The notes beneath the pieces were generated by a model. It saw only the letters and a list, made by a program, of their open reading frames with translations. It was not told the DNA's origin and made no database searches. DNA of 64,000 nt from assembly GCA_900129675.1 (NCBI GenBank), contig FSRD01000001.1, positions 5,321,501 through 5,385,500 of the forward strand. Reading direction: 5' to 3'. Positions 1-64,000 of this stretch are shown in pieces; the stretch's first letter is position 1, and each line of letters starts with the position of its first letter. The stretch comes from Bradyrhizobium erythrophlei. Its GTDB lineage: Bacteria; Pseudomonadota; Alphaproteobacteria; Rhizobiales; Xanthobacteraceae. The position numbers were made by a program, and so were the translations under genes.

Positions 1-2
1 CG

Positions 3-761
3 GCCTGGACGCCGCAAGGCACGCCGAGTCCGGCCGGCGCCGTTCCGCCGGTCACCATGACGAGCATCGGCGATCTCTTGAGCGCAAAACACATCCCATG
101 GAAGTATTACGGTGGCAGTTACAATGTTTCCGGGACGGGCGCTCCGCTCGACGGAATCTATTGCAACATCTGCAACCCGTTTGAATATCAGGTGAACTAT
201 CCGGCGATGCGTGCCGACCATATGCGTGACGTCACCGATCTCTTCCAGGATCTCAAGAACGGCACGTTGCCGGCGGTGTCATACGTCAAGCCGGACGGCG
301 CCATGGACGGCCATCCGGGATCATCGAAGTTCAATCTGTTCGAGGAGTTCACCAAGAACATTATCGGACTTGCCCAAGGCAACAAGGAGCAATGGGAAAG
401 TACGGCGATTTTTGTCACCGTCGATGAGGGAGGCGGATACTATGACTCCGGCTTCATCCAACCGGTCGATTTCTTCGGCACCGGGCCGCGCATTCCGATG
501 ATTGCGGTTTCGCCGTTCTCACGGGGCGGTCACATCACCCACGTCTATGGAGAACACTCGTCCTTTGTGAAATTCGTCGAGCGGAATTGGTATCTCGGCA
601 AGCTCAGCGAGCGCAGCCGCGACAACCTGCCCAATCCGCGCGCCGACGGTGACAATCCCTATGTTCCCGTCAACATGCCGGCAATCGGAGACCTGTTCGA
701 TATGTTCGATTTCGACCGTGATCACGATCGTGATCGGGGCGGCGACCAGCGCTCCAGGTAG
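3..761 (+). CDS. phosphoesterase family protein (phospholipase C / acid phosphatase type), 3' part
   Basis: The reading frame is open from the first bases of the window, so this is the C-terminal part of a longer protein. The first internal ATG is at 57, but the frame upstream encodes family-like sequence (QGTPSPAGAVPPVTMTSIGD), so 57 is probably not the true start. The visible part carries features of the PF04185 phosphoesterase family: a IPWKYYGG segment, a VSYVKPDGAMDGHPGSS segment, a metal-site-like FVTVDEGGGYYD and a GPRIPMIAVSPF motif. Family members hydrolyse phosphate esters, usually outside the cytoplasm; the substrate cannot be told from this part. The C-terminus ends in a charged Asp/Arg-rich tail (FDRDHDRDRGG). 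A strong hairpin follows the stop codon. Confidence 0.85.
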   Translation, partial: AWTPQGTPSPAGAVPPVTMTSIGDLLSAKHIPWKYYGGSYNVSGTGAPLDGIYCNICNPFEYQVNYPAMRADHMRDVTDLFQDLKNGTLPAVSYVKPDGAMDGHPGSSKFNLFEEFTKNIIGLAQGNKEQWESTAIFVTVDEGGGYYDSGFIQPVDFFGTGPRIPMIAVSPFSRGGHITHVYGEHSSFVKFVERNWYLGKLSERSRDNLPNPRADGDNPYVPVNMPAIGDLFDMFDFDRDHDRDRGGDQRSR

Positions 762-791
762 TCGATCGACGCGAATAAGCCAAACAGGATT

Positions 792-815
792 GGGGCCGGC
801 ACGTTTGCCGGCCCC
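792..815 (+). terminator. hairpin terminator after the phosphoesterase gene
   Basis: A perfect 9-bp inverted repeat (GGGGCCGGC / GCCGGCCCC) with a 6-base loop lies 30 bases after the stop codon. It is followed by AAATGTTT, so the T tract is weak. It could act as a terminator or an mRNA 3'-end stabiliser. Confidence 0.55.
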
Positions 816-1020
816 AAATGTTTGATCGGGACCAAAGCCGACCTCGCTTTGATGCCCGATGACTTCAGCTTTTGCCGTGATTGGAAGAACGCGGCGACCA
901 TTGGATACGTCGGCTTCCGCGCCGTGAGATTTCGGATTCAATTGTCAAACAGCGAGAGGATGTGCGTTCGCATTCTCGCGGCGCGATGCGCCCGAGCCTT
1001 GCGTCGGTTTTCACCCTCCA

Positions 1021-1089
1021 GGAATTACGGTGACAGGAATTACGATGCACCAAACCGCCGTGAGTCAAGTGCACCGTCACCGAAATTCC
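1021..1089. repeat. full-length palindromic element with 14-bp outer arms
   Basis: The element begins GGAATTACGGTGAC and ends GTCACCGAAATTCC, a 13/14 inverted match. A second partly inverted segment around GCAC...GTGC lies inside. A related half copy lies at 3386-3437. It has the look of a REP/MITE-like or transposon-end palindrome; the family is not identified. It sits in the 492-base gap 762-1253, in which no gene was found. Confidence 0.6.
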
Positions 1090-1253
1090 TTGCGGCCACG
1101 AACAGTGGTCTTGTCAAGCCTCACGTAGCTGTGAGAGCCCAATGACCCATACGTGTGGCGTACCTCACAAAGCCTGCCTGCGCTTGGTATTAAAGACAGG
1201 GTTGTTTTGATTTCAGAGCAGCCTCGTGACGATCAAGTCGAAGGAGCTTTGCG

Positions 1254-1532
1254 ATGAAACGTCTTGCATTTCTAAGCTTTACTATCGCTACGCTGATTGC
1301 GCCGATCCAAGTTCAGGCCCAGCAATATGATCCCGCCAGAAACTGCGTCAGGTTCCCGCAGCAACCTAACCCGGAAGCAGAAACGCGGTATTTGCTCTCT
1401 CATCCGAATACCCGTGTTTGTCCGTCGAATCCTGATTCGGAAGGACAGAGGAGGGCTTTGGAGGAGGGGGCGATGGACCGTGCAATCGCTAACGCGCGCC
1501 TAAGGTGTTCCATGAGCGGTCGCGTTTGCTGA
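1254..1532 (+). CDS. small secreted protein of unknown function
   Basis: A 92-residue protein. The ATG at 1254 is preceded at good spacing by GAAGGAG, a clear ribosome binding site. The N-terminus is a typical Sec signal peptide (Lys/Arg, then a hydrophobic run FLSFTIATLIAPI, cleavage likely after VQAQ or near it), leaving a mature protein of about 70 residues. The mature part is polar with four cysteines (NCVRF, RVCPSNP, LRCSM and the C-terminal VC), which could form two disulphides in the periplasm. No family is recognised. The gene stands alone on its strand with long non-coding stretches on both sides. Confidence 0.6.
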   Translation: MKRLAFLSFTIATLIAPIQVQAQQYDPARNCVRFPQQPNPEAETRYLLSHPNTRVCPSNPDSEGQRRALEEGAMDRAIANARLRCSMSGRVC

Positions 1533-1975
1533 TAGAGTGGCAAGACTTTCCTTGGCTAAACGCGTTGGCGTCGGCGGCGAGGTCAGCCATTGCTCGCGCT
1601 CACATCGCGCGCACCGCCTTTGTGTACGAAATGGTACATAATTTAGGGCGATGCGATGAATTGCAAATATCCTCACATCGAGCCGTCGCGGACATCACGT
1701 CATCATCGCGACACGGTGCAAGCCGCATCGCCGCGATCGGCCGGCATCCGAAACCCTCAACAATACCTGACATACAGGTCTATGCGGCTGTACGCAGATG
1801 GTAGGATTCTGCCCAACCAAAAGCGCTATGTGTCGATCTCGTTCATGAAGATGAATGGAACTCGATGAGATGTTTCGCGTTTTATGGCAGAATGGCAAAG
1901 GTAACCCTTGCGCGCCGGTTTCGCCGAGGGCACGCTTGGCAAGCGATTTCACAAAACTTACGGAGGGATGCGACC
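1533..1975. other. intergenic stretch without a recognised gene
   Basis: No convincing gene is seen in these 443 bases. A small inverted repeat TGTAC-6-GTACA lies at 1623-1638 next to an AT-rich ATAATTT and could be an operator or promoter element for the Gly/Cys-rich gene downstream. This is a weak, purely visual call. Confidence 0.3.
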
Positions 1976-2563
1976 ATGTCACGGGTCAAGCAAGCCTCGA
2001 AGCAGAAACGCACAACAAAAGCCGCCGCCGTGAAGGCGCTGGGTGCCGCCGGACTGAGTTTTTCGCTGGTGGGTAGTGCATCCGCATCCACAATGCCCAC
2101 TGCCGGTATCCCGCAATCTGACAATACCTCGCCAAATCAGCGCTTCGTTCTTGACGAAGAGGAAATGGCTGACGTCAGTCTCGCCACGTTCTATGTCTTC
2201 GATAGGGAAAACTTTGGCAGCGGCGTGCAGCTAGCCCGCGGATGCGGTGGTGGCGGCGGCGGGTGTGGCCATGGTGGCGGTGGTTGCGGCGGATGCGGCC
2301 ATGGTGGCGGCGGGTGCGGCGGGTGCGGCCATGTTGGCGGCGGGTGCGGCCATGGTGGCGGCGGGTGTGTCGGCCTCCGTGGTTGCGGCGGTGGCGGATT
2401 TGTTAGCTGCCGAGGTTGCGGTGGCTTCCGTGGTTGCCGTGGCTTCCGTGGTTGCGGTTGCGGCGGCTGCGGAGTTGGCATCTGGTTCGATGACGACATC
2501 GGGTTCGGTGGCTGGGGGGACGGTGGCTGCTGCGCATCCTGGGGAGCGTGCCGCCCGTGCTAA
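1976..2563 (+). CDS. Gly/Cys/His-rich secreted repeat protein, candidate RiPP precursor or metal binder
   Basis: A 195-residue protein. The ATG at 1976 is chosen over an in-frame ATG at 1865 because CGGAGGG lies just upstream and because the translation then begins with a basic signal-type N-terminus (MSRVKQASKQKR, hydrophobic KALGAAGLSFSLVGSASA). Residues about 40-85 form an acidic, conserved-looking segment containing DEEEMADVSLATFYVFDREN. From about residue 85 the protein is mostly Gly, Cys, His and Arg, built from CGHGGGGCGG units and then RGCxGFRGC units, with 19 cysteines, ending CCASWGACRPC. This leader-plus-repetitive-core plan resembles ribosomally made, enzymatically modified peptides in Rhizobiales; that is inference, because no maturase gene lies in the window. 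A Cys/His metal-binding surface protein is the alternative. Confidence 0.65.
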   Translation: MSRVKQASKQKRTTKAAAVKALGAAGLSFSLVGSASASTMPTAGIPQSDNTSPNQRFVLDEEEMADVSLATFYVFDRENFGSGVQLARGCGGGGGGCGHGGGGCGGCGHGGGGCGGCGHVGGGCGHGGGGCVGLRGCGGGGFVSCRGCGGFRGCRGFRGCGCGGCGVGIWFDDDIGFGGWGDGGCCASWGACRPC

Positions 2564-2589
2564 GTCCCACGACCTAACGGCCGGCCTCA

Positions 2590-2770
2590 CCAAGGACTCT
2601 GCTAAGCTGCGATCAGCCTCTCGCTGGTTGCGAGTTCAAGGTCGCCTTCGGGTCAAACTCGGAAATACTCGCCAGGAGCAGATGTTTCCACTTCACCCCG
2701 AAAGCGGACATCCGACGTGCGGGCTGGGATGTGCGTCGCGTGCCAGAACCGGACTCGCACAGCCAACGCA
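2590..2770. repeat. possible bradyrhizobial intergenic repeat
   Basis: The stretch between the Gly/Cys-rich gene and the OsmC gene includes CCCGAAAGCGGACATCC at about 2698-2714. This resembles a widespread bradyrhizobial intergenic sequence that yields spurious translations beginning MSAFG. It is recognised from memory only; no second full copy is seen in this window. Confidence 0.25.
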
Positions 2771-2778
2771 ATTCGCTT

Positions 2779-3237
2779 TCACTTTGGCGAGGGAGCAACG
2801 ACAAGCTCAGCAGCGAGCGAGACTTTCGATTTTATGGAATTCGAGATGAAGCACTGTGCTTCGACGCTTTCCATGATTTCGCGGGCACGTTCGAGTTCGG
2901 CTTTGTCTTTGAGGCTTACGCGCGGTCGAACCATAACCTCTGTGATGCTGTACTTGCCTTCGATATTTTCGAGCAGGCCCTCGGCTTCACTTTCATATCG
3001 TACCGGAGTCAGGCCTTTCGCTTGGGCGAGCGTGAGGAAGGTCAGCATCATGCATGTATTGACTGAGCCCACGAGTAGCTCTTCAGGTGCCCAGATGTCT
3101 GGCTCGCCTTTAAACTCAGGCGGACTACCAACATTGATGTTCGCTTTTCCCGACGCAGAAAGCGTACCCCGTCGGGCGGAGCTCCAGGCTGTGTTGGCCT
3201 TGTAGCGAAAAGATTTGTAAGCTGTCTTTGTCGCCAT
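2779..3237 (-). CDS. OsmC family peroxiredoxin-like protein
   Basis: A 152-residue protein of the OsmC/Ohr superfamily, cytoplasmic thiol peroxidases that reduce organic hydroperoxides. The two family cysteines are visible: C62 in the motif NTCMM at the start of a helix, and C129 in EAQCFISNSIKSKV. The middle EDxLVGS-type segment (APEELLVGSVNTC) is characteristic. Length matches the family. The start is supported by AGGAGG about 5-10 bases upstream on the minus strand. It faces the Gly/Cys-rich gene convergently. The subgroup (OsmC, Ohr or YhfA-like) is not resolved. Confidence 0.85.
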   Translation of the reverse strand: MATKTAYKSFRYKANTAWSSARRGTLSASGKANINVGSPPEFKGEPDIWAPEELLVGSVNTCMMLTFLTLAQAKGLTPVRYESEAEGLLENIEGKYSITEVMVRPRVSLKDKAELERAREIMESVEAQCFISNSIKSKVSLAAELVVAPSPK

Positions 3238-3385
3238 GCAAACCTCCTAAACCGCTGTCGCCGAACGGGGCCTTAGCGTTTCGACAGTTCTGTCGAACCA
3301 TATAAGTGAGGCAGCTTTAGTCTGAGATGGGTCAAAAGGCGAAATTCCGGGGTTTCCAGCGCATGTCTGCTTTTGCCTCAACAGC

Positions 3386-3437
3386 GGAATTACGGTGACA
3401 GTGCACTAAACTCGCCGTGAGTTAAGTGCACTGGACT
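3386..3437. repeat. half copy of the palindromic element, next to an IS3-like end
   Basis: GGAATTACGGTGACAG is shared with the element at 1021. It is followed by a 14-bp near-perfect hairpin AGTGCACTAAACTC-GCCGT-GAGTTAAGTGCACT (3400-3432). The right outer arm is missing. Directly after it, TGGACTGCACCCCATAAG (3432-3449) resembles the terminal inverted repeat of IS3-family (IS407-group) elements, so an old insertion boundary is possible. The repeated word ATAAGTGAG occurs at 3302 and 3446. Confidence 0.5.
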
Positions 3438-3532
3438 GCACCCCATAAGTGAGACACGGTCATCTTCTGTGACGCGGCAATTTTGGTCGGCCTGTCACCT
3501 TTTCCGTCAACGCGTAATCCGCCCTCGGGCGG

Positions 3533-4321
3533 CTACGCAGGCACCCGCCCGCCGAAAAACGGCATCAATGCGTGGCTCAGCGTGTGCGGCCGCTTTGAGG
3601 TGAAAATCATTTCAGCGCCGGCCTCGTCGCTTTCGTTACCCGGCGGGCCGAGCAAATCGGAAACGCGCCGCGCGATCGCGGGCGCGGGGTCGATCCAGTC
3701 GACCGGCCATGGCGCGAGTTTCATGAGCCGGTCGAGCAGCAGCGGATAATGCGTGCAGGCCAGCACGATGGTGTCGGTGCGGGCTCCGCCGTGTTCGACA
3801 AAGCAGGGCGCGAGTTCGGCGGCGATATCCGCATCGCTCACCGCGTCGCCGCTCAGCGCCGACTCGGCCAGCGAGGCGAGCTCCGCCGAACCGACCAGCG
3901 TCACTTCGCAGCCCTGCGCGAAATCGTGGATCAGTTTCCTTGTGTATTCGCGCTTGACGGTGCCCTTGGTGCCGAGCACGGAGACGCGCTTGGTCTTCGA
4001 AGAGGCGCAGGCCGGCTTGATCGCGGGCACGGTTCCGACGAACGGCACTTTGTATGCGCTGCGCAGATGCGACATCACCAGCGTGGATGCGGTGTTGCAG
4101 GCGATCACCACCAGGTCGGGGGTGTGGGTTTTGATCAATTCGCCGACCAGCGGCACCACGCGGGCGATGATCTGCTCCTCGCCATGGTGGCCATAGGGGA
4201 AGAACGCATCGTCGGCGACATAGACATAATGCGCATCGGGGCGGGCACCGACGATTTCACGCAATACCGTGAGACCGCCAAGGCCGGAATCGAACAGAAG
4301 AATCGTCGGAGGGACTGACAC
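3533..4321 (-). CDS. murI: glutamate racemase
   Basis: A 262-residue enzyme interconverting L- and D-glutamate to supply D-Glu for peptidoglycan, in the cytoplasm. The complete active-site set is visible: DSGLGGL with D11, VIACNTAS with the first catalytic cysteine C75, and LACTHYPLL with the second cysteine C189. Length fits the family (about 260-290). The N-terminus begins directly with the family-typical strand (ILLFDSGLGG), supporting the start. It is divergent from the cytochrome b561 gene, and the 200 bases between them could hold both promoters. Confidence 0.95.
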   Translation of the reverse strand: MSVPPTILLFDSGLGGLTVLREIVGARPDAHYVYVADDAFFPYGHHGEEQIIARVVPLVGELIKTHTPDLVVIACNTASTLVMSHLRSAYKVPFVGTVPAIKPACASSKTKRVSVLGTKGTVKREYTRKLIHDFAQGCEVTLVGSAELASLAESALSGDAVSDADIAAELAPCFVEHGGARTDTIVLACTHYPLLLDRLMKLAPWPVDWIDPAPAIARRVSDLLGPPGNESDEAGAEMIFTSKRPHTLSHALMPFFGGRVPA

Positions 4322-4523
4322 GCCGCAATCCTAGCCGATCCGCGGTTACCATTCAGTTGTTTTTGCTGGCCCCGCGGCTTCCCGGGCGGTGTCGCTGCCC
4401 CGCCCAATTTTGAATGATTCAAATCGCCTTGCATGGGCCGCAAAGCTATCAGGGCAAGCCGTTGCAGACGCGGACAAAACCGCGACGCACGAGCGATCCG
4501 AAAGCCGGGAGCCCGAACCAAAT

Positions 4524-5075
4524 ATGCTACGATATACGTCATCGAGTTGGGGCACCCTCTCGCGCGCATTCCACTGGATTCTCGGGTTCGCGATCATCGG
4601 CATGCTGGCCTACGGGTGGTGGATGAACCACTTTCCGGCGCGTGCGGATCGCTTCTTCTACCGCTCGATCCACGCCGATCTCGGCTATCTGGTGCTGCTC
4701 TTGACGGTGATCCGGCTCGCCTGGCGCGGCGTCAATCCGACGCCGGAATTGCCGCCGGATACGTCGCGCTGGCAGCGGATCGCCGCGCGCGTCAGCCATG
4801 GCGCGCTGTATGCGGTCACCATCCTGGTGGCGATGCTGGGCTGGGCCCATTCCGGTGCGCGCTCGCCGGATTATTCCGACTGGTTCGGGCTGTTTCACGT
4901 CCCGCAGATTACCTCGCCCGACAAGGCCGCGGCGGCGGCTTACGAGGACCGCCACATCCTCTTTGCCTATGTGCTGCTGGCGCTGATCGTGCTGCATCTG
5001 GCGGCCGCGCTATGGCATCACTTCATCAGGCGCGATCGCGTCGCCGCACGCATGGTGGATGGTGCGGTCGGCTGA
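4524..5075 (+). CDS. cytochrome b561
   Basis: An inner-membrane dihaem cytochrome that passes electrons between quinone and a partner. The frame is open from 4389, but the upstream part is not cytochrome-like. The ATG at 4524 gives MLRYTSSSWGTLSRAFHWIL, the usual beginning of this family, and a 183-residue protein of normal length. Four membrane helices can be seen, with candidate haem-ligand histidines in RAFHW, SIHADLG, VSHGALY and in the last helices (DRHILFAY, VLHLAAALWHHF). Its position just ahead of a cupredoxin and an FTR1 iron permease suggests that it may supply redox function for iron uptake, by analogy with four-component FtrABCD-like systems; that link is inference. Confidence 0.85.
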   Translation: MLRYTSSSWGTLSRAFHWILGFAIIGMLAYGWWMNHFPARADRFFYRSIHADLGYLVLLLTVIRLAWRGVNPTPELPPDTSRWQRIAARVSHGALYAVTILVAMLGWAHSGARSPDYSDWFGLFHVPQITSPDKAAAAAYEDRHILFAYVLLALIVLHLAAALWHHFIRRDRVAARMVDGAVG

Positions 5076-5188
5076 CCGAAGCGGTTTAGAATCGCTCCAG
5101 AAAAACGCGTCGTTTTGCCTCTTCTCGGGATAGCTACCGGCAGCGTAAGGCATCGGTCGAACCCATCAGCCGCAATGAAAGAACCGCC

Positions 5189-5539
5189 ATGTCTCTCTCG
5201 CGAATGCTCTCAAGTGCAACACTGCTCGCGGCCATAGCTCTTGTATTCGTTGTCTTCGCCGCGGACGCAGAGAACGCGGTCGAGATTCAACTGAGCTACA
5301 AGGACAAGAAATTCGATCCGGCCGAGATCGGCGCGCCCGCCAACACGCCGATCGCGATCAAGCTGAGGAATCTCGGCGCCGGGGCGATGGAATTCGAAAG
5401 CAAGACGCTGCATGTCGAGAAGGTGGTCGCAGCCGGCGGCGACGCCACCATCAATGTGCGCGCGCAAAAGCCCGGCCGCTACGAGTTCTTCGACGAATAT
5501 AACGAGAAGACCGCGCGCGGCGCGCTGGTCGTGAAGTAA
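5189..5539 (+). CDS. cupredoxin-domain periplasmic protein of the FTR1 iron-uptake system
   Basis: A 116-residue secreted protein. A signal peptide (LLAAIALVFVVFAADA) is followed by an EfeO-type cupredoxin fold of about 90 residues, with strands such as VEIQLSYKDKKFDPAEI, PANTPIAIKLRNLG and the terminal GRYEFFDEYNEKTARGALVV. The usual copper-ligand pattern is incomplete: no C-terminal Cys-x-His-Met cluster is seen, and one His lies in KTLHVEK. It lies 9 bases before the FTR1 permease and so almost certainly forms an operon with it. In related systems (FtrB-like) the cupredoxin oxidises or delivers iron in the periplasm. Confidence 0.8.
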   Translation: MSLSRMLSSATLLAAIALVFVVFAADAENAVEIQLSYKDKKFDPAEIGAPANTPIAIKLRNLGAGAMEFESKTLHVEKVVAAGGDATINVRAQKPGRYEFFDEYNEKTARGALVVK

Positions 5540-5548
5540 GAAGCAATC

Positions 5549-6376
5549 GTGATCCCCGCACTGATCATTGTCTTCCGCGAAGTCTTCGAGGCCGGCCTTA
5601 TCGTCGGCATCGTGCTGGCGGTGACGCGCCCGGTGCCGCATCGCAATCGCTGGATCGGCGGCGGCGTGCTGGCCGGCGTTCTGCTGGCCTGCGTCGTCGC
5701 TGCCTTTGCCGGCGCGCTGTCGAATCTGTTTGCGGGCATGGGGCAGGAGCTGTTCAACGCCGCGATCCTTAGCCTCGCGGTGGTGATGCTGACCTGGCAC
5801 AATGTCTGGATGGCGCGTCACGGCAGCGAACTGGCCGGTGAACTGCGCAGAGCGGGGCGGGCGGTGGTCGAAGGATCGAAATCGCTGCTGGCGCTCGCGA
5901 TCGTGGTCGGCGTCGCGGTGCTGCGCGAGGGCAGCGAGGTCGTGCTGTTCCTGTATGGCGTGCTCGCCGCCGGCAGCGACACTTCGTGGAGCGTCGCGCT
6001 CGGCGGTTTTGCCGGGCTCGCGCTCGGCGCCGTCATTTGCATGCTGACCTATTTTGGCCTGGTGCGCATTCCCATGCGGAAATTGTTCACGACGACGACG
6101 GTGCTGATCGCGCTGCTGGCGGCCGGCATGGCGGCGCAGGCGGCGGCCTTCCTGGAAAAGGCCAACTGGCTGACGGCGATGGACAACGTCGTCTGGGATT
6201 CAGGCTGGATCCTGTCGGATACCAGCATTCCCGGCCGCGCGCTGCACACCCTGATCGGCTACACTGACCAGCCGACGGAAATGCAGCTCACGGTCTATCT
6301 GGCGATCCTGGCGGTGACGTTTGTGCTGATGCGGCTCTACGGCGCGCCGGCGAAGGCGGCGGCGATAAGAAGCTAG
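5549..6376 (+). CDS. FTR1 family high-affinity iron permease
   Basis: A 275-residue, seven-helix inner-membrane protein that moves oxidised ferrous-derived iron into the cell. Both REXXE motifs that define the family are present: REVFE at residues 10-14 and REGSE at 126-130. Translation starts at GTG 5549; no better ATG exists ahead of the first REXXE helix, so the start is firm. Together with the preceding cupredoxin and cytochrome b561 it makes a three-gene iron uptake cluster. A P19/FtrA-type periplasmic protein and the FtrD ferredoxin of the full system are not present here. Confidence 0.9.
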   Translation: MIPALIIVFREVFEAGLIVGIVLAVTRPVPHRNRWIGGGVLAGVLLACVVAAFAGALSNLFAGMGQELFNAAILSLAVVMLTWHNVWMARHGSELAGELRRAGRAVVEGSKSLLALAIVVGVAVLREGSEVVLFLYGVLAAGSDTSWSVALGGFAGLALGAVICMLTYFGLVRIPMRKLFTTTTVLIALLAAGMAAQAAAFLEKANWLTAMDNVVWDSGWILSDTSIPGRALHTLIGYTDQPTEMQLTVYLAILAVTFVLMRLYGAPAKAAAIRS

Positions 6377-6460
6377 AGCGTGATGGATTTCGGTTTAATC
6401 GGCGCCACCGGTCGGACTACCTCGCCCGTTCGCGGGGAGAGGCCAAATCCAACAGCAGTC

Positions 6461-6597
6461 GTCATACCCCGCGAAAGCGGGTATCCAGTACGCCGCGGCT
6501 TCTTGGTTTCATCGCTGACGTCTCTGGAATACTGGGTCGCCCGGTCATAGGCGAGCGTAAGCGACGCCCTCCTTCGGACGGCTATGCCGGGCGATGA
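6461..6597. repeat. palindromic intergenic repeat (GTCATACCCCG type)
   Basis: It begins GTCATACCCCGCGAAAGCGG and ends in GGGCGATG, with inner TATCCAGTACGCCG and TCTCTGGAATACTGGG segments. This matches the layout of common bradyrhizobial intergenic repeats recalled from other genomes. It fills most of the gap between the FTR1 gene and purB. Confidence 0.55.
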
Positions 6598-6649
6598 AAG
6601 CTGTGGTTGCCGACCTGCCGCGGGGAGAGGCGAAGGCTTCTGCTTCGCC

Positions 6650-7957
<1,308 letters not shown>

Positions 7958-8103
7958 GGTCGACTCTCGGCAATTGTTTTTTACGCCGCGCTTTAACAGA
8001 GCCGCCCGGGTGAGACAAACCTTGGGGTCGGGGGTCGGGGGCCGGGGTGCGAGGCGCCCGGGCCGTCCGCCCGCGCAGGCTCGCAGTCACGAAATATTGA
8101 GTA

Positions 8104-8121
8104 ACAGATACTGAACTCTGT
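8104..8121. promoter_or_regulatory. possible operator, ACAGA-8-TCTGT inverted repeat
   Basis: A 5+5 inverted repeat lies in the 400-base space between purB and the TetR gene, ahead of a small reading frame at 8225. It could be a regulator site. The match is short and could be chance. Confidence 0.2.
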
Positions 8122-8224
8122 CAGCGGGATGTGCTATGTCCTCTTCTGACGCCAGGGCCGGGCGTCAAATATTAGGGCTCGCCGGCCGACACGGCGGGTT
8201 TCGGAACTGAAGAGGACTACCCCG

Positions 8225-8326
8225 ATGACGATGGAAATTCTTTATTTAACCGCCCAAATTCAACGCTGGCTTAACCTGCGCGTCGCCCGCCATCTTGAGG
8301 CCCAGGCCGCCAAGTTTACTCACTAA
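8225..8326 (+). CDS. 33-residue small protein, unknown
   Basis: ATG at 8225, TAA at 8324-8326, with GAAGAGG about 10 bases upstream. The peptide (MTMEILYLTAQIQRWLNLRV and onwards, ending AAKFTH) could form an amphipathic helix rich in Leu, Arg and Ala. It ends 36 bases before the TetR gene on the same strand and may be a leader peptide or a real short protein. The reasons for calling it are the ribosome site and the absence of any other content; conservation is unknown. Confidence 0.35.
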   Translation: MTMEILYLTAQIQRWLNLRVARHLEAQAAKFTH

Positions 8327-8362
8327 ACGAAGCGGGACAGCGAGAACCAAACGGAGCGGCCC

Positions 8363-8959
8363 ATGAATGAAGTAATGGTTTTGACGCCGGAACGGATTCT
8401 CGAAGTAACAGAGGACGTGTTGCGGCGCTATGGGCTCGCCAAGGCTACCGTGGTCGACGTCGCCCGTGCGCTCGATGTCAGCCACGGCAGCGTCTACCGC
8501 CACTTTCCGAGCAAGGCTTCGCTGCGCCAGGCGGTCGCAAAACGCTGGCTCGACCGCGTCAACGCGCCGCTTCAGAAGATTGCGGAGGAGGCGGGGCCGG
8601 CGCCCGCCCGGCTGGAACGCTGGCTGCGCACGATGTTTGCGATCAAGCACAAGAAGGTCAGCGACGACCCCGAGATGTTCAGGACCTACCTGACGCTGGC
8701 GCAGGAAGCCTGCACGGTGGTGAAGGCGCATAAGGACGGCCTGGTCGACCAGATCATGCATATTCTGTCCGAAGGCGTGGAGCAGGGTGTATTTCAGGTT
8801 ACCGATCTCAAAGCTTCGGCGCGCGCGATTTTCGACGCCACCAGCCGCTTCCATCATCCAGCCCATGCCGAGGAATGGAGCGAGGCGGAGCTTGCCGCGC
8901 GGATCGATGCCGTGCTGGCGCTGCTGCTCAAAGGCCTGGAAGCCCCGCGTAAACGCTGA
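8363..8959 (+). CDS. TetR family transcriptional regulator
   Basis: A 198-residue one-component regulator. The N-terminal helix-turn-helix (residues about 8-55) is clear: TVVDVARALDVSHGSVYRHF, then PSKASLRQAVAKRW. The C-terminal part (about 80-195) is an all-helical ligand and dimerisation domain. An upstream AACGGAG lies in front of the ATG. The target is not evident: no transporter or enzyme operon lies directly divergent, so it may control itself and the small frame upstream, or a distant locus. Confidence 0.9.
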   Translation: MNEVMVLTPERILEVTEDVLRRYGLAKATVVDVARALDVSHGSVYRHFPSKASLRQAVAKRWLDRVNAPLQKIAEEAGPAPARLERWLRTMFAIKHKKVSDDPEMFRTYLTLAQEACTVVKAHKDGLVDQIMHILSEGVEQGVFQVTDLKASARAIFDATSRFHHPAHAEEWSEAELAARIDAVLALLLKGLEAPRKR

Positions 8960-9114
8960 TCGACTTGGCGGCGCGATCGTCGCCGCACCGCGTCGAAACC
9001 AACCCCACTGCATTTGACCTCGTTTCGGACCCGCCGCGGGCCCGAGGTAGCGCGTGTTTGACATCCATCAAATCTGGCACCAGCCTTTCTGGTACCGATA
9101 GCGCGGAGGAAGAT

Positions 9115-9855
9115 GTGCGGCTGGCGCTGTTTGCGGATATCCATGCCAACCAGCAGGCTTTTGGCGCCTGCCTGGAGGCGGCGCGGGCGCGCGGCGCCGA
9201 GCGCATGATCTGCCTCGGCGATATCGTCGGCTACGGCGCCGATCCGGAATCGACGGTCGAGACGGTGATGGATCTGGTCGATCGCGGCGCCATGGCCGTG
9301 CGCGGCAACCATGACAGCGCGATCGGTACCCCCTCCGAGACCATGAATGCCGAAGCGCAAGCCGCGATCGAATGGACCCGCGGCAGGCTCAGCGCGAACC
9401 AGCGGCGGTTTCTGGCCGAATTACCGCTGACCCGGCAGGACGGCGATCGCCTCTACGTTCATTCCGAAGCCAGCCACCCGGCGCGATGGCGCTATGTCCA
9501 GGGCACGCCGGAGGCCGCGCGCAGCCTCGAGGCGACGGAAACCCACATCACCTTCTGTGGGCATATCCACAAGCCGGCGCTGTATTCGATGTCGTCAGCC
9601 GCCAAGATGACGAGCTTCGTTCCGACCGCCGGCATCCCCGTGCAATTGCTCGGCGGCCGGCGCTGGCTCGCCGTGATCGGCTCGGTCGGGCAGCCGCGCG
9701 ACGGCAACCCGGCCGCCGCGTTTGCGATGCTCGATACCACCTCGCATGAGATCACCTATTGCCGCGTGCCCTACGATGTCGAGACCGCGGCCAGCCGGAT
9801 TCGCGCCAACGGCCTGCCGCACTGGCTGGCCGACCGGCTGCTGGTCGGGAGGTGA
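9115..9855 (+). CDS. metallophosphoesterase (calcineurin-like)
   Basis: A 246-residue enzyme of the binuclear-metal phosphoesterase superfamily. The GTG at 9115 is chosen because GGAGGA lies 4 bases upstream and the product then begins VRLALFADIHANQQAF, where the first metal motif belongs. A frame from 8965 would add 50 unrelated residues. All metal-binding motifs are present: DIHAN, CLGDIVGYGADP, RGNHDSAIG and the C-terminal FCGHIHKP. Three bases separate it from the kinase gene downstream, so the two are probably co-translated. That makes a phosphatase/kinase pair acting on shared or opposing targets an attractive inference; small-molecule or nucleotide substrates are equally possible. Confidence 0.85.
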   Translation: MRLALFADIHANQQAFGACLEAARARGAERMICLGDIVGYGADPESTVETVMDLVDRGAMAVRGNHDSAIGTPSETMNAEAQAAIEWTRGRLSANQRRFLAELPLTRQDGDRLYVHSEASHPARWRYVQGTPEAARSLEATETHITFCGHIHKPALYSMSSAAKMTSFVPTAGIPVQLLGGRRWLAVIGSVGQPRDGNPAAAFAMLDTTSHEITYCRVPYDVETAASRIRANGLPHWLADRLLVGR

Positions 9856-9858
9856 GCG

Positions 9859-11319
9859 ATGGCCAAACCTTCGCGGAACAGGCCAACGATTGCGACCGGC
9901 GCCGAGCTGGATGGGTTTACGATCGGGGAGTGCGTCCATCGCGGCGGCATGGCGACGCTGTGGAGCGTGACCCATCCCGGCATCAACGTGCCGCTGCTGA
10001 TGAAAATCCCCCGGGTTTCCGAGGGCGAGGATCCGGCCGCCATCGTCAGTTTTGAAATGGAGCAGATGATCCTGCCGCGGCTGGCGGGACCGCACGTCCC
10101 CGGCTGTTTCGGCACCGGCGATTTCGGCCGGCAGCCCTATGTCGTCATCGAGCGCATCCCGGGCACCACGTTGTACGACCGGCTCCGCGACCTGCCGATC
10201 CCATACGAAGAGGCCAGGGCGATCGGCGGCAAGATCGCGACCGCGCTCGCCGATTTGCATCGGCAGAACGTCATTCATCACGACATCAAGCCGAGCAGCA
10301 TCATGTTTCGCCCCTCGGGCGAGTGCGTGCTGATCGATTTCGGATTGTCGCATCACAATCTTTTGCCCGATCTGCTGCAGGAGGAATTCCGCTTGCCCTA
10401 CGGCACCGCGCCCTACATGGCGCCGGAGCGCCTGCTTGGCGTACGCGACGATCCGCGCAGCGACCTGTTCTCGCTCGGCGTACTGCTGTATTTCTTCACC
10501 ACCGGCGAGCGGCCGTTCGGCGAGGGCGAAACGCTGCGCGGCATGCGCCGGCGGCTGTGGCGCGATCCGCATCCGCCGCGCAAGCTCAAGACCGATTATC
10601 CGCCCTGGCTGCAGGAGATCGTGCTGCGGTGTCTCGAGATCGAGCCGGTCTGGCGGCACCCGACGGCATCGCAACTGGCGTTCGAACTTGCCCATCCCGA
10701 GCAGATCAAGCTGACCGCGCGATCGGAGCGGCAACAGCGCGATCCGCTCTCAACGGTCTGGCGGCGCCGCTTCAATCGCGGCCTGACCCAACCGAAACCG
10801 AAATCCGATCTTGCCGCCCAACTGGCGTCGGGGCCGATCGTGGCCGTCGCGCTCGATACCGCTGAAGGGGCGGGGCCGCTGAACGAATCGCTGCGCAAGG
10901 CCGCCGAGCAGATCCTGGCAACCCTGCCATCGGCGCGGCTTGCCTGCCTGAACGTGCTCAAGCTCGGCCGCATCACGCTCGACAAGACGCTCGACGAGCA
11001 GGGCAACAACAAGCACATCGAGCGGCTTGTCGCACTCCGGCATTGGGCTTCGCCATTGCAGCTCGACGAAGGCCGGCTCACGGTGCATGTGCTGGAGGCG
11101 GTCGATCCCGCTTCCGGCATCCTGGAATTCGTCGAGGTCAATCACGTCGACCACGTCGTGATCGGCGCGCGGCAGAATTCGCTGGCGCGCGCGCTGCTCG
11201 GCAGCGTCTCGGCCAGGGTGGCGGCGGAGGCCGGTTGTACGGTCACCGTGGTGCGGCCGCCGCGGCTGGCGGCGGTGCATGGGCAAGAAGCAGAGGCCGG
11301 CGCCGCTGGTAGCGGCTGA
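9859..11319 (+). CDS. Ser/Thr protein kinase with C-terminal universal stress protein domain
   Basis: A 486-residue cytoplasmic protein (no membrane helix seen). Residues about 15-275 are a Hanks-type kinase: glycine loop GECVHRGGMATLW, ATP lysine K49 in LLMKIPR, catalytic D142 in HHDIKPSSIMF (HHD instead of HRD), D160 in IDFGLS, and MAPERLLG ending the activation segment. Residues about 325-475 are a UspA-like nucleotide-binding domain starting GPIVAVALDT, with the ATP motif GARQNSLARALLGSVSARV and strand CTVTVVRPP. GGAGG precedes the ATG. Kinase-Usp fusions suggest a stress-responsive phosphorylation switch sensing adenylate state. The adjacent metallophosphoesterase may be its partner. Confidence 0.9.
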   Translation: MAKPSRNRPTIATGAELDGFTIGECVHRGGMATLWSVTHPGINVPLLMKIPRVSEGEDPAAIVSFEMEQMILPRLAGPHVPGCFGTGDFGRQPYVVIERIPGTTLYDRLRDLPIPYEEARAIGGKIATALADLHRQNVIHHDIKPSSIMFRPSGECVLIDFGLSHHNLLPDLLQEEFRLPYGTAPYMAPERLLGVRDDPRSDLFSLGVLLYFFTTGERPFGEGETLRGMRRRLWRDPHPPRKLKTDYPPWLQEIVLRCLEIEPVWRHPTASQLAFELAHPEQIKLTARSERQQRDPLSTVWRRRFNRGLTQPKPKSDLAAQLASGPIVAVALDTAEGAGPLNESLRKAAEQILATLPSARLACLNVLKLGRITLDKTLDEQGNNKHIERLVALRHWASPLQLDEGRLTVHVLEAVDPASGILEFVEVNHVDHVVIGARQNSLARALLGSVSARVAAEAGCTVTVVRPPRLAAVHGQEAEAGAAGSG

Positions 11320-11405
11320 AGAAAAATTCGAGGTCCGGATGCGGGCGCCGCGGAATGCGACACCTGCGCTTTGACGGCCGCTTTGCAATCACGCCCGCCA
11401 TGGAC

Positions 11406-11543
11406 TCAAACCAGCCGCAAGCGCGCGCGACGAGAGTTGGCGGTGATCTTGCCCGGTCGTGTCACATAGATGCGCCGCGCGACGAACGCCACGTTCAAGC
11501 CGAGCCACAAAGCAACGCCGATCCAAACATAGGTCATCGTCAT
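11406..11543 (-). CDS. 45-residue single-span membrane protein, unknown
   Basis: ATG at 11543 on the minus strand, stop at 11406-11408, with GGGAG about 8 bases upstream. The protein has one hydrophobic helix (TYVWIGVALWLGLNVAFVA) followed by a strongly basic cytoplasmic tail (RRIYVTRPGKITANSRRARL). The order helix-then-Arg cluster suggests N-out or hairpin-less insertion. Such short inner-membrane proteins are common and easily missed. It lies convergent to the kinase gene and downstream of rpe. Confidence 0.5.
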   Translation of the reverse strand: MTMTYVWIGVALWLGLNVAFVARRIYVTRPGKITANSRRARLRLV

Positions 11544-11705
11544 GATGCGCACTCCCGCGAATTCGAGCGCGGTATGTGCATTGATTTGGCTGAATCCGGG
11601 AAGCCCGGATCACTACGGTGCGGCGCACGAATGTTGAACATGTTGCGGCGCAACATGGGAGCTGCTGCAGTGCACCGAAGCGGTCGTGCGCGCGGCAATC
11701 GCCGG

Positions 11706-12407
11706 CTAGATTGCTTCGCCGCGCGCGCTGGCCGCAGCATTGCGGATCGCGGAAATATTGGTCTTGTACGCGTCCACGCTGCCGCCCTTGAACACCGCGG
11801 AGCCCGCGACAAACGCGTTGGCGCCGGCGGCCGCCAACTGGCCCGACACATCCGGGCCGACGCCGCCGTCGACTTCGATATCGATCGGGCGGCCTGCGGT
11901 CATCGCCCTGACGTCGCTGATCTTGCCGAGCGCCGAGCGAATAAAGGCCTGACCGCCGAAGCCTGGATTGACTGACATCACCAGCACCAGATCGATCAGA
12001 TCGATGACATATTCGATCGCGTTTGCCGGCGTGCCCGGATTGAGCGAGACGCCGGCCTTCTTGCCGAGCGCGCGGATCGCCTGCAGCGAGCGATGCAGGT
12101 GCGGACCCGCCTCGGCATGGACCGTGATGTGATCGCAGCCGGCTTTTGCAAACGCCTCGAGATATTGATCGCACGGCGAGATCATCAGATGCGCGTCAAA
12201 GATCTTCCTGGTGTGCGGGCGCATCGCCTTGATGACGTCGGGACCGTAGGAAATGTTCGGGACGAAATGCCCGTCCATCACGTCGAGATGGATCCAGTCA
12301 GCGCCGGCGGAATCGACGGCGCGGACTTCCTCGCCCAGTTTGGCGAAGTCCGCTGCCAGGATCGACGGTGCGATGACGAGGGGACGTGACGCAAATTGCT
12401 GGGACAT
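11706..12407 (-). CDS. rpe: ribulose-phosphate 3-epimerase
   Basis: A 233-residue TIM-barrel enzyme interconverting ribulose 5-phosphate and xylulose 5-phosphate in the pentose-phosphate and Calvin pathways. The whole signature set is visible: APSILAADF near the N-terminus, [12 protein letters not shown] with metal-binding His and Asp, [19 protein letters not shown] and the phosphate-binding DGGV plus FVAGSAVF. Length is normal and the frame is intact. The start [15 protein letters not shown] is typical of rhizobial homologues. Confidence 0.95.
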
Positions 12408-12840
12408 GTGCGCTTTTCCGAAGGCCGATTTCGATGGAGCGGAACGTTTCGCCTAACACGCGCAAAGCGTGGGGGCAATGCGGGCGGGGCCGGGTATCGA
12501 GGATAGAAAGATGGTCCCATGCGAAGCCATCGGGCCGCATGGGTTCCGCGCACAAATTGGCAGAACCGAGCCCGCGTGAGTTCGAATGGAGCCAGCGCAG
12601 CCACGCCCGATTTCCAAAACGAATGATCCGATAAATCGTGCGAATGCCGACCGTCGGCGCGAGGAGATCTCAACGCGGGGCGGAAAAATCTGCCGGAGCG
12701 GGCACGAATTGCCTGCCGTGCCGGCCGAGGTCAAATGCAAAAAGCGCCGGTTTTATTGGGTTTTTCACCATGGCACGGCGCTTGCTCAGATGTTGGCGTG
12801 AGTGAACGGCCGCGTCGTCCGGCCTTGTCGGAGTTCTGCC
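12408..12840. other. intergenic stretch without a recognised gene
   Basis: These 433 bases separate rpe from the EF-hand gene, which is transcribed away from it, so promoters of both must lie here. No repeat, RNA gene or strong promoter stands out. Confidence 0.3.
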
Positions 12841-13650
12841 ATGTTGCCTGCCATTGGCGCCGCGTCGGCGGCCATCGATGCCCTTCAAGGGCTGCTTTCG
12901 TCGAAGTCCTCGTCCATGCAATCGACCGGCTTTAGCCAGGGTGCGAGCAGTCCGTTCGATTTTTCCAGCAGCGCCTCGACCTCGACCAGCCAGACCGCGA
13001 GCACGAGCACCGGATCCAGCAGCGGCTTTTCGCAGATATCACCGGAAACGATGAGCGCGCTGCTGGCGGCGCAAAGCCAGTCTTCGACCTCGTCGACGAC
13101 TTCGACGTCCACCAGCCCCATGGATTCACTCAAGGACCTGTTCTCGCAGATCGACGCCGATGGCGACGGAAAGATCTCAAAATCCGAATTCGAAAACGCG
13201 CTCGGCGCCGGCGGCACCAACATCGCGCAAGCTGACGACGTCTTCAACAAGCTGGACAAGAATGGCGATGGCTCGGTCGGCCTCGGCGAAATGTCGAACG
13301 CGCTGAAGGGCGCCGGCGGCAAGGGCGGGCACCACCATCACCACGTCGCCGCTTCGGACGGATCGAGCGATTCCAGCAGCAGCGGCACCAGCAGCGACGG
13401 ATCATCGAGCACCGATCCGCTGTTGCAGGCGCTGGATGGCGCGTCGAGCACCTCCGTCACCAATAGCGACGGTTCCACGACGACCTCGCTGACCTACGCT
13501 GACGGTTCAAAGGTGACGATGACGTCGCCCGCGGCAACGACTTCGTCCAGCACCGCGACGTCGTCCTACAATTTCATCGAGCAGATGATCCAGCGCGAGG
13601 CCAGCGCGATCGCATCCTCCGCCACCGCATCGCTCTCGGTCAGCGCCTGA
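12841..13650 (+). CDS. EF-hand calcium-binding, Ser/Thr-rich low-complexity protein
   Basis: A 269-residue protein. The ATG at 12841 (CGGAG upstream) is preferred over an in-frame GTG at 12802. Two canonical EF-hand loops are present: DADGDGKISKSEF starting at D105 and DKNGDGSVGLGEM starting at D139, both with all calcium ligands, forming one EF-hand pair. The flanks are almost entirely Ser, Thr, Ala and Gly, with a run of five histidines (about 164-168) just after the pair. The C-terminus is helical (NFIEQMIQREASAIA). No clear signal peptide is seen, so location is open. Similar EF-hand proteins in bradyrhizobia are uncharacterised; calcium buffering or sensing is inference. Confidence 0.8.
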   Translation: MLPAIGAASAAIDALQGLLSSKSSSMQSTGFSQGASSPFDFSSSASTSTSQTASTSTGSSSGFSQISPETMSALLAAQSQSSTSSTTSTSTSPMDSLKDLFSQIDADGDGKISKSEFENALGAGGTNIAQADDVFNKLDKNGDGSVGLGEMSNALKGAGGKGGHHHHHVAASDGSSDSSSSGTSSDGSSSTDPLLQALDGASSTSVTNSDGSTTTSLTYADGSKVTMTSPAATTSSSTATSSYNFIEQMIQREASAIASSATASLSVSA

Positions 13651-13683
13651 GCCGCGATTAACCGACGGTCGGAACCGCATCAT

Positions 13684-14679
13684 TTACCCGAACCGGTCCT
13701 TCCACGCCGGCAGCGCGCCTGGAAAGGGCAGCGCGGTCGCCGAATGGACGCCACGCGCGATCGCGCGGGCCAGCACATTGGCCGCCACCATGCCGAGTTC
13801 GGTGAGACCGAACAGCGGATCGATCGGCTTTTCGCCGGTCGCTGCAGCAAACACCACATCGCCATCGAGCGGCGCATGAACGGGATAGATGGCGCGCGCC
13901 ATGCCGGTCTGCGCGATCATCGCAAGCCGCTTGGCCTGCGGCTTCGTCAGCACGGCGTCGGTGACGACCACGGCCAATGTGGTGTTTTCCGCTGAGGTGG
14001 CCTCCGGGCCGCCCTTGAGCCGCGCCCTCAGCATGTCCGGATCGAACGACGGCGGCAGGCCGCGTCCGCCGAATTCGCCGCCGATTTCGAACGGCGCCGC
14101 CCAGAACCACGGCCCGTCGCCGACCGTCACGCTGCCGACGGCATTGACCACCGCGAGTGCGGCGACCTTCACGCCGCCTTCGGTCTGCGCGGAAGCGGAA
14201 CCGAGACCGCCCTTGAAATTCGCCGTGGTCGCGCCGAGGCCGGCGCCGGCGCTGCCCAGCGCGAAATTCGCCGCCGCGGCACCGGCTGCGGCGTAACCGA
14301 GATCGCGATAGGGCGGGAAGCGTCCCCACGCCTTGTTGCCGCCGTTCAGGAGATCGAAGCAGATCGCGCCCGGAACGATCGGAATGACCGCGCCACGTAT
14401 GCGCAAGCCGCGCCCCTGTTCGGCGAGCCAGGCCTGCACGCCGCCGGCGGCGTCCAGTCCGAGCGCCGAGCCGCCGGAGAGCGCGATGCCGTCGATCGCT
14501 TCGACCGTGCTCTGGAGGTCGAGCACAGATGCCTCGCGGGTGCCGGGCCCGCCGCCGCGGACGTCGATCGATGCCACCGCGGGTTTGTCGAAGATCACGG
14601 CGGTAACGCCGGACGCAAGTGCGGCGTCGTCGGCGTGACCGACGCGGACGCCGGATATGTCGGTGAGGAGATTTTTCAA
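13684..14679 (-). CDS. P1 family peptidase (DmpA / beta-peptidyl aminopeptidase type)
   Basis: A 331-residue member of the N-terminal nucleophile DmpA family (PF03576), which self-cleaves to two chains and acts as an aminopeptidase or amidase. The N-terminal part carries the typical TDISGVRVGHADD and the glycine-rich VRGGGPGTRE and ALSGGSALGLDAAGGV motifs. The conserved autocleavage region is ENTTLAVVVTDA at 231-242; by alignment to the family pattern, cleavage would fall before Thr233, which would become the nucleophile. Length is typical. It probably acts on small peptides or amides in the cytoplasm; the substrate is unknown. Confidence 0.88.
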   Translation of the reverse strand: MKNLLTDISGVRVGHADDAALASGVTAVIFDKPAVASIDVRGGGPGTREASVLDLQSTVEAIDGIALSGGSALGLDAAGGVQAWLAEQGRGLRIRGAVIPIVPGAICFDLLNGGNKAWGRFPPYRDLGYAAAGAAAANFALGSAGAGLGATTANFKGGLGSASAQTEGGVKVAALAVVNAVGSVTVGDGPWFWAAPFEIGGEFGGRGLPPSFDPDMLRARLKGGPEATSAENTTLAVVVTDAVLTKPQAKRLAMIAQTGMARAIYPVHAPLDGDVVFAAATGEKPIDPLFGLTELGMVAANVLARAIARGVHSATALPFPGALPAWKDRFG

Positions 14680-14757
14680 GAAGCCGGTCCGTCAGGCCCG
14701 CATTCGGGCCGTCGATATCTGGTCGTGATCACCGATATATCAGTCGCAAGGATTGCT

Positions 14758-17538
14758 TCAATTGCCAAGCGCCATTCGGAGCATGCTGGCCAGTTCGGAT
14801 TTGCGATAGGGCTTGGCAAGCAGCAGCACGCCGGTGTCGAGGCGGCCATGATGGACGATGGCGTTCTCGGTATATCCCGACGTGTACAGGACTTTCAACG
14901 AGGGCCGCCGCTGCCGCGCGACGTCGACCAGTTGGCGGCCGTTCATGATACCGGGCATGATGACGTCGGTGAACAGCAGATCGACGGTCGCGGCGGTATC
15001 GATGACGTTGAGGGCTTCGGCCGCGTTGGCCGCCTCGAACGTGGTATAGCCGAGGCTTTCGATCTGGGTGATGACATATTTGCGCACCAGTGCATCGTCC
15101 TCGACGACGAGGACGGTTTCGTTGCCTCCCTCGACCTTCGCCGACATCCGCACTTCTGTGGCGGTCTGGCTCAACCCCGTCGCCCGCGGCAGATACATCT
15201 TGATCGAGGTGCCGTGGCCTTCCTCGCTGTAGATCTTGATATGCCCGCCTGACTGCTTGATGAAGCCGAACACCATGCTGAGGCCGAGGCCGGTGCCCTT
15301 GCCGACCTCCTTGGTGGTGAAGAAGGGTTCGAACACCCGCTCGAGCATTGCTGCCGGAATTCCCGTGCCGCTGTCGCTGACGGCAATCATGACGTAGTGG
15401 CCTACCGTCACCTCGCTATGCATGCTCGCATAGGCGTCGTCGAGAAAGACGTTGCGGCTCTCGAGCGTGAGCTTGCCGCCGTCGGGCATGGCGTCGCGCG
15501 CGTTCAGGGCAAGGTTCAGGATCGCCGTGCTGAGTTGGTTCGGATCGACCAGCGCCGTCCATGCGTCTTCCGCGAGCAGGGGCATGATCACGATATGCTC
15601 GCCCAGCGTCGGATGCAGCAGCTTGGCGGCTTCGAGCATCAACCCGTTGACGTCGACCTCAACCGGCTGCAGCGGCTGCTTGCGGGCGAAGGCGAGCAGA
15701 TGCTTGGTCAGGCTGGCGCCCCGTTCGGCGGCCTCGTCGATCAGCTTGGCAATGGCCACAAGTTCGGGCTGGCTGGCGACCGCCTCTTCCAAGATCCCGA
15801 TGGTGCCGGTGATGACGGTCAGAATGTTGTTGAAATCATGCGCGACGCCGCCGGTCAGCTGGCCGATCGCGTCCATCTTCTGCACCTGGCGGATATGCGC
15901 GTCCGCAGCCTGCTTTTCCGTCAGATCACGACCGATGAAAAAATGACGCCTGACCGGCTCAGACCATGTTCCGGTCCAGTTCAGCGCCACGGCCTTGCCG
16001 TCCTTGCCGATATAGCGTGTCTCGAAATTGCGCTTGTTTTGGCCCCGGCGCACCGCCCGCATCTCGTTGCGGGTATTGTCGAGGTCGTCCGGGTGGATGA
16101 ATTCGACCGCGCTGTGTCCCACCATGTCCGCGGGCTCGTAGCCCAGGATGGAAGTGACGCTCGGGCTCACCTGAATGAAATTGCCCGCGGTATCCGTCAC
16201 CAGAATGAGATCGTGCGAGGTGTCGAAGATGCGCCGCCGCTCTTCGATCTCCTGATCGAGCGCCTTTTCCGTCCGCTTGCTCTCGGTAATATCGCGCGCG
16301 GATTTGGAGGCGCCGATAATCTCGCCCGACGCCGATCGGATCGGCGAGACGCTCAGCGAAACATCCAGGCTGCGACCGTCCTTGCGCACGCGCGAGGTTT
16401 CGTAATGTTCGATCCTTTCGCCGCGGCCAACCCGGTCGAGGATATTGTGGACCTCGGCGCGCCGGTCACGCGGGACGATGATATCAACAGGTCTGCCGAC
16501 CGCTTCCTGAGCCGAATATCCAAACAGTTGCTCGGCGGCCCTGTTCCAGCTCGTGATCCTGCCGTCGAGCGCCTTGGTGATGATGGCGTCGTTCGAGGAT
16601 TCCACGACCGCGCTCAACAGCCGCTCCCGTTCGGTATGTTGCTGCCTTTCGGAGGCGGCCTGAAGACGGAGCGTACCGAGCAGGCGGGACAACTGGGCTT
16701 GCAGGGCGATGTTGTCGATCAGCAAAACGGCGAGAATGAAACTCGCTGCGCACAGGCCGTAGAACCGGCCGGCGTAGAAGCCGAGATCGAATCTGGCCGC
16801 GCTGAAAATTCCGGACAGAGCGATGTCGAACAGCCAGGCGCACATCACGGCCATGAGCCAGATGTCGAGCACGGAATGTTGCCGCCGAAACCACAATGTC
16901 AGCAGCGCCGCCAGGCTGAGCAACAACTCCGTCGATATGGCGGTGGTCAAGTAGGAGGTGAAGTGTCCGTCGCTCAACAGCGTCGGAAGGAGGTCGTGTT
17001 TGGCGGTGACGATCCAGACTGCGACCGACAACACGACGCCGACGGCGATGGCGCTCGAAAGTATCGCGCTGCGAACCAATCCCTGTATTTTGGCGCCGCC
17101 ATCTTTGTCTTTCAGCAGCGCATAACCGAGGACGACAAGCGGAAATACGCCGTGCCAGATCTGGTAGAGCCACGCGGTGGTCTGCGGACCGGCATTGAGA
17201 AGCCCGGCCGGGGCAAACACGCCGGGAAAGGTCAGGGCATGGACGATCGCCGCGGCCGCGGTGAACAAATATCCGCTCGCCAGCAGCAGCAGAGCCCGCG
17301 ACCACAACAGGCTGAATTGCGAAAACAGCAGGATGGCCGTGATCAGATCGTTGATGGCTAGCGCGGACTGATAACTCGCAATGAACGCCGGAATCGGGGT
17401 AAGCGGCACAGTGGCGAAAGTCGCGACACATGCGAAGAGAATCGACGAGACGCCGACGACAGCGAGCGCCGTCGTGCGGTCGCTGTTGGTGGCGGGCAAG
17501 GTCGACAGGAAGATGCTGCGGTCGTCACCTGTCGGCAC
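14758..17538 (-). CDS. MASE4-type membrane hybrid histidine kinase with two PAS domains
   Basis: A 926-residue sensor. GTG start at 17536-17538, with AGGAG 7 bases upstream on the minus strand. Order: an N-terminal integral membrane sensor of about eight helices (residues about 20-290, MASE4-like), PAS 1 (about 305-425, [19 protein letters not shown]), PAS 2 (about 430-550, [18 protein letters not shown]), HisKA with H567 in [13 protein letters not shown], an HATPase domain with DSGTGIP and [13 protein letters not shown], and a C-terminal receiver with D858 in [15 protein letters not shown] is the H-box type usual in PAS hybrid kinases of Rhizobiales. It is followed by other two-component genes and probably works in a phosphorelay; the signal is unknown. 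Confidence 0.92.
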
Positions 17539-17910
17539 TCACGATCTCCTGCAGGCTGGCATCGATCGATGCACCTAAAGGGTCCAAATCAAACACGCAC
17601 ACCATAGAGCATCCGCCGAAGCGGGAAATCTAGCCGATATGCGGATATCGACCGGGAGCAATGCTGCCCTGCCTGGGCACGGGCAGGATATGGCGGCCGG
17701 GATCGGGCCGAGCGCCGCGACGGACCTGGATGCCGCCGCCGCGCATCACGGAATCAACTAAAGGTTACATAATATCCAATCGGGATGGCAGCGGAAAGCC
17801 CATTGAGGGGTAACGGCCTCTTTACCGAAAGGTCGAATAATGCCGCTTCAATGGGCTAAATCGGGGATTTTCACCATAGGGTGCGGGACGACCGGTTCTG
17901 GATGCCATTC

Positions 17911-18318
17911 ATGCCACGCGTTCTCGTTGTCGATGACCAATCAAATGTGCGCGCGATGATAGCGATCGTGCTGCGTGTCAACCGTTTCGAAATCGTCGAG
18001 GCCGCCAGCGCCGCAACTGCATTGCAGGCGTTTGCGGATTCCAGTTTCGATCTCGCCATCGTCGATATCTTCCTGCAGGGCACCAACGGGTTCGACCTTA
18101 TTCGGACGATGCGCGAGCGCGTGCCCGATTTGCCCGTTGTCGCCATATCGGGAATGACCGCGCTCGACTTCCTGGCCGAATCCCCCGAGCTTTCGAATGT
18201 CGCGTGTCTGCAAAAACCGTTTCGCCCGATCGAACTGATGCGTGCGATCGAGGCGGTCCTTGGGTTTCGGCCGTCGCATGATCGCGAGACCGAAGTTGCC
18301 GGCGGGGCTGTGCTCTGA
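17911..18318 (+). CDS. single-domain response regulator (CheY-like)
   Basis: A lone receiver domain of about 135 residues without an output domain. The acidic pair lies in VLVVDDQ, the phosphorylated aspartate is D52 in LAIVDIFLQG, the Thr/Ser switch is in VVAISG, and the lysine is in LQKPF. Three in-frame starts exist (GTG 17881, ATG 17902, ATG 17911). The last is given because it begins MPRVLVVDDQ like its family; the ribosome site does not decide. It is divergent from the MASE4 kinase gene and convergent with the HWE kinase gene. It may shuttle phosphate between the kinases around it. Confidence 0.88.
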   Translation: MPRVLVVDDQSNVRAMIAIVLRVNRFEIVEAASAATALQAFADSSFDLAIVDIFLQGTNGFDLIRTMRERVPDLPVVAISGMTALDFLAESPELSNVACLQKPFRPIELMRAIEAVLGFRPSHDRETEVAGGAVL

Positions 18319-18324
18319 TCGGGC

Positions 18325-19833
18325 TTATGCGTCGGCCGATCGTATGGTGCGTTCGGGACTACCTTTTTCGATGACGTCGCCTTGATGCACGCCCGAATCC
18401 GGCCGCGCCAGCGCGGGCGACAACGGAACGGAAAGACGGCACAGCAGGCCCTCGCTGCGCCAATCGAACCTGGCCTCGCCGCCGAGTTGCGACTCGATGC
18501 TGGCGAGCACGGTCCGGGTGCCGAAGCCCCGCGTTGTCGGCTCCTGAACCGAAGGCCCGCCGGTCTCTTCCCAAAGCAACCGCAGCAGGCCCTGGTCGTT
18601 CTCCCATCTGAGGGAGAGCCGGCCCGACAGCGTCGACAGCGCGCCATACTTGGCCGAATTGGTGACGAGCTCGTGCAAGGCTAACGCCAGCGTCTGCGCG
18701 GTGGCAGGCTGCAACTGCAGCTCCGGACCGGACAATGCGATCTGATCGCCCACCGCATAGGGCGCAAGCTCCTCGCCGATCAGCCGTCGCATTTCCGCGC
18801 CCTGCCAGTTCGACAGCGACAGCACCGTATGCACCCGCGCCAGCGCATTGATCCGCCCTTCCACCGAGCGGATGTAGGCCTTGACGTTTTCGCCTCGGGT
18901 CAGCCGGACGATGGATTGGGCCAGCGCCAACGCATTCTTGGCGCGATGATCGACCTCCCGGGCGAGCAGGTTCTGGCGTTCCTCGGCATGCTTGCGCTCG
19001 GTGATGTCGACCGTGACACCGCTGACGCGTACCACGCGGCCCGCTTTGTCGAGGGTAGCGGCGGCGGTGCCGACGCACCAGCGTATCTCGCCATCGGGGC
19101 GGATTACGCGAAACTCGGCCTCGTATGATTTTGCACCCTTGGCGAAGTGCGCCAATGCCTTGCGCAGTTCGCCGATGTCCTCCGGATGCAGCAACGCCTG
19201 TATCTTGGAAGGCGTCACCACGAAGGTCTTCGAATCGACTCCGAGGATCTGATATTGGCCCTCGTCCCACATCCAGTCGCCATTGACCCAGTCCCAGTCC
19301 CAGGATCCCATTTTGCCCGCGGCGATCGCGAGACTGCGGCGTTGCTCGCTTTCCAGGAGCCGGGCGTGCGATTCCTCCAGCTCGGCGGTTCGCGCCCGCA
19401 CGCGATCCTCGAGTTCGGCATTCAGCCGCTCCAGCTGCCGGGTCTTGCGGTACAGCTCGGCAAACACCTTGATCTTGGCGCGCAACACTTCTGGGACAAC
19501 CGGTACCGGAACATAGTCGACGGCGCCCATCTCGTAGCCGCGCAGTCGGTCGAGATCGCTGACCTGAATGGCCGAAATGAAGATCATCGCCGTCTTCTGG
19601 AAGCGCGGATGGTCGCGGATCATGGCGGCGAGCTCGAAGCCGTCCAGTTCCGGCATGCAGACATCGACCAGGATCACCGCGACTTCGTTCTTGAGCAGAT
19701 ATTCCAGCGCCTCCCTGCCGGATGCGGCGACGACCAGATTCTCGCCGAGCTCCTTGAGGATGACTTCATAGGCCAGCAGTTTTGCCGGCTGATCGTCAAC
19801 CAGAAGAATATTGACTTTCTCGTGGTCCATCAT
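18325..19833 (-). CDS. REC-PAS-HWE histidine kinase
   Basis: A 502-residue cytoplasmic protein starting MMDHEKVNILLVDD at 19833, 11 bases after the poly-HAMP kinase gene, so an operon with it. Domains: receiver (residues 8-125) with D57 in ILVDVCMPELDG, a coiled-coil linker (KTRQLERLNAELEDRVRAR), PAS/PAC (about 185-285, GSWDWDWVNGDWMWDEG), then an HWE/HisKA_2 kinase: phospho-acceptor H296 in VDHRAKNAL, N-box ALALHELVTNSAKYGALS and the class-defining tryptophan in RLLWEETGG. Receiver-first HWE kinases are usual in alphaproteobacterial phosphorelays and general stress signalling. It is probably phosphorylated by the upstream hybrid kinase. Confidence 0.92.
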   Translation of the reverse strand: MMDHEKVNILLVDDQPAKLLAYEVILKELGENLVVAASGREALEYLLKNEVAVILVDVCMPELDGFELAAMIRDHPRFQKTAMIFISAIQVSDLDRLRGYEMGAVDYVPVPVVPEVLRAKIKVFAELYRKTRQLERLNAELEDRVRARTAELEESHARLLESEQRRSLAIAAGKMGSWDWDWVNGDWMWDEGQYQILGVDSKTFVVTPSKIQALLHPEDIGELRKALAHFAKGAKSYEAEFRVIRPDGEIRWCVGTAAATLDKAGRVVRVSGVTVDITERKHAEERQNLLAREVDHRAKNALALAQSIVRLTRGENVKAYIRSVEGRINALARVHTVLSLSNWQGAEMRRLIGEELAPYAVGDQIALSGPELQLQPATAQTLALALHELVTNSAKYGALSTLSGRLSLRWENDQGLLRLLWEETGGPSVQEPTTRGFGTRTVLASIESQLGGEARFDWRSEGLLCRLSVPLSPALARPDSGVHQGDVIEKGSPERTIRSADA

Positions 19834-19844
19834 TTGAACGCCGG

Positions 19845-22800
19845 TCAACGGTGTAGCCACATGCGGATGGCAAGCAGCAACTGCTCGGTGTTGACCGGCT
19901 TGGCCAGATAATCCGACGCGCCGGCCTCGAGACATTTTTCGCGATCGCCCTTCATGGCCTTGGCCGTCAGCGCGATGATCGGGAGCCGGCGAAGCGCCGG
20001 GTTCTGGCGGATCACGCCAATGGTTTGGTAGCCGTCCATCTGGGGCATCATGATATCCATCAGCACGACGGCGATCTGGGGGTTGGACTCGACGAGCGCA
20101 ACCGCCTCGCTGCCGGTGGTCGCGGTCAGGACCTTCATGCCGCGCCGTTCCAGCACGCTGCTCAGTGCAAAGATGTTGCGGGCATCGTCGTCCACGAGCA
20201 ACGCGGTCCGGCCGACCAGGTCCTCGTCGGAACTGTTGAGCTTTTCGAGCATGCGCTGCTTTTCGATCGGCAATTCCGTGATCACGCGGTGAAGAAACAG
20301 TGACGTTTCGTCGAGCAGGCGTTCCGGCGATTCCACGCCTTTGACCACGATGCTTCGCGCCATCGTGTGCAACTCGGCGTCTTCCTCGACCGACAGTTCC
20401 CGCCCCGTGAACACCACCACCGGCACGTTCGACAGTTGTTCGTCGTTGCGGATCCGGTCGAGCACTTCGAAGCCGCTCATGTCGGGCAGCCGCAAATCCA
20501 GCACGACGCAGTCGCACGGACTGTCGCGCAGGGCGGCAAGCGCGCCTTCGCCGGTATCGGTGGTCACGATCTCGATATCGTTGTGGTCGAGCAGTTGCTT
20601 GATGCTCATCTGCTCGGCGGCATTGTCCTCCACGATCAGCAGGCGTTTGCGGCGCGGCTTGGCATATTCCTTGATCTGCGACAGCGCCGCGCTGACGCCT
20701 TCGGTCGTGGTCGGCTTGTTGACGAAGGAAAACGCCCCGCGCGCCAGCGCATGCTGGCGGTCCTCGTCGAGCGTGATGATCTGCACCGGAATATGCCGGG
20801 TGAGGGGGTTGTGCTTGAGCTGGCTCAGCACCGTCCAACCCAGCATGTCCGGCAGGAAGACGTCGAGCGACACCGCCGACGGCTGGAACTGTTTTGCCAG
20901 TTCCAGCGCCTCGGCGCCGTGGGCGGCAACCAGAACCTTGAATCCCTTGTCGCGGGCGAGGTCGACCAGCACGCCCGCGTAGTGCGGGTCATCCTCGACG
21001 ATCAACAGGATCGTGTCTCCGGGTTCGAGATTGAGCCGGTCATCGGGCAGCTGTTCGATGATGCGCTCCTGCGTCGCGGCCTGCAGCGCCGGCACGGCCG
21101 CGTAGGGCGGCGAGGCAGGGACGCGCGGCGCGACCGTCGGGCCGGAATATTTCAGCGGCAGATAGAGCACGAAGGTGCTGCCCTTGCCGGGCGTGCTCCT
21201 CAGATGAATTTCACCACCGAGCAGGGTCGCCAGCTCGCGGCTGATGGCGAGGCCCAAGCCGGTGCCGCCATATTTCCGGCTGGTGCCGGCGTCGGCCTGC
21301 TGAAACGCCTCGAAGATCAGCTTTTGCTTGTCGAGCGGAATGCCGATGCCGGTGTCCGACACCTCGAACGCGATGACGGCGGGCGAATGGTTCAGAATCG
21401 GATGCTCGGCGCTCCAGCCGCCGAGGGCGGCGGAAACGCTCAAGCGAACCCCGCCTTCGGCGGTGAACTTGAAGGCGTTCGACAGCAGGTTCTTCAGCAC
21501 CTGCTGCAGGCGCTTCGAGTCGGTAATGATACTTCGACCGAGGTTGGGGTCGAGATCGATGTTGAACGACAATTGACGGTTCTCCGCTTCGTGGCGGAAC
21601 GGCCGTCCCACGGTTTCCAGCAGGTTGGAGGTGAGGATTTCCTCGGCGTCGACCGTCACCGTTCCGGATTCGATCTTGGAGAGGTCGAGAATATCGCTGA
21701 TCAAATTCAGGAGGTCGGTGCCGGCGCCGTGGATGGTGCGCGCGAATTCGACCTGCTTGGCGGAGAGGTTGCCATCCGGGTTTTCGGTGAGCTGCTGGCC
21801 GAGGATCAGGATGCTGTTGAGCGGCGTCCGCAGCTCGTGCGACATGTTGGCGAGGAATTCCGATTTGTATTTCGACGTCAGCGAAAGTTCGGTGGCCTTT
21901 TCCTCCAGCGCGCGGCGCGCCTGCTCGATTTCCTGGTTCTTTCTTTCCACTTCGACGTTTCGCTCGGCGAGCTGCTGGGCTTTTTGTTCGAGCTGCTCGT
22001 TGGTCTGCTGCAATTCCTTCTGCTGCGTCTGCAATTCACCGGCGAGCTGTTGCGATTGCTTCAGCAGGCCTTCGGTCTGCATCGTCGCCTCGATGCTGTT
22101 GAGCACGATGCCGATAGAATCGGTGAGCTGCTCGAGGAAGGTCATCTGCGAGGTCGTGAACGAACTGACGGAAGACAGCTCGATGACGGCCTTGACCTGA
22201 TTCTCGAACAGCACCGGCAGCACGACGAGATTTTTCGGTATCACCCGCAACAGCGCCGAATTGATCGGGACGGCGTCGCTCGGAATGTCCGACACCAGCC
22301 GCTGTCGCTTGTCCATCGCGCATTGCCCGATCAGGCCGTCGCCAAATTGCACGAATTGCGGATGAGGATTGGCGCCGTCGCCGGCATAGGCCGACAGCAG
22401 CCGCAGTTGCGGATTGTCTTCATTCTCGACCTGGTAGATGACGCCCATATGCGCATTGACCAGCGGGGTCAGTTCGGTCAGCAGCAATCGGCCCACGGTG
22501 GTCAGGTCGCGCTGGCCCTGCAGCATGTTGGTGAATTTCGCCAGATTGGTTTTCAGCCAGTCCTGTTCCGAGTTGACGTCCGTGGTCAGGCGGAGATTGC
22601 CGATCATGGTGTTGATGTTGTCTTTGAGTTCGGCGACTTCGCCGCGCGCATCGACCTGGATCGAACGGGTGAGGTCGCCCTTGGTGACCGCGGTCGCCAC
22701 TTCCGCGATCGCGCGCACCTGCGAGGTCAGATTGGCGGCCAGCAAGTTGACGTTGCCGGTGAGATCCTTCCACGTGCCGGCGGCGCCGGGCACGTTGGCC

Positions 22801-25800
22801 TGGCCGCCGAGCCGGCCTTCGACGCCGACTTCGCGCGCCACGCTGGTGACCTGATCGGCGAACGTCGCCAGCGTCTCGGTCATGTTGTTGATGGTATCGG
22901 CAAGGGCTGCGACTTCGCCCTTCGATTTCACCGTCAGGTCCTGCTTCAAATCACCGTTGGCGACCGCGGTCACGACCTTGACGATGCCGCGCACCTGCTC
23001 GGTCAAATTGGCCGCCATGAAGTTCACGGTATCGGTGAGGTCCTTCCAGGTGCCGGCGACGCCGGGAACCTGCGCCTGTCCGCCGAGCTTGCCCTCGGTG
23101 CCGACCTCGCGCGCCACGCGCGTCACTTCGCCGGCGAAGGCGTTGAGCTGATCGACCATGGTGTTGATGGTGTTTTTCAGTTCGAGGATTTCGCCCTTGA
23201 CGTCGACCGTGATCTTTCGCGACAGGTCGCCGCGCGCCACCGCCGTGGTGACTTCGGCGATGTTGCGGACTTGCGTAGTCAGATTGGCGGCGAGCAGGTT
23301 GACGTTGTCGGTGAGGTCCTTCCAGGTGCCGCCGACGCCGGGCACCACGGCCTGGCCGCCGAGCCGTCCCTCGGTGCCGACTTCGCGCGCCACGCGCGTC
23401 ACTTCGGCGGCGAAGGAACGCAGCTGCTCGACCATCGTGTTCAAGGTGTCCTTGAGCAGCAGGATCTCGCCGCGGACGTCGACGGTGATCTTCTTGGACA
23501 GGTCGCCGCCGGCGATCGCGGTGGCGACCTCGGCGATGTTGCGGACCTGCGCGGTCAGGTTGGAAGCCATGAAGTTGACGTTGTCGGTGAGGTCCTTCCA
23601 GGTGCCGGCGACTTCGGGCACTTCGGCCTGGCCGCCGAGCTTGCCTTCGGTGCCGACCTCGCGCGCCACTCGCGTGACTTCGGAGGCAAACGCGTTGAGC
23701 TGGTCCACCATCGTGTTGATGGTGTTCTTCAGCTCGAGGATTTCGCCTTTGACGTCGACGGTAATCTTGCGCGAGAGGTCGCCGCGCGCCACGGCGGTCG
23801 TGACTTCGGCAATGTTGCGGACCTGGGCCGTCAAATTACCGGCCATCGAGTTGACGCTGTCGGTGAGATCCTTCCAGGTGCCGGCGACGCCGGGCACGTT
23901 GGCTTGTCCGCCGAGTCGTCCCTCGGTGCCGACCTCGCGCGCCACGCGCGTGACCTCGCCCGCAAAGCGGTTGAGCTGGTCCACCATCGTGTTCAGCGTT
24001 TCCTTCAACTGCAGGATCTCGCCGCGGACGTCGACCGTGATCTTGCGCGACAGGTCGCCGCCGGCAATCGCGGTCGCGACTTCGGCGATGTTGCGGACCT
24101 GGGCTGTCAGATTGCCGGCCATCGAGTTCACGCTGTCGGTCAAGTCCTTCCAGGTGCCGGCGACGCCCGTCACCTGAGCCTGGCCGCCGAGCTTGCCGTC
24201 GGTACCGACTTCGCGCGCGACGCGCGTGACCTCACTGGCAAAGGCGTTGAGCTGATCGACCATGGTATTGAGCGTTTCCTTCAACTGAAGGATTTCGCCG
24301 GATACGTTCACGGTGATCTTCTTCGACAAGTCGCCCTTGGCGACGGCGGTGGCGACTTCGGCGATGTTTCTGACCTGGCCGGTCAGATTGCTCGCCATCG
24401 AGTTCACGCTGTCGGTCAAATCCTTCCAGGTGCCGGCGACGCCGCGCACCAGCGCCTGGCCGCCGAGCTTGCCTTCGGTGCCGACCTCACGGGCGACGCG
24501 CGTGACCTCGCCGGCGAAGGCGTTGAGCTGGTCGACCATGGTATTGATGGTGTCTTTCAGCTCCAGAATCTCGCCGCGCACGTCGACGGTAATCTTCTTC
24601 GACAAATCGCCATTGGCGACCGCGGTCGTGACCTCGGCGATGTTGCGGACCTGCGCGGTCAAATTGCTCGCCATCGAGTTGACGCTCTCGGTCAGATCCT
24701 TCCAGGTGCCGGCGACGCCGAGCACGTTGGCCTGGCCGCCGAGCCGGCCTTCGGTGCCGACCTCGCGCGCCACGCGCGTCACTTCGCCGGCGAAGGCGTT
24801 GAGCTGGTCGACCATGGTGTTGAGCGTTTCCTTCAACTGAAGGATTTCGCCCGACACGTTCACCGTGATCTTCTTGGAGAGGTCGCCGCCGGCGATCGCG
24901 GTGGCGACGTCGGCGATGTTGCGCACCTGCGCGGTCAGGTTGGACGCCATGAAGTTGACGTTGTCGGTCAGGTCCTTCCAGGTGCCGGCGACGCCGGGCA
25001 CCTGCGCCTGGCCGCCCAATTTGCCTTCGGTGCCGACCTCGCGCGCGACGCGCGTCACTTCGGAGGCAAAGGAATTGAGCTGGTCCACCATCGTGTTGAT
25101 GGTGTCCTTCAGCTCCAGAATTTCGCCGCGGACGTCGACGGTGATTTTCCGCGAAAGGTCGCCGCGCGCGACCGCCGTGGTGACGTTGGCGATGTTGCGA
25201 ACCTGGGCGGTCAGGTTGCCGCACATCGCGTTCACGGAGTCGGTGAGATCCTTCCAGGTGCCGGCGACGCCGGGCACGATGGCCTGGCCGCCGAGCTTGC
25301 CGTCGGTGCCGACCTCGCGGGCGACGCGGGTGACTTCGGAGGCGAACGAGCGCAGCTGGTCCACCATCGTATTGATGGCCTCCTTCAACTGCAAAATCTC
25401 GCCGCGGACGTCGACAGTGATCTTCTTGGACAAATCGCCGTTGGCGACCGCGATGGTGACCTCGGCGATGTTGCGAACCTGGCCGGTCAGGTTGTTGGCC
25501 ATCGAGTTCACGCTTTCGGTCAAATCCTTCCAGACGCCGGTCACTTCGGGCACCTGCGCCTGGCCGCCGAGCTTGCCCTCGGTGCCGACTTCGCGGGCGA
25601 CGCGCGTCACCTCCGAGGTGAACACGCTGAGCTGCTTGATCATGGTGTTGACGATATTGGCCGACTGCAAGAATTCGCCGCCCAGAGGGCGGCCATCGAC
25701 ATCCAGTTGGACGGTCTGCAACAGATCGCCTTGCGCAACGGCGGCAACCGCGCGGGTCACCTCGCGCGTCGGCCACAACAAATCGTCGATCAGCGTGTTG

Positions 25801-26129
25801 ACCGATCCTTCCATGTCCGCCCATGAGCCGCTCGACAGATCGAACTTGACGCGCTGGCGGGTTTTGCCTTCGCGGCCGACCACCTGGCCGACCCGTTCGA
25901 GCTGCTGGGCCATGCGCTGATTGGCGGCGACGATTTCATTAAAAGTGTCGGCGATCTTGCCTTCGATCCCGAGATGGTCCCCGGTCATCCGCACCGAAAA
26001 ATCGCCGGCTCGCATCGCCTGCAATGCGTGCAGCAGATCCTGCAGCGAGTCCGGTTTCCCGTTGGCCTCTGATTTTCGCTTTGAGATAGGGCGAAGGTTC
26101 GACGGTGCCGCCGGATCGAGGTCGCTCAT
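19845..26129 (-). CDS. giant poly-HAMP hybrid histidine kinase with GAF and three receivers
   Basis: A 2094-residue protein with no membrane helix seen, so probably a soluble sensor. Residues 1-168 are a divergent HAMP-like region. Residues 169-1180 are eleven 92-residue HAMP repeats, each built around [18 protein letters not shown], [14 protein letters not shown] and [13 protein letters not shown] domain (about 1215-1375) and a long Gln/Glu coiled coil (about 1380-1420) lead to HisKA with H1431 in [11 protein letters not shown], then HATPase ([17 protein letters not shown]). Three receivers follow, with phospho-acceptor D1756, D1878 and D2025. The plan resembles fungal group III (Nik1/Os-1) osmosensing kinases, which also use about 90-residue HAMP repeats. 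It heads an operon with the HWE kinase. Confidence 0.93.
22590..25625 (-). repeat. eleven tandem 276-bp repeats coding HAMP units
   Basis: Exactly 11 x 276 = 3036 bases inside the large kinase gene. Units 1-9 are very alike at DNA level (for example repeated GGTCCTTCCAGGTGCCGGCGAC words on the plus strand); units 10 and 11 are more diverged. The regular spacing makes unit gain or loss by recombination likely. Confidence 0.9.
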
Positions 26130-26318
26130 TGCATTCCCCCAAGCATGTACGAGAGAAAATCTGAGTCGCGTGCCTTATGCACGCGGCTGCTTCTCTCACA
26201 TCAGACGGCAACGACCGGAACCGCCAAAGGAGGCGTTCCGGCGAACTCAGCCCAACTGACCCAAGTCGCGGACGAATCGTTGGTTCCCTGGGGTCGGTAA
26301 AAATCCTGTCAGCACCGA

Positions 26319-26348
26319 GGGTTCCCAAGGGTTCCCAAGGGTTCCCGT
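26319..26348. repeat. three tandem decamers GGGTTCCCAA
   Basis: GGGTTCCCAA is repeated twice and followed by a third unit GGGTTCCCGT, with further GGTTCC words at 26282 and 26352. The unit is itself nearly palindromic (GGGTTCCC / GGGAACCC). It lies between the poly-HAMP kinase start and the terminator of the livK gene. Confidence 0.6.
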
Positions 26349-26374
26349 CCGGGTTCCATGGGAAAGCACATAGC

Positions 26375-26400
26375 AAAAACGCCCCGGCAAGCCGGGGCGT
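26375..26400 (-). terminator. intrinsic terminator of livK
   Basis: A perfect 10-bp stem ACGCCCCGGC / GCCGGGGCGT (26379-26400). Read on the minus strand it is followed by TTTTT, 27 bases after the livK stop codon. This is a textbook terminator. Confidence 0.9.
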
Positions 26401-26427
26401 TTGGCGTTAAGAATTGATCCGGAGACG

Positions 26428-27546
26428 TCAGGAACCTTTCGGGTTGATCTCGGTGTAGCCGCCCTTGGCGTCCCATTTGTAGACGACATAGTCGAGCTGC
26501 TTGATGTCGCCCTTGGCGTCGAACTCCAGCTTGCCGATCACGGTATCCCACGCGCCGGCCTTGATCGCGTCCATCACCTTCTTGGGATCGGTGGTGCCGG
26601 CCTTCGCCACCGCCTGCGACCAGACCTGCAGCGCTGCATAGGTGTATAGCGTGTAGCCTTCGGGATCGATGTTGTTGGCCTTGAACTTCTCGACGATGGC
26701 CTTGGCGGTCGGCTTTTTGCGCGGGTCGGGGCCGAAGGTGAACAGGGTGCCCTCGCCGGCAGGGCCGGTGATCGAGGCGAACTCCTTGTCGGCCAGCGCG
26801 TCGCCGGCCATCAGGACGGTCTTCAGGCCCTGGTCGCGCATCTGGCGCAGGATCAATCCGGATTCCTGATGGTAGCCGCCGACATAGACCAGATCGATGT
26901 TGTCGCGCTTCAGGCGGGAGACGATGGCGTTAAAATCCTTGTCGCCCTTGTTGTAGGATTCGAACATCTTTTCGGTGACGCCGGCCTTGTTGAGCGCCTT
27001 CTTGGTTTCGTCGGCCAGGCCTTTGCCGTAGGTGGTCTTGTCGTTGAGGATCGCGATGTTCTTGCCCTTGTAGTTTTTCGCGATGAAGTCGGCTGCGACC
27101 AGGCCCTGCTGGTCGTCGCGGCCGCAGACGCGCGCCACGTTCCACAGCTTGCGTTCGGTATACAGCGGGTTGGTCGAGGCCGGCGTAATCTGCAGCACGT
27201 TGCCGTCGGCATAGGCTTCCGAGGCCGGGATCGACGACGAGGAGCAATAGTGGCCGGCGACGAACGGGATTTTCGCGCTGGCGATCTTTTCCGCCACCGA
27301 GCGCGCCTGTTTCGGATCGCAGGCATCGTCCTCGACATCAAGCACCAGTTTCTTGCCGGTCAGGCCGCCGGCGGCGTTGAGATCGGCGATCGCCTGTTCG
27401 GCACCGTTCTTCATCTGGCGGCCGAACGCGGATTCGCCGCCCGTCATCGGGCCGGCCACCGCGACCGTAATGTCCTGCGCGAGCGCACTTGCCGACAGCG
27501 CAACCGATGCGCCCAATGCCAGGCCGATGAGTTTCAGTGATTTCAT
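26428..27546 (-). CDS. livK: branched-chain amino-acid ABC transporter substrate-binding protein
   Basis: A 372-residue periplasmic binding protein of the LivJ/LivK (Peripla_BP_6) family that captures leucine, isoleucine, valine or related amino acids. The ATG at 27546 gives a proper signal peptide (MKSLKLIGLALGASVALSASALAQ); a longer open frame upstream is not signal-like. The mature part starts DITVAVAGPMTGGESAFGRQ, the standard family opening, with GHYCSSSSIPAS and ITPASTNP lining the ligand cleft. AGGA precedes the start. It lies downstream of livF on the same strand after 176 bases and ends at a strong terminator, so it can be made in excess over the membrane parts. Confidence 0.92.
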   Translation of the reverse strand: MKSLKLIGLALGASVALSASALAQDITVAVAGPMTGGESAFGRQMKNGAEQAIADLNAAGGLTGKKLVLDVEDDACDPKQARSVAEKIASAKIPFVAGHYCSSSSIPASEAYADGNVLQITPASTNPLYTERKLWNVARVCGRDDQQGLVAADFIAKNYKGKNIAILNDKTTYGKGLADETKKALNKAGVTEKMFESYNKGDKDFNAIVSRLKRDNIDLVYVGGYHQESGLILRQMRDQGLKTVLMAGDALADKEFASITGPAGEGTLFTFGPDPRKKPTAKAIVEKFKANNIDPEGYTLYTYAALQVWSQAVAKAGTTDPKKVMDAIKAGAWDTVIGKLEFDAKGDIKQLDYVVYKWDAKGGYTEINPKGS

Positions 27547-27722
27547 GAGGGATCCTCGCGGGTAGGTCGCTTTCGGGAAATACCCGGGCGCGCCGGGTAC
27601 GACAATCCGGTGCATTGTCGACTGATTTAGCCGCGAAGTCATCGGCAATTTTCGGGCAAATCCACGCTCCGTTCGCCGCATCTTGCCGCAGTTTTCGCGG
27701 CGGGATGACGGAGGGAGCGGGG

Positions 27723-28469
27723 CTAACCCCGGCGTCCGCCTTCCAGGTAGGCGGCGCGAATCTCCGGGCGCTGCAACAGTTCGCTGCCGGTCCCCGACAG
27801 CGTGATCAGGCCGTTGACCATGACATAGCCGCGATGCGCCAGTTTCAGCGCGTGGTTGGCGTTCTGCTCAACGATCAGCACGGTGAGGCCGTCCTGGCGG
27901 TTCAAGGTCCGGATCGCGTCGAAAATCTGCCGCGCAATCAGGGGCGCAAGGCCGAGCGACGGCTCGTCGAGCATCAACAGGCGAGGCCGGCTCATCAAGG
28001 CGCGGCCGATCGCCAGCATCTGCTGCTCGCCGCCGGACAGCGTGCCGCCGCGCTGGGTCATGCGCTCCCTCAGCCGCGGGAACAGCGTCAGGACGCGCTC
28101 CAGGCCGGCCGCGCGATCGGCCTCGCTGGACTCGGTCGCGTCGGCACCCATCTGCAGGTTTTCCGCGACGCTCATGCGCGGAAAAATCCGCCGACCTTCC
28201 GGCGACTGGGCGATCCGCAGCCGTGCGATCTGGTGCGTCGGTACGGCGGTGATGTCGTGGCCGTCGAACTCGATCTGGCCCGAGCGGGCACGCGGCTTGC
28301 CGAAGATCGTCATCATCAGCGTCGACTTGCCGGCGCCGTTGGCGCCGATCAAGGCGACGATCTCGCCGGCATTGATCTCGATATCGACGCCCTTCAGCGC
28401 CTCGATCTTGCCGTAGGCCGCGCGCAAGCCGCGGATCGCGAGCAGCGGCGTTGCGGACGGCGCGGTCAC
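27723..28469 (-). CDS. livF: branched-chain amino-acid ABC transporter ATP-binding protein LivF
   Basis: A 248-residue ABC ATPase, one of the two motor subunits. Walker A GANGAGKST, signature LSGGEQQ and Walker B LLMLDEPSLGLAP are intact, the last being typical of LivF. The start is GTG at 28469, overlapping the livG stop by four bases (GTGA), which indicates translational coupling. It is the last of the coupled livHMGF genes before livK. Confidence 0.93.
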   Translation of the reverse strand: MTAPSATPLLAIRGLRAAYGKIEALKGVDIEINAGEIVALIGANGAGKSTLMMTIFGKPRARSGQIEFDGHDITAVPTHQIARLRIAQSPEGRRIFPRMSVAENLQMGADATESSEADRAAGLERVLTLFPRLRERMTQRGGTLSGGEQQMLAIGRALMSRPRLLMLDEPSLGLAPLIARQIFDAIRTLNRQDGLTVLIVEQNANHALKLAHRGYVMVNGLITLSGTGSELLQRPEIRAAYLEGGRRG

Positions 28470-29299
28470 GTGCCGCTCTCCATCACGGCGATCGCTTCCT
28501 CTTCGTCGGTGCCGAGATAGGCCGCGATCACCTTGGGATCGTCGCGCACTTGCTGCGGGGTGCCTTCGGCGATCTTGACGCCGTAGTCCATCACCACGAC
28601 GTGGTCGGAAATCTCCATCACCACCGACATGTCATGCTCTATGAGCAGGATCGAGGTGCCCTGGCCGGCGCGGATCGAGAGCAACAGCTCGCTTAAGCTC
28701 GCGCTCTCGCGTGCGTTCAGCCCGGCGGCCGGCTCATCGAGGCAGAGCAGCGCCGGTTCGGTGCACATCGCGCGAGCGATTTCGAGGCGGCGCTGATCGC
28801 CATAGGGCAGGTTGCCGGCGGCCTCGTCGGCGCGGTCGACCAATCCGACGCGCTCCAGCCAGGTTCGCGCCAGATCGATCGCATGTTGCTCGGCGCTGCG
28901 CCAGGACGGCGCGCCGATCAGCCCGAGAAAGGTCAGGCCGGAGGCGCGCATCAGCGCGTTGTGCTGGGCCACCATCAGGTTTTCCAGCGCCGTCATGCCG
29001 GGAAACAGCCGGATATTCTGGAAGGTTCGTGCGACCTTGGCCTGTTTGGAAATCCGAAAATCGTTCAGCCGCTCGAGCCGGATGGCGCGGCCGTCATCAT
29101 GCGTGAGCTGCATGGTGCCCGATGTCGGCTTGTAGAAGCCGGTGATGCAGTTGAACACGGTGGTCTTGCCGGCGCCGTTCGGCCCGATCAGCGCGGTGAT
29201 CTTGCGCCGCTCGGCGCCGAAGGAGAGATCGTTGACGGCGACGATGCCGCCGAAGCGCATCGACAGCCGGTCGACGGACAGGATGTGATCGCCGCTCAT
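28466..29299 (-). CDS. livG: branched-chain amino-acid ABC transporter ATP-binding protein LivG
   Basis: A 277-residue ABC ATPase. Walker A IGPNGAGKTT, Walker B LLCLDEPAAGLN and the LivG-type insertion between them are present. The signature loop reads LPYGDQRRLEIARAM, the usual LivG variant of LSGGQ. ATG at 29299 overlaps the livM stop (ATGA); GTGA overlap with livF at the other end. The C-terminus carries the short LivG-specific tail. The open frame continues upstream, but that part is in another gene's territory. Confidence 0.93.
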   Translation of the reverse strand: MSGDHILSVDRLSMRFGGIVAVNDLSFGAERRKITALIGPNGAGKTTVFNCITGFYKPTSGTMQLTHDDGRAIRLERLNDFRISKQAKVARTFQNIRLFPGMTALENLMVAQHNALMRASGLTFLGLIGAPSWRSAEQHAIDLARTWLERVGLVDRADEAAGNLPYGDQRRLEIARAMCTEPALLCLDEPAAGLNARESASLSELLLSIRAGQGTSILLIEHDMSVVMEISDHVVVMDYGVKIAEGTPQQVRDDPKVIAAYLGTDEEEAIAVMESGT

Positions 29300-30636
29300 C
29301 CGTGCCCCTCCTTGACGAGGTCGGATGAGATCGCCTGGCTGCGCTCCAGGAAAACCGTCGGGGCGCGATGGCCGATCAGCCCGCGCGGCCGCCAGATCAT
29401 CAACAGCACCATCGCAATGCCGAATACCAGCATGCGGTACTGTTCGAGCCCGCGGAACAGCTCGAAGCCGCCGATCATCGCGAGCGCCGCCAGCGCCACG
29501 CCGAGCTGCGAGCCCATGCCGCCGAGCACCACGATCGCCAGCACCAGCGCCGATTCCTGGAAGGTGAAGGATTCCGGGCTGATGAAACCCTGTCGGGTTG
29601 CGAAGAACGCGCCGGCGAAGCCGCCGAACATCGCCCCCGTCGCAAATGCCGTCAGCTTGGTCGTCGTGGTGTTGATGCCGAGCGCGCGGCAGGCGACCTC
29701 GTCCTCGCGCAACGCTTCCCACGCGCGGCCGATCGGCAAGCGTCGCAGCCGGATCGTGACCCAGTTGGTGAGCAGCGCCAGCGCCAGGATCAGATAGAAC
29801 AGGAAGACGATGCGGTGGGTCGGTGAGAATTCGATGCCGAGTTTCGCGGCCAGGCCATCGTCGCCCGGGGTGAGCGGAATGCCGAACATGGTCGGGCGTG
29901 GAATGCCGGAAACGCCGTTCGGTCCGCCGGTCAGGCTCTGCCAGTTGATGATGACGAGCCGGATGATTTCGCCGAATGCCAGCGTGACGATGGCCAGATA
30001 GTCGCCGCGCAGCCGCAAGACCGGGAAGCCCAGCATCACCCCCCACAGCGCCGCGAGGATACCGGCGAGCGGCAGGCAGATCCAGAACGACAGCCCGAAA
30101 TTGGTCGCCAGCAGCGCGTAGGAATAGGCGCCGACCGCGTAGAACGCGACATAGCCGAGGTCGAGCAGGCCGGCGAGGCCGACCACCACGTTCAGCCCCC
30201 ATCCCAGCATCACGTAAGTGAGCACGAGGATGCCGAGGTCGAGAATGTAGCGCTGATCGTAGAAGATGACCGGCACCAGAAAGGTGAAGATCAAAAGCAC
30301 CGGCGCGATGCCACGCCGCGCCAGCGCAAGCGCGCTCTTTACGTTGGTTGGAACCACCCTGATGGTGCCGACCGGCCCCCACCATTGCCGCAGCAATTCG
30401 ACGACGATGCTGCCGCCGAACACGGTTGCGACCATGGCGGCGAGATCGCCGAACCGGGTCCAGTAAATCAGCTGACCGGTCGGGCCTGCTTCGGTGCGGA
30501 CGCCGATCATCAGCGAGAACAACACCAGCGCGACCAGCGCGCTGATCAGCGCCTTCTTGAAGATGAAGGCTGCGCCCAGCGCGTGCGAGGCTTGTATTGA
30601 TACGGCTGGGGGCGCGTTCACTCGGCCGCCCGTCAA
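29296..30636 (-). CDS. livM: branched-chain amino-acid ABC transporter permease LivM
   Basis: A 446-residue inner-membrane permease with about ten hydrophobic segments. The core family motif is seen in YVMLGWGLNVVVGLAGLLDLG and AFYAVGAYSYALL, and the cytoplasmic coupling loop in GRAWEALREDEVACRALGIN. The N-terminus is long, as in many LivM proteins, with two extra helices. TTG at 30636 overlaps the livH stop; a GTG at 30621 is an alternative start. It partners LivH to form the channel. Confidence 0.92.
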   Translation of the reverse strand: MTGGRVNAPPAVSIQASHALGAAFIFKKALISALVALVLFSLMIGVRTEAGPTGQLIYWTRFGDLAAMVATVFGGSIVVELLRQWWGPVGTIRVVPTNVKSALALARRGIAPVLLIFTFLVPVIFYDQRYILDLGILVLTYVMLGWGLNVVVGLAGLLDLGYVAFYAVGAYSYALLATNFGLSFWICLPLAGILAALWGVMLGFPVLRLRGDYLAIVTLAFGEIIRLVIINWQSLTGGPNGVSGIPRPTMFGIPLTPGDDGLAAKLGIEFSPTHRIVFLFYLILALALLTNWVTIRLRRLPIGRAWEALREDEVACRALGINTTTTKLTAFATGAMFGGFAGAFFATRQGFISPESFTFQESALVLAIVVLGGMGSQLGVALAALAMIGGFELFRGLEQYRMLVFGIAMVLLMIWRPRGLIGHRAPTVFLERSQAISSDLVKEGHG

Positions 30637-31550
30637 ACTTTTTCAACTTCGGGCCGGCCAAGCAGGCCGGTCGGAAGGAAGATCAAGACGATGATCAGGA
30701 TCGAGAACGCCGCGACATCCTTGTATTCGACAGAGAAGTAAGCCGACCACATGGTCTCGATCAGGCCGATGGCGAGTCCGCCCAGCATCGCGCCGGGCAG
30801 CGAGCCGATGCCGCCGAGCACGGCCGCAGTGAACGCCTTGATGCCGGCGACAAAGCCCATGTTGAAATCGACCTGGCCGTAGTAGAGCAGGTACATCATG
30901 CCAGCGACCGCGGCGAGGGCGGCGCCGATGACAAACGTCATGGAGATGGTGCGATCGACGTCGACGCCGAGCAGCGCCGCCATGGTCTGGTCCTGTTCGC
31001 AGGCGCGCATGTCGCGGCCGAGCCGGGTGCGCGCCACCAGCCAGGTGAACAGCGCCAGCAGCACGATGGTAGCGATGACGACGACGATCTGGACGTTGGA
31101 CAGTTGCACGACGAAGCCGCTGGCGCCCTCATGCAGCGTGTAGCCGCCCCGGATGATCGGCGGCACCGGCTTGACGCGCGCGCCCTGGGCGATCTGCGAA
31201 TAATTGGTCAGCACGAATGACATACCGATGGCAGACAGCATCGGCGCGAGGCGGAACGAGTGCCGCAGCGGCCGGTAGGCGATGCGCTCGACGGTCCAGC
31301 CGTAAAGCGCGGTGATCGCCATCGAGACCAGCAGCACGATCAGCAGGATCAGGGGGATCGCGGTCAGGCCGAACGAGACCAGGATCAGGAACGAGATCAG
31401 CGCGATGAAGCCACCGATCATGAAGATGTCGCCATGGGCGAAATTGATCATGCCGACGATGCCATAGACCATCGTGTAGCCGATGGCGATCAGGCCATAG
31501 ACCGAGCCGAGCACGAGGCCGTTGATGAGTTGCTGGGCGAAATAATCCAT
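30633..31550 (-). CDS. livH: branched-chain amino-acid ABC transporter permease LivH
   Basis: A 305-residue permease with about eight helices. The N-terminal signature GLVLGSVYGLIAIGYTMVYG and INFAHGDIFMIG are diagnostic of LivH. The coupling loop is RDMRACEQDQTMAALLGVD. It is the first gene of the coupled liv set, so the promoter should lie in 31551-31824. Confidence 0.93.
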   Translation of the reverse strand: MDYFAQQLINGLVLGSVYGLIAIGYTMVYGIVGMINFAHGDIFMIGGFIALISFLILVSFGLTAIPLILLIVLLVSMAITALYGWTVERIAYRPLRHSFRLAPMLSAIGMSFVLTNYSQIAQGARVKPVPPIIRGGYTLHEGASGFVVQLSNVQIVVVIATIVLLALFTWLVARTRLGRDMRACEQDQTMAALLGVDVDRTISMTFVIGAALAAVAGMMYLLYYGQVDFNMGFVAGIKAFTAAVLGGIGSLPGAMLGGLAIGLIETMWSAYFSVEYKDVAAFSILIIVLIFLPTGLLGRPEVEKV

Positions 31551-31824
31551 GCGCTGCCGTATTTAGAGAAGAGACGCGACGAGGGCCCCCGGCAGCCTTA
31601 ATCGACGCGTCGGCTGGTTTTTAACAGTGGGAACCGGGGGCGGCAACAGCGCTCGCGGCGGCTTAAGGGCTTGTACATAGCTAGTTTTTGCGTCGGAGGT
31701 TCCGCCGTGACGGTGGCGACATGCGGTTGCCGCGCAATCTTCACCTGGGAACTGCGGTTCCACCGCAACCAATGCCGGCTGCCTGAGTTGTCGGCCGGCG
31801 ATGTTCAACAACGGAGATCCCCGA

Positions 31825-31980
31825 ATGAACAACCCAAACCAGAACCCGGGCCAGCAGAACCAGAACCCGGGTCAGAAGCCAGGTCAGCAGCAGGGCGGCG
31901 GCCAGAAGCCGGGCCAGCAGCAGCAGGATCCCAACCGTCAGGGCCAGAAACCCGATCAACAGGGCAAGGGCGGCCGTTAA
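31825..31980 (+). CDS. 51-residue Gln/Gly/Pro/Asn low-complexity protein
   Basis: ATG at 31825, with CGGAG 8 bases upstream; stop TAA at 31978. The peptide begins MNNPNQNPGQQNQNPGQ and repeats PGQ(Q/K) units to the end (QGKGGR). It has no hydrophobic segment and should be disordered, soluble and basic. A clean ribosome site, and a strong terminator 28 bases after the stop, argue that it is a real, well-expressed small gene. Similar small proteins occur in bradyrhizobia; the function is unknown. Confidence 0.65.
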   Translation: MNNPNQNPGQQNQNPGQKPGQQQGGGQKPGQQQQDPNRQGQKPDQQGKGGR

Positions 31981-32008
31981 TTCGGACTTGAATCAAGCGA
32001 GAGCAAGG

Positions 32009-32041
32009 AAAGTCCTGCCGAAAGGCGGGGCTTTACTTTTT
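32009..32041 (+). terminator. intrinsic terminator of the small PGQ-repeat gene
   Basis: An 11-bp stem AAAGTCCTGCC / GGCGGGGCTTT (two G-U pairs) with GAAA tetraloop, followed by ACTTTTT. Confidence 0.85.
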
Positions 32042-32056
32042 GTTCTCTGTTCACTC

Positions 32057-32172
32057 GTCACCCCCGGGCAAGAGCGCGAAGCGCGTCTTCGCGCTGGATG
32101 ACCCGGGGGTCCATCGCTCCTCGCAAGACTCTTTCAGAGAGGATGGATGGCCGGATCAAGTCCGGCCATGAC
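32057..32172. repeat. palindromic intergenic repeat
   Basis: It runs from GTCACCCCCGGGCAAGAGCG to GGCCGGATCAAGTCCGGCCA and ends TGAC. Internal AGCGCGAAGCGCGTCTTC is shared with the repeat at 34135-34244. It lies in the 345-base gap 31981-32325, which holds no other feature beyond the terminator. Confidence 0.6.
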
Positions 32173-32325
32173 ACAGTATGATTTGCCGCAAAGGTACTGA
32201 GATCCTCTTGTCGGCGCCATTAAGGTAAACAAAGGGTTTAAATTGCCGCCTGCTGTTGAAGCGAGTTAGCTCGCTGCTCAAACCGCCGCCCCGGTCCGGG
32301 GCTCGCGGAACAAGCGGGAAGCGAC

Positions 32326-32859
32326 ATGTTCAGCAACTGGCGGATCAGCTCATTCAACGGCGCGCTGCTGGCGGCCTATTTCATTCCGTCCTGGACCATG
32401 GTCGCGTTCAAGATCATGATTTCGCCGGTCCACGGCCTTTATGAGCGGCCGAACATATCGGTTGCGCTGTTCATCAGCGATCATCTGCAAATGGCGGGAT
32501 TGGCCACCGTGCGCTTCGCCTGGCTGTTGGCGCTGGGCCGGATGACGGTGGTGGCGTTCTTTGCGATCTTTCTCCTCTTCCTCGCCCGTGCCGCGATCCG
32601 CAAGAGCGGAGGCAACAATGAAGCGCTCGGTGTGGCGCTTGCGATCGGCAGCGTGATCAGTTTCGCCAGCATGGTGTTGGCGTCGCAGGTCGGCGAGACC
32701 GAGGCGCTTCGGCTGCATGCGACCGAATTGTTGATGTTGCTCGGCACCGCGATCGTTCTTCTGGTCGAATCGCCGGCGAAACCGCAGGCCCAAAAGCAGG
32801 CGCAGGTGCAGGCCGATTCCGGCGCGACGTCCGGCGACCTATCCCTTCAGCAATCCTAA
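32326..32859 (+). CDS. membrane protein of unknown function
   Basis: A 177-residue protein with four hydrophobic segments: GALLAAYFIPSWTMVAFKIM, a segment around TVRFAWLLALGRMTVVAFF, IFLLFLARAA, and VALAIGSVISFASMVLAS with LLMLLGTAIVLLV. A polar Gln/Ala-rich tail (KPQAQKQAQVQADSG) follows. GGGAAGCG precedes the ATG. No family is recognised. Its 3' end overlaps the convergent pcaC gene by 21 bases. Confidence 0.65.
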   Translation: MFSNWRISSFNGALLAAYFIPSWTMVAFKIMISPVHGLYERPNISVALFISDHLQMAGLATVRFAWLLALGRMTVVAFFAIFLLFLARAAIRKSGGNNEALGVALAIGSVISFASMVLASQVGETEALRLHATELLMLLGTAIVLLVESPAKPQAQKQAQVQADSGATSGDLSLQQS

Positions 32860-33231
32860 TTCCGCGACGATCGCGGCCGCTTCCTTCACAGCGTGATTGG
32901 CGGCCGGCACGCCGCAATAGATCGCCTGCTGCAGCAGGATTTCCTTGATATCGTCCGGCGTAAAACCGCCTTCCGCCAGCGCCGCGCGCACGTGCAGGCG
33001 AAACTCGTCCCACTGGCCGAGCGCGACCATGGTGCCGATCACGAGCACGCGGCGGGTGCGGTGGTCGAAATGCGGCCGGGTCCAGATATCGCCCCAGGCA
33101 TAGCGCGTGATCAGGTCCTGGAAATCGGTATTGAACGCATTGCGGTTGGCGATCGATTTGTCGACCCAGGCATCGCCAAGCACTTTTCGGCGCTGGGTCA
33201 TGCCGTCGTCGCGGCGCTTCTGGTCGTCCAT
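32839..33231 (-). CDS. pcaC: 4-carboxymuconolactone decarboxylase
   Basis: A 130-residue enzyme of the AhpD/CMD fold. It decarboxylates 4-carboxymuconolactone to 3-oxoadipate enol-lactone. The ATG at 33231 has AGGAGG upstream; a frame extending to 33285 runs into a repeat and is not used. Family features: KVLGDAWVDKS at the N-terminus, TRYAWGDIWTRP, and the C-terminal KEILLQQAIYCGVPAANHA with the active-site Cys and His. It is the third gene in the pcaB-pcaD-pcaC series. Confidence 0.92.
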   Translation of the reverse strand: MDDQKRRDDGMTQRRKVLGDAWVDKSIANRNAFNTDFQDLITRYAWGDIWTRPHFDHRTRRVLVIGTMVALGQWDEFRLHVRAALAEGGFTPDDIKEILLQQAIYCGVPAANHAVKEAAAIVAELGLLKG

Positions 33232-33244
33232 GTTTTCTCCTCCC

Positions 33245-33327
33245 GTCATTGCGAGCGTAGCGAAGCAATCCATGGAGCCGCGCAAAGAAAGAATGGATTG
33301 CTTCGTCGCTTCGCTCCAAGCAATGAC
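33245..33327. repeat. palindromic intergenic repeat (GTCATTGCGAG type)
   Basis: The ends GTCATTGCGAGCGTAGCGAA and CTTCGCTCCAAGCAATGAC are near inverted copies, with GCAATCCAT / ATGGATTGC inside. It forms a long hairpin between pcaD and pcaC. Confidence 0.75.
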
Positions 33328-33337
33328 TCTGTTAGAG

Positions 33338-34120
33338 TTAGGGTTGCGTCAGGAAACCGACCACGGCGTCGGTGAAGGCGTGCGGCTGTTCGACATTGGA
33401 AATATGCGCGGCGTCCAGGATGGTCATGCTCGCGCCGGGAATTTTGCTGCGGATGAACTCGCCGGCCGCAATCGGCGTTGCCATGTCGTGACGGCCGGCG
33501 ATCACCAGGGTCGGGCTCTTGATCTTGGGCAATAGTTCGCGCTGGTCGAGCGTGCTCAGCGCCTCGCAGCAGGCGAGATAGCCTTCGACCGGCGAGGCCA
33601 GCAGCATCGCCTTCATGTTGGCGGCGATTTGCGGCTCGCGCTCGCGAAAATCCGCCGTCAGCCAGCCTGCTATGACGGTATCCGCGACCGCTGACATGCC
33701 GCCTTCCTTCACCGCCTTGATGCGGTTCAGCCAATTGGTCGGGTCCGGATAATAACAGGCGGTGTTGGCGAGAATGATCTTGCCGAAGCGATCCGGCGCG
33801 TTGGCGCCCAGCCATTGCCCGACCATGCCGCCCATCGACAGGCCACACCAGTGCGTCCTGGCGATGTTGAGGTCGTCGAGGATCGCCAGCACGTCGCGGC
33901 CGAACCGTTCCATCGAATAGGGGCCGGGCGGCACGCCGGATTTGCCGTGGCCGCGGCGGTCATAGCGGATGACGCGAAATACTTGGCCGAGCGCCTTCAT
34001 CTGCGGCTCCCACATCTGCAGCGTGCAGCCCAGCGAATTCGACAGCATCAGCGTCGGTCCGCCGTCGCGGCCTTCGACGGATACGTTGAGCAGGCAACCG
34101 TCGGCGTCGATCATCGGCAT
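33338..34120 (-). CDS. pcaD: 3-oxoadipate enol-lactonase
   Basis: A 260-residue alpha/beta hydrolase that opens 3-oxoadipate enol-lactone in the beta-ketoadipate pathway. The nucleophile elbow is GLSMGGMVGQ. The catalytic acid lies in VIAGRHDMATP and the histidine in DAAHISNVEQP. YDRRGHGKS marks the oxyanion region. Length is right and the frame intact. pcaC follows after a hairpin repeat, so differential expression within the operon is possible. Confidence 0.93.
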   Translation of the reverse strand: MPMIDADGCLLNVSVEGRDGGPTLMLSNSLGCTLQMWEPQMKALGQVFRVIRYDRRGHGKSGVPPGPYSMERFGRDVLAILDDLNIARTHWCGLSMGGMVGQWLGANAPDRFGKIILANTACYYPDPTNWLNRIKAVKEGGMSAVADTVIAGWLTADFREREPQIAANMKAMLLASPVEGYLACCEALSTLDQRELLPKIKSPTLVIAGRHDMATPIAAGEFIRSKIPGASMTILDAAHISNVEQPHAFTDAVVGFLTQP

Positions 34121-34134
34121 TTTGCGCGTTCCTC

Positions 34135-34244
34135 GTCATGCGCGGGCATAAGCGCGAAGCGCGTCTTCTGCCCAGTAACCCGCGCATCCATCTAAGAAGA
34201 GTCCAATCAAGAAGATGGATTGCCGGGTCAAGCCCGGCAACGAC
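34135..34244. repeat. palindromic intergenic repeat
   Basis: It begins GTCATGCGCGGGCATAAGCG, has AGCGCGAAGCGCGTCTTC in common with 32057-32172, and ends GCCGGGTCAAGCCCGGCAAC. It lies between pcaB and pcaD. Confidence 0.65.
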
Positions 34245-34251
34245 ATCTGAA

Positions 34252-35607
34252 CTACTTTTGATCGAGCGAAGCCAGCAGGCGGTCGATCAGCGCTTGCGAG
34301 GCGCCCTGATAGGCCATCGGCTCGAACAGTTTCGCAAGTTTTTCCACATCGAGATGTGCGCTGACGCGCGAGTCGGCAGTCAGCACGTCGCGCAGGTGTT
34401 TCTTCTCCGCGACCGCCTTCTTGCTGGCCGCCTCGATCAGGTGATGGGCGTCGCTCTTGCCGATCTTTTCGGCGAGCGCAAACGTCACCGCTTCCGCCAT
34501 GATCAGCCCGCCCGTCGCCTCGAGATTGACGCGCATGCGCGCGGCGTCGATCTCGAGCCCTTCGGCGATATCGACGATCGCGGCGAGCGCACCCGAAGTG
34601 ACGAGCAGCAGCGTCGGCAGGGTCGGCCATTCCGCATGCCAGGGTCCGGCGCTGCGTTCGTGATCCCCGACCTGGGCGGCAAAAATCGTCGCCGCGAGAT
34701 TAGGCGCCATGGTGGCCGCCGCCAGCGCGCCGGCTGCCGCGACGGGATTGCGCTTGTGCGGCATGGTGGAAGAGCCGCCGCGGCCTTCGCCCGAGGGCTC
34801 GAAGGCTTCGGCGACGTCGGTCTGCATCATCAGGGAAACGTCGCGCGCGATCTTGCCGCAGGTGCCGGCCAGGATCGCGAACACCGAAGCTGCTTCCGCG
34901 ATGCGGTCGCGATGGGTGTGCCAGGGCGCGTCCGGCAGCGGCAGTTTTAAAAGCCCGGCCAGCTTCTCGGCGACCGGCAAGCCGTTGTCGCCGAGCGCCG
35001 CCAGCGTCCCGGCGGCGCCGCCGAATTGCAGCGCCAGCGTCTCGCCGCGCAGCCGCTGCAGCCGTTTGCGCGAGCGGTGCAACGCTGCGGCATATTCGGC
35101 GAGCTTGAGCCCGAACGGCATCGGCAGCGCGTGCTGCAGCCAGGTGCGCGCGACCACCGCGGTGGTGCGATGCTGGCGCGCCAGTTTGGCGAAGCCTGCG
35201 ACCGCGCGGTCGATATCGCCGAGCAGCACGTCGATGGCGGCGCGCAAGGTCAGCATGGTAGCGGTATCGATCACGTCCTGGCTGGTCGCGCCCCAATGCA
35301 CATAGCGCGCGGCCTCGGTATCAGCCTTGGCGACGTTGGCGGTCAGCATCTTGACCAGGGGAATCGCGAGATTGCCGGATCGGGTCGCGGCCTCGGCGAG
35401 CGCTACGAGGTCGAATGATTCGGCCTTGCAGGCGCCGGCGATCGTATCAGCCGCGCGCTCCGGAATGACGCCGATGCTGGCTTCGGCTCGCGCCAGTGCG
35501 GCCTCGAAATCGAGCATGTTTTGCAGGCATGCGGCATCGTCGCATACCGCGCGCATCGCGGTACTCGACAGCATCGGGGCCAGCAAGGGAGAGAGGGAAG
35601 TGCTCAT
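34252..35607 (-). CDS. pcaB: 3-carboxy-cis,cis-muconate cycloisomerase
   Basis: A 451-residue fumarase-superfamily enzyme that lactonises 3-carboxymuconate in protocatechuate breakdown. The ATG at 35607 begins MSTSLSPLLAPMLSS; the longer open frame is not homologous. The superfamily signature GSSTMPHKRNP is present, as are WGATSQDVIDTA and RTWLQHALPMPFGLKLAEY. It is first in the pcaB-pcaD-pcaC order. The ring-cleaving pcaHG genes are not in the window, so the cluster is only part of the pathway or pcaHG lie elsewhere. Confidence 0.93.
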   Translation of the reverse strand: MSTSLSPLLAPMLSSTAMRAVCDDAACLQNMLDFEAALARAEASIGVIPERAADTIAGACKAESFDLVALAEAATRSGNLAIPLVKMLTANVAKADTEAARYVHWGATSQDVIDTATMLTLRAAIDVLLGDIDRAVAGFAKLARQHRTTAVVARTWLQHALPMPFGLKLAEYAAALHRSRKRLQRLRGETLALQFGGAAGTLAALGDNGLPVAEKLAGLLKLPLPDAPWHTHRDRIAEAASVFAILAGTCGKIARDVSLMMQTDVAEAFEPSGEGRGGSSTMPHKRNPVAAAGALAAATMAPNLAATIFAAQVGDHERSAGPWHAEWPTLPTLLLVTSGALAAIVDIAEGLEIDAARMRVNLEATGGLIMAEAVTFALAEKIGKSDAHHLIEAASKKAVAEKKHLRDVLTADSRVSAHLDVEKLAKLFEPMAYQGASQALIDRLLASLDQK

Positions 35608-35809
35608 CTGCGCGCGACCTAACCATCCCCGGTTGGCTCTGCCAATGGCCCCCGATCGGTTTGCGCACTTTCTGGTCAGAAACCGGCGCCGCTTTTGCGG
35701 CCTGCTGCGCCCGCGAATATGCATCGCTCATTGTCGGAAGGTGGTCTTTCTTTTGGGCCAAGCGTGCTTTACTTGGGGGAGGTTGAAGCGATCCAGGAGG
35801 TCACCCCCC

Positions 35810-36256
35810 ATGGCCATGACGATGACCGGCGAAGTCCAGCTTGCGGCGCCGCGCGAGGCGGTGTGGGCCAAATTGAACGATCCCGAAGTGCTGAAAGTCT
35901 GCATCCCCGGCTGCGAGGAACTGGAGAAGACCGACGATGGCGGCTTCCGCGCCACCGCCAAAATGAAGGTCGGCCCGGTCTCCGCCCGCTTCAAGGGCAA
36001 GGTGATGCTGAGCGATCTCGATCCGCCCAACGGCTACAAGATCTCGGGCGAGGGCGAGGGCGGGGTTGCCGGTTTCGCCAAGGGCGGCGCCACGGTGGGG
36101 CTGGCCGAGAAGGATGGCGGGACGCTTTTGAGCTACAATGTCGAGGCGCAGATCGGCGGCAAGCTGGCCCAGCTCGGGCAGCGGCTGATCAACGGCGCGG
36201 CCAAGAAGCTGGCCGACGAGTTCTTCGCCAATTTCGCCAAGGCGGTCCAGGGTTGA
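35810..36256 (+). CDS. coxG: CoxG family protein (CO dehydrogenase subunit G-like)
   Basis: A 148-residue SRPBCC-fold protein. The ATG at 35810 has AGGAGG 8 bases upstream. The family opening MTGEVQLAAPREAVWAKLND and IPGCEELEK are intact, followed by KVGPVSARFKGKV and the glycine-rich GGVAGFAKGGATVGL. CoxG proteins are thought to help recruit CO dehydrogenase to the membrane. The C-terminal membrane anchor of the longest CoxG forms is missing. It opens the cox gene cluster. Confidence 0.9.
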   Translation: MAMTMTGEVQLAAPREAVWAKLNDPEVLKVCIPGCEELEKTDDGGFRATAKMKVGPVSARFKGKVMLSDLDPPNGYKISGEGEGGVAGFAKGGATVGLAEKDGGTLLSYNVEAQIGGKLAQLGQRLINGAAKKLADEFFANFAKAVQG

Positions 36257-36433
36257 TTCCCGAAAAAGCCTGATCCCTGAGAAGGCTAGACCCGCCCAAG
36301 AGTCCCGCCAGGTCATATCAGGCCATGCCCCAGCTGAGGTTGCTCATTGCCGGCATGGCCCATATTATGGCCTTTGAACGTTTCTAAACGCCTGTTCTGC
36401 CGATATGCGGCAGGGCAGCCCAAGAGAGTGCTG

Positions 36434-36919
36434 ATGGCCAAGATTTCCCTGATCGTGAACGGCAATCCCGTAAACGCCAATGTCGACCCCCGTACCCTGC
36501 TGGTCCAGTTTCTGCGCGAAAATCTGCGCCTGACGGGCACCCATGTCGGTTGCGACACCTCGCAGTGCGGCGCCTGTGTCGTCCATCTCGACGGCAAGGC
36601 GGTCAAATCCTGCACCACGCTGGCGGTCATGGCCGACGGCCATGAGGTCAAGACCATCGAGGGCCTGGCCGCCGACGGCGCGCCGCTGCATCCGATGCAG
36701 GAAGCCTTTCGCGAGCATCACGGCCTGCAATGCGGCTTCTGCACCCCCGGCATGATCATGACCGCGGTCGATATCGTGCATCGCAAGGGCCATGACCTCT
36801 CCGACCATGTCATCCGCGAAGAGCTCGAAGGCAATCTGTGCCGCTGCACCGGCTACCAGAACATCGTTCAATCGATCGCAGCCGGCGCCAAGGCGATGGC
36901 CAAGTCCGACCTCGCTTAA
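36434..36919 (+). CDS. coxS: molybdenum hydroxylase small [2Fe-2S] subunit (CoxS-like)
   Basis: A 161-residue electron-transfer subunit of a CO-dehydrogenase or xanthine-dehydrogenase-type enzyme. The plant-type cluster ligands are in [22 protein letters not shown] (three Cys plus one further on), and the second cluster in QCGFCTPGM with [13 protein letters not shown] at 36434, with in-frame GTG at 36428 as alternative. It lies directly before coxM; the usual large-subunit gene between them is missing. Confidence 0.93.
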
Positions 36920-36964
36920 ACCAGATCATCGCGACTGCGATCAGGAAATTTCCGGGAAACTTTC

Positions 36965-37768
36965 ATGTACGAATTCAAATATCATCGTCCGGCAACCGTG
37001 CGGCAGGCCGCCAATCTCCTGGTGAAGAACGAAGACGCCAAACTGATCGCCGGCGGCCACACGCTGGTGCCGGTCATGAAGCAGCGGCTCGCCAGCCCCC
37101 CGCATCTGGTCGACCTCTCCCATATCGAGGGGCTGGATACGATCGAGATGAAGGGCCGTGCGCTGGTGATCGGCGCCACCTCCAAGCACGCCGATGTCGC
37201 CACCTCCGCCGTCGTCGGCGAGGCGATCCCGGCGCTGGCCGAACTGGCCGGCCAGATCGGCGACCCCGCGGTGCGCCACAAGGGCACGATCGGCGGCTCG
37301 CTCGCCAACAACGATCCGACCGCGGATTATCCCGCCGCGTGCCTAGCGCTCGGCGCCACCATCGTCACCAACAAGCGCCGCCTCAAGGCCGAAGAGTTTT
37401 TCCAGGGCCTGTTCACGACCGCGCTGGAGAGCGACGAGATCATCACCAAAGTGATGTTCCCGGTGCCGAAGAAGGCGGCCTACGTCAAGTTCCGCAACCA
37501 GGCCTCGCGTTACGCGCTGGTCGGCGTGTTCGTCGCCAAGCGTCCGTCGGACGTGCGGGTGGCCGTCACCGGCGCCGGCGCGGACGGCGTATTCCGCGTC
37601 ACCGCGTTCGAGGAAGCGCTGAAGAAGCGTTTTTCGCACAAGATGCTCGACGGCCTGTCGGTGCCGGCGGAAGGATTGAACAGCGACCTGCACGGCAGCG
37701 CCGAATATCGCGCCCATCTGATCGGGGTGCTGACGCGCCGCGCGGTCGAAGCTGCGACCGCCAAATAA
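36965..37768 (+). CDS. coxM: molybdenum hydroxylase FAD-binding medium subunit (CoxM-like)
   Basis: A 267-residue subunit passing electrons from the Fe-S subunit to its acceptor through FAD. FAD-binding motifs AGGHTLVPVMKQRL and TIGGSLANNDPTADYPA are intact. The C-terminal CO_deh_flav_C domain follows (KFRNQASRYALVGVFVA). The start MYEFKYHRPATV is typical. The gap to coxS is 45 bases, too short for any coxL. Downstream lie the MoxR and VWA maturation genes. Confidence 0.93.
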   Translation: MYEFKYHRPATVRQAANLLVKNEDAKLIAGGHTLVPVMKQRLASPPHLVDLSHIEGLDTIEMKGRALVIGATSKHADVATSAVVGEAIPALAELAGQIGDPAVRHKGTIGGSLANNDPTADYPAACLALGATIVTNKRRLKAEEFFQGLFTTALESDEIITKVMFPVPKKAAYVKFRNQASRYALVGVFVAKRPSDVRVAVTGAGADGVFRVTAFEEALKKRFSHKMLDGLSVPAEGLNSDLHGSAEYRAHLIGVLTRRAVEAATAK

Positions 37769-37805
37769 AATTGCCAACTCCTGCTCTATCAAGACTGGCT
37801 TGCCC

Positions 37806-38714
37806 ATGAGCGCACCGGCGTTACCCAAATCCGTCGATGCGATGCTGGAACTCCTGACCTCGCGCGGCTATCTCGCCGAGCGGTCGCTGGCAACCGTGAC
37901 CTATCTGTCGCTGCGGATGGGCCGGCCGCTGTTTCTGGAAGGCGAGGCAGGCGTCGGCAAGACCGAAATCGCAAAGGTGCTGTCGGCGGCCCTTGGGCGC
38001 AAACTGATCCGCCTGCAGTGCTACGAAGGCCTGGACGTTGCCTCTGCGGTCTATGAGTGGAACAGCGCGGCGCAGATGATCGCGATCCGGCTTGCGGAAG
38101 CGGCCGGCGATACCGATCGCGAGCAGTTGTCGAGCGACATTTTCGCCGAGCGCTTCATGATCAAGCGGCCGCTGCTGCAGGCGCTGGAGCCCGATGTCGC
38201 CGGCGCGCCGGTGCTGTTGATCGACGAACTCGACCGCGCCGACGAGGCGTTCGAGGCGTATCTCCTGGAAATTCTCTCGGACTTCCAGGTGACGATCCCC
38301 GAATTCGGCACCGTCAAGGCGCCGCAGGCGCCGATCGTCATCATCACATCGAATCGCACCCGCGAGATTCACGACGCGCTGAAGCGCCGCTGTCTCTATC
38401 ACTGGGTGGATTATCCCAGTGCCGAGCGCGAGCTTGCGATCGTCAAGTCGCGCGTGCCGGATATCTCGGCAAAACTGTCGCAGCAGGTCGTGCGCTTCGT
38501 GCAGGCGCTGCGCGACCAGGACTTTTACAAGTCGCCGGGCGTCGCCGAGACCATCGACTGGGCGACCGCGCTGACCGAACTCGACGCTCGTTCGCTGACG
38601 CCGGAAGTGGTCGGCGACACGTTGGGCGCGCTGTTGAAATACCAGGACGACATCGCGCGGATGCAGGGCGACGCGCTGCAGAAGGTTTTGAAGGAAACGA
38701 CGAGCGAGAGCTAG
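37806..38714 (+). CDS. coxD: MoxR family AAA ATPase (CoxD-like)
   Basis: A 302-residue AAA+ chaperone. Walker A is GEAGVGKTE, Walker B LLIDELDRAD, sensor 1 VIITSNRTREIHDALKRRC with the arginine finger region. CoxD-type MoxR proteins, with a VWA partner, mature the Mo-Cu or Mo centre of the hydroxylase. ATG at 37806 is used; TTG at 37800 would add only two residues. A 140-base gap with a palindromic repeat separates it from the VWA gene. Confidence 0.9.
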   Translation: MSAPALPKSVDAMLELLTSRGYLAERSLATVTYLSLRMGRPLFLEGEAGVGKTEIAKVLSAALGRKLIRLQCYEGLDVASAVYEWNSAAQMIAIRLAEAAGDTDREQLSSDIFAERFMIKRPLLQALEPDVAGAPVLLIDELDRADEAFEAYLLEILSDFQVTIPEFGTVKAPQAPIVIITSNRTREIHDALKRRCLYHWVDYPSAERELAIVKSRVPDISAKLSQQVVRFVQALRDQDFYKSPGVAETIDWATALTELDARSLTPEVVGDTLGALLKYQDDIARMQGDALQKVLKETTSES

Positions 38715-38734
38715 CTTGCGCGTAACAACGCCCC

Positions 38735-38837
38735 GTCATTCCGGGGCGACGCGGCAACGTCGAACCCGGAATCTCGAGATTCCCCGATGCGCAATTGCGC
38801 ATCTGAGGTCTGGTCCTTCGGACCATCCCGGAATGAC
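38735..38837. repeat. palindromic intergenic repeat (GTCATTCCGG type)
   Basis: Ends GTCATTCCGGGGCG and ATCCCGGAATGAC; internal TCTCGAGATTCC, GATGCGCAATTGCGCATC and GGTCCTTCGGACC palindromes. Related copies lie at 43382, 55147 and 57533. Confidence 0.8.
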
Positions 38838-38854
38838 GAAAGCAGAGTAGTCCG

Positions 38855-40057
38855 ATGGCCATCAACCACCTCGCGCCCCCGACCGGCCAGATGGCCGACA
38901 ACGTGGTCGGCTTTGCCCGCGCGCTGCGCGCTGCCGGGATTCCGGTTGGACCAGGCGCCGTGATCGATGCGCTCAACGCGCTGCAGGCGATCGAGATCGG
39001 CAACCGCGCCGACGTCTACGCCACGCTGGAAGCGATCTTCGTCAAGCGCCACGAGCATATGCTGATCTTCGCCCAGGCCTTCGACCTGTTCTTCCGCGCC
39101 GCCGACGAATGGAAGCACATGCTGGATTCGGTGCCGCTGCCTGAACACGCCAGGAAGAAGCCGCCGCCGGCCTCGCGCCGGGTCCAGGAGGCGATGGCGC
39201 AGCCGCCGATGCGCGAGGAGATGCCGCAGGCCCAGGAGCAGGAATTGCGGCTGTCGGTCTCGGACAAGGAGATCCTGCAGAAGAAAGACTTTGCGCAGAT
39301 GAGCGCGGCCGAAATCGCCGAGGTCACCCGCGCCATCGCCAATATGCGGCTGCCGCAGGCCGAGTTGCGCACCCGCCGTTACCAGCCGGACGCGCGGGGC
39401 TTACGGCTCGACATGCGCCGCACCCTGCGCGGTTCCTTGCGCACCGGCGGCGAGATCATCGATATCCGAAAGCTCGGCCGGATCGACAAGCCGGCGCCGA
39501 TCGTGGCGCTGCTCGATATATCCGGATCGATGAGCGAATATACCCGCCTGTTCCTGCATTTCCTCCACGCCATCACCGATGCCAGGAAGCGCGTCTCGGT
39601 GTTCCTGTTCGGGACCCGGCTGACCAATGTGACGCGCAGTTTAAGGGCGCGCGATCCCGACGAGGCGCTGGCGAGCTGTTCGTCCTCGGTGGAGGATTGG
39701 GCCGGGGGGACCCGGATTGCCACCTCCCTGCATACGTTCAACAAATTGTGGGGGCGGCGGGTGCTGGGGCAGGGCGCCATCGTGCTCCTGATCTCCGACG
39801 GGCTGGAGCGCGAGGCCGACGACAAGCTGGCCTTCGAGATGGACCGGCTACACCGGTCCTGCCGCCGCCTGATCTGGCTCAACCCGCTATTGCGCTATAG
39901 CGCCTTCGAGGCCAAGGCGCAGGGCATCAAAATGATGTTGCCGCACGTTGACGAATTCCGCCCGGTGCATAATTTGAGTTCAATCGAGGGGCTGATCGCG
40001 GCGCTGTCGGCGCCGCCTCCGCCGCATCATCTGAGCCATATCCGCCCCGCAGCTTGA
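38855..40057 (+). CDS. coxE: VWA domain-containing CoxE-like maturation protein
   Basis: A 400-residue protein. The N-terminal 200 residues are helical with a conserved LRAAGIPVGPGAVIDAL segment. The C-terminal half is a von Willebrand A domain with a complete MIDAS metal site: DISGSMSEYT, then GGTRIATSL and LLISDGLERE. CoxE proteins act with the CoxD AAA ATPase to insert or modify the active-site metal. The gene starts 140 bases after the MoxR gene on the same strand and is followed 12 bases later by the XdhC gene, so one transcription unit is likely. Confidence 0.9.
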   Translation: MAINHLAPPTGQMADNVVGFARALRAAGIPVGPGAVIDALNALQAIEIGNRADVYATLEAIFVKRHEHMLIFAQAFDLFFRAADEWKHMLDSVPLPEHARKKPPPASRRVQEAMAQPPMREEMPQAQEQELRLSVSDKEILQKKDFAQMSAAEIAEVTRAIANMRLPQAELRTRRYQPDARGLRLDMRRTLRGSLRTGGEIIDIRKLGRIDKPAPIVALLDISGSMSEYTRLFLHFLHAITDARKRVSVFLFGTRLTNVTRSLRARDPDEALASCSSSVEDWAGGTRIATSLHTFNKLWGRRVLGQGAIVLLISDGLEREADDKLAFEMDRLHRSCRRLIWLNPLLRYSAFEAKAQGIKMMLPHVDEFRPVHNLSSIEGLIAALSAPPPPHHLSHIRPAA

Positions 40058-40069
40058 AAGAGGCCCGCA

Positions 40070-40399
40070 ATGCTCAATCGTGACGAGGATATCCTTCAGG
40101 CGGCTGAGAACTGGCAGAAGGCCGGCCACGGGGTCGCGCTGGCGACCGTCGTCGAAACCTGGGGCTCGGCGCCCCGGCCCGCCGGCTCCAGCCTGGTCAT
40201 CAATGACGACGGCACGTTTTTAGGGAGCGTCTCCGGCGGCTGCGTCGAGGGTGCGGTGGTCACCGAAGCGCTGGATGTGATCGCCAGCGGCCAGCCCAAA
40301 ATGCTCGAATTCGGCGTCGCCGACGAGACCGCGTGGAATGTCGGCCTGTCCTGCGGCGGTACCATCCGCGTGTTCGTCGAGAAGGTCGGCCAGTCGTGA
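40070..40399 (+). CDS. XdhC/CoxI N-terminal domain protein
   Basis: A 109-residue protein corresponding only to the N-terminal XdhC_CoxI domain (PF02625): GHGVALATVVETWGSAPRPAGSSLVI, GSVSGGCVEGAVV and NVGLSCGGTIRVFVE. The cysteines of SGGCVEG and LSCGG are family positions that may hold sulphur or molybdopterin. The frame ends in TGA and the next gene, encoding the rest of a normal XdhC protein, starts in GTGA overlap. XdhC proteins bind and sulphurate the molybdenum cofactor before insertion. Confidence 0.9.
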   Translation: MLNRDEDILQAAENWQKAGHGVALATVVETWGSAPRPAGSSLVINDDGTFLGSVSGGCVEGAVVTEALDVIASGQPKMLEFGVADETAWNVGLSCGGTIRVFVEKVGQS

Positions 40400-41100
40400 A
40401 ACTCCAGACCCTGAGCGAAGTGAACGTCGAGCGCGCCGCGCGCCGTCCGGTGATCGTGGTCACCGACACCGCCAATGGCGACCAGCGCCTGGTGAAGGCA
40501 AAAGACATCGCCACCGACCCGCTGAGCGCCGATCTGGCCAAGCAGTTGCGGATGGGCAAGAGCGGCATGATCGAGGCCGGCGGCAAAAAACTGTTCCTCA
40601 ATGTCTATGCGCCGACCGCGCGGCTCGTGATCGTCGGTGCGGTCCATATCAGCCAGGCACTGGCGCCGCTGGCACGCTCGCTGGACTATGACGTCACGGT
40701 GGTGGATCCGCGCACCGCGTTTGCGAGCCCGGAGCGCTTTCCCGACGTGCCGCTGGTCGCCGAATGGCCCGACGTGGCGCTGCCGCCGCTCAACATCGAT
40801 CATTACACCGCGTTCGTCGCCGTCACGCACGATCCCAAGATCGACGACCCGGCGCTGCTGCACGCTTTTGCGCACGACTGCTTCTATATCGGCGCGCTCG
40901 GCTCGCGAAAGACCCACGCCAAGCGCGCCGAGCGCCTGAAGGCGCAGGGCGCCTCCGACGCCGACATCGCGCGCATCCACGCACCGATCGGCTTGAGCAT
41001 CGGCGCGGTCTCGCCGTCGGAGATCGCGGTCTCGATCATGGCCGAGATAACCGCGGAGCTGCGGTTGCCCCGCGAGACCAGGAAAGAGCAGGCGGCATGA
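40396..41100 (+). CDS. XdhC Rossmann-domain protein (second half of a split XdhC)
   Basis: A 234-residue protein. GTG at 40396 overlaps the previous stop. The C-terminal part is the XdhC_C Rossmann domain (PF13478): RLVIVGAVHISQALAPLARS, DVTVVDPRTAFASPERF, AVTHDPKIDDPALL and FYIGALGSRKTHAKRAERL. Together with the preceding gene it equals a full XdhC. It works in molybdenum cofactor handling for the cox enzyme. ATGA overlap with the gene downstream. Confidence 0.9.
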   Translation: MKLQTLSEVNVERAARRPVIVVTDTANGDQRLVKAKDIATDPLSADLAKQLRMGKSGMIEAGGKKLFLNVYAPTARLVIVGAVHISQALAPLARSLDYDVTVVDPRTAFASPERFPDVPLVAEWPDVALPPLNIDHYTAFVAVTHDPKIDDPALLHAFAHDCFYIGALGSRKTHAKRAERLKAQGASDADIARIHAPIGLSIGAVSPSEIAVSIMAEITAELRLPRETRKEQAA

Positions 41101-42701
41101 AGTTCGGACCCGCCAGTCCGGCCGACGCGATTGGCGGCGTCACCGTGCATACGCTGCGGCAGGGACCGCTGGTGCTCAAGAAGGGCACCACGATCGGGCT
41201 TGCCGAGGTCGACGCGCTCACCAAGGCCGGCGTCAAGGAAGTTGTGGTGGTGCGGCTCGAAGACGGCGACGTCTCCGAGGACGTGGCCGCCGCCAGCATT
41301 GCCAAGGCCGTGGCCGGCGACGGCGTCCATGTCGAGCGCGCCTTCACCGGCCGCGCCAACCTGTTCGCGGCACGCGCCGGTGTGCTGGTGGTGGACCGCG
41401 CGGCGGTCGACCGCATCAACGGCGTCGACGAGGCCATTACGTTTGCGACGCTGGCCGCGTTCAAGCCGGTGGTCGAAGGCGAGATGATCGCGACCGTAAA
41501 ACTGATTCCGTTCGGCGTCGAGGCAAAGCTGCGCGACGCGGCGGTCGCGGTCGCGGGCCATGATGCATTGCGGATCGCGCCCTACACCATCAAGAAGGTC
41601 GGCGTAGTCTCGACCCTGCTGCCCGGGCTGGCGCCGAAGGTGATCGAAAAAACCCTGCGAGTGACGGCCGAACGGCTGGCGCCGGCGGGCGCCACCATCA
41701 TCGCCGAGCGGCGCGTGCCGCATGACGAGACGGCGCTGGCGGCCTCGATCAAGGAACTGCTCGGCCTCGGCGCGGAACTCGTCATCGTGTTCGGCGCTTC
41801 CGCGATCGCCGACCGCCGCGACGTGATCCCGGCCGCGATCAGCGAAATCGGCGGCGCGGTCGAGCATTTTGGCATGCCGGTCGACCCCGGCAATCTCCTG
41901 TTGATCGGCAGCGCCGGCGGCGTGCCGGTGCTGGGCGCACCGGGCTGCGCGCGCTCGCCGGTCGAAAACGGTTTTGACTGGGTGCTGATGCGCCTTCTCG
42001 CTGGCATCAAGGTCACGCGCGCCGAGCTGACCGGCATGGGCGTCGGCGGGCTGTTGATGGAAATCGTCACGCGGCCGCAGCCGCGCACCGTCCCCGAACT
42101 CGAAGGCAACCGCAACGTCGCCGCGATCGTGCTCGCGGCCGGTCGTTCGACCCGGATGGGCGGTCCCAACAAGCTGCTCGCCGAACTCGACGGCAAAAAA
42201 CTGGTGCGGATCGCAGCCGAGCAGGCGCTGGCGTCGAAAGCCTCCGAGGTCATCGTCGTCACCGGCCATCAGGCCGATCTGGTCGAGCAGGCATTGAGCG
42301 GCCTCAAGGTAAAATTCGTCCGCAACCCGGATTTCGCCGGGGGGCTCGCCAGCTCGGTCAAGGCAGGCATCGCGGCGGTGCCCGCGAATGCCGACGGCGC
42401 GGTGATCTGCCTCGGCGATATGCCGCTGATCGATGCGAAACTGATCGATCGGCTGATCGAGGCCTTCGAGCCCGACCGCGGCCATCTGATTGCACTGCCC
42501 GTCAGCGACGGGCGGCGCGGCAATCCCGTGCTGTGGTCGCGGCGCTTCTTCCCCGAATTGATGACGCTCGACGGCGACGTCGGCGCCCGCCATTTGATAG
42601 CCAAGCACGCGGAAGCGGTGGCCGAAGTCCCGGTCGAGGGTTTTGGCGCCTTTCTCGACATCGACACGCCGCAGGCGCTGGAGGCGGCGCGGCGGTCGTA
42701 A
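41097..42701 (+). CDS. molybdopterin-binding / MobA-like nucleotidyltransferase fusion protein
   Basis: A 534-residue fusion. ATG at 41097 overlaps the XdhC stop. Residues about 1-340 contain a MoaB/Mog-like molybdopterin-binding domain (VGVVSTLLPGLAPKVIEKTLR, ELVIVFGASAIADRRDVIPAAI). Residues about 345-534 are an NTP-transferase of the MobA/MocA type: AAIVLAAGRSTRMGGPNKLL, ICLGDMPLI and VPVEGFGAFLDIDTP. MocA-type enzymes make molybdopterin cytosine dinucleotide, the cofactor form used by CO dehydrogenases, which fits the cox context exactly. Fusion of the two steps in one chain would let the pterin be handed on directly. Confidence 0.9.
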   Translation: MKFGPASPADAIGGVTVHTLRQGPLVLKKGTTIGLAEVDALTKAGVKEVVVVRLEDGDVSEDVAAASIAKAVAGDGVHVERAFTGRANLFAARAGVLVVDRAAVDRINGVDEAITFATLAAFKPVVEGEMIATVKLIPFGVEAKLRDAAVAVAGHDALRIAPYTIKKVGVVSTLLPGLAPKVIEKTLRVTAERLAPAGATIIAERRVPHDETALAASIKELLGLGAELVIVFGASAIADRRDVIPAAISEIGGAVEHFGMPVDPGNLLLIGSAGGVPVLGAPGCARSPVENGFDWVLMRLLAGIKVTRAELTGMGVGGLLMEIVTRPQPRTVPELEGNRNVAAIVLAAGRSTRMGGPNKLLAELDGKKLVRIAAEQALASKASEVIVVTGHQADLVEQALSGLKVKFVRNPDFAGGLASSVKAGIAAVPANADGAVICLGDMPLIDAKLIDRLIEAFEPDRGHLIALPVSDGRRGNPVLWSRRFFPELMTLDGDVGARHLIAKHAEAVAEVPVEGFGAFLDIDTPQALEAARRS

Positions 42702-42733
42702 TTCGTAGTCGTAGGGCGAGCCACGAACTCTAT

Positions 42734-42866
42734 CCCGTCGTCTCGGCGAACGCCTGGCGAACGCCGGGACCCATACCGCGAGGTCTATCGATAGGGCCAT
42801 GTGGCTAACGCCCTGCCGCAAATCCATGGCCGGTGGTTATGGGTCCCGGCGTTCGCCGGGACGACG
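42734..42866. repeat. palindromic intergenic repeat
   Basis: Ends CCGTCGTCTCGGCGAACGCC and GGCGTTCGCCGGGACGACG are near inverted copies. It lies after the end of the cox cluster. A further CTGGCGAACGCCGGGACCCA / TGGGTCCCGGCGTTCGCC pair is inside. Confidence 0.65.
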
Positions 42867-42975
42867 AAATCAACAGATCGACTCTCGCTTACGCACCCCG
42901 ATTTCAACCTCCCGTTCACCAAGTCTCAACTCTCCCCGGCTAGATTCGGCGCCGCCTGCCTTGGGGGATGGGATC

Positions 42976-43368
42976 TTGATCGTTTCGACTGCCACAGCGC
43001 AACGCCGCGCGCTGTTCATTCTTGCGCTGACCCTGGTCGTGGGCGCGACGCGTTTCGCCACGCAGGCGTGGGCCGCCGGCGCGTTGGCGGTCGGCAAATG
43101 CGGCGCCTATGGCCAGGCCTATGACTTTCCGGCCGAGGCCACCGCGCGCGCGGCTGCCTTGAAACAGTGCAAGGGCGATTGCACCGCCGTGGCCATGAAG
43201 CGCGCCTGCGCTGCGCTCGCGGTCGACATGACCAATCCCTGCGGCGCCCATGGCTATGCGGTGAAGCCGAAAATATCGAGCTCGCTCAACGCCGCGACCA
43301 AAAAATGCTACGAATTCGGCGGCAAGGAATGTGTGATCCGCGCCTGGGCCTGCGACGCCAAGGGGTAG
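42976..43368 (+). CDS. DUF4189 domain secreted protein
   Basis: A 130-residue secreted protein. TTG at 42976, with GGGGATGGG just upstream, gives a signal peptide (RRALFILALTLVVGATRFATQAWA). The mature part matches the DUF4189 layout: GALAVGKCGAYGQAYDFP, then paired cysteines KQCKGDCTAVAMKRACAAL, CGAHGYAV and a C-terminal KKCYEFGGKECVIRAWACDA. Eight or more cysteines suggest disulphides in the periplasm. The role of the family is unknown. No better ATG exists, and upstream sequence is a repeat. Confidence 0.75.
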   Translation: MIVSTATAQRRALFILALTLVVGATRFATQAWAAGALAVGKCGAYGQAYDFPAEATARAAALKQCKGDCTAVAMKRACAALAVDMTNPCGAHGYAVKPKISSSLNAATKKCYEFGGKECVIRAWACDAKG

Positions 43369-43381
43369 GACCTAAATTGCC

Positions 43382-43480
43382 GTCATTCCGGGGCGCGTCG
43401 TAGACGCCAACTATGATGCGCTATTGCGCATCTGAGAATCTCGAGATTCCGGGTTCGATGCTTCGCATCGCCCCGGAATG
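43382..43480. repeat. palindromic intergenic repeat (GTCATTCCGG type)
   Basis: Ends GTCATTCCGGGGCG and CGCCCCGGAATGAC; internal GATGCGCTATTGCGCATC and TCTCGAGA. Same family as 38735-38837. Confidence 0.8.
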
Positions 43481-43498
43481 ACGGCCATTGGAGCATTC

Positions 43499-43909
43499 AT
43501 GCAATTCGACACCAAGATCGCGGTCGTGATCCGGACCGACCTGGAACCGTGGCAAAAACTCAACGTGGCGTCGTTCCTGGCCGGCGGCATCGCCGCGACG
43601 TTTCCCGAATGCATCGGCGAGAATTACGAAGACGGCTCCGGCACCAAATATCTGTCGCTGATCGGCCAGCCGATCCTGATCTACGGCGCCGACCGCCCGG
43701 CGTTGTCCCGCGCGCTCGAACGCGCGCTGTCGCGCAACGTCAAGCCCGCAGTCTATACCGAAGACATGTTCAAGACCACGCATGACGCCGCCAACCGCGA
43801 AGTGGTGAGGGCGGTGATCCGCGCCGAGCTCAACCTCGTTGGGCTCGCGATGCGCGCCGAGCGCAAGGTGATCGACAAGATCGTCGACGGGCTCAAATTT
43901 CACGGCTAG
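43499..43909 (+). CDS. DUF2000 domain protein
   Basis: A 136-residue protein of the DUF2000 family (peptidyl-tRNA hydrolase-like fold). ATG at 43499 has GGAG upstream. Typical motifs: KIAVVIRTDLEPWQKLNVAS near the N-terminus, YLSLIGQPILIYGAD and the C-terminal NLVGLAMRAERKVIDKIVDG. The function is unknown. A second, truncated copy of its last 23 codons lies at 50559-50630, at the far side of the intron-containing region. Confidence 0.85.
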   Translation: MQFDTKIAVVIRTDLEPWQKLNVASFLAGGIAATFPECIGENYEDGSGTKYLSLIGQPILIYGADRPALSRALERALSRNVKPAVYTEDMFKTTHDAANREVVRAVIRAELNLVGLAMRAERKVIDKIVDGLKFHG

Positions 43910-44019
43910 CGCGTGAGCGCAAGGCTTCAGCCGCCTGGGCGAACCCCCAAGTCCGGCTCCTCAAGAAGTCCTGCTTTTCAAGAAGTCCTGCTCCTCAAGA
44001 ACTGGGCCATCACTTGTTT

Positions 44020-44748
44020 TCAGTTTTGTGAACGCGTGAAGGGCACAAAGCGCACAAGGGCGACAGCGCGCGTGGTCGTCTCGCCAGGGGCGATTTTTTC
44101 GACGACCGTGAGGTGCTGAGTGGAGTAAGCGGGCCCCACCGGCATGACGAGCCGGCCACCCACTTTAAGCTGCTCGATCAGCGGCGGCGGTAGCTCCCCG
44201 AGCGCGGCGGTCACGACGATGGCGTCAAAAGGACCGCATTCGGGCCAGCCACCATAGCCGTCGCCAAGCCTGACGCTCACGTTGTCATACGCGAGATCTT
44301 TGAGTGTTTTCGCGGCGGCCTCGGCCAATTGCGGGATAATCTCGATGGTGCAGACCTTTCGCGCCAGGTGCGCAAGGATGGCGGCCTGATAGCCCGAACC
44401 CGTACCGACTTCGAGCACAACATGATCGGGCGCGACCTCGGCCAAATGGGTCATCAAGGCCACAATGTACGGCTGCGATATGGTCTGGCCGAGGCCGATC
44501 GGAATCGGCCTGTCCGCGTATGCGATCGAGCAAGATCGCTCAGGGATGAACAGATGGCGTTTCGTTTGCCCCATGGCCTCAAGGACCCTCTCCGACAGGC
44601 CCTGCTGTCCCAAAACACCGGCGCCGGACCGGGCGTAGGCCCGGATGGTTTCGACCATGGCGGCGCGTTCGCGGACACACTCGTCCTGTGCGGTCGCTTC
44701 CCGCGCGGCGACAACCATGGAAAGCACGAGCAGCAGCAAGGTCTTCAT
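44020..44748 (-). CDS. protein-L-isoaspartate O-methyltransferase, secreted form
   Basis: A 242-residue SAM-dependent methyltransferase that starts repair of isoaspartyl damage in proteins. A signal peptide is seen (MKTLLLLVLSMVVAAREATA), so it should act in the periplasm. The PCMT core is intact: RHLFIPERSCSIAYADRPIPIG, GQTISQPYIVALM, SAM-binding VLEVGTGSGYQAAILA and FDAIVVTAAL. ATG at 44748 overlaps by ATGA with a small frame upstream. It lies in the rearranged region between the DUF2000 gene and the first intron and faces the DUF2000 gene convergently. Confidence 0.88.
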   Translation of the reverse strand: MKTLLLLVLSMVVAAREATAQDECVRERAAMVETIRAYARSGAGVLGQQGLSERVLEAMGQTKRHLFIPERSCSIAYADRPIPIGLGQTISQPYIVALMTHLAEVAPDHVVLEVGTGSGYQAAILAHLARKVCTIEIIPQLAEAAAKTLKDLAYDNVSVRLGDGYGGWPECGPFDAIVVTAALGELPPPLIEQLKVGGRLVMPVGPAYSTQHLTVVEKIAPGETTTRAVALVRFVPFTRSQN

Positions 44749-44930
44749 GACCGTGCGGTCTCCAACCGGTCCACGATTCGCGCCGACCGCTTGAGGGCAA
44801 CGAGTGGATTCGACCGATCAGCCGTTAAGCGAAGCAAGGCGTCCAGCGAATGACCGCAATGCGCTTGGCGGTCCTCCAGCAAGTCTTGATACCATGACTG
44901 CGTTTGGCCGGTAAGTTGACGTCTCCGCAC
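44745..44930 (-). CDS. 61-residue frame coupled to the methyltransferase gene
   Basis: The frame (MRRRQLTGQTQSWYQDLLED and onwards, ending RIVDRLETARS) stops in a four-base ATGA overlap with the methyltransferase start. That is the main argument for its reality. The peptide is helical and charged with no signal. It may be the 3' remnant of a gene cut off by the rearrangement nearby; no family recognised. Confidence 0.3.
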   Translation of the reverse strand: MRRRQLTGQTQSWYQDLLEDRQAHCGHSLDALLRLTADRSNPLVALKRSARIVDRLETARS

Positions 44931-45590
44931 AAATTGCCGCTGCGGAACCGCAGGACCGGACGTGGCCCCGCTTCACTGGATCATTTCGTCGGCGCGGGCG
45001 AGCAATGCTCTTGACCCAGATTCTGATCTAGAGTTCCCACCTCATGTCCGTTCCGGGTCTTGTGTCACGAGTACTGCCGGTCCACACGGCGGTGCGCAAC
45101 TGTACGAGAGATGAAGGAGGGCCCTTCGAGGTCGGCAATCAGGTGTTGACCTTAAGCCACCGCAAGCTGCTGTCGTCAAAAGCGATGGTGGTGAACGTTG
45201 CGGAAAAGTCGGGACATGATCCCGGCAGGCAAGGTTGAGAGAGGCGAGCGCAAGCAAACCGTCGATGAAGTGTCGAAAGCGGATTAGACGATGTCAAAAC
45301 CGGGGGGGACCCTTCCTCCGGGATCAGCTTGGGAGGCGTCCTGAGACGGCCCAAGCGGCATCCGGCAGTAGGCGGCGCGAAGCTCAACCAGGCTCTTGTA
45401 CGGGACGTGAGAACCTGATCGGCGATGCCAAGGGAAAAGGCGCAAGCGGCTCCAACCGCGAGGCCGAAAGTACCGATGCGCCGGGCAGGGGCGGACTGCT
45501 TCGTAGTAGCGATGAAGCGGGTGTAGTGCCCGTGGAGCGAAGGGAGCGGGCCATCGCCATTTGGCTTGGGTCAACCGGCAACGGGAGGAA

Positions 45591-46074
45591 AGCGGCTTCG
45601 GGAGGAGTTCGGCAAGCTGCAGGTTGAAATCAATGATGAAAAGAGCCGCACGGTGGACCTTGAGCGCGGTGAGTGCTTCGGGTTCTTGGGTTTTGAGTTC
45701 CGCTACCTCCGCGGTCAAAGCGGGGCGATGCGGCCGCATTACACGCCCAAGCTCAAAAAGCGGACGGCGCTGGTGCGGGCGCTCAAAGAGGTGTTCCGCC
45801 GACACCGGTCGCAACCGATTGAACGGGTGATAGGCCTGATCAATCCGGTGCTACGGGGCTGGGTGAACTACTTCGCGGTGGGGCATTCCAGCGAGTGCTT
45901 CAGCTTCATCAAGGACTGGGTGGAGAAGAAGGTCAGGCGCCATCTGGCGCATGCTCAGAAACGAAAGGGCTTCGACTGGAACGATGGAATAGGCGGTGGC
46001 TGTACGACACTCTAGGGCTCTTCAACGCCTATCGAGTGCGACGCGACGGGCCGAAAGTCGGCCCAGCAGGATAG
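45591..46074 (+). pseudogene. remnant of a group II intron maturase (RT lost, frameshift near the end)
   Basis: Only the end of RT, thumb/X and the maturase-specific domain remain: RLREEFGKLQVEINDEKSR, FGFLGFEFRY, RPHYTPKLKKRTALVRALKE, INPVLRGWVNYFAVGHSS and KKVRRHLAHAQKRKGF. The YADD catalytic motif and everything before it are gone. One base is missing near 45980, so the usual RRWLYDTLGLFNAYRVRR ending is read in another frame (to TAG at 46072-46074), while the in-frame product stops at 46015. Confidence 0.88.
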
Positions 46075-46140
46075 GTCCCATAAGCTTTTGGCGTGAAGCA
46101 AATGGGGGCGCGCAATGCGGGAAATCCGCATGCTGCGTTC

Positions 46141-46336
46141 GACGTGGCGGGGGCTGGAAACGTGGCACGGTCGAGGTATCTCGGACGGAGTCGGCGCGCC
46201 AGTCCTCGACCCTACCGACGTGGAGGGGGCTGGAGACGTGGCATGGTCGAGATAGTGGGACACTCGCAGACGAAAGGGCGAGACAACAGGGAACCCAAAC
46301 TTCGACCTAAACCGGCGCGTCAGTCCTCGACCCTAC
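46141..46336 (+). repeat. imperfect duplication inside intron copy 1
   Basis: GACGTGGCGGGGGCTGGAAA (46141) recurs as GACGTGGAGGGGGCTGGAGA (46216), each followed by GTGGCACGGTCGAG or its variant and each ending CAGTCCTCGACCCTACC (46199 and 46320). The second unit is longer. It occupies the place where domain V should be. Confidence 0.75.
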
Positions 46337-46409
46337 CTGTGAGGGGCTCGGGGTGAAATTCCCCGGGCCAACTCGGCAAACCCAGAAGTTGCCGAACGCT
46401 TCGATTAGC

Positions 46410-49400
46410 TTATGACGTCAGCGCATCGAGCAGCGCCCTGGCCTCTCTTAGATCGAGCCTGTCGAACCCTTCAGTGAACCAGCTGTAGACCGGAGCAAGC
46501 AATTCGCGAGCTTGCCGCGGCTTGCCCTGGGAGCGCCAAAGACGGGCGAGGCTCATTGCGGCGCGGAGTTCCCATGATTTGGCCTGTTGTTCGCGGGCTA
46601 CTGCAAGGGCGCGCTCGAAATACCTTTCTGAGTTCGATGTGTCGCTAAGGGGCGAGTGGAGCGTGACTTCGCCTGCTATGCGATTGACCTCAGCCTCGTA
46701 CCAGCGTTCATCGGTGCTTTCGACCGCTGTCATTGCTTCGCGGATACAGCGCTCGGCATTCTCGAACTGGCCGACTTTCAAATAGGCGCTGGCCAGATAG
46801 GACAGATCGGTCGGCACCCGCAACGTTGAACCAGTTGATCGCCAGGCGTCGAGGCTAGAACGGGTCATACGGATGGCGTCGACCGCGCTGCCGGTTTCAG
46901 CCAGGAGGTAGCCTTGCGCTCGAATGCCATTTGCCTTCCAAAAGGACGTGCCCTTCTCGTTCGCCAAGACCACGAGTTCGTCCGCCTGCATTTTTGCTGT
47001 GGCGTACTTTCCGCACCAAATGTGGGGTAGGGATCCGTAAAACAGAGCCCACATCAAAGTGGCGGCTTGGCTAAACTCACGTGCATTCTTTAGACCGTCC
47101 TCCGCATTGGCGAGCGCCGCATCCGGATAGCCAAGCAACCAAAAACTCCAGGATCGAAAGCACAGAGCGGATACCGCAGCATCGATAGCAAAGCGCGTCG
47201 CCAGAGAACGGTGCTCGGTCGGGTTATAGAGCGCAAGCGTCCGATTGAAGTATGGCAAACTTCCGGCGATGTCTCCCGTCGTCATGAGCGAGATACCCGT
47301 GAGACGGCTCGCTTTCATCAGTGGAGCCGTGGAGGGGCTTTTGTCAGCCAGCGCCAGGAACTGACGAGCAAGCTCGCGCATCGCGTTGCCATCGAAGGCC
47401 GCGTAGTTACGGACCCAGAAGCTAAAGAGTACCGAGAACAACAAGAGGGGGTCTTCAGGGTGCTCTCCGAGCATTTCAGCTTGCTGGATTAGCGTGTGCG
47501 CCTGTTCCGCCGCAGCCCTGGTCTCTGGCGCGGCGTACCCCTTCACATGAATAAGCGGCGTAATTAGCGCCACCTGAAGTCTGATTTGCTCACGGCGCAG
47601 CGCGGGTGTGCCGGGTAAACTGGCTATCTGGTCGAGAGCACGCGTAAACTGCTCTATGGCCTCGACTAGCGCCGAGCGCTCCAGCGACCGCTGTCCTGCC
47701 TTGCCCCACCATTCGATGGCCGCTTCGGTGAGCCCTGCTTGTGTGAAGTGATGCGCCAACAGTTCCGGCGCTGTCGCACAGGTGGCGGCGAAATCATCGC
47801 GTAACGCTTCGCCGACGCTGCGGTGCAGAACCCGACGTCAACTCCTAAGCAAATTCTCATAGGCCGCATCCTGGATGAGCACATGCTTGAAGCGATATTC
47901 AGATTCCGGTGGTAGGCCCCGCACAAGTAGAATGTCTGCCTCGGCGAGCCGTTCCAGCGCCGTCTGAAGCGGCCCGTCTTCTATCCCGGCCACGGCGCGA
48001 AGGAGCGGATAGGAAAAGTCGCGCCCGATAACGGCACCGATCTGCGCCACCTCGCGCGCTGGGCCAAGCCGATCGAGCCGCGCCGTCAACAATTGTTGCA
48101 GTGTCGGCGGGATCGCGTGGATGCCACCGTGCGCGCCGCGCTCTAAAAGAAGGCGTGTCACTTCCTCGATGAACAGCGGCACACCGCCGCTGCGGTCGGT
48201 CACGCCGGCGACTACTTCCTTTGGCAGCGCGTGGCGAGCGGCAAGCTCGCTGACCATCTGGCACACCTGCGAGAGACCAAGCGGTGCAAGGGAGATCGTG
48301 CTGTGATGCGAGCGCACGCCCCAGGGAGGACGGAATTCAGGCCGGGCGGTGATCAGAACGAACAAGGGCGCCAGCGCACCGCGCTCGGCGATGCCGCGCA
48401 AGAGGTCGAGTGTAGTCGGATCAGCCCAATGCGCATCTTCAAATGCCAGCACCACCGGCTGAGTTCGCGCGCCGGCCATTAGCCAATTGGTTAGCGCTGT
48501 CAGCTGTCGGCGCCGCAACACCTCGGGCTCTAAAATCGATGCACGGTCTTGCGGCAAGGGGATGTCCAATAGTGGCGCCAGCAACGGGGCATTCTCCGCC
48601 GGGTCAAGCTTGACCAGCTCCAGCGTATGCTCCAGGTCTGCGAGACGCTGCTCGGCGGCTATGTCGGCGCCGCCGAAGCGCTGGCGGCCCCAATCGGCGA
48701 TCGGGTGCAGTGGCGAGTTTTGCAGAAGCTGTGAGCAGCTCCATTCTGTCCAAGTGTGCGGCACCTCGCGCAGCCGGAGATGGAATTCCTCGATCAGGCG
48801 GGATTTCCCCAATCCCGGCTCGCCCACGATCATCACCAATTGACCGTCGCCTTGCTGCGCCCTCTCCCAGCGCCGCATCAACATCGCGACTTCTTCCTCG
48901 CGACCCACCAGCGGCGTGAGGCGGCGCTGACGCGCGCGGCGCCCGCCACCGCTCGCCCGTACGAGCCGGTATAGCGTCACCGGCTCCGACACGCCCTTAA
49001 GTTCATAGCTGCCGCGTTCCTCAACGACGAACAGACCGGCGACTTGGTGCTGTACCCGCGCCGTCATTGCGATCGTACCCGGCTCCGCTACCGCCTGCAC
49101 CCGCGCCGCAACGTTAGGCGCATCACCGTAAATCTCGCCTGCTGCATCGACCACGACCGCGCCGGTTTCAATCCCGATGCGCGCGCTCAGCGCTGGCTTG
49201 CCGGCATCAGTGTTCTTGCGGTTTATCTCAGTGAGCACGCGTTGGATCGAGAGCGCTGCTCGCGCCGCGCGTTCGGCGTCGTTCTCCTGCGCTACCGGAT
49301 AACCGAACAGCACCATTAGCCCGTCGCCCAACTTCCTGGCGACATGGCCACCCATCTCGGTCACAGCGGCGCAGGCGGCATCGAGAAAAGCGCTGACGAG

Positions 49401-49793
49401 GTCGCGCCACTCCTCGGCATCGAGCTGCGCGGCAATGCTGGTCGAGCCAACGAGATCACAGAACATCACCGTGATAAAGCGGCGCTCACCGCTGACCTCG
49501 GCCGCGGCGGAGGTCGGCTGTGGTGTTGCGGTCGGGATTGGCGCTGACGCGACGGGTGTGCGACGCGGCGCTGCAGTTGCCTTGGCGGGCACGGCTGGTG
49601 CGTTCCTCTCGATAACTTCGATGTCGGCGATCGCGCGCAACATTTTTCGCCGATCACCGAGGACGACACCGAGATCTTTGAGGTCCTGATCGGTCAGTTC
49701 ACGAAGGACCGAGAAATCAATGCGGTTTTCAGCAAAACGCTGCGCATACTCGGACATGCCGAGCTTTTCGAGCCAGTCGGCAATTTGCTGCAT
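46410..49793 (-). pseudogene. adenylate/guanylate cyclase - AAA ATPase - TPR protein, broken by one in-frame stop
   Basis: An 1127-codon frame interrupted only by TGA at 47838-47840. Before the stop (651 residues): SAM domain (1-62), class III cyclase (about 104-275; MFCDLVGST, LGDGLMVLFGYP, GDAPNVAARVQ), then a STAND-type AAA ATPase with Walker A GEPGLGKSR and HWADPTTLDLL. After the stop, in the same frame, come RRVLHRSVGEALRDDF, then HHFTQAGLTEAAIEWWGKAG and TPR repeats to the end. In related proteins YENLL is followed by an Arg-rich RRVLH segment, so CGA to TGA is the likely change. Whole proteins of this plan are common in Bradyrhizobium. Two shorter products, or readthrough, cannot be excluded. 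Confidence 0.85.
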
Positions 49794-49884
49794 TGCGGCC
49801 CCCTACGCACTTAACGCTATGCCGGTTTGGACCGACAGGAAGTCTACCACAACGGACCGACCTATTGCAGTGCCCGCAGGGGGG

Positions 49885-50548
49885 CATGTCCGTTCCGGGT
49901 CTTGTGTCACGAGTACTGCCGGTCCACACGGCGGTGCGCAACTGTACGAGAGATGAAGGAGGGCCCTTCGAGGTCGGCAATCAGGTGTTGACCTTAAGCC
50001 ACCGCAAGCTGCTGTCGTCAAAAGCGATGGTGGTGAACGTTGCGGAAAAGTCGGGACATGATCCCGGCAGGCAAGGTTGAGAGAGGCGAGCGCAAGCAAA
50101 CCGTCGATGAAGTGTCGAAAGCGGATTAGACGATGTCAAAACCGGGGGGGGGGGGACCCTTCCTCCGGGATCAGCTTGGGAGGCGTCCTGAGACGGCCCA
50201 AGCGGCATCCGGCAGTAGGCGGCGCGAAGCTCAACCAGGCTCTTGTACGGGACGTGAGAACCTGATCGGCGATGCCAAGGGAAAAGGCGCAAGCGGCTCC
50301 AACCCGAGGCCGAAAGTACCGATGCGCCGGGCAGGGGCGGACTGCTTCGTAGTAGCGATGAAGCGGGTGTAGTGCCCGTGGAGCGAAGGGAGCGGGCCAT
50401 CGCCATTTGGCTTGGGTCAACCGGCAACGGGAGGAACCCGATGTTCAATGGAAGGCGGCAGCCTTCGTGCGGTGGCACGAGCCGGATGACGCGAGAGTGT
50501 CAAGTCCGGTTCTGTGAGGGGCTCGGGGTGAGATTCCCCAGGCCTACT
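49885..50548 (+). mobile_element. group II intron, copy 2, ORF-less
   Basis: It shares 552 bases with copy 1 and then goes directly to domain V and VI without any reverse-transcriptase frame. Differences from copy 1 are few: a G run of 12 at 50144-50155 against 7, and one base near 50303. Domain VI is GGGGCTCGGGGTGAGATTCC... and the 3' end lies near 50545-50549. Since the RNA core looks complete it might still splice if a maturase is supplied in trans. Immediately after it lies the DUF2000 remnant. Confidence 0.85.
50479..50512 (+). other. group II intron domain V
   Basis: A 34-base hairpin starting GAGCCGGATGACGCGAGAG and ending CCGGTTC, with the catalytic AGC triad near its 5' end. Length and layout are canonical for the ribozyme active site. 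It is present in copy 2 and absent in copy 1. Confidence 0.85.
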
Positions 50549-50558
50549 CGGCATTCGC

Positions 50559-50630
50559 GTCGGCCTGGCGATGTGCGCCGAGCGCAAGGTGATCGACAAG
50601 ATCGTCGACGGGCTCAAGTTTCACGCCTAG
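50559..50630 (+). pseudogene. 3' remnant of a second DUF2000 gene
   Basis: Reads VGLAMCAERKVIDKIVDGL then KFHA and stop, 21 of 23 residues as at the end of the intact gene at 43499-43909. The DNA match starts abruptly next to the intron copy 2 end. The rest of this copy is missing. Confidence 0.85.
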
Positions 50631-50715
50631 GGTTCGTACTCATAAATCGAGATTGGCGCGGCTTGATCGATGTCCGCTATGCCCCGATAGCGACTTCGAA
50701 CGGGCTGAGGCAGGC

Positions 50716-51396
50716 CTAGGTCGACGGCTGCTTGCCACTGACCATCGAAAGAACCGTTCGGGCGAGATCAGCCGTTGATTCCACCAGCTGATCCGCGCCG
50801 GCAGTTTCAAGTTCATCGCGGGTACCGTAACCCCAGAGCACGCCAAGACCGCGCATTCCAACCGCATGTGCCCCGGAGATGTCATAACGACGATCCCCAA
50901 CCATCAGACTGCGCGAGGGTGAGATGCTGTGTTCCGACAAAATATGGGCGAGCAGTTCAGGCTTGTGATCCAACTCCCCGCTCGGCACTGAGCCGTGGAT
51001 GCCATCGAAATACGTTGCAAGCTCCAGATGCTCCAGGATGCGGCGCGCGAAAGTCGCCCGCTTCGACGTTGCCAGATGGATTCGCAATCCGGCTTGCTGC
51101 ATCTCTTCAAGAGAACCGCCAATTCCCGGATAGGCCTCGCTTCCGAGAAGGCCGCTTTCACCATAGTGCTGACGATAGGCCGCGACTGCCTCAGCGATCC
51201 GGTCGTCTCCATACGGCTGCAGCAAAAACTGCATCACGTCTTCGAGCGGCGGCCCGATGACGCGCTTGATGTCGAGGATTTCGTCCGGTTCATGTCCAAG
51301 GGTGCGCAGGGCCGCTAGGCAGCTTGCCAAAATGCCGGGCTGCGAATCAATCAAGGTGCCGTCGAGATCCAGGAGAACAGAGCAAGTCGGGAGCAT
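50716..51396 (-). CDS. HAD family phosphatase (phosphoglycolate phosphatase-like)
   Basis: A 226-residue cytoplasmic hydrolase. ATG at 51396 begins MLPTCSVLLDLDGTLIDSQ; an open frame to 51483 would run through the TetR promoter and is not used. HAD motifs I (DLDGTLIDS), II (LATSKR), III (KPELL) and IV (VGDRRYDISGA) are in place. The cap and the GHEPDE/VIGPPLEDVM segment resemble phosphoglycolate phosphatase and pyrophosphatase PpaX-like enzymes. Substrate open. It is divergent from the TetR gene. Confidence 0.9.
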   Translation of the reverse strand: MLPTCSVLLDLDGTLIDSQPGILASCLAALRTLGHEPDEILDIKRVIGPPLEDVMQFLLQPYGDDRIAEAVAAYRQHYGESGLLGSEAYPGIGGSLEEMQQAGLRIHLATSKRATFARRILEHLELATYFDGIHGSVPSGELDHKPELLAHILSEHSISPSRSLMVGDRRYDISGAHAVGMRGLGVLWGYGTRDELETAGADQLVESTADLARTVLSMVSGKQPST

Positions 51397-51476
51397 GCCT
51401 TGAGCATAGCGGCCGAACGAGCGTTGAGACAATCCCAGCAGTAACGGCGATGTGAAATTGGCTGTTTCGGGAAATA

Positions 51477-51507
51477 TTGACAATGACTGACCAGTCAGTC
51501 ATATATA
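51477..51507 (+). promoter_or_regulatory. TetR-type operator inside a strong promoter
   Basis: TTGACA (51477-51482, -35) and TATATA (51502-51507, -10; spacing 19, or CATATA with 17) enclose a perfect 8+8 inverted repeat ATGACTGA-CCAG-TCAGTCAT (51483-51502). This layout is classic for repression by the regulator encoded directly downstream. The -10 box lies only 4 bases before the ATG. Confidence 0.85.
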
Positions 51508-51511
51508 AACC

Positions 51512-52243
51512 ATGAGCAAAATGCGCCCCAGCACCAAAGCCCCATCAAAACCGGCCAAAAGCCGCGCCGTCAGCAGCGCTGCCGCCGCCAAGACCCCAAA
51601 GGTTGTCTCGAAAAAGGTGGAAGCCACAAAGCCCGCATCAAACCGGGCCGAACGCGCGGCCGAGCGGCGCGAGGCCATCATCGCGGCGGCGATGGATGAA
51701 TTCATCGCGCAGGGCTTTGCGGCGACCCGGCTCGATGACGTCGCCAAGCGGGCAGGCGTCGCCAAGGGCACGATCTATCTGCACTTCAAGGACAAGGAAG
51801 CGCTGTTCGAGGAGTTGATCCGGACCGCCATCGTGCCGCTGGTCAACCGTCTTGCCGCGGGGCCGCCGCCGGTTGGCGCATCGGTGCGCGACATGGTGGA
51901 GGGGTTTGCCCGCACCTTCATCGAGGAGGTTGCCGGCACCCGCCGCGGCGACATCGTGCGGCTGATCGTGGCCGAGGGGCCGCGCTTTCCCGAGGTTGCC
52001 GACTTCTACTACCGCGAGGTGGTTTCGCGCGGCCTCGCCGGCATGCGCGCGCTGATCGAATTCGGCATCGCGCGCGGCGAAATCCAGCAGAAAGACCTCG
52101 CGCGCTTTCCGCAGCTCCTGGTGGCGCCCGCGATCGTCGCGGTGATCTGGCAGAGCCTGTTCAGCAAACACGCGCCATTGGACGCGATCGAGATGTTTCG
52201 CACCCATCTCGATCTGATTTTCGGCGAACGGAGGACGACATGA
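51512..52243 (+). CDS. TetR family regulator of the downstream export operon
   Basis: A 243-residue repressor. Residues 1-50 are a basic Lys/Ala/Pro-rich extension. The helix-turn-helix is at about 52-98 (AAMDEFIAQGFAATRLDDVAKRAGVAKGTIYLHF, then KDKEALFEELI), and the rest is the ligand domain. An 8+8 palindrome sits in its promoter. The ATG at 51512 lies 4 bases after the -10 box, so the mRNA may be leaderless; ATG at 51521 is an alternative start. It overlaps the membrane fusion gene by ATGA. Probably it senses a substrate of the exporter. Confidence 0.92.
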   Translation: MSKMRPSTKAPSKPAKSRAVSSAAAAKTPKVVSKKVEATKPASNRAERAAERREAIIAAAMDEFIAQGFAATRLDDVAKRAGVAKGTIYLHFKDKEALFEELIRTAIVPLVNRLAAGPPPVGASVRDMVEGFARTFIEEVAGTRRGDIVRLIVAEGPRFPEVADFYYREVVSRGLAGMRALIEFGIARGEIQQKDLARFPQLLVAPAIVAVIWQSLFSKHAPLDAIEMFRTHLDLIFGERRTT

Positions 52244-53028
52244 CCTCGTCGCCAACCACGTTACGCCTTCTGGCGATCTCGGCGCTGGCGATCGCGCTCG
52301 CCGGCTGCAACGAGCGCCGAGGTCCCGGCTTTCAGGGCTGGGTCGAGGCCGACATGATCTTTGTCAGCCCCGATGAATCCGGCCGCGTGACCAAGCTTGA
52401 CGTGCGCGAAGGCGACGAGGTGAAGCCGGGCGCGCCGCTTTATTCGGTCGATGACGATTTGCAGCTGGCCGACCTCAACCAGAACAACGCAACGCTGGCC
52501 AACGCGAAGCAGAGCTATGATCGCGCGGCATCGTTGAGCAAGACCGGCTCCGGCACGCAGGCGGCGCTCGACGCCGCGGTGTCGGCGTTGCGGGTCGCCG
52601 AAGCGCGGGTCAACACCTCGCAAACGCGATTGGCGCGGCGCAACGGCTTTGCGCCGGTCGGCGGCATCATCCAGCAGATCTATTTTCGCGAGGGCGAAAT
52701 GGTGCAGGCGCAGCGGCCGGTATTGTCGATCATGCCGCCCGGCAACATGAAGCTGCGCTTCTTCGTGCCGGAGACGAAATTGCCAGAACTTGCGATCGGC
52801 GACGAAGTCAAGGTGACCTGCGACAATTGCTCCGCGGATCTGACCGCAAAAATCTATTTCATCGCAACCACGGCCGAATATACCCCGCCCGTGATCTACA
52901 GTCTCGATGAGCGCAACAAGCTGGTCTATCTGATCCAGGCGCGGCCGAGCCGGCCGGACAGTTTGCGCGTCGGCCAGCCGATCAGCGTGTTCCTCAATGC
53001 CCGGACGCCGGTGGCGGACAAGCGATGA
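52240..53028 (+). CDS. HlyD/YbhG-like membrane fusion lipoprotein
   Basis: A 262-residue periplasmic adaptor linking an ABC exporter to the outer membrane. ATGA overlap at both ends. The N-terminus is a lipoprotein signal (LALAISALAIALAGCNER, lipid on the Cys). The beta-barrel/lipoyl half-motifs are GRVTKLDVREGDEVKPGAPL and GIIQQIYFREGEMVQAQRPV, with a coiled-coil hairpin between (about 65-120). It matches YbhG-type partners of YbhFSR-like drug exporters. Confidence 0.9.
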   Translation: MTSSPTTLRLLAISALAIALAGCNERRGPGFQGWVEADMIFVSPDESGRVTKLDVREGDEVKPGAPLYSVDDDLQLADLNQNNATLANAKQSYDRAASLSKTGSGTQAALDAAVSALRVAEARVNTSQTRLARRNGFAPVGGIIQQIYFREGEMVQAQRPVLSIMPPGNMKLRFFVPETKLPELAIGDEVKVTCDNCSADLTAKIYFIATTAEYTPPVIYSLDERNKLVYLIQARPSRPDSLRVGQPISVFLNARTPVADKR

Positions 53029-53969
53029 GCACGATAGCAACCAATGCTGCCGACATCGCCATCAATGTCGAGGGCCTGTCAAAGTCGTTTAGCGGCCGCG
53101 AGGTCGTGCATGATCTCTCGATGCAGGTGAAGCGCGGCACGATCTACGGCTTCCTCGGCCCCAACGGCAGCGGCAAGACCACCACCATCCGCATGCTCTG
53201 CGGCTTGCTGACGCCGGACAGCGGCGAGGGTACCTGCCTCGGCTACGACATCCGCCGCGACGCCGACAAGATCAAGCGCCAGGTCGGCTACATGACGCAG
53301 CGCTTCAGCCTGTATCAGGACCTGTCGGTGCGGGAGAACCTGGAATTCGTGGCCCGGCTCTATGGCCTGCCCGACGCACGCGCCGCCGCGCGCGACATGA
53401 TCGACCGGATCGGACTGAAGGGCCGCGAGGCGCAGCTCGCCGGCGAACTCTCCGGCGGCTGGAAGCAGCGGCTGGCGCTCGGCGCCTGCACGCTGCCCAA
53501 TCCGCAATTGCTGCTGCTGGACGAGCCGACCGCGGGCGTCGATCCCAAGGCGCGGCGCGATTTCTGGAACGAGATCCATGCGCTGGCGGCCGAGGGCTTA
53601 ACCGTGCTGGTTTCCACCCATTACATGGACGAGGCCGAGCGCTGCCACGAGATCGCCTATATCGCGTACGGCCATCTCTTGGCGCACGGCACCGTGGACG
53701 AGGTGATCGCTAAATCCGCGCTGTCGACCTATACCGTCACCGGCGACGACATCAATACGCTTTCCGCCGAGCTGCTGGGCAAGCCCGGCATCGACATGGT
53801 GGCGCCGTTCGGCACCAGCCTGCATGTCTCCGGTCGCGATCAATCCGCGCTCGAGGCCGCGATCGCGCCCTATCGCGACAACGAGAACTGGCACTGGCAG
53901 CACAGCGAGCCGTCGCTGGAGGATGTCTTCATCGACCTGATGGGCCGCTCCAGGGACAATTTCCAATGA
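53025..53969 (+). CDS. ABC exporter ATP-binding protein (YbhF-like)
   Basis: A 314-residue ABC ATPase with one nucleotide-binding domain: Walker A GPNGSGKTTT, signature LSGGWKQRLALG, Walker B LLLLDEPTAGVDPKAR and the H-loop STHYMDEAERC. The C-terminal 80 residues are the extra domain of drug and multidrug ABC2 ATPases. E. coli YbhF carries two such domains; this protein has one. It overlaps its neighbours by ATGA. Confidence 0.93.
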   Translation: MSTIATNAADIAINVEGLSKSFSGREVVHDLSMQVKRGTIYGFLGPNGSGKTTTIRMLCGLLTPDSGEGTCLGYDIRRDADKIKRQVGYMTQRFSLYQDLSVRENLEFVARLYGLPDARAAARDMIDRIGLKGREAQLAGELSGGWKQRLALGACTLPNPQLLLLDEPTAGVDPKARRDFWNEIHALAAEGLTVLVSTHYMDEAERCHEIAYIAYGHLLAHGTVDEVIAKSALSTYTVTGDDINTLSAELLGKPGIDMVAPFGTSLHVSGRDQSALEAAIAPYRDNENWHWQHSEPSLEDVFIDLMGRSRDNFQ

Positions 53970-55132
53970 GCGCGACCGACGTCTATCGCCAAAACCACGA
54001 CGTCGCCGAGCCGCGCTTCGGCTTCTGGCGCCGCAGCTACGCGATGCTGGTCAAGGAATTCATCCAGCTCCGCCGCGACCGCGTCTCGTTCGCGATGATC
54101 GTGATGATCCCGGTGATGCAGCTGCTGCTGTTCGGCTACGCCATCAACACCACGCCGCGCAACCTGCCGACCGCGGTGCTGCTGCAGGAGGATAGCGATC
54201 TCGCACGCTCGATCCTGAAAGCGCTGGAAAATACCTCCTATTTCCGCTTTACCCGCGAAGTGCACGATGTCGCGGAGTTCGACGATCTCCTGAAATCGGG
54301 CAAGGTGCTGTTCGGCGTCGAAATTCCGCGCGGCTTCGAGCGCGCGGTGCGGCGCGGCGATCATCCCGCGCTGTTGGTCGCCGCCGATGCAACCGATCCG
54401 GTCGCGGCCGGCTCCGCGCTGAGCGCGCTCGGCACCGTCGTGCAGACCGCGCTGGAGCACGATCTGTTCATCGGCGATCCGCCGTCGCTGCCGTTCGAGA
54501 TCAGGGCGCATGCGCGCTACAACCCCGCGGCCTCGTCACGCCTCAACATCGTTCCGGGCTTGGTCGGCACCATCCTGACCATGACCATGCTGATCTTCAC
54601 CGCGCTGTCGGTGACGCGCGAGGTTGAGCGTGGCACCATGGAGAGCCTGCTGTCGATGCCGATCAAGCCAATAGAGGTGATGTTCGGCAAGATCATTCCC
54701 TACGTGCTGGTCGGTTTCGTGCAGGCCACGCTGATCGTCGGCATCGGGGTGCTGCTGTTCGGCGTCCCCATCCTCGGCAGCCTGCTGACGCTGGCGCTGC
54801 TGTCGACGCTGTTCATCACCACCAACCTGTCGATCGGCTACACCTTCTCGACCATCGTGCAGAACCAGCTGCAGGCGATGCAGTTATCGATGATGTTCTT
54901 TTTGCCGAGCATTCTGCTGTCCGGATTCATGTTTCCGTTCATGGGCATGCCGGTGTGGGCGCAATATATCGGCGAAGGCCTGCCGCTGACGCATTACATT
55001 CGCATCGTCCGCGCCATCATGCTGAAGGGCGCAACCATCCAGAATTTGCAGTACGACACGATTGCCCTGATTGCACTGATGTTGCTGGCCATGACGATCG
55101 CCGTGACGCGCTTCCGTCGCACGCTCGATTGA
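53966..55132 (+). CDS. ABC-2 type exporter permease
   Basis: A 388-residue ABC2_membrane_3 protein. The N-terminal cytoplasmic segment is LVKEFIQLRRDRVSFAMIVM, leading to the first helix; a large periplasmic domain follows (about 50-190), then five helices with GTMESLLSMPIKPIEVMFGK and LPSILLSGFMFPFMGMP. YbhS/YbhR-type. Only one permease gene is present, so it should work as a homodimer. It closes the operon. Confidence 0.92.
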   Translation: MSATDVYRQNHDVAEPRFGFWRRSYAMLVKEFIQLRRDRVSFAMIVMIPVMQLLLFGYAINTTPRNLPTAVLLQEDSDLARSILKALENTSYFRFTREVHDVAEFDDLLKSGKVLFGVEIPRGFERAVRRGDHPALLVAADATDPVAAGSALSALGTVVQTALEHDLFIGDPPSLPFEIRAHARYNPAASSRLNIVPGLVGTILTMTMLIFTALSVTREVERGTMESLLSMPIKPIEVMFGKIIPYVLVGFVQATLIVGIGVLLFGVPILGSLLTLALLSTLFITTNLSIGYTFSTIVQNQLQAMQLSMMFFLPSILLSGFMFPFMGMPVWAQYIGEGLPLTHYIRIVRAIMLKGATIQNLQYDTIALIALMLLAMTIAVTRFRRTLD

Positions 55133-55146
55133 TGCAGAATAGAGGT

Positions 55147-55182
55147 GTCATTCCGGGATGCTGCGCATCGCCCCGGAATGAC
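55147..55182. repeat. short palindromic repeat (GTCATTCCGG type)
   Basis: GTCATTCCGGGATGCTGCGC to GCCCCGGAATGAC, the compact form of the repeat at 38735. It lies between the export operon and the cyclase gene. Confidence 0.8.
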
Positions 55183-55193
55183 CAGGAAAAGAA

Positions 55194-56504
55194 ATGCTGG
55201 GGTTGTGGGACAACAAGGGCGGACAAGACTCGGCGGTATCGGCCGACTTTGCGCATGCGTTGATGCAGCAGGTGCTGCGCACCGAGCTGATCCGGATCAA
55301 GGCGTTGATCGCGACCGCGGCGGTTCTCACCGTCTTGATCTGGACCATCTATTTCTTCGACCCCTATGCGGTCACTCATCTCTGGCATGGCCGTCTCAAG
55401 CCGACCTACCTCTACGCGATCCTGATCCCCTTCATTCTGTTCGAGCTGTGGGTCCATACGGTCATCAGCCGTCATTTGAAGCTGGACCGCGATGTGCCCG
55501 TCATCAGGCGGTATTTTGGCGCACTGATCGAGACCTCGATGCCGACGCTCGCACTGGCGCTGGAGATCGACAGTATGGGACCGGTGGAGGCGCTCGGCTT
55601 CGTGGTGCCGCTCATTTATTTTATTTTCATCATCCTCTCGACGCTGCGGCTGGATTTCTGGCTCTCGACCTTTACCGGCTTCGTGGCCGCCGCCGAGCTG
55701 TTTGGCATGGCGATGTTCTATCATCGCGCCGGCAGCACTGATCCGCCACCCGATCTCTACTATCATTCCGTGCGCAGCTTCATCATTCTGATCGGCGGCA
55801 TGCTGGCTGGCGCGGTCGGCGTCCAGTTGCGCCGGCAATTCGAGGCCAGCATTTTGGCCGCGACCGCGCGCGACCGCATCACCAACCTGTTCGGCCAGCA
55901 CGTCTCGCCGCAAGTGGTCGAGCGTCTGATGGCCGAGGGCGCTGCGACCGACAGCGAAATCCGCCGGGTCGCCGTCATGTTCGTCGATTTCCGCAGCTTT
56001 ACCGCTGGCGCCAGCACCCGCTCGCCGCGGGAAGTGGTCGATCGCCTCGATGGCGCGTTCGCGGTGCTGGTCGATATCCTCGACCGCCATGGCGGCATCG
56101 TGAACAAGTTTCTCGGCGACGGCTTTCTGGCGCTGTTCGGCGCGCCGCTCGAGGCGCATGACGCCGCGCAGCGGGCGGTTGCCGCGGCGCGCGAAATGCT
56201 TGACGCCAATGAGCGCGCCAACAAGGCGACGAGCTGGCCGCTGCGGATCGGCATCGGCGTCCACATCGGCGAGGTGGTCGCGGGCAATATCGGCTCGCCT
56301 AGGCGCAAGGAATATACCGTGATCGGCGACACCGTGAATTTCGCCGCGCGGCTGGAAGCGCTCAACAAGGAATTCCACTCGCAGTTCCTGATCTCGGACG
56401 CGGTTCACGACGTGCTGGGTCAGGAATGCAGCGACGCGGTCTCGCTCGGCGAGGTTCCGATCAGAGGTTACGACCGGCCGGTGCCGGTATGGCAATTGGG
56501 CTAG
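55194..56504 (+). CDS. membrane adenylate/guanylate cyclase
   Basis: A 436-residue class III nucleotide cyclase. N-terminal residues about 35-215 contain six membrane helices (IATAAVLTVLIWTIYFF to SFIILIGGMLAGAVGV). The catalytic domain spans about 235-430: FVDFRSFTAG with the first metal Asp, LGDGFLALFG with the second, and GDTVNFAARLEALN. It makes cAMP or cGMP in answer to an unknown membrane signal. ATG 55194 lies 12 bases after the repeat, with AGGAAAAG as ribosome site. Confidence 0.9.
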   Translation: MLGLWDNKGGQDSAVSADFAHALMQQVLRTELIRIKALIATAAVLTVLIWTIYFFDPYAVTHLWHGRLKPTYLYAILIPFILFELWVHTVISRHLKLDRDVPVIRRYFGALIETSMPTLALALEIDSMGPVEALGFVVPLIYFIFIILSTLRLDFWLSTFTGFVAAAELFGMAMFYHRAGSTDPPPDLYYHSVRSFIILIGGMLAGAVGVQLRRQFEASILAATARDRITNLFGQHVSPQVVERLMAEGAATDSEIRRVAVMFVDFRSFTAGASTRSPREVVDRLDGAFAVLVDILDRHGGIVNKFLGDGFLALFGAPLEAHDAAQRAVAAAREMLDANERANKATSWPLRIGIGVHIGEVVAGNIGSPRRKEYTVIGDTVNFAARLEALNKEFHSQFLISDAVHDVLGQECSDAVSLGEVPIRGYDRPVPVWQLG

Positions 56505-56576
56505 GGCATGATCCGGAAAAAGCCTGCCCCGCACTTGATGCGGGGTGGGCACCGGTTTTCCGAAGAGATCATGCCC
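56504..56576. repeat. palindromic repeat with GGGCATGAT / ATCATGCCC arms
   Basis: Perfect 9-bp outer arms (56504-56512, 56568-56576), CCGGAAAA / TTTTCCG next to them and an inner 7-bp hairpin CCCCGCA-CTTGA-TGCGGGG. Common rhizobial intergenic repeat layout. It overlaps the cyclase stop codon by one base. Confidence 0.8.
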
Positions 56577-56600
56577 AAAATTAAAAAGGAGAGACATCGA

Positions 56601-57515
56601 ATGCAACGGCGTTACATCACTGTCGACGTCTTCACCGACCGGGCGTTCGGCGGCAATCCGCTCGCCGTCGTACTGGATGCCGGCGGGTTGTCGACGGCGC
56701 AGATGCAGGCGATCGCGACCGAATTCAATTATTCCGAAACTACCTTCGTGTTGCCGCCGCAAGACTCGGCGCATGACGCGCAGGTTCGCATTTTCACTGT
56801 GCGTTCCGAAATTCCGTTCGCGGGTCACCCCAATGTCGGCACCGCCTTCGTGCTGGCAACGCAGGCGGCAAAGCCGCCGGCGCGGCTGCAATTTGAGGAG
56901 AAGGCGGGGCTCGTGCCGGTCGAAATCCTGACGGAGCAGGGCAGTGTGGTCGGTGCCGAACTGACAGCGCCGCAGCCGCTCAAGAGGTTGACGCGATTGA
57001 ACGCGGAGCAGGCGGCGGCCTGCCTTTCGCTGTCCGCGGCGGACGTGAAAACCGATCGCCATCCGCCGCAGATCGGCTCCGTCGGATTGCCGTTCCTGAT
57101 GGTCGAACTGGCGACGCGCGAGGCATTGCGGCGGGCGCGGCCGGATGCGGCGGCGTTCGGCAAGACGTTCCCGTGCGACGGCTCGGACGCGGTCTATTTC
57201 TACACGCGCGAGGTGCCGGGTAGCGAACAGCCGCTCGACCTGCAGGCGCGCATGTTTCATCCAGGCTCCGGCGGCCTTTCCGAGGATCCCGCCACCGGCA
57301 GCGCGACCGCCGCCGCCGCGGCGCTGCTCGCCGATCTCGACAACGCGCAAGACGGCGAACTGAAATTACGGATCGGCCAGGGCGTCGACATGGGGCGGCC
57401 GAGCCTGTTGCTGACGCGCGTCCGCAAGCAAAGCGGCGTGGTCGTCTCCGCCCATGTCGGCGGCGGCTGCGTGCAGATGATGGAGGGCACGTTGCGGCTG
57501 GTGGGAGAGGGGTGA
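56601..57515 (+). CDS. PhzF family isomerase-like protein
   Basis: A 304-residue protein of the PhzF/diaminopimelate epimerase fold. AAAGGAGAG lies directly before the ATG at 56601, deciding the start against an open frame from 56508. Family motifs are YITVDVFTDRAFGGNPLAVV, the catalytic Glu in NYSETTFV, RSEIPFAGHPNVGTA and the glycine-rich EDPATGSATAA. Such proteins isomerise or epimerise small acids; apart from PhzF itself the substrates are unknown. It stands alone. Confidence 0.92.
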   Translation: MQRRYITVDVFTDRAFGGNPLAVVLDAGGLSTAQMQAIATEFNYSETTFVLPPQDSAHDAQVRIFTVRSEIPFAGHPNVGTAFVLATQAAKPPARLQFEEKAGLVPVEILTEQGSVVGAELTAPQPLKRLTRLNAEQAAACLSLSAADVKTDRHPPQIGSVGLPFLMVELATREALRRARPDAAAFGKTFPCDGSDAVYFYTREVPGSEQPLDLQARMFHPGSGGLSEDPATGSATAAAAALLADLDNAQDGELKLRIGQGVDMGRPSLLLTRVRKQSGVVVSAHVGGGCVQMMEGTLRLVGEG

Positions 57516-57532
57516 GTGCAAAAATTTCTGCC

Positions 57533-57650
57533 GTCATTCCGGGATGCGCCTCTTGGCGCAGGCCCGGATTCCATACTCATTATCGTGGTTATGGATTCTC
57601 TGATGTGCAATTGCACATCAAAGCTCGCGCTACGCGCGCCCCGGAATGAC
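57533..57650. repeat. palindromic intergenic repeat (GTCATTCCGG type)
   Basis: Ends GTCATTCCGGGATGCGCC and GCGCGCCCCGGAATGAC; inner GATGTGCAATTGCACATC palindrome. It fills the space between the convergent PhzF and DUF488 genes. Confidence 0.8.
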
Positions 57651-57656
57651 GGTCCC

Positions 57657-58130
57657 TCACACCTGCGGCGCGACCAGGTTCTCGGTACTGATGCCGTCGC
57701 GGTCCTCGATGATCTCCGCGATCCATTGCCGGTGGCAATGCCGGTGGTCGCGCTCGTAGCAGAGGATGCAGATGGGGCCCGATTTCTGCACCAGCGCCGA
57801 GAGTTCGTCGAGCTCTTCCCTGGCCTGCGGCGTCTTCAGATGCTTTGAATAGATCTTGTGCAACCGGTCGAACTCACCGCTGCGCGCCGCCTCGCGGCCC
57901 TCTTTCGGCGTGCCGAGGCCGCGCAGGTGCAGATAGGCGATCCCGCGCTCATCCAGCCCGGCAGCGAGCTGATTCTTGGAAAAGCCCGGACGACGGGACG
58001 ACGCGATCGCGCGCACGTCGACCAGCAACTTGACGCCGGCCTGCTCGAGTTCGTCGAGTACGGCCTTGGCGGGCGTCTGTTCGTAGCCGATGGTAAAGAG
58101 CTTCGCAGCCTTCTTCGCGCCCTTGGCCAT
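57657..58130 (-). CDS. DUF488 family protein
   Basis: A 157-residue protein. DUF488 motifs: FTIGYEQ at the N-terminus, LLVDVRAIASSRRPGFSKNQL, YLHLRGLGTP and the C-terminal ILCYERDHRHCHRQWIAE with a possible metal-binding Cys/His cluster. The function is unknown. It is downstream of the DUF72 gene by 12 bases, in the same direction. These two families are often neighbours, so they probably act in one process. Confidence 0.9.
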   Translation of the reverse strand: MAKGAKKAAKLFTIGYEQTPAKAVLDELEQAGVKLLVDVRAIASSRRPGFSKNQLAAGLDERGIAYLHLRGLGTPKEGREAARSGEFDRLHKIYSKHLKTPQAREELDELSALVQKSGPICILCYERDHRHCHRQWIAEIIEDRDGISTENLVAPQV

Positions 58131-58142
58131 GGGATCCCCCGA

Positions 58143-59018
58143 TTACTTCACGCGTTCGATCAATTCCATCGCGCCTGCAGGCGCGCGCACCTTGCCCTCG
58201 TGGATCACATAGGCAAACACGTCGCGCGGCGCCTTTTTCGGCTTTGTGTCATCGACGCGCGGCAAATCGTCCGGCTCGCCGCCGCCGGCCCAGGCCTGAA
58301 ACCGCTTTGCCCAGGCATCGAGTTGTTTGGGCGGATAGCAGGTCTTCAGTTCGTCATTGCCTTTTTGCAGCCGGGCATAAACAAAATCGCTGGCGATGTC
58401 GGCAATCGCGGGATACTTGCCGTGCTCGGCGAACACGACGGGGGTGTCGAACTTGCGCAACAGCGCGATAAAATCGGGCACGCAGAAACTGTCGTGCCGG
58501 ACTTCGACCACATGGCGCAGGGCGCGACCGTCAAGCTCGCGCGGCAGCAATTCGAGAAATTTTCCGAAATCGGCTTCGTCGAATTTCTTGGTCGGCGCGA
58601 ATTGCCAGAGCACCGGGCCGAGGCGATCGCCGAGCTCCAGCACGCCGGAACCATAAAACCGCTTCACGGAATCGCCGGCTTCCGCCAGCACGCGGCGGTT
58701 GGTGGCGAAGCGCGGCCCTTTCAGCGAGAACACAAATCCGTCCGGCACCTCGCGGGCCCATTTGCGAAAGCTCTCCGGTTTCTGCGAGCCGTAATAGGTG
58801 CCGTTGATCTCGATCGATGTCAGCTTCGAGGCGGCGTAGGAAAGCTCCTTCGCTTGCGTGAGCTTTTCCGGATAGAACACGCCGCGCCACGGCTCGAAGG
58901 TCCAGCCGCCGATGCCGATATAGATGTTGCCGGATTTGGTGGAAGCGGTCTTCGGGGCTTTGGTCACGGAGGGCTCGTCTCGAAGGAGGGGACGTTGTTC
59001 GGTCTGGAGACTAGTCAA
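58143..59018 (-). CDS. DUF72 family protein
   Basis: A 291-residue TIM-barrel-like protein of the DUF72 (YecE) family. Motifs: YIGIGGWTFEPWRGVFYP, TSIEINGTYYGSQKPESFRKW, FVFSLKGPRFATNRR, LGPVLWQFAPTKKFD and VVEVRHDSF. The function is unknown. The first 25 residues are variable, so the start is uncertain. Co-directional with DUF488. Confidence 0.9.
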   Translation of the reverse strand: MTSLQTEQRPLLRDEPSVTKAPKTASTKSGNIYIGIGGWTFEPWRGVFYPEKLTQAKELSYAASKLTSIEINGTYYGSQKPESFRKWAREVPDGFVFSLKGPRFATNRRVLAEAGDSVKRFYGSGVLELGDRLGPVLWQFAPTKKFDEADFGKFLELLPRELDGRALRHVVEVRHDSFCVPDFIALLRKFDTPVVFAEHGKYPAIADIASDFVYARLQKGNDELKTCYPPKQLDAWAKRFQAWAGGGEPDDLPRVDDTKPKKAPRDVFAYVIHEGKVRAPAGAMELIERVK

Positions 59019-59111
59019 ACCAATCGTGATTGGCCAGTTCGCCGGAAATGCGCCGTCCGCACTTACCCGCGTCGGTTGTTCGAGCTAAATTGACCAAAAA
59101 GGAGAAGAAAA

Positions 59112-59468
59112 ATGCGCATGATGATCGCGGCCATTCTGACGATGACGGCTTCCGTTGCGATCGCCGATGAGGTCGACGACGCGCACCGGCTGGCGGTGTC
59201 GGGCCGCGACTCCTACTGGAACTGCCTCGCCCGGGAGTATCCGCGGGACAGCAACAAGAACCTGTCGGAAGCGGATTTCGTCTCTCTGATCGCGGGCGCC
59301 TGTCGTTCCGAACGGCAGAATTTCAGGGTGGCGCTGGTGGATTATCTTGCGATGCAATTTCCCGACAACGAGGCTGGCGCCAACATGGCGACGGCCAACA
59401 ACGCCATCGCGCTAGCCCAGAAGGACGTTGTGACGGCGTTCGCCCGGCGCAAGGCGGCGTCGAAGTAG
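59112..59468 (+). CDS. small secreted protein of unknown function
   Basis: A 118-residue protein. AAGGAGAAG lies directly upstream of the ATG. A signal peptide (MRMMIAAILTMTASVAIADE) is followed by a helical mature part of about 100 residues with two cysteines (WNCLAREYP, AGACRSER) that may form one disulphide. No family is recognised. Divergent from the DUF72 gene, with about 90 bases for two promoters. Confidence 0.7.
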   Translation: MRMMIAAILTMTASVAIADEVDDAHRLAVSGRDSYWNCLAREYPRDSNKNLSEADFVSLIAGACRSERQNFRVALVDYLAMQFPDNEAGANMATANNAIALAQKDVVTAFARRKAASK

Positions 59469-59551
59469 CCGAAAGCACCGACCTTGAGCCCTATTCCTCC
59501 GACCCGATTTTCCGTGATATCAATTCGTCAGAACAGAGGGAATCGGCGGGT

Positions 59552-59743
59552 ATGAGTTCCCAGTCAGTCGCGGGTATTTTGGGCGCTATCATTGCTTCGA
59601 TCGTGTTGGTGGCTGCGATCGCGTATGGGCCGATCGGACAGTTCGGCAAGCCGCCGGCCAAGCCGGCCAGCGTCGAGCCGGCGGCAGTGCAGCCGGCGCC
59701 AGCGGCGCCAAGGGGCCCGGTGATCCGGGAAGTGCCCAATTGA
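59552..59743 (+). CDS. 63-residue single-span envelope protein
   Basis: ATG at 59552 with GAGGGA upstream. One N-terminal hydrophobic helix (VAGILGAIIASIVLVAAIAYG), then a Pro/Ala-rich periplasmic tail (KPPAKPASVEPAAVQPAPAA). Likely membrane anchored. It follows the small secreted protein on the same strand after 83 bases. Function unknown. Confidence 0.6.
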   Translation: MSSQSVAGILGAIIASIVLVAAIAYGPIGQFGKPPAKPASVEPAAVQPAPAAPRGPVIREVPN

Positions 59744-59904
59744 TTAACCCAGGGGGCTTCTTGCGGAATACTCTTTGCATCTCTATTTAGCTCTTAACGG
59801 CGACGTCGATGCTTAAGAAGCTCCGGCGCTGGAACGGCCATGAATAGCCAGGTAGCGCCGGATGTACGCGCGCCCTTCTGTTCGTGGTCGTTGGCATTTC
59901 TAGA

Positions 59905-59973
59905 GCATTTTCAACCGAAGCGTGCCCTCGGACTTGATGCGGGGGTGGATACCGGCTCGCGTAAAGAAAACGC
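59905..59973. repeat. GCNTTTTC / GAAAACGC hairpin repeat
   Basis: GCATTTTCAACCGAAGCGTG to ACCGGCTCGCGTAAAGAAAA then CGC. Same family as 61222-61266, of a type common between bradyrhizobial genes. It lies within the 338-base gap 59744-60081, which has no gene. Confidence 0.65.
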
Positions 59974-60081
59974 GTCAAACCAACGACCGGCCTGTTTTGG
60001 CCGGTTTTTTCCACCGACCTGCCCCCGTTCCGGAACCCTGCCTTGGCAGCGCTGGCGGCTGCGGATATACGCTTGGCCGTC

Positions 60082-61215
60082 ATGAATGAAGCCATCAAAC
60101 CGGGCCCCGAAAACCCGTCGCAGGCCATCGGTTTGCCAGAGCTTTCGGTCGTCGTCCCCACCTTCAACGAGCGCGACAACGTCACCGTGCTGTACCGGCG
60201 GCTCGACGCGACGCTGAAAGGCGTGGCCTGGGAAGTCGTCTTCGTCGACGACAACTCCCCCGACGGCACGTGGCAGGTGGTGCGGGGCCTGGCGCGGCAG
60301 GATTCCCGCGTCCGCTGCATCCGCCGGATCGGCCGCCGCGGACTGTCCGGCGCCTGCATCGAGGGCATCCTGGCCTCGAGTGCGCCCTATGCCGCCGTGA
60401 TCGACGCCGATCTGCAGCATGACGAGTCGCAGCTGCCGAAGATGTTGGGGCTGCTGCAAGGCGGCGAGGCCGAACTCGTGGTCGGCAGCCGCTATATCGA
60501 GGGCGGCAGCGCCGACAGTTTCAACAAGCAGCGCGCCGGCGCCAGTCAGCTGGCGACCGAAGTCGCCAAGCGCGTGCTCGGGGTCCAGGTCAAGGATCCC
60601 ATGAGCGGCTTCTTCATGATCCGCCGCGATCGTTTCGAGCAACTGGCGCCGCAGCTCTCCACCCAGGGCTTCAAGATCCTGCTCGACATCATCGCCACCG
60701 CGCGCGGCGAACTGCGCACGATCGAGGTTCCCTTCACCTTCGGCTCGCGCCAGCACGGCGAGAGCAAGCTCGATTCCATGGTGGCGCTGGATTTCCTCGG
60801 GCTGGTGCTGGCGAAACTGACCAATGATGTGGTGTCGCTGCGTTTCCTGTTGTTTGCGATGGTCGGCTCGATCGGCCTCATCGTGCATCTCGCCACGCTG
60901 TTCATCGCGCATCAAATCTTCGGCGTCGCATTTCCGGAGGCGCAGGCCGCCGGCGCGCTGGTCGCCATGACCAGCAATTTCATCCTAAATAATTTCCTCA
61001 CCTATCGCGACCAGCGGCTGAAGGGTTTTGCGATCCTGCGCGGCCTGCTGCTGTTCTATCTGGTCTGCAGCGTCGGCCTGTTCGCCAATGTCGGCGTCGC
61101 GTTCTCGGTCTACGACCAGGAGCCGATCTGGTGGCTCGCGGGCGCCGCCGGCGCGCTGATGGGCGTGGTCTGGAACTACGCGATGTCCGGACTGTTCGTC
61201 TGGCGCAAGCGATGA
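60082..61215 (+). CDS. GT2 polyprenyl-phosphate glycosyltransferase with GtrA domain
   Basis: A 377-residue membrane enzyme. The N-terminal 235 residues are a DPM1-like GT2 domain: LSVVVPTFNERDNV, FVDDNSPDGTWQV, IDADLQHDESQLPKML and SRYIEGGSADSF. The C-terminal part is a four-helix GtrA domain (FLLFAMVGSIGLIVHLATLF to GVVWNYAMSGLFVW). It is expected to load a sugar on undecaprenyl phosphate and flip it. ATG 60082 was chosen; TTG at 60043 is possible. The next gene encodes a GT39 transferase that could use the lipid-linked sugar. Confidence 0.88.
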   Translation: MNEAIKPGPENPSQAIGLPELSVVVPTFNERDNVTVLYRRLDATLKGVAWEVVFVDDNSPDGTWQVVRGLARQDSRVRCIRRIGRRGLSGACIEGILASSAPYAAVIDADLQHDESQLPKMLGLLQGGEAELVVGSRYIEGGSADSFNKQRAGASQLATEVAKRVLGVQVKDPMSGFFMIRRDRFEQLAPQLSTQGFKILLDIIATARGELRTIEVPFTFGSRQHGESKLDSMVALDFLGLVLAKLTNDVVSLRFLLFAMVGSIGLIVHLATLFIAHQIFGVAFPEAQAAGALVAMTSNFILNNFLTYRDQRLKGFAILRGLLLFYLVCSVGLFANVGVAFSVYDQEPIWWLAGAAGALMGVVWNYAMSGLFVWRKR

Positions 61216-61221
61216 AGGATA

Positions 61222-61266
61222 GCGTTTTCAAGCGAAGTGGATATCCGGTTCGCGTGAAGAAAACGC
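61222..61266. repeat. GCGTTTTC / GAAAACGC hairpin repeat
   Basis: Perfect 8-bp arms (61222-61229, 61259-61266) around AAGTGGATATCCGGTTCGCG. It lies between the GT2 and GT39 genes. Confidence 0.75.
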
Positions 61267-61324
61267 GTCGAAACAATAGACTGGAGTTCGGTCCTGAACC
61301 AATCAGGACCGATAGGACTCCAAA

Positions 61325-62821
61325 ATGAACCCGAGCGAGGCGCGGTCTGTCCTCAACACGGTTCTGGCGATCCTGGCGCTGGTCGTGCTGCGCCTGGTTG
61401 CCGCCGCCTACACGCCGCTCACCTTCGACGAAGCCTATTACTGGATGTGGTCGCAGAGTCTGGCCGGCGGTTATTACGATCATCCGCCGATGGTCGCGTT
61501 CGTGATCCGTCTCGGCACCCTGATTGCCGGCGACACCGAACTCGGGGTGCGGTTGATTTCGATCCTGCTGGCGCTGCCGATGAGCTGGGCTGTGTATCAC
61601 ACGGCTGCGATCCTGTTCGGCAGCCGCCGGCTGGCGTCGACCTCGGTGATCCTTCTCAACGTCACGCTGATGGCGGCGGTCGGCACCATGATCGTCACCC
61701 CGGATGCACCGCTGCTGGTGGCTTCGAGTTTTGTGCTGTTTGCGCTGGCCAAAGTGCTGCAGACCGGACGCGGCGCCTGGTGGCTTGCGGTCGGCGCCGC
61801 CACGGGAGCGGCGCTGCTGTCGAAATACACCGCGCTGTTTTTCGGGCCGGCGATCCTGATCTGGCTTGTCGCCGTTCCAAAACTGCGGCGCTGGCTCATC
61901 TCGCCATGGCTATATCTCGGCGGCCTCGTCGCGCTCTTGATGTTTGCGCCGGTCATCCTGTGGAACGCCGATCACGGCTGGGTTTCCTTCATCAAGCAGA
62001 TGGGCCGCGCGCGGATCGCGGATTTCCGGTCGGCCTTCATCGCCGAGTTGATCCCGACGCAGATCGCATTCGCGACACCGCTGGTGTGGATCCTGGGCGC
62101 GATGGGGCTTTACGCGCTGTTCAAGCGCGGCGCCGGAGCGCTCGGGGCACGCGCGCTGATCAACACGACGTTCTGGACCATCGTCGCCTATTTCGTCTGG
62201 CATTCGCTGCATGCCCGCGTCGAAGCGAACTGGTTCGCGCCGGTCTATCCGGCGTTTGCGATCGCGGCCGCAGTCGCGGCCAAACTGACGCAATGGGACG
62301 TGCGCCAGCAGCGCGTGGTCGATTTCTGCCTGCGCTGGGCGGCGCCGACCGGCATCGTGATGTTTGCGCTGTTGATCGTGCAGGCCAATACCGGCGCGCT
62401 CACGGGCTATCGCCGCGACGCCACGGTGCGCAGCGTCGGCGTCGGCTGGCGCGAACTGGCGCGCGAGATCGAAGCGGTGCGGGCGCGCACTGGTGCTTCC
62501 TGCGTACTCGCGCCGGATTACGGCACCACCGGCTGGCTCGCCTTCTATCTGCCGAAAGGCACCTGCGTTGCGCAGCAGAGCCAGCGGATCCGCTGGGTCA
62601 ACATGCCCGAACCTGACGCAAAGCAGCTTGCCGGCAAATTGCTCTACGTTCACGAGGTCTGGCCCGGCGATCCCCTGAAGGACATGTTTGCCCGTGTCGA
62701 GAAGGTCGCCGAGGTCCCGCGCAGGCGCGGCCCGCTCACCATCGAAACCTACGCGCTCGATGTGCTGGAGGGACCGAAGGGCGAAGTGTTCGATCGCTCG
62801 CCGCCGCCGGAACTGGAGTAG
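61325..62821 (+). CDS. GT39 family glycosyltransferase (ArnT/PMT type)
   Basis: A 498-residue membrane protein with about ten to twelve helices. The first periplasmic loop carries TFDEAYYWMWSQSLAGGYYD then HPPMVA, with the two acidic catalytic residues of the PMT_2 superfamily. The C-terminal soluble part (about 370-498) is periplasmic. It should transfer a sugar from a polyprenyl carrier to lipid A, protein or another envelope target; the carrier may be made by the preceding GT2-GtrA protein. About 110 bases and a hairpin repeat separate the two genes. Confidence 0.9.
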   Translation: MNPSEARSVLNTVLAILALVVLRLVAAAYTPLTFDEAYYWMWSQSLAGGYYDHPPMVAFVIRLGTLIAGDTELGVRLISILLALPMSWAVYHTAAILFGSRRLASTSVILLNVTLMAAVGTMIVTPDAPLLVASSFVLFALAKVLQTGRGAWWLAVGAATGAALLSKYTALFFGPAILIWLVAVPKLRRWLISPWLYLGGLVALLMFAPVILWNADHGWVSFIKQMGRARIADFRSAFIAELIPTQIAFATPLVWILGAMGLYALFKRGAGALGARALINTTFWTIVAYFVWHSLHARVEANWFAPVYPAFAIAAAVAAKLTQWDVRQQRVVDFCLRWAAPTGIVMFALLIVQANTGALTGYRRDATVRSVGVGWRELAREIEAVRARTGASCVLAPDYGTTGWLAFYLPKGTCVAQQSQRIRWVNMPEPDAKQLAGKLLYVHEVWPGDPLKDMFARVEKVAEVPRRRGPLTIETYALDVLEGPKGEVFDRSPPPELE

Positions 62822-62867
62822 GGAGCGTTCCCGGATTTCATTGACCGCGGACACAATTGCCATGGAA

Positions 62868-62893
62868 CCCCCGCATGAATACGGGGGGATTTT
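62868..62893 (+). terminator. possible terminator after the GT39 gene
   Basis: CCCCCG / CGGGGG stem with 8-base loop, followed by GATTTTG, 47 bases after the stop codon. Confidence 0.5.
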
Positions 62894-63062
62894 GCGCATG
62901 CATCGCAATCATTTTGGCATGCCTCACATTGGCCGACGTTTAATCCGCATTTAACTAAAACTCGCCTTAATGACGCTCCGCGCCTCTGCGAGATGCTGCG
63001 GCGGAACTTTCCGGCCGCGGCAACAAAGAGGACCAAGTGGAACTGTTCTGGGCGCAAGGCGA

Positions 63063-64000
63063 ATGAGTACGAGTACCGGTGCGTTTGGCCTTGCGGCCCA
63101 CAACCGCAAGCGATCTTCCCGCAAAATCGTTCCCCGACACTTCTTCGGCAGCGCGGCCATCGCTGGCCTCGTGCTGGGCTGCGCCTGGACCGTTTATACC
63201 AATGTACTTGGCGCCAGCATCTATCCGTCGGTGAACAACGCGGCGTTCGACGCACCCGTCACCAAGCGGCCGGTCGCAGTTGCGACGCGTCCCGCGGCGC
63301 CAGCCTTCAATGAAGTGTTCGCGTCCGTTTCGGCACCAGCGCCTGTCTTGTCGAAGCCCGAGACCGTCCAACCTTCGATTATGTTTAACGAAAGGTTTGC
63401 AGCCGCGGCGCCGCAAAGCGAACCCTCGAAGGCGGCAGAGGTCGCGCCGCCAGCTGACGCGCCGGCACTCGCCGAGGCGTCTATGCCGGTAGAGGCATCG
63501 AAAGTCGCCGAAGCGCCGAAACCTGCGGCCGCAACAAAATTAGCGGAAGCGCCGAAACCAAAGGAAACGGCGCCCGCCGCCGCGCCGACCCGGGTTGCAC
63601 TCAATGTAGCGGCGCCGACGCCGCCGCGGGCAGCCGAGACAAAATCCGCTGAAGCCAAGCCCGCAGAAGTAAAGACCGCTGCAAAAACGCCGGGTGACAC
63701 CGTCCGCGACATGGCGCAACGCGCCAAGGCGGCCGTGATGTCGATTGCTTCCAACGAGAAGCAAACCATCGTCGAAAAATTGTGGGGCAAGCAGCCGCCG
63801 CATGGATCGCTGTTGTCTTATGCTTCTGCCGACGCCAGCGTCACCGGCAGCCTTCCCTCCACCCTCAACCAGAACCCGATGCTCGGTGGTTCGCCGCCCT
63901 ATGACCGGCAGACCGCGGTCTACGACATCTCGGCGCGCATGGTGTATCTGCCCGACGGCACCAAGCTGGAGGCACATTCAGGCCTCGGCTCCATGCTCGA
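63063..64000 (+). CDS. DUF2778 (Tlde1-like) domain protein, 5' part
   Basis: A frame open to the end of the window (312 codons). The ATG at 63063 begins MSTSTGAFGLAAHNRKRSSR, followed by one membrane helix (FGSAAIAGLVLGCAWTVYTNV). A long Ala/Pro/Lys-rich linker (about 60-215, EAPKPAAATKLAEAPKPKE) follows, and then the DUF2778 opening TAVYDISARMVYLPDGTKLE then AHSGLGSML. DUF2778 corresponds to the Tlde1 L,D-transpeptidase-like fold, whose catalytic His and Cys would lie beyond the window. This suggests a membrane-anchored enzyme acting on peptidoglycan. Confidence 0.85.
   Translation, partial: MSTSTGAFGLAAHNRKRSSRKIVPRHFFGSAAIAGLVLGCAWTVYTNVLGASIYPSVNNAAFDAPVTKRPVAVATRPAAPAFNEVFASVSAPAPVLSKPETVQPSIMFNERFAAAAPQSEPSKAAEVAPPADAPALAEASMPVEASKVAEAPKPAAATKLAEAPKPKETAPAAAPTRVALNVAAPTPPRAAETKSAEAKPAEVKTAAKTPGDTVRDMAQRAKAAVMSIASNEKQTIVEKLWGKQPPHGSLLSYASADASVTGSLPSTLNQNPMLGGSPPYDRQTAVYDISARMVYLPDGTKLEAHSGLGSML

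Follow-up and report, generated by a model that had tools for sequence, protein, structure and literature searches.

The window, the whole 64,000-nucleotide stretch of Bradyrhizobium erythrophlei DNA that was analysed, carries on its forward strand an open reading frame that we assign to a probable peptide precursor. The features of the locus, in window coordinates, are as follows.

1841..1855, forward strand: dyad GTTCATGAAGATGAA (TTCAT-N4-ATGAA), 15 bp, a putative operator lying 135 bp upstream of the start codon (genome site counts).
1962..1966, forward strand: ribosome-binding site GGAGG (sequence; same motif in relatives).
1976..2563, forward strand: probable LAP/TOMM-type precursor peptide gene, 195 aa, stray and unlinked to maturase genes (translation, paralogues, relatives).
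1976..2086, forward strand: signal-peptide-like N-terminus, residues 1-37, with a basic n-region, a hydrophobic stretch and A35-S36-A37 (composition only).
2150..2212, forward strand: conserved segment, residues 59-79 (LDEEEMADVSLATFYVFDREN), a putative cyclodehydratase docking site (conservation in 85 members).
2243..2560, forward strand: core, residues 90-195, with 19 Cys, mostly Gly-Cys, predicted thiazole sites (residue counts).
2528..2560, forward strand: conserved C-terminal motif CCxSWGxCRxC (pattern match in 80 of 85 members).

Translation of 1976-2563 gives 195 amino acids and a stop. The first-pass annotation had described a signal sequence, an acidic segment, a Gly/Cys core of more than 100 residues with 19 cysteines and the C-terminus CCASWGACRPC, and all of these are seen in the translation, the signal by its composition. 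Residues 60-79 read DEEEMADVSLATFYVFDREN, and the 106 residues of the core (90-195) comprise 53 Gly, 19 Cys, 6 Arg and 4 His, with every cysteine of the protein lying inside the core; CGHGGGGC units are present. A longer in-frame ATG occurs at 1865, upstream of the 1976 start. We place the start at 1976 because this position is common to the family: the upstream consensus of 35 copies without a neighbouring YcaO gene (unlinked copies) ends AGGaTGCGACCATG, where capitals mark at least 85% conservation, and a GGAGG no more than 20 nt from the start is seen in the window copy and in relatives of both kinds, unlinked (19 of 33) and linked (43 of 47).

Scans of the window protein against NCBIfam, Pfam and PHROGs returned nothing above cut-off. 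PHROGs gave a match to one PHROG of unknown function (E 0.025), the sole NCBIfam match, to an unrelated model, fell well short of the cut-off (E 0.25), and the NCBIfam precursor models for heterocycloanthracin, NHLP, Nif11 and cyanobactin did not match. Searching the PDB with a family-like leader peptide gave weak matches to calmodulin and centrin, at E 0.19 and above. When seven neighbours of the gene in the window were compared by blastp with the frames flanking the relatives at 80 loci, none had a match at E 1e-20, and we thus recognised no neighbourhood in common.

The 11.7-Mb genome, in four contigs, encodes five paralogues including the window copy. The N-terminal part is kept in the other four, ownC3 (C3:1385187), own787 (C4:7876372), own674 (C4:6749420) and own637 (C4:6377544), with E values from 3e-51 to 4e-14; all five have the leader in common and differ in their cores. 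In own674 and own637 the core is short, with four Cys, and the tail is rich in Pro, features that suit a polythiazole poorly. Their loci (L094, 9831-10214, reverse strand; L095, 9939-10322, forward strand) contain a common 763-bp block of 96% identity at two places on C4, as if from a recent duplication with little flanking DNA.

With one genome scanned per species, 99 relatives were detected and 80 of them kept; with the five own copies these form a set of 85 members. The relatives are mostly from Bradyrhizobium, the rest coming from Xanthobacteraceae, from Hyphomicrobiales, from Alphaproteobacteria or Proteobacteria MAGs, and from one MAG labelled Opitutaceae. In a class-wide draw of 385 genomes the family was seen only in the own genome. 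Across the 85 members the leader falls into three parts, a basic and hydrophobic stretch with A-x-A, a variable linker, and residues 59-79. The hydrophobic stretch is followed by [ASTV]-x-A in 84 members, with A35, S36 and A37 conserved at 94%, 96% and 99%. In the third part L59, E62, E63, D66, V67, S68, L69, A70, T71, F72, F75, D76 and E78 are each 95-100% conserved. The first-pass annotation had asked whether conservation of the segment around residues 60-80 is independent of the repeat and whether copies with different cores contain it. Both proved to be so: mean identity to the consensus is 86% over residues 59-80 and 53% over residues 41-58, and the segment is common to the five paralogues and their relatives.

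Leaders are free of Cys in 83 of the 85 members, and the cores contain a median of 14 Cys (range 4-21), with Gly preceding 866 of the 1250 core cysteines. The five members in which the CCxSWGxCRxC-type end is missing are L015 and L020, which run off the contig end, and L013, own674 and own637, which differ.

The enzymes likely to act on these peptides were recognised beside many of the relatives. In 47 of the 80 loci, tblastn detected a fused E1/YcaO cyclodehydratase gene starting 494-1002 nt past the precursor start, in the same orientation in all 47, and in 44 of these it is followed by a SagB/ThcOx azoline dehydrogenase gene. The remaining three (L050, L058, L061) have contigs that end inside the YcaO gene. 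Among the 33 loci without YcaO, three (L015, L020, L053) end less than 650 bp past the precursor start and so cannot be judged. The own genome has one YcaO and one SagB gene, adjacent to each other beside own787, and the window gene lies 2.55 Mb from this pair on the same contig. The first-pass annotation had suggested a RiPP precursor with a conserved leader and an enzyme acting from elsewhere, and that view is supported here.

The own YcaO protein (762 aa) passes TIGR03604 narrowly, at 222.7 bits against a cut-off of 219.25, and the same polypeptide matches TIGR03882, the E1-like or leader-binding C component, at 147.5 bits (cut-off 36.9). Its residues 31-757 align with LynD (E 8.8e-139); a winged-helix match at residues 33-107 scores 18.1 bits, below the Pfam cut-off of 24.1. 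The own SagB protein (489 aa) scores 181 bits against TIGR03605 (cut-off 78.4) and aligns over residues 126-481 with the cyanobactin oxidase CyaGox (E 1.1e-49), with the WKY motif kept. The earlier suggestion of enzyme-installed crosslinks on Cys or aromatic residues does not agree with this enzyme pair, for which the expected chemistry is conversion of Cys to thiazoline and then to thiazole.

Whether a YcaO gene is co-inherited with the precursor, as had also been suggested, was examined in 195 genomes of the genus, 86 of which contain the family, with 138 copies in total and two to seven copies in 23 genomes. A long YcaO (295 bits or more, a threshold chosen once the table had been seen) is present in 85 of the 86 precursor genomes and in 2 of the 109 others, which bears out the suggestion (Fisher p 5e-52, a statistic that ignores the relatedness of the genomes). 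Counting any YcaO, the figures are 86 of 86 and 34 of 109. G474, the only one of the 86 to lack a long YcaO, shows a fragmentary YcaO where a contig ends. Two genomes without a detected precursor, G445 and G478, have a long YcaO of 339-344 bits, possibly belonging to another LAP system.

One copy lies beside the maturase genes in 84 of the 86 precursor genomes, giving 84 linked copies; the other 54 copies, in 25 genomes, are unlinked like the window copy, meaning that no YcaO lies within 4 kb on the same contig, a state that draft contig breaks can mimic. In two drafts, G474 and G411, the sole precursor copy is unlinked, and a contig break may explain this.

In a leader tree of the 85 sequences, 34 copies without YcaO in the available DNA, including the window copy, form one group (SH-aLRT 96). 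Two of its members, L015 and L020, are too near a contig end for YcaO linkage to be judged, and the tree labels L038 and L045 wrongly as unlinked and L053 as undetermined, all three of which lie outside the group. The tree has few columns, so its finer branching order is unsure. By eye, sub-groups of the 34 copies differ in core type. Both own674 and own637 fall outside the group.

Upstream alignments revealed a conserved island, GTTCATSAAGATGAA, containing the inverted repeat TTCAT-N4-ATGAA approximately 130 bp before the start. Of the copies scored, 27 of the 47 linked and 16 of the 37 unlinked ones have this dyad upstream when at most one mismatch to one consensus is allowed, and no site was seen in 1377 stretches of 300 bp taken at random from these loci; L069 was left out of the scoring as it has too little upstream DNA. 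The upstream regions of the other 21 of the 37 unlinked copies, including own674 and own637, have at least two mismatches, and shared control is therefore not general. At the same threshold the own genome contains three sites, before the window copy, ownC3 and the YcaO-linked own787, and one site for a reversed control pattern. The match at these three precursors is by construction, and the result lies in the absence of further sites. We also considered the dyad as part of a small upstream ORF and rejected this, as many linked loci have C instead of G at position 7 and so lack the ATG that the window dyad contains.

Across the 195 genomes there are 82 exact dyad sites in 66 genomes, compared with one for the reversed pattern, and 60 of the 66 contain a precursor. 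Of these sites, 67 lie 124-187 bp upstream of a precursor. Fifteen are not before a detected precursor: one stands, intact, before a disrupted precursor (L132, genome G399), which suggests that stray copies are gained and lost, and the 14 found elsewhere we take, by eye, to be chance or coding sites. Five of the 14 (L130, L131, L134, L139, L142) are apparently one stretch, with the same 260 bases after the site, in genomes without a detected precursor.

We consider it highly probable that the window gene encodes a stray LAP/TOMM RiPP precursor served in trans by the only YcaO and SagB of the genome. Other products could be imagined for such a protein. A secreted, unmodified Gly/Cys/His-rich protein that binds Cu or Zn outside the cell through free thiols and His would be consistent with the signal-like N-terminus and its conserved A-x-A, with the CGHGGGGC units and with a frame 3 kb downstream of the gene, named by eye as an FTR1-like permease. 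The same leader is found just upstream of YcaO in 47 of 80 loci, with SagB in 44, the family tracks the long YcaO across the genus, and the cores of ownC3 and own787 contain no His, all of which makes a metal-binding protein quite improbable. The peptide might instead be a substrate of another RiPP maturase, either an MNIO enzyme (PF05114) of the bufferin or methanobactin type or a radical-SAM/SPASM enzyme. Bufferin-type MNIO substrates carry signal peptides and Cys-rich cores, and the own genome has four MNIO genes and 28 radical-SAM matches, 26 of them above cut-off. As a control in the same 195 genomes, however, the distribution of MNIO does not follow that of the family (49 of 86 precursor genomes, 89 of 109 others), none of the four MNIO places is within 150 kb of a precursor, and by eye no radical-SAM protein was recognised in neighbour clusters 1-11; we regard this assignment as highly improbable. 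The MNIO genes themselves (C4:4084745, C4:6223663, C3:636704 and C4:8543286) indicate that other modified peptides are possible in this genome.

A separate question is whether the stray copies arose by duplication and are now in decay, neither made nor modified any longer. The disrupted copy in another genome (L132) and the unusual cores of own674 and own637 would fit such decay. In the window gene, however, the frame is intact through 106 repetitive residues, and the common start, the GGAGG and the dyad are all in place. Compared with the 20 of 80 relatives that are more than 70% identical and comparable without gaps, the window leader has dN/dS values of 0.18-0.68, a range indicative of selection on the window protein, and by eye cores resembling the window core recur in other species (L012, L018, L029, L035, L037). 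We therefore think decay unlikely.

Returning to modification in trans, we propose the following sequence of events, in which the Cys residues of the window peptide are predicted to become thiazoles. Transcription of the window gene would be coupled to that of the maturase operon through the conserved dyad, presumably bound by a common regulator. Residues 59-79, nearly invariant in the family, may then be bound by the part of the fused cyclodehydratase that recognises leaders, as the homology of this enzyme to LynD suggests. From its family membership the YcaO domain would use ATP to cyclise each Cys on the preceding carbonyl, mostly that of Gly, to a thiazoline, and SagB/ThcOx would oxidise the thiazolines to thiazoles, up to 19 in the window core. 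The leader would finally be removed and the peptide would exit the cell, perhaps by means of the signal-like N-terminus. Antibacterial action is a common role of the LAP class, and by analogy with that class activity against competing bacteria is our likeliest guess for the product.

The broader proposal is tentative, and we would stop just short of favouring it. In it, the LAP precursors of Bradyrhizobium would make up a dispersed library, with as many as seven genes in a genome and at most one of them beside the enzymes, that feeds one cyanobactin-type heterocyclase/oxidase pair. Part of the library would be tied to the enzyme operon by a dedicated dyad with no other site in this genome, the signal peptides would direct general secretion in place of a dedicated exporter, and the window product would be unusually long, with up to 19 thiazoles.

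Parts of this finding were anticipated in excerpts of Haft 2009 (PMC2674419), which cite, from the list of Lee et al. 2008, a TOMM precursor of Bradyrhizobium japonicum containing Cys-Arg-Gly repeats, and which report that the Bacillus heterocycloanthracin precursor (TIGR03601) lies 1.27 Mb from the maturation genes with which it co-occurs. The B. japonicum precursor very probably belongs to the linked branch of the present family, in which the copies have GCRGC repeats. For that species the excerpts name one precursor, and do not mention unlinked copies, the dyad or a signal-like leader. Heterocycloanthracin, as described there, resembles the window system in its Cys/Gly-rich repetitive core and distant precursor, and shows that adjacency is not a strict requirement for LAP/TOMM precursors. 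It differs in having separate cyclodehydratase, scaffold and dehydrogenase genes, where the window genome has a fused C-D protein. Its leader is unrelated to the window leader, which has no TIGR03601 match.

Among the other azole systems, the cyanobactin enzymes LynD/TruD are homologous to the own cyclodehydratase over nearly its whole length. In contrast to cyanobactins, no protease or macrocyclase was recognised by eye near the own YcaO, and neither the window leader nor its core matches the cyanobactin precursor model. The microcin B17 precursor, McbA, has a Gly-rich core with Gly-Cys units that resembles the window core, and McbC is a weak match of the own dehydrogenase (E 0.00087). Here the differences are a leader of about 89 residues in the window protein, a fused cyclodehydratase and, by eye, no recognised McbEFG-like genes near the own YcaO. 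In the prochlorosins, many scattered precursors feed one enzyme. According to excerpts of one source, a single promiscuous ProcM-group enzyme acts on these peptides, which are lanthipeptides of the Nif11 family and not azoles (PMC10783134).

Closer in taxonomy is phazolicin from Rhizobium sp. Pop5, a LAP from Rhizobiales; excerpts of its description report LAP genes in multiple rhizobial genomes and a single phzEACBD cluster with its own exporter pump and the precursor inside the cluster (PMC6783444), whereas the window precursor lies far from its presumed enzymes. Thiazole-oxazole-modified microcin genes also figure in excerpts of a 2024 announcement for Bradyrhizobium sp. Ash2021 (PMC11737075), and LAP genes in Bradyrhizobium are already on record. 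The text of Cox 2015 (PMC4603692), in the part preceding its supplements, does not contain 'Bradyrhizobium' or any word beginning 'Rhizobi' or 'Alphaproteobacteria'. In the open-licence literature, among the matches listed, there was no paper on unlinked Bradyrhizobium precursors or on the dyad. The features that appear to be new are the common dyad, the signal-like leader and the dispersal of a precursor pool that reaches seven copies in a genome.

Cluster-based genome mining seeks precursors near YcaO and would miss most of the 54 unlinked copies. Should these copies be modified in trans, a single pair of enzymes would yield a series of azole peptides, related to each other yet distinct, in a genus that is abundant in soil and nodules, with the leader segment and dyad as simple handles for finding, expressing and comparing the precursors. 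Were an azole precursor to carry a signal peptide, it could also be asked, and tested, whether modification or export comes first. Around the own YcaO, inspection by eye and scans of four proteins against Pfam and NCBIfam recognised no peptide exporter, protease or immunity gene. The YcaO-linked precursor of this genome (locus L092) has beside it a two-part glyoxalase-like (VOC) gene (7155-8021, reverse strand) and an OpgC-like acyltransferase gene (5970-7121, forward strand), and in a first neighbour clustering similar VOC and OpgC-like genes were present at 38 and 20 of the 80 loci, respectively.
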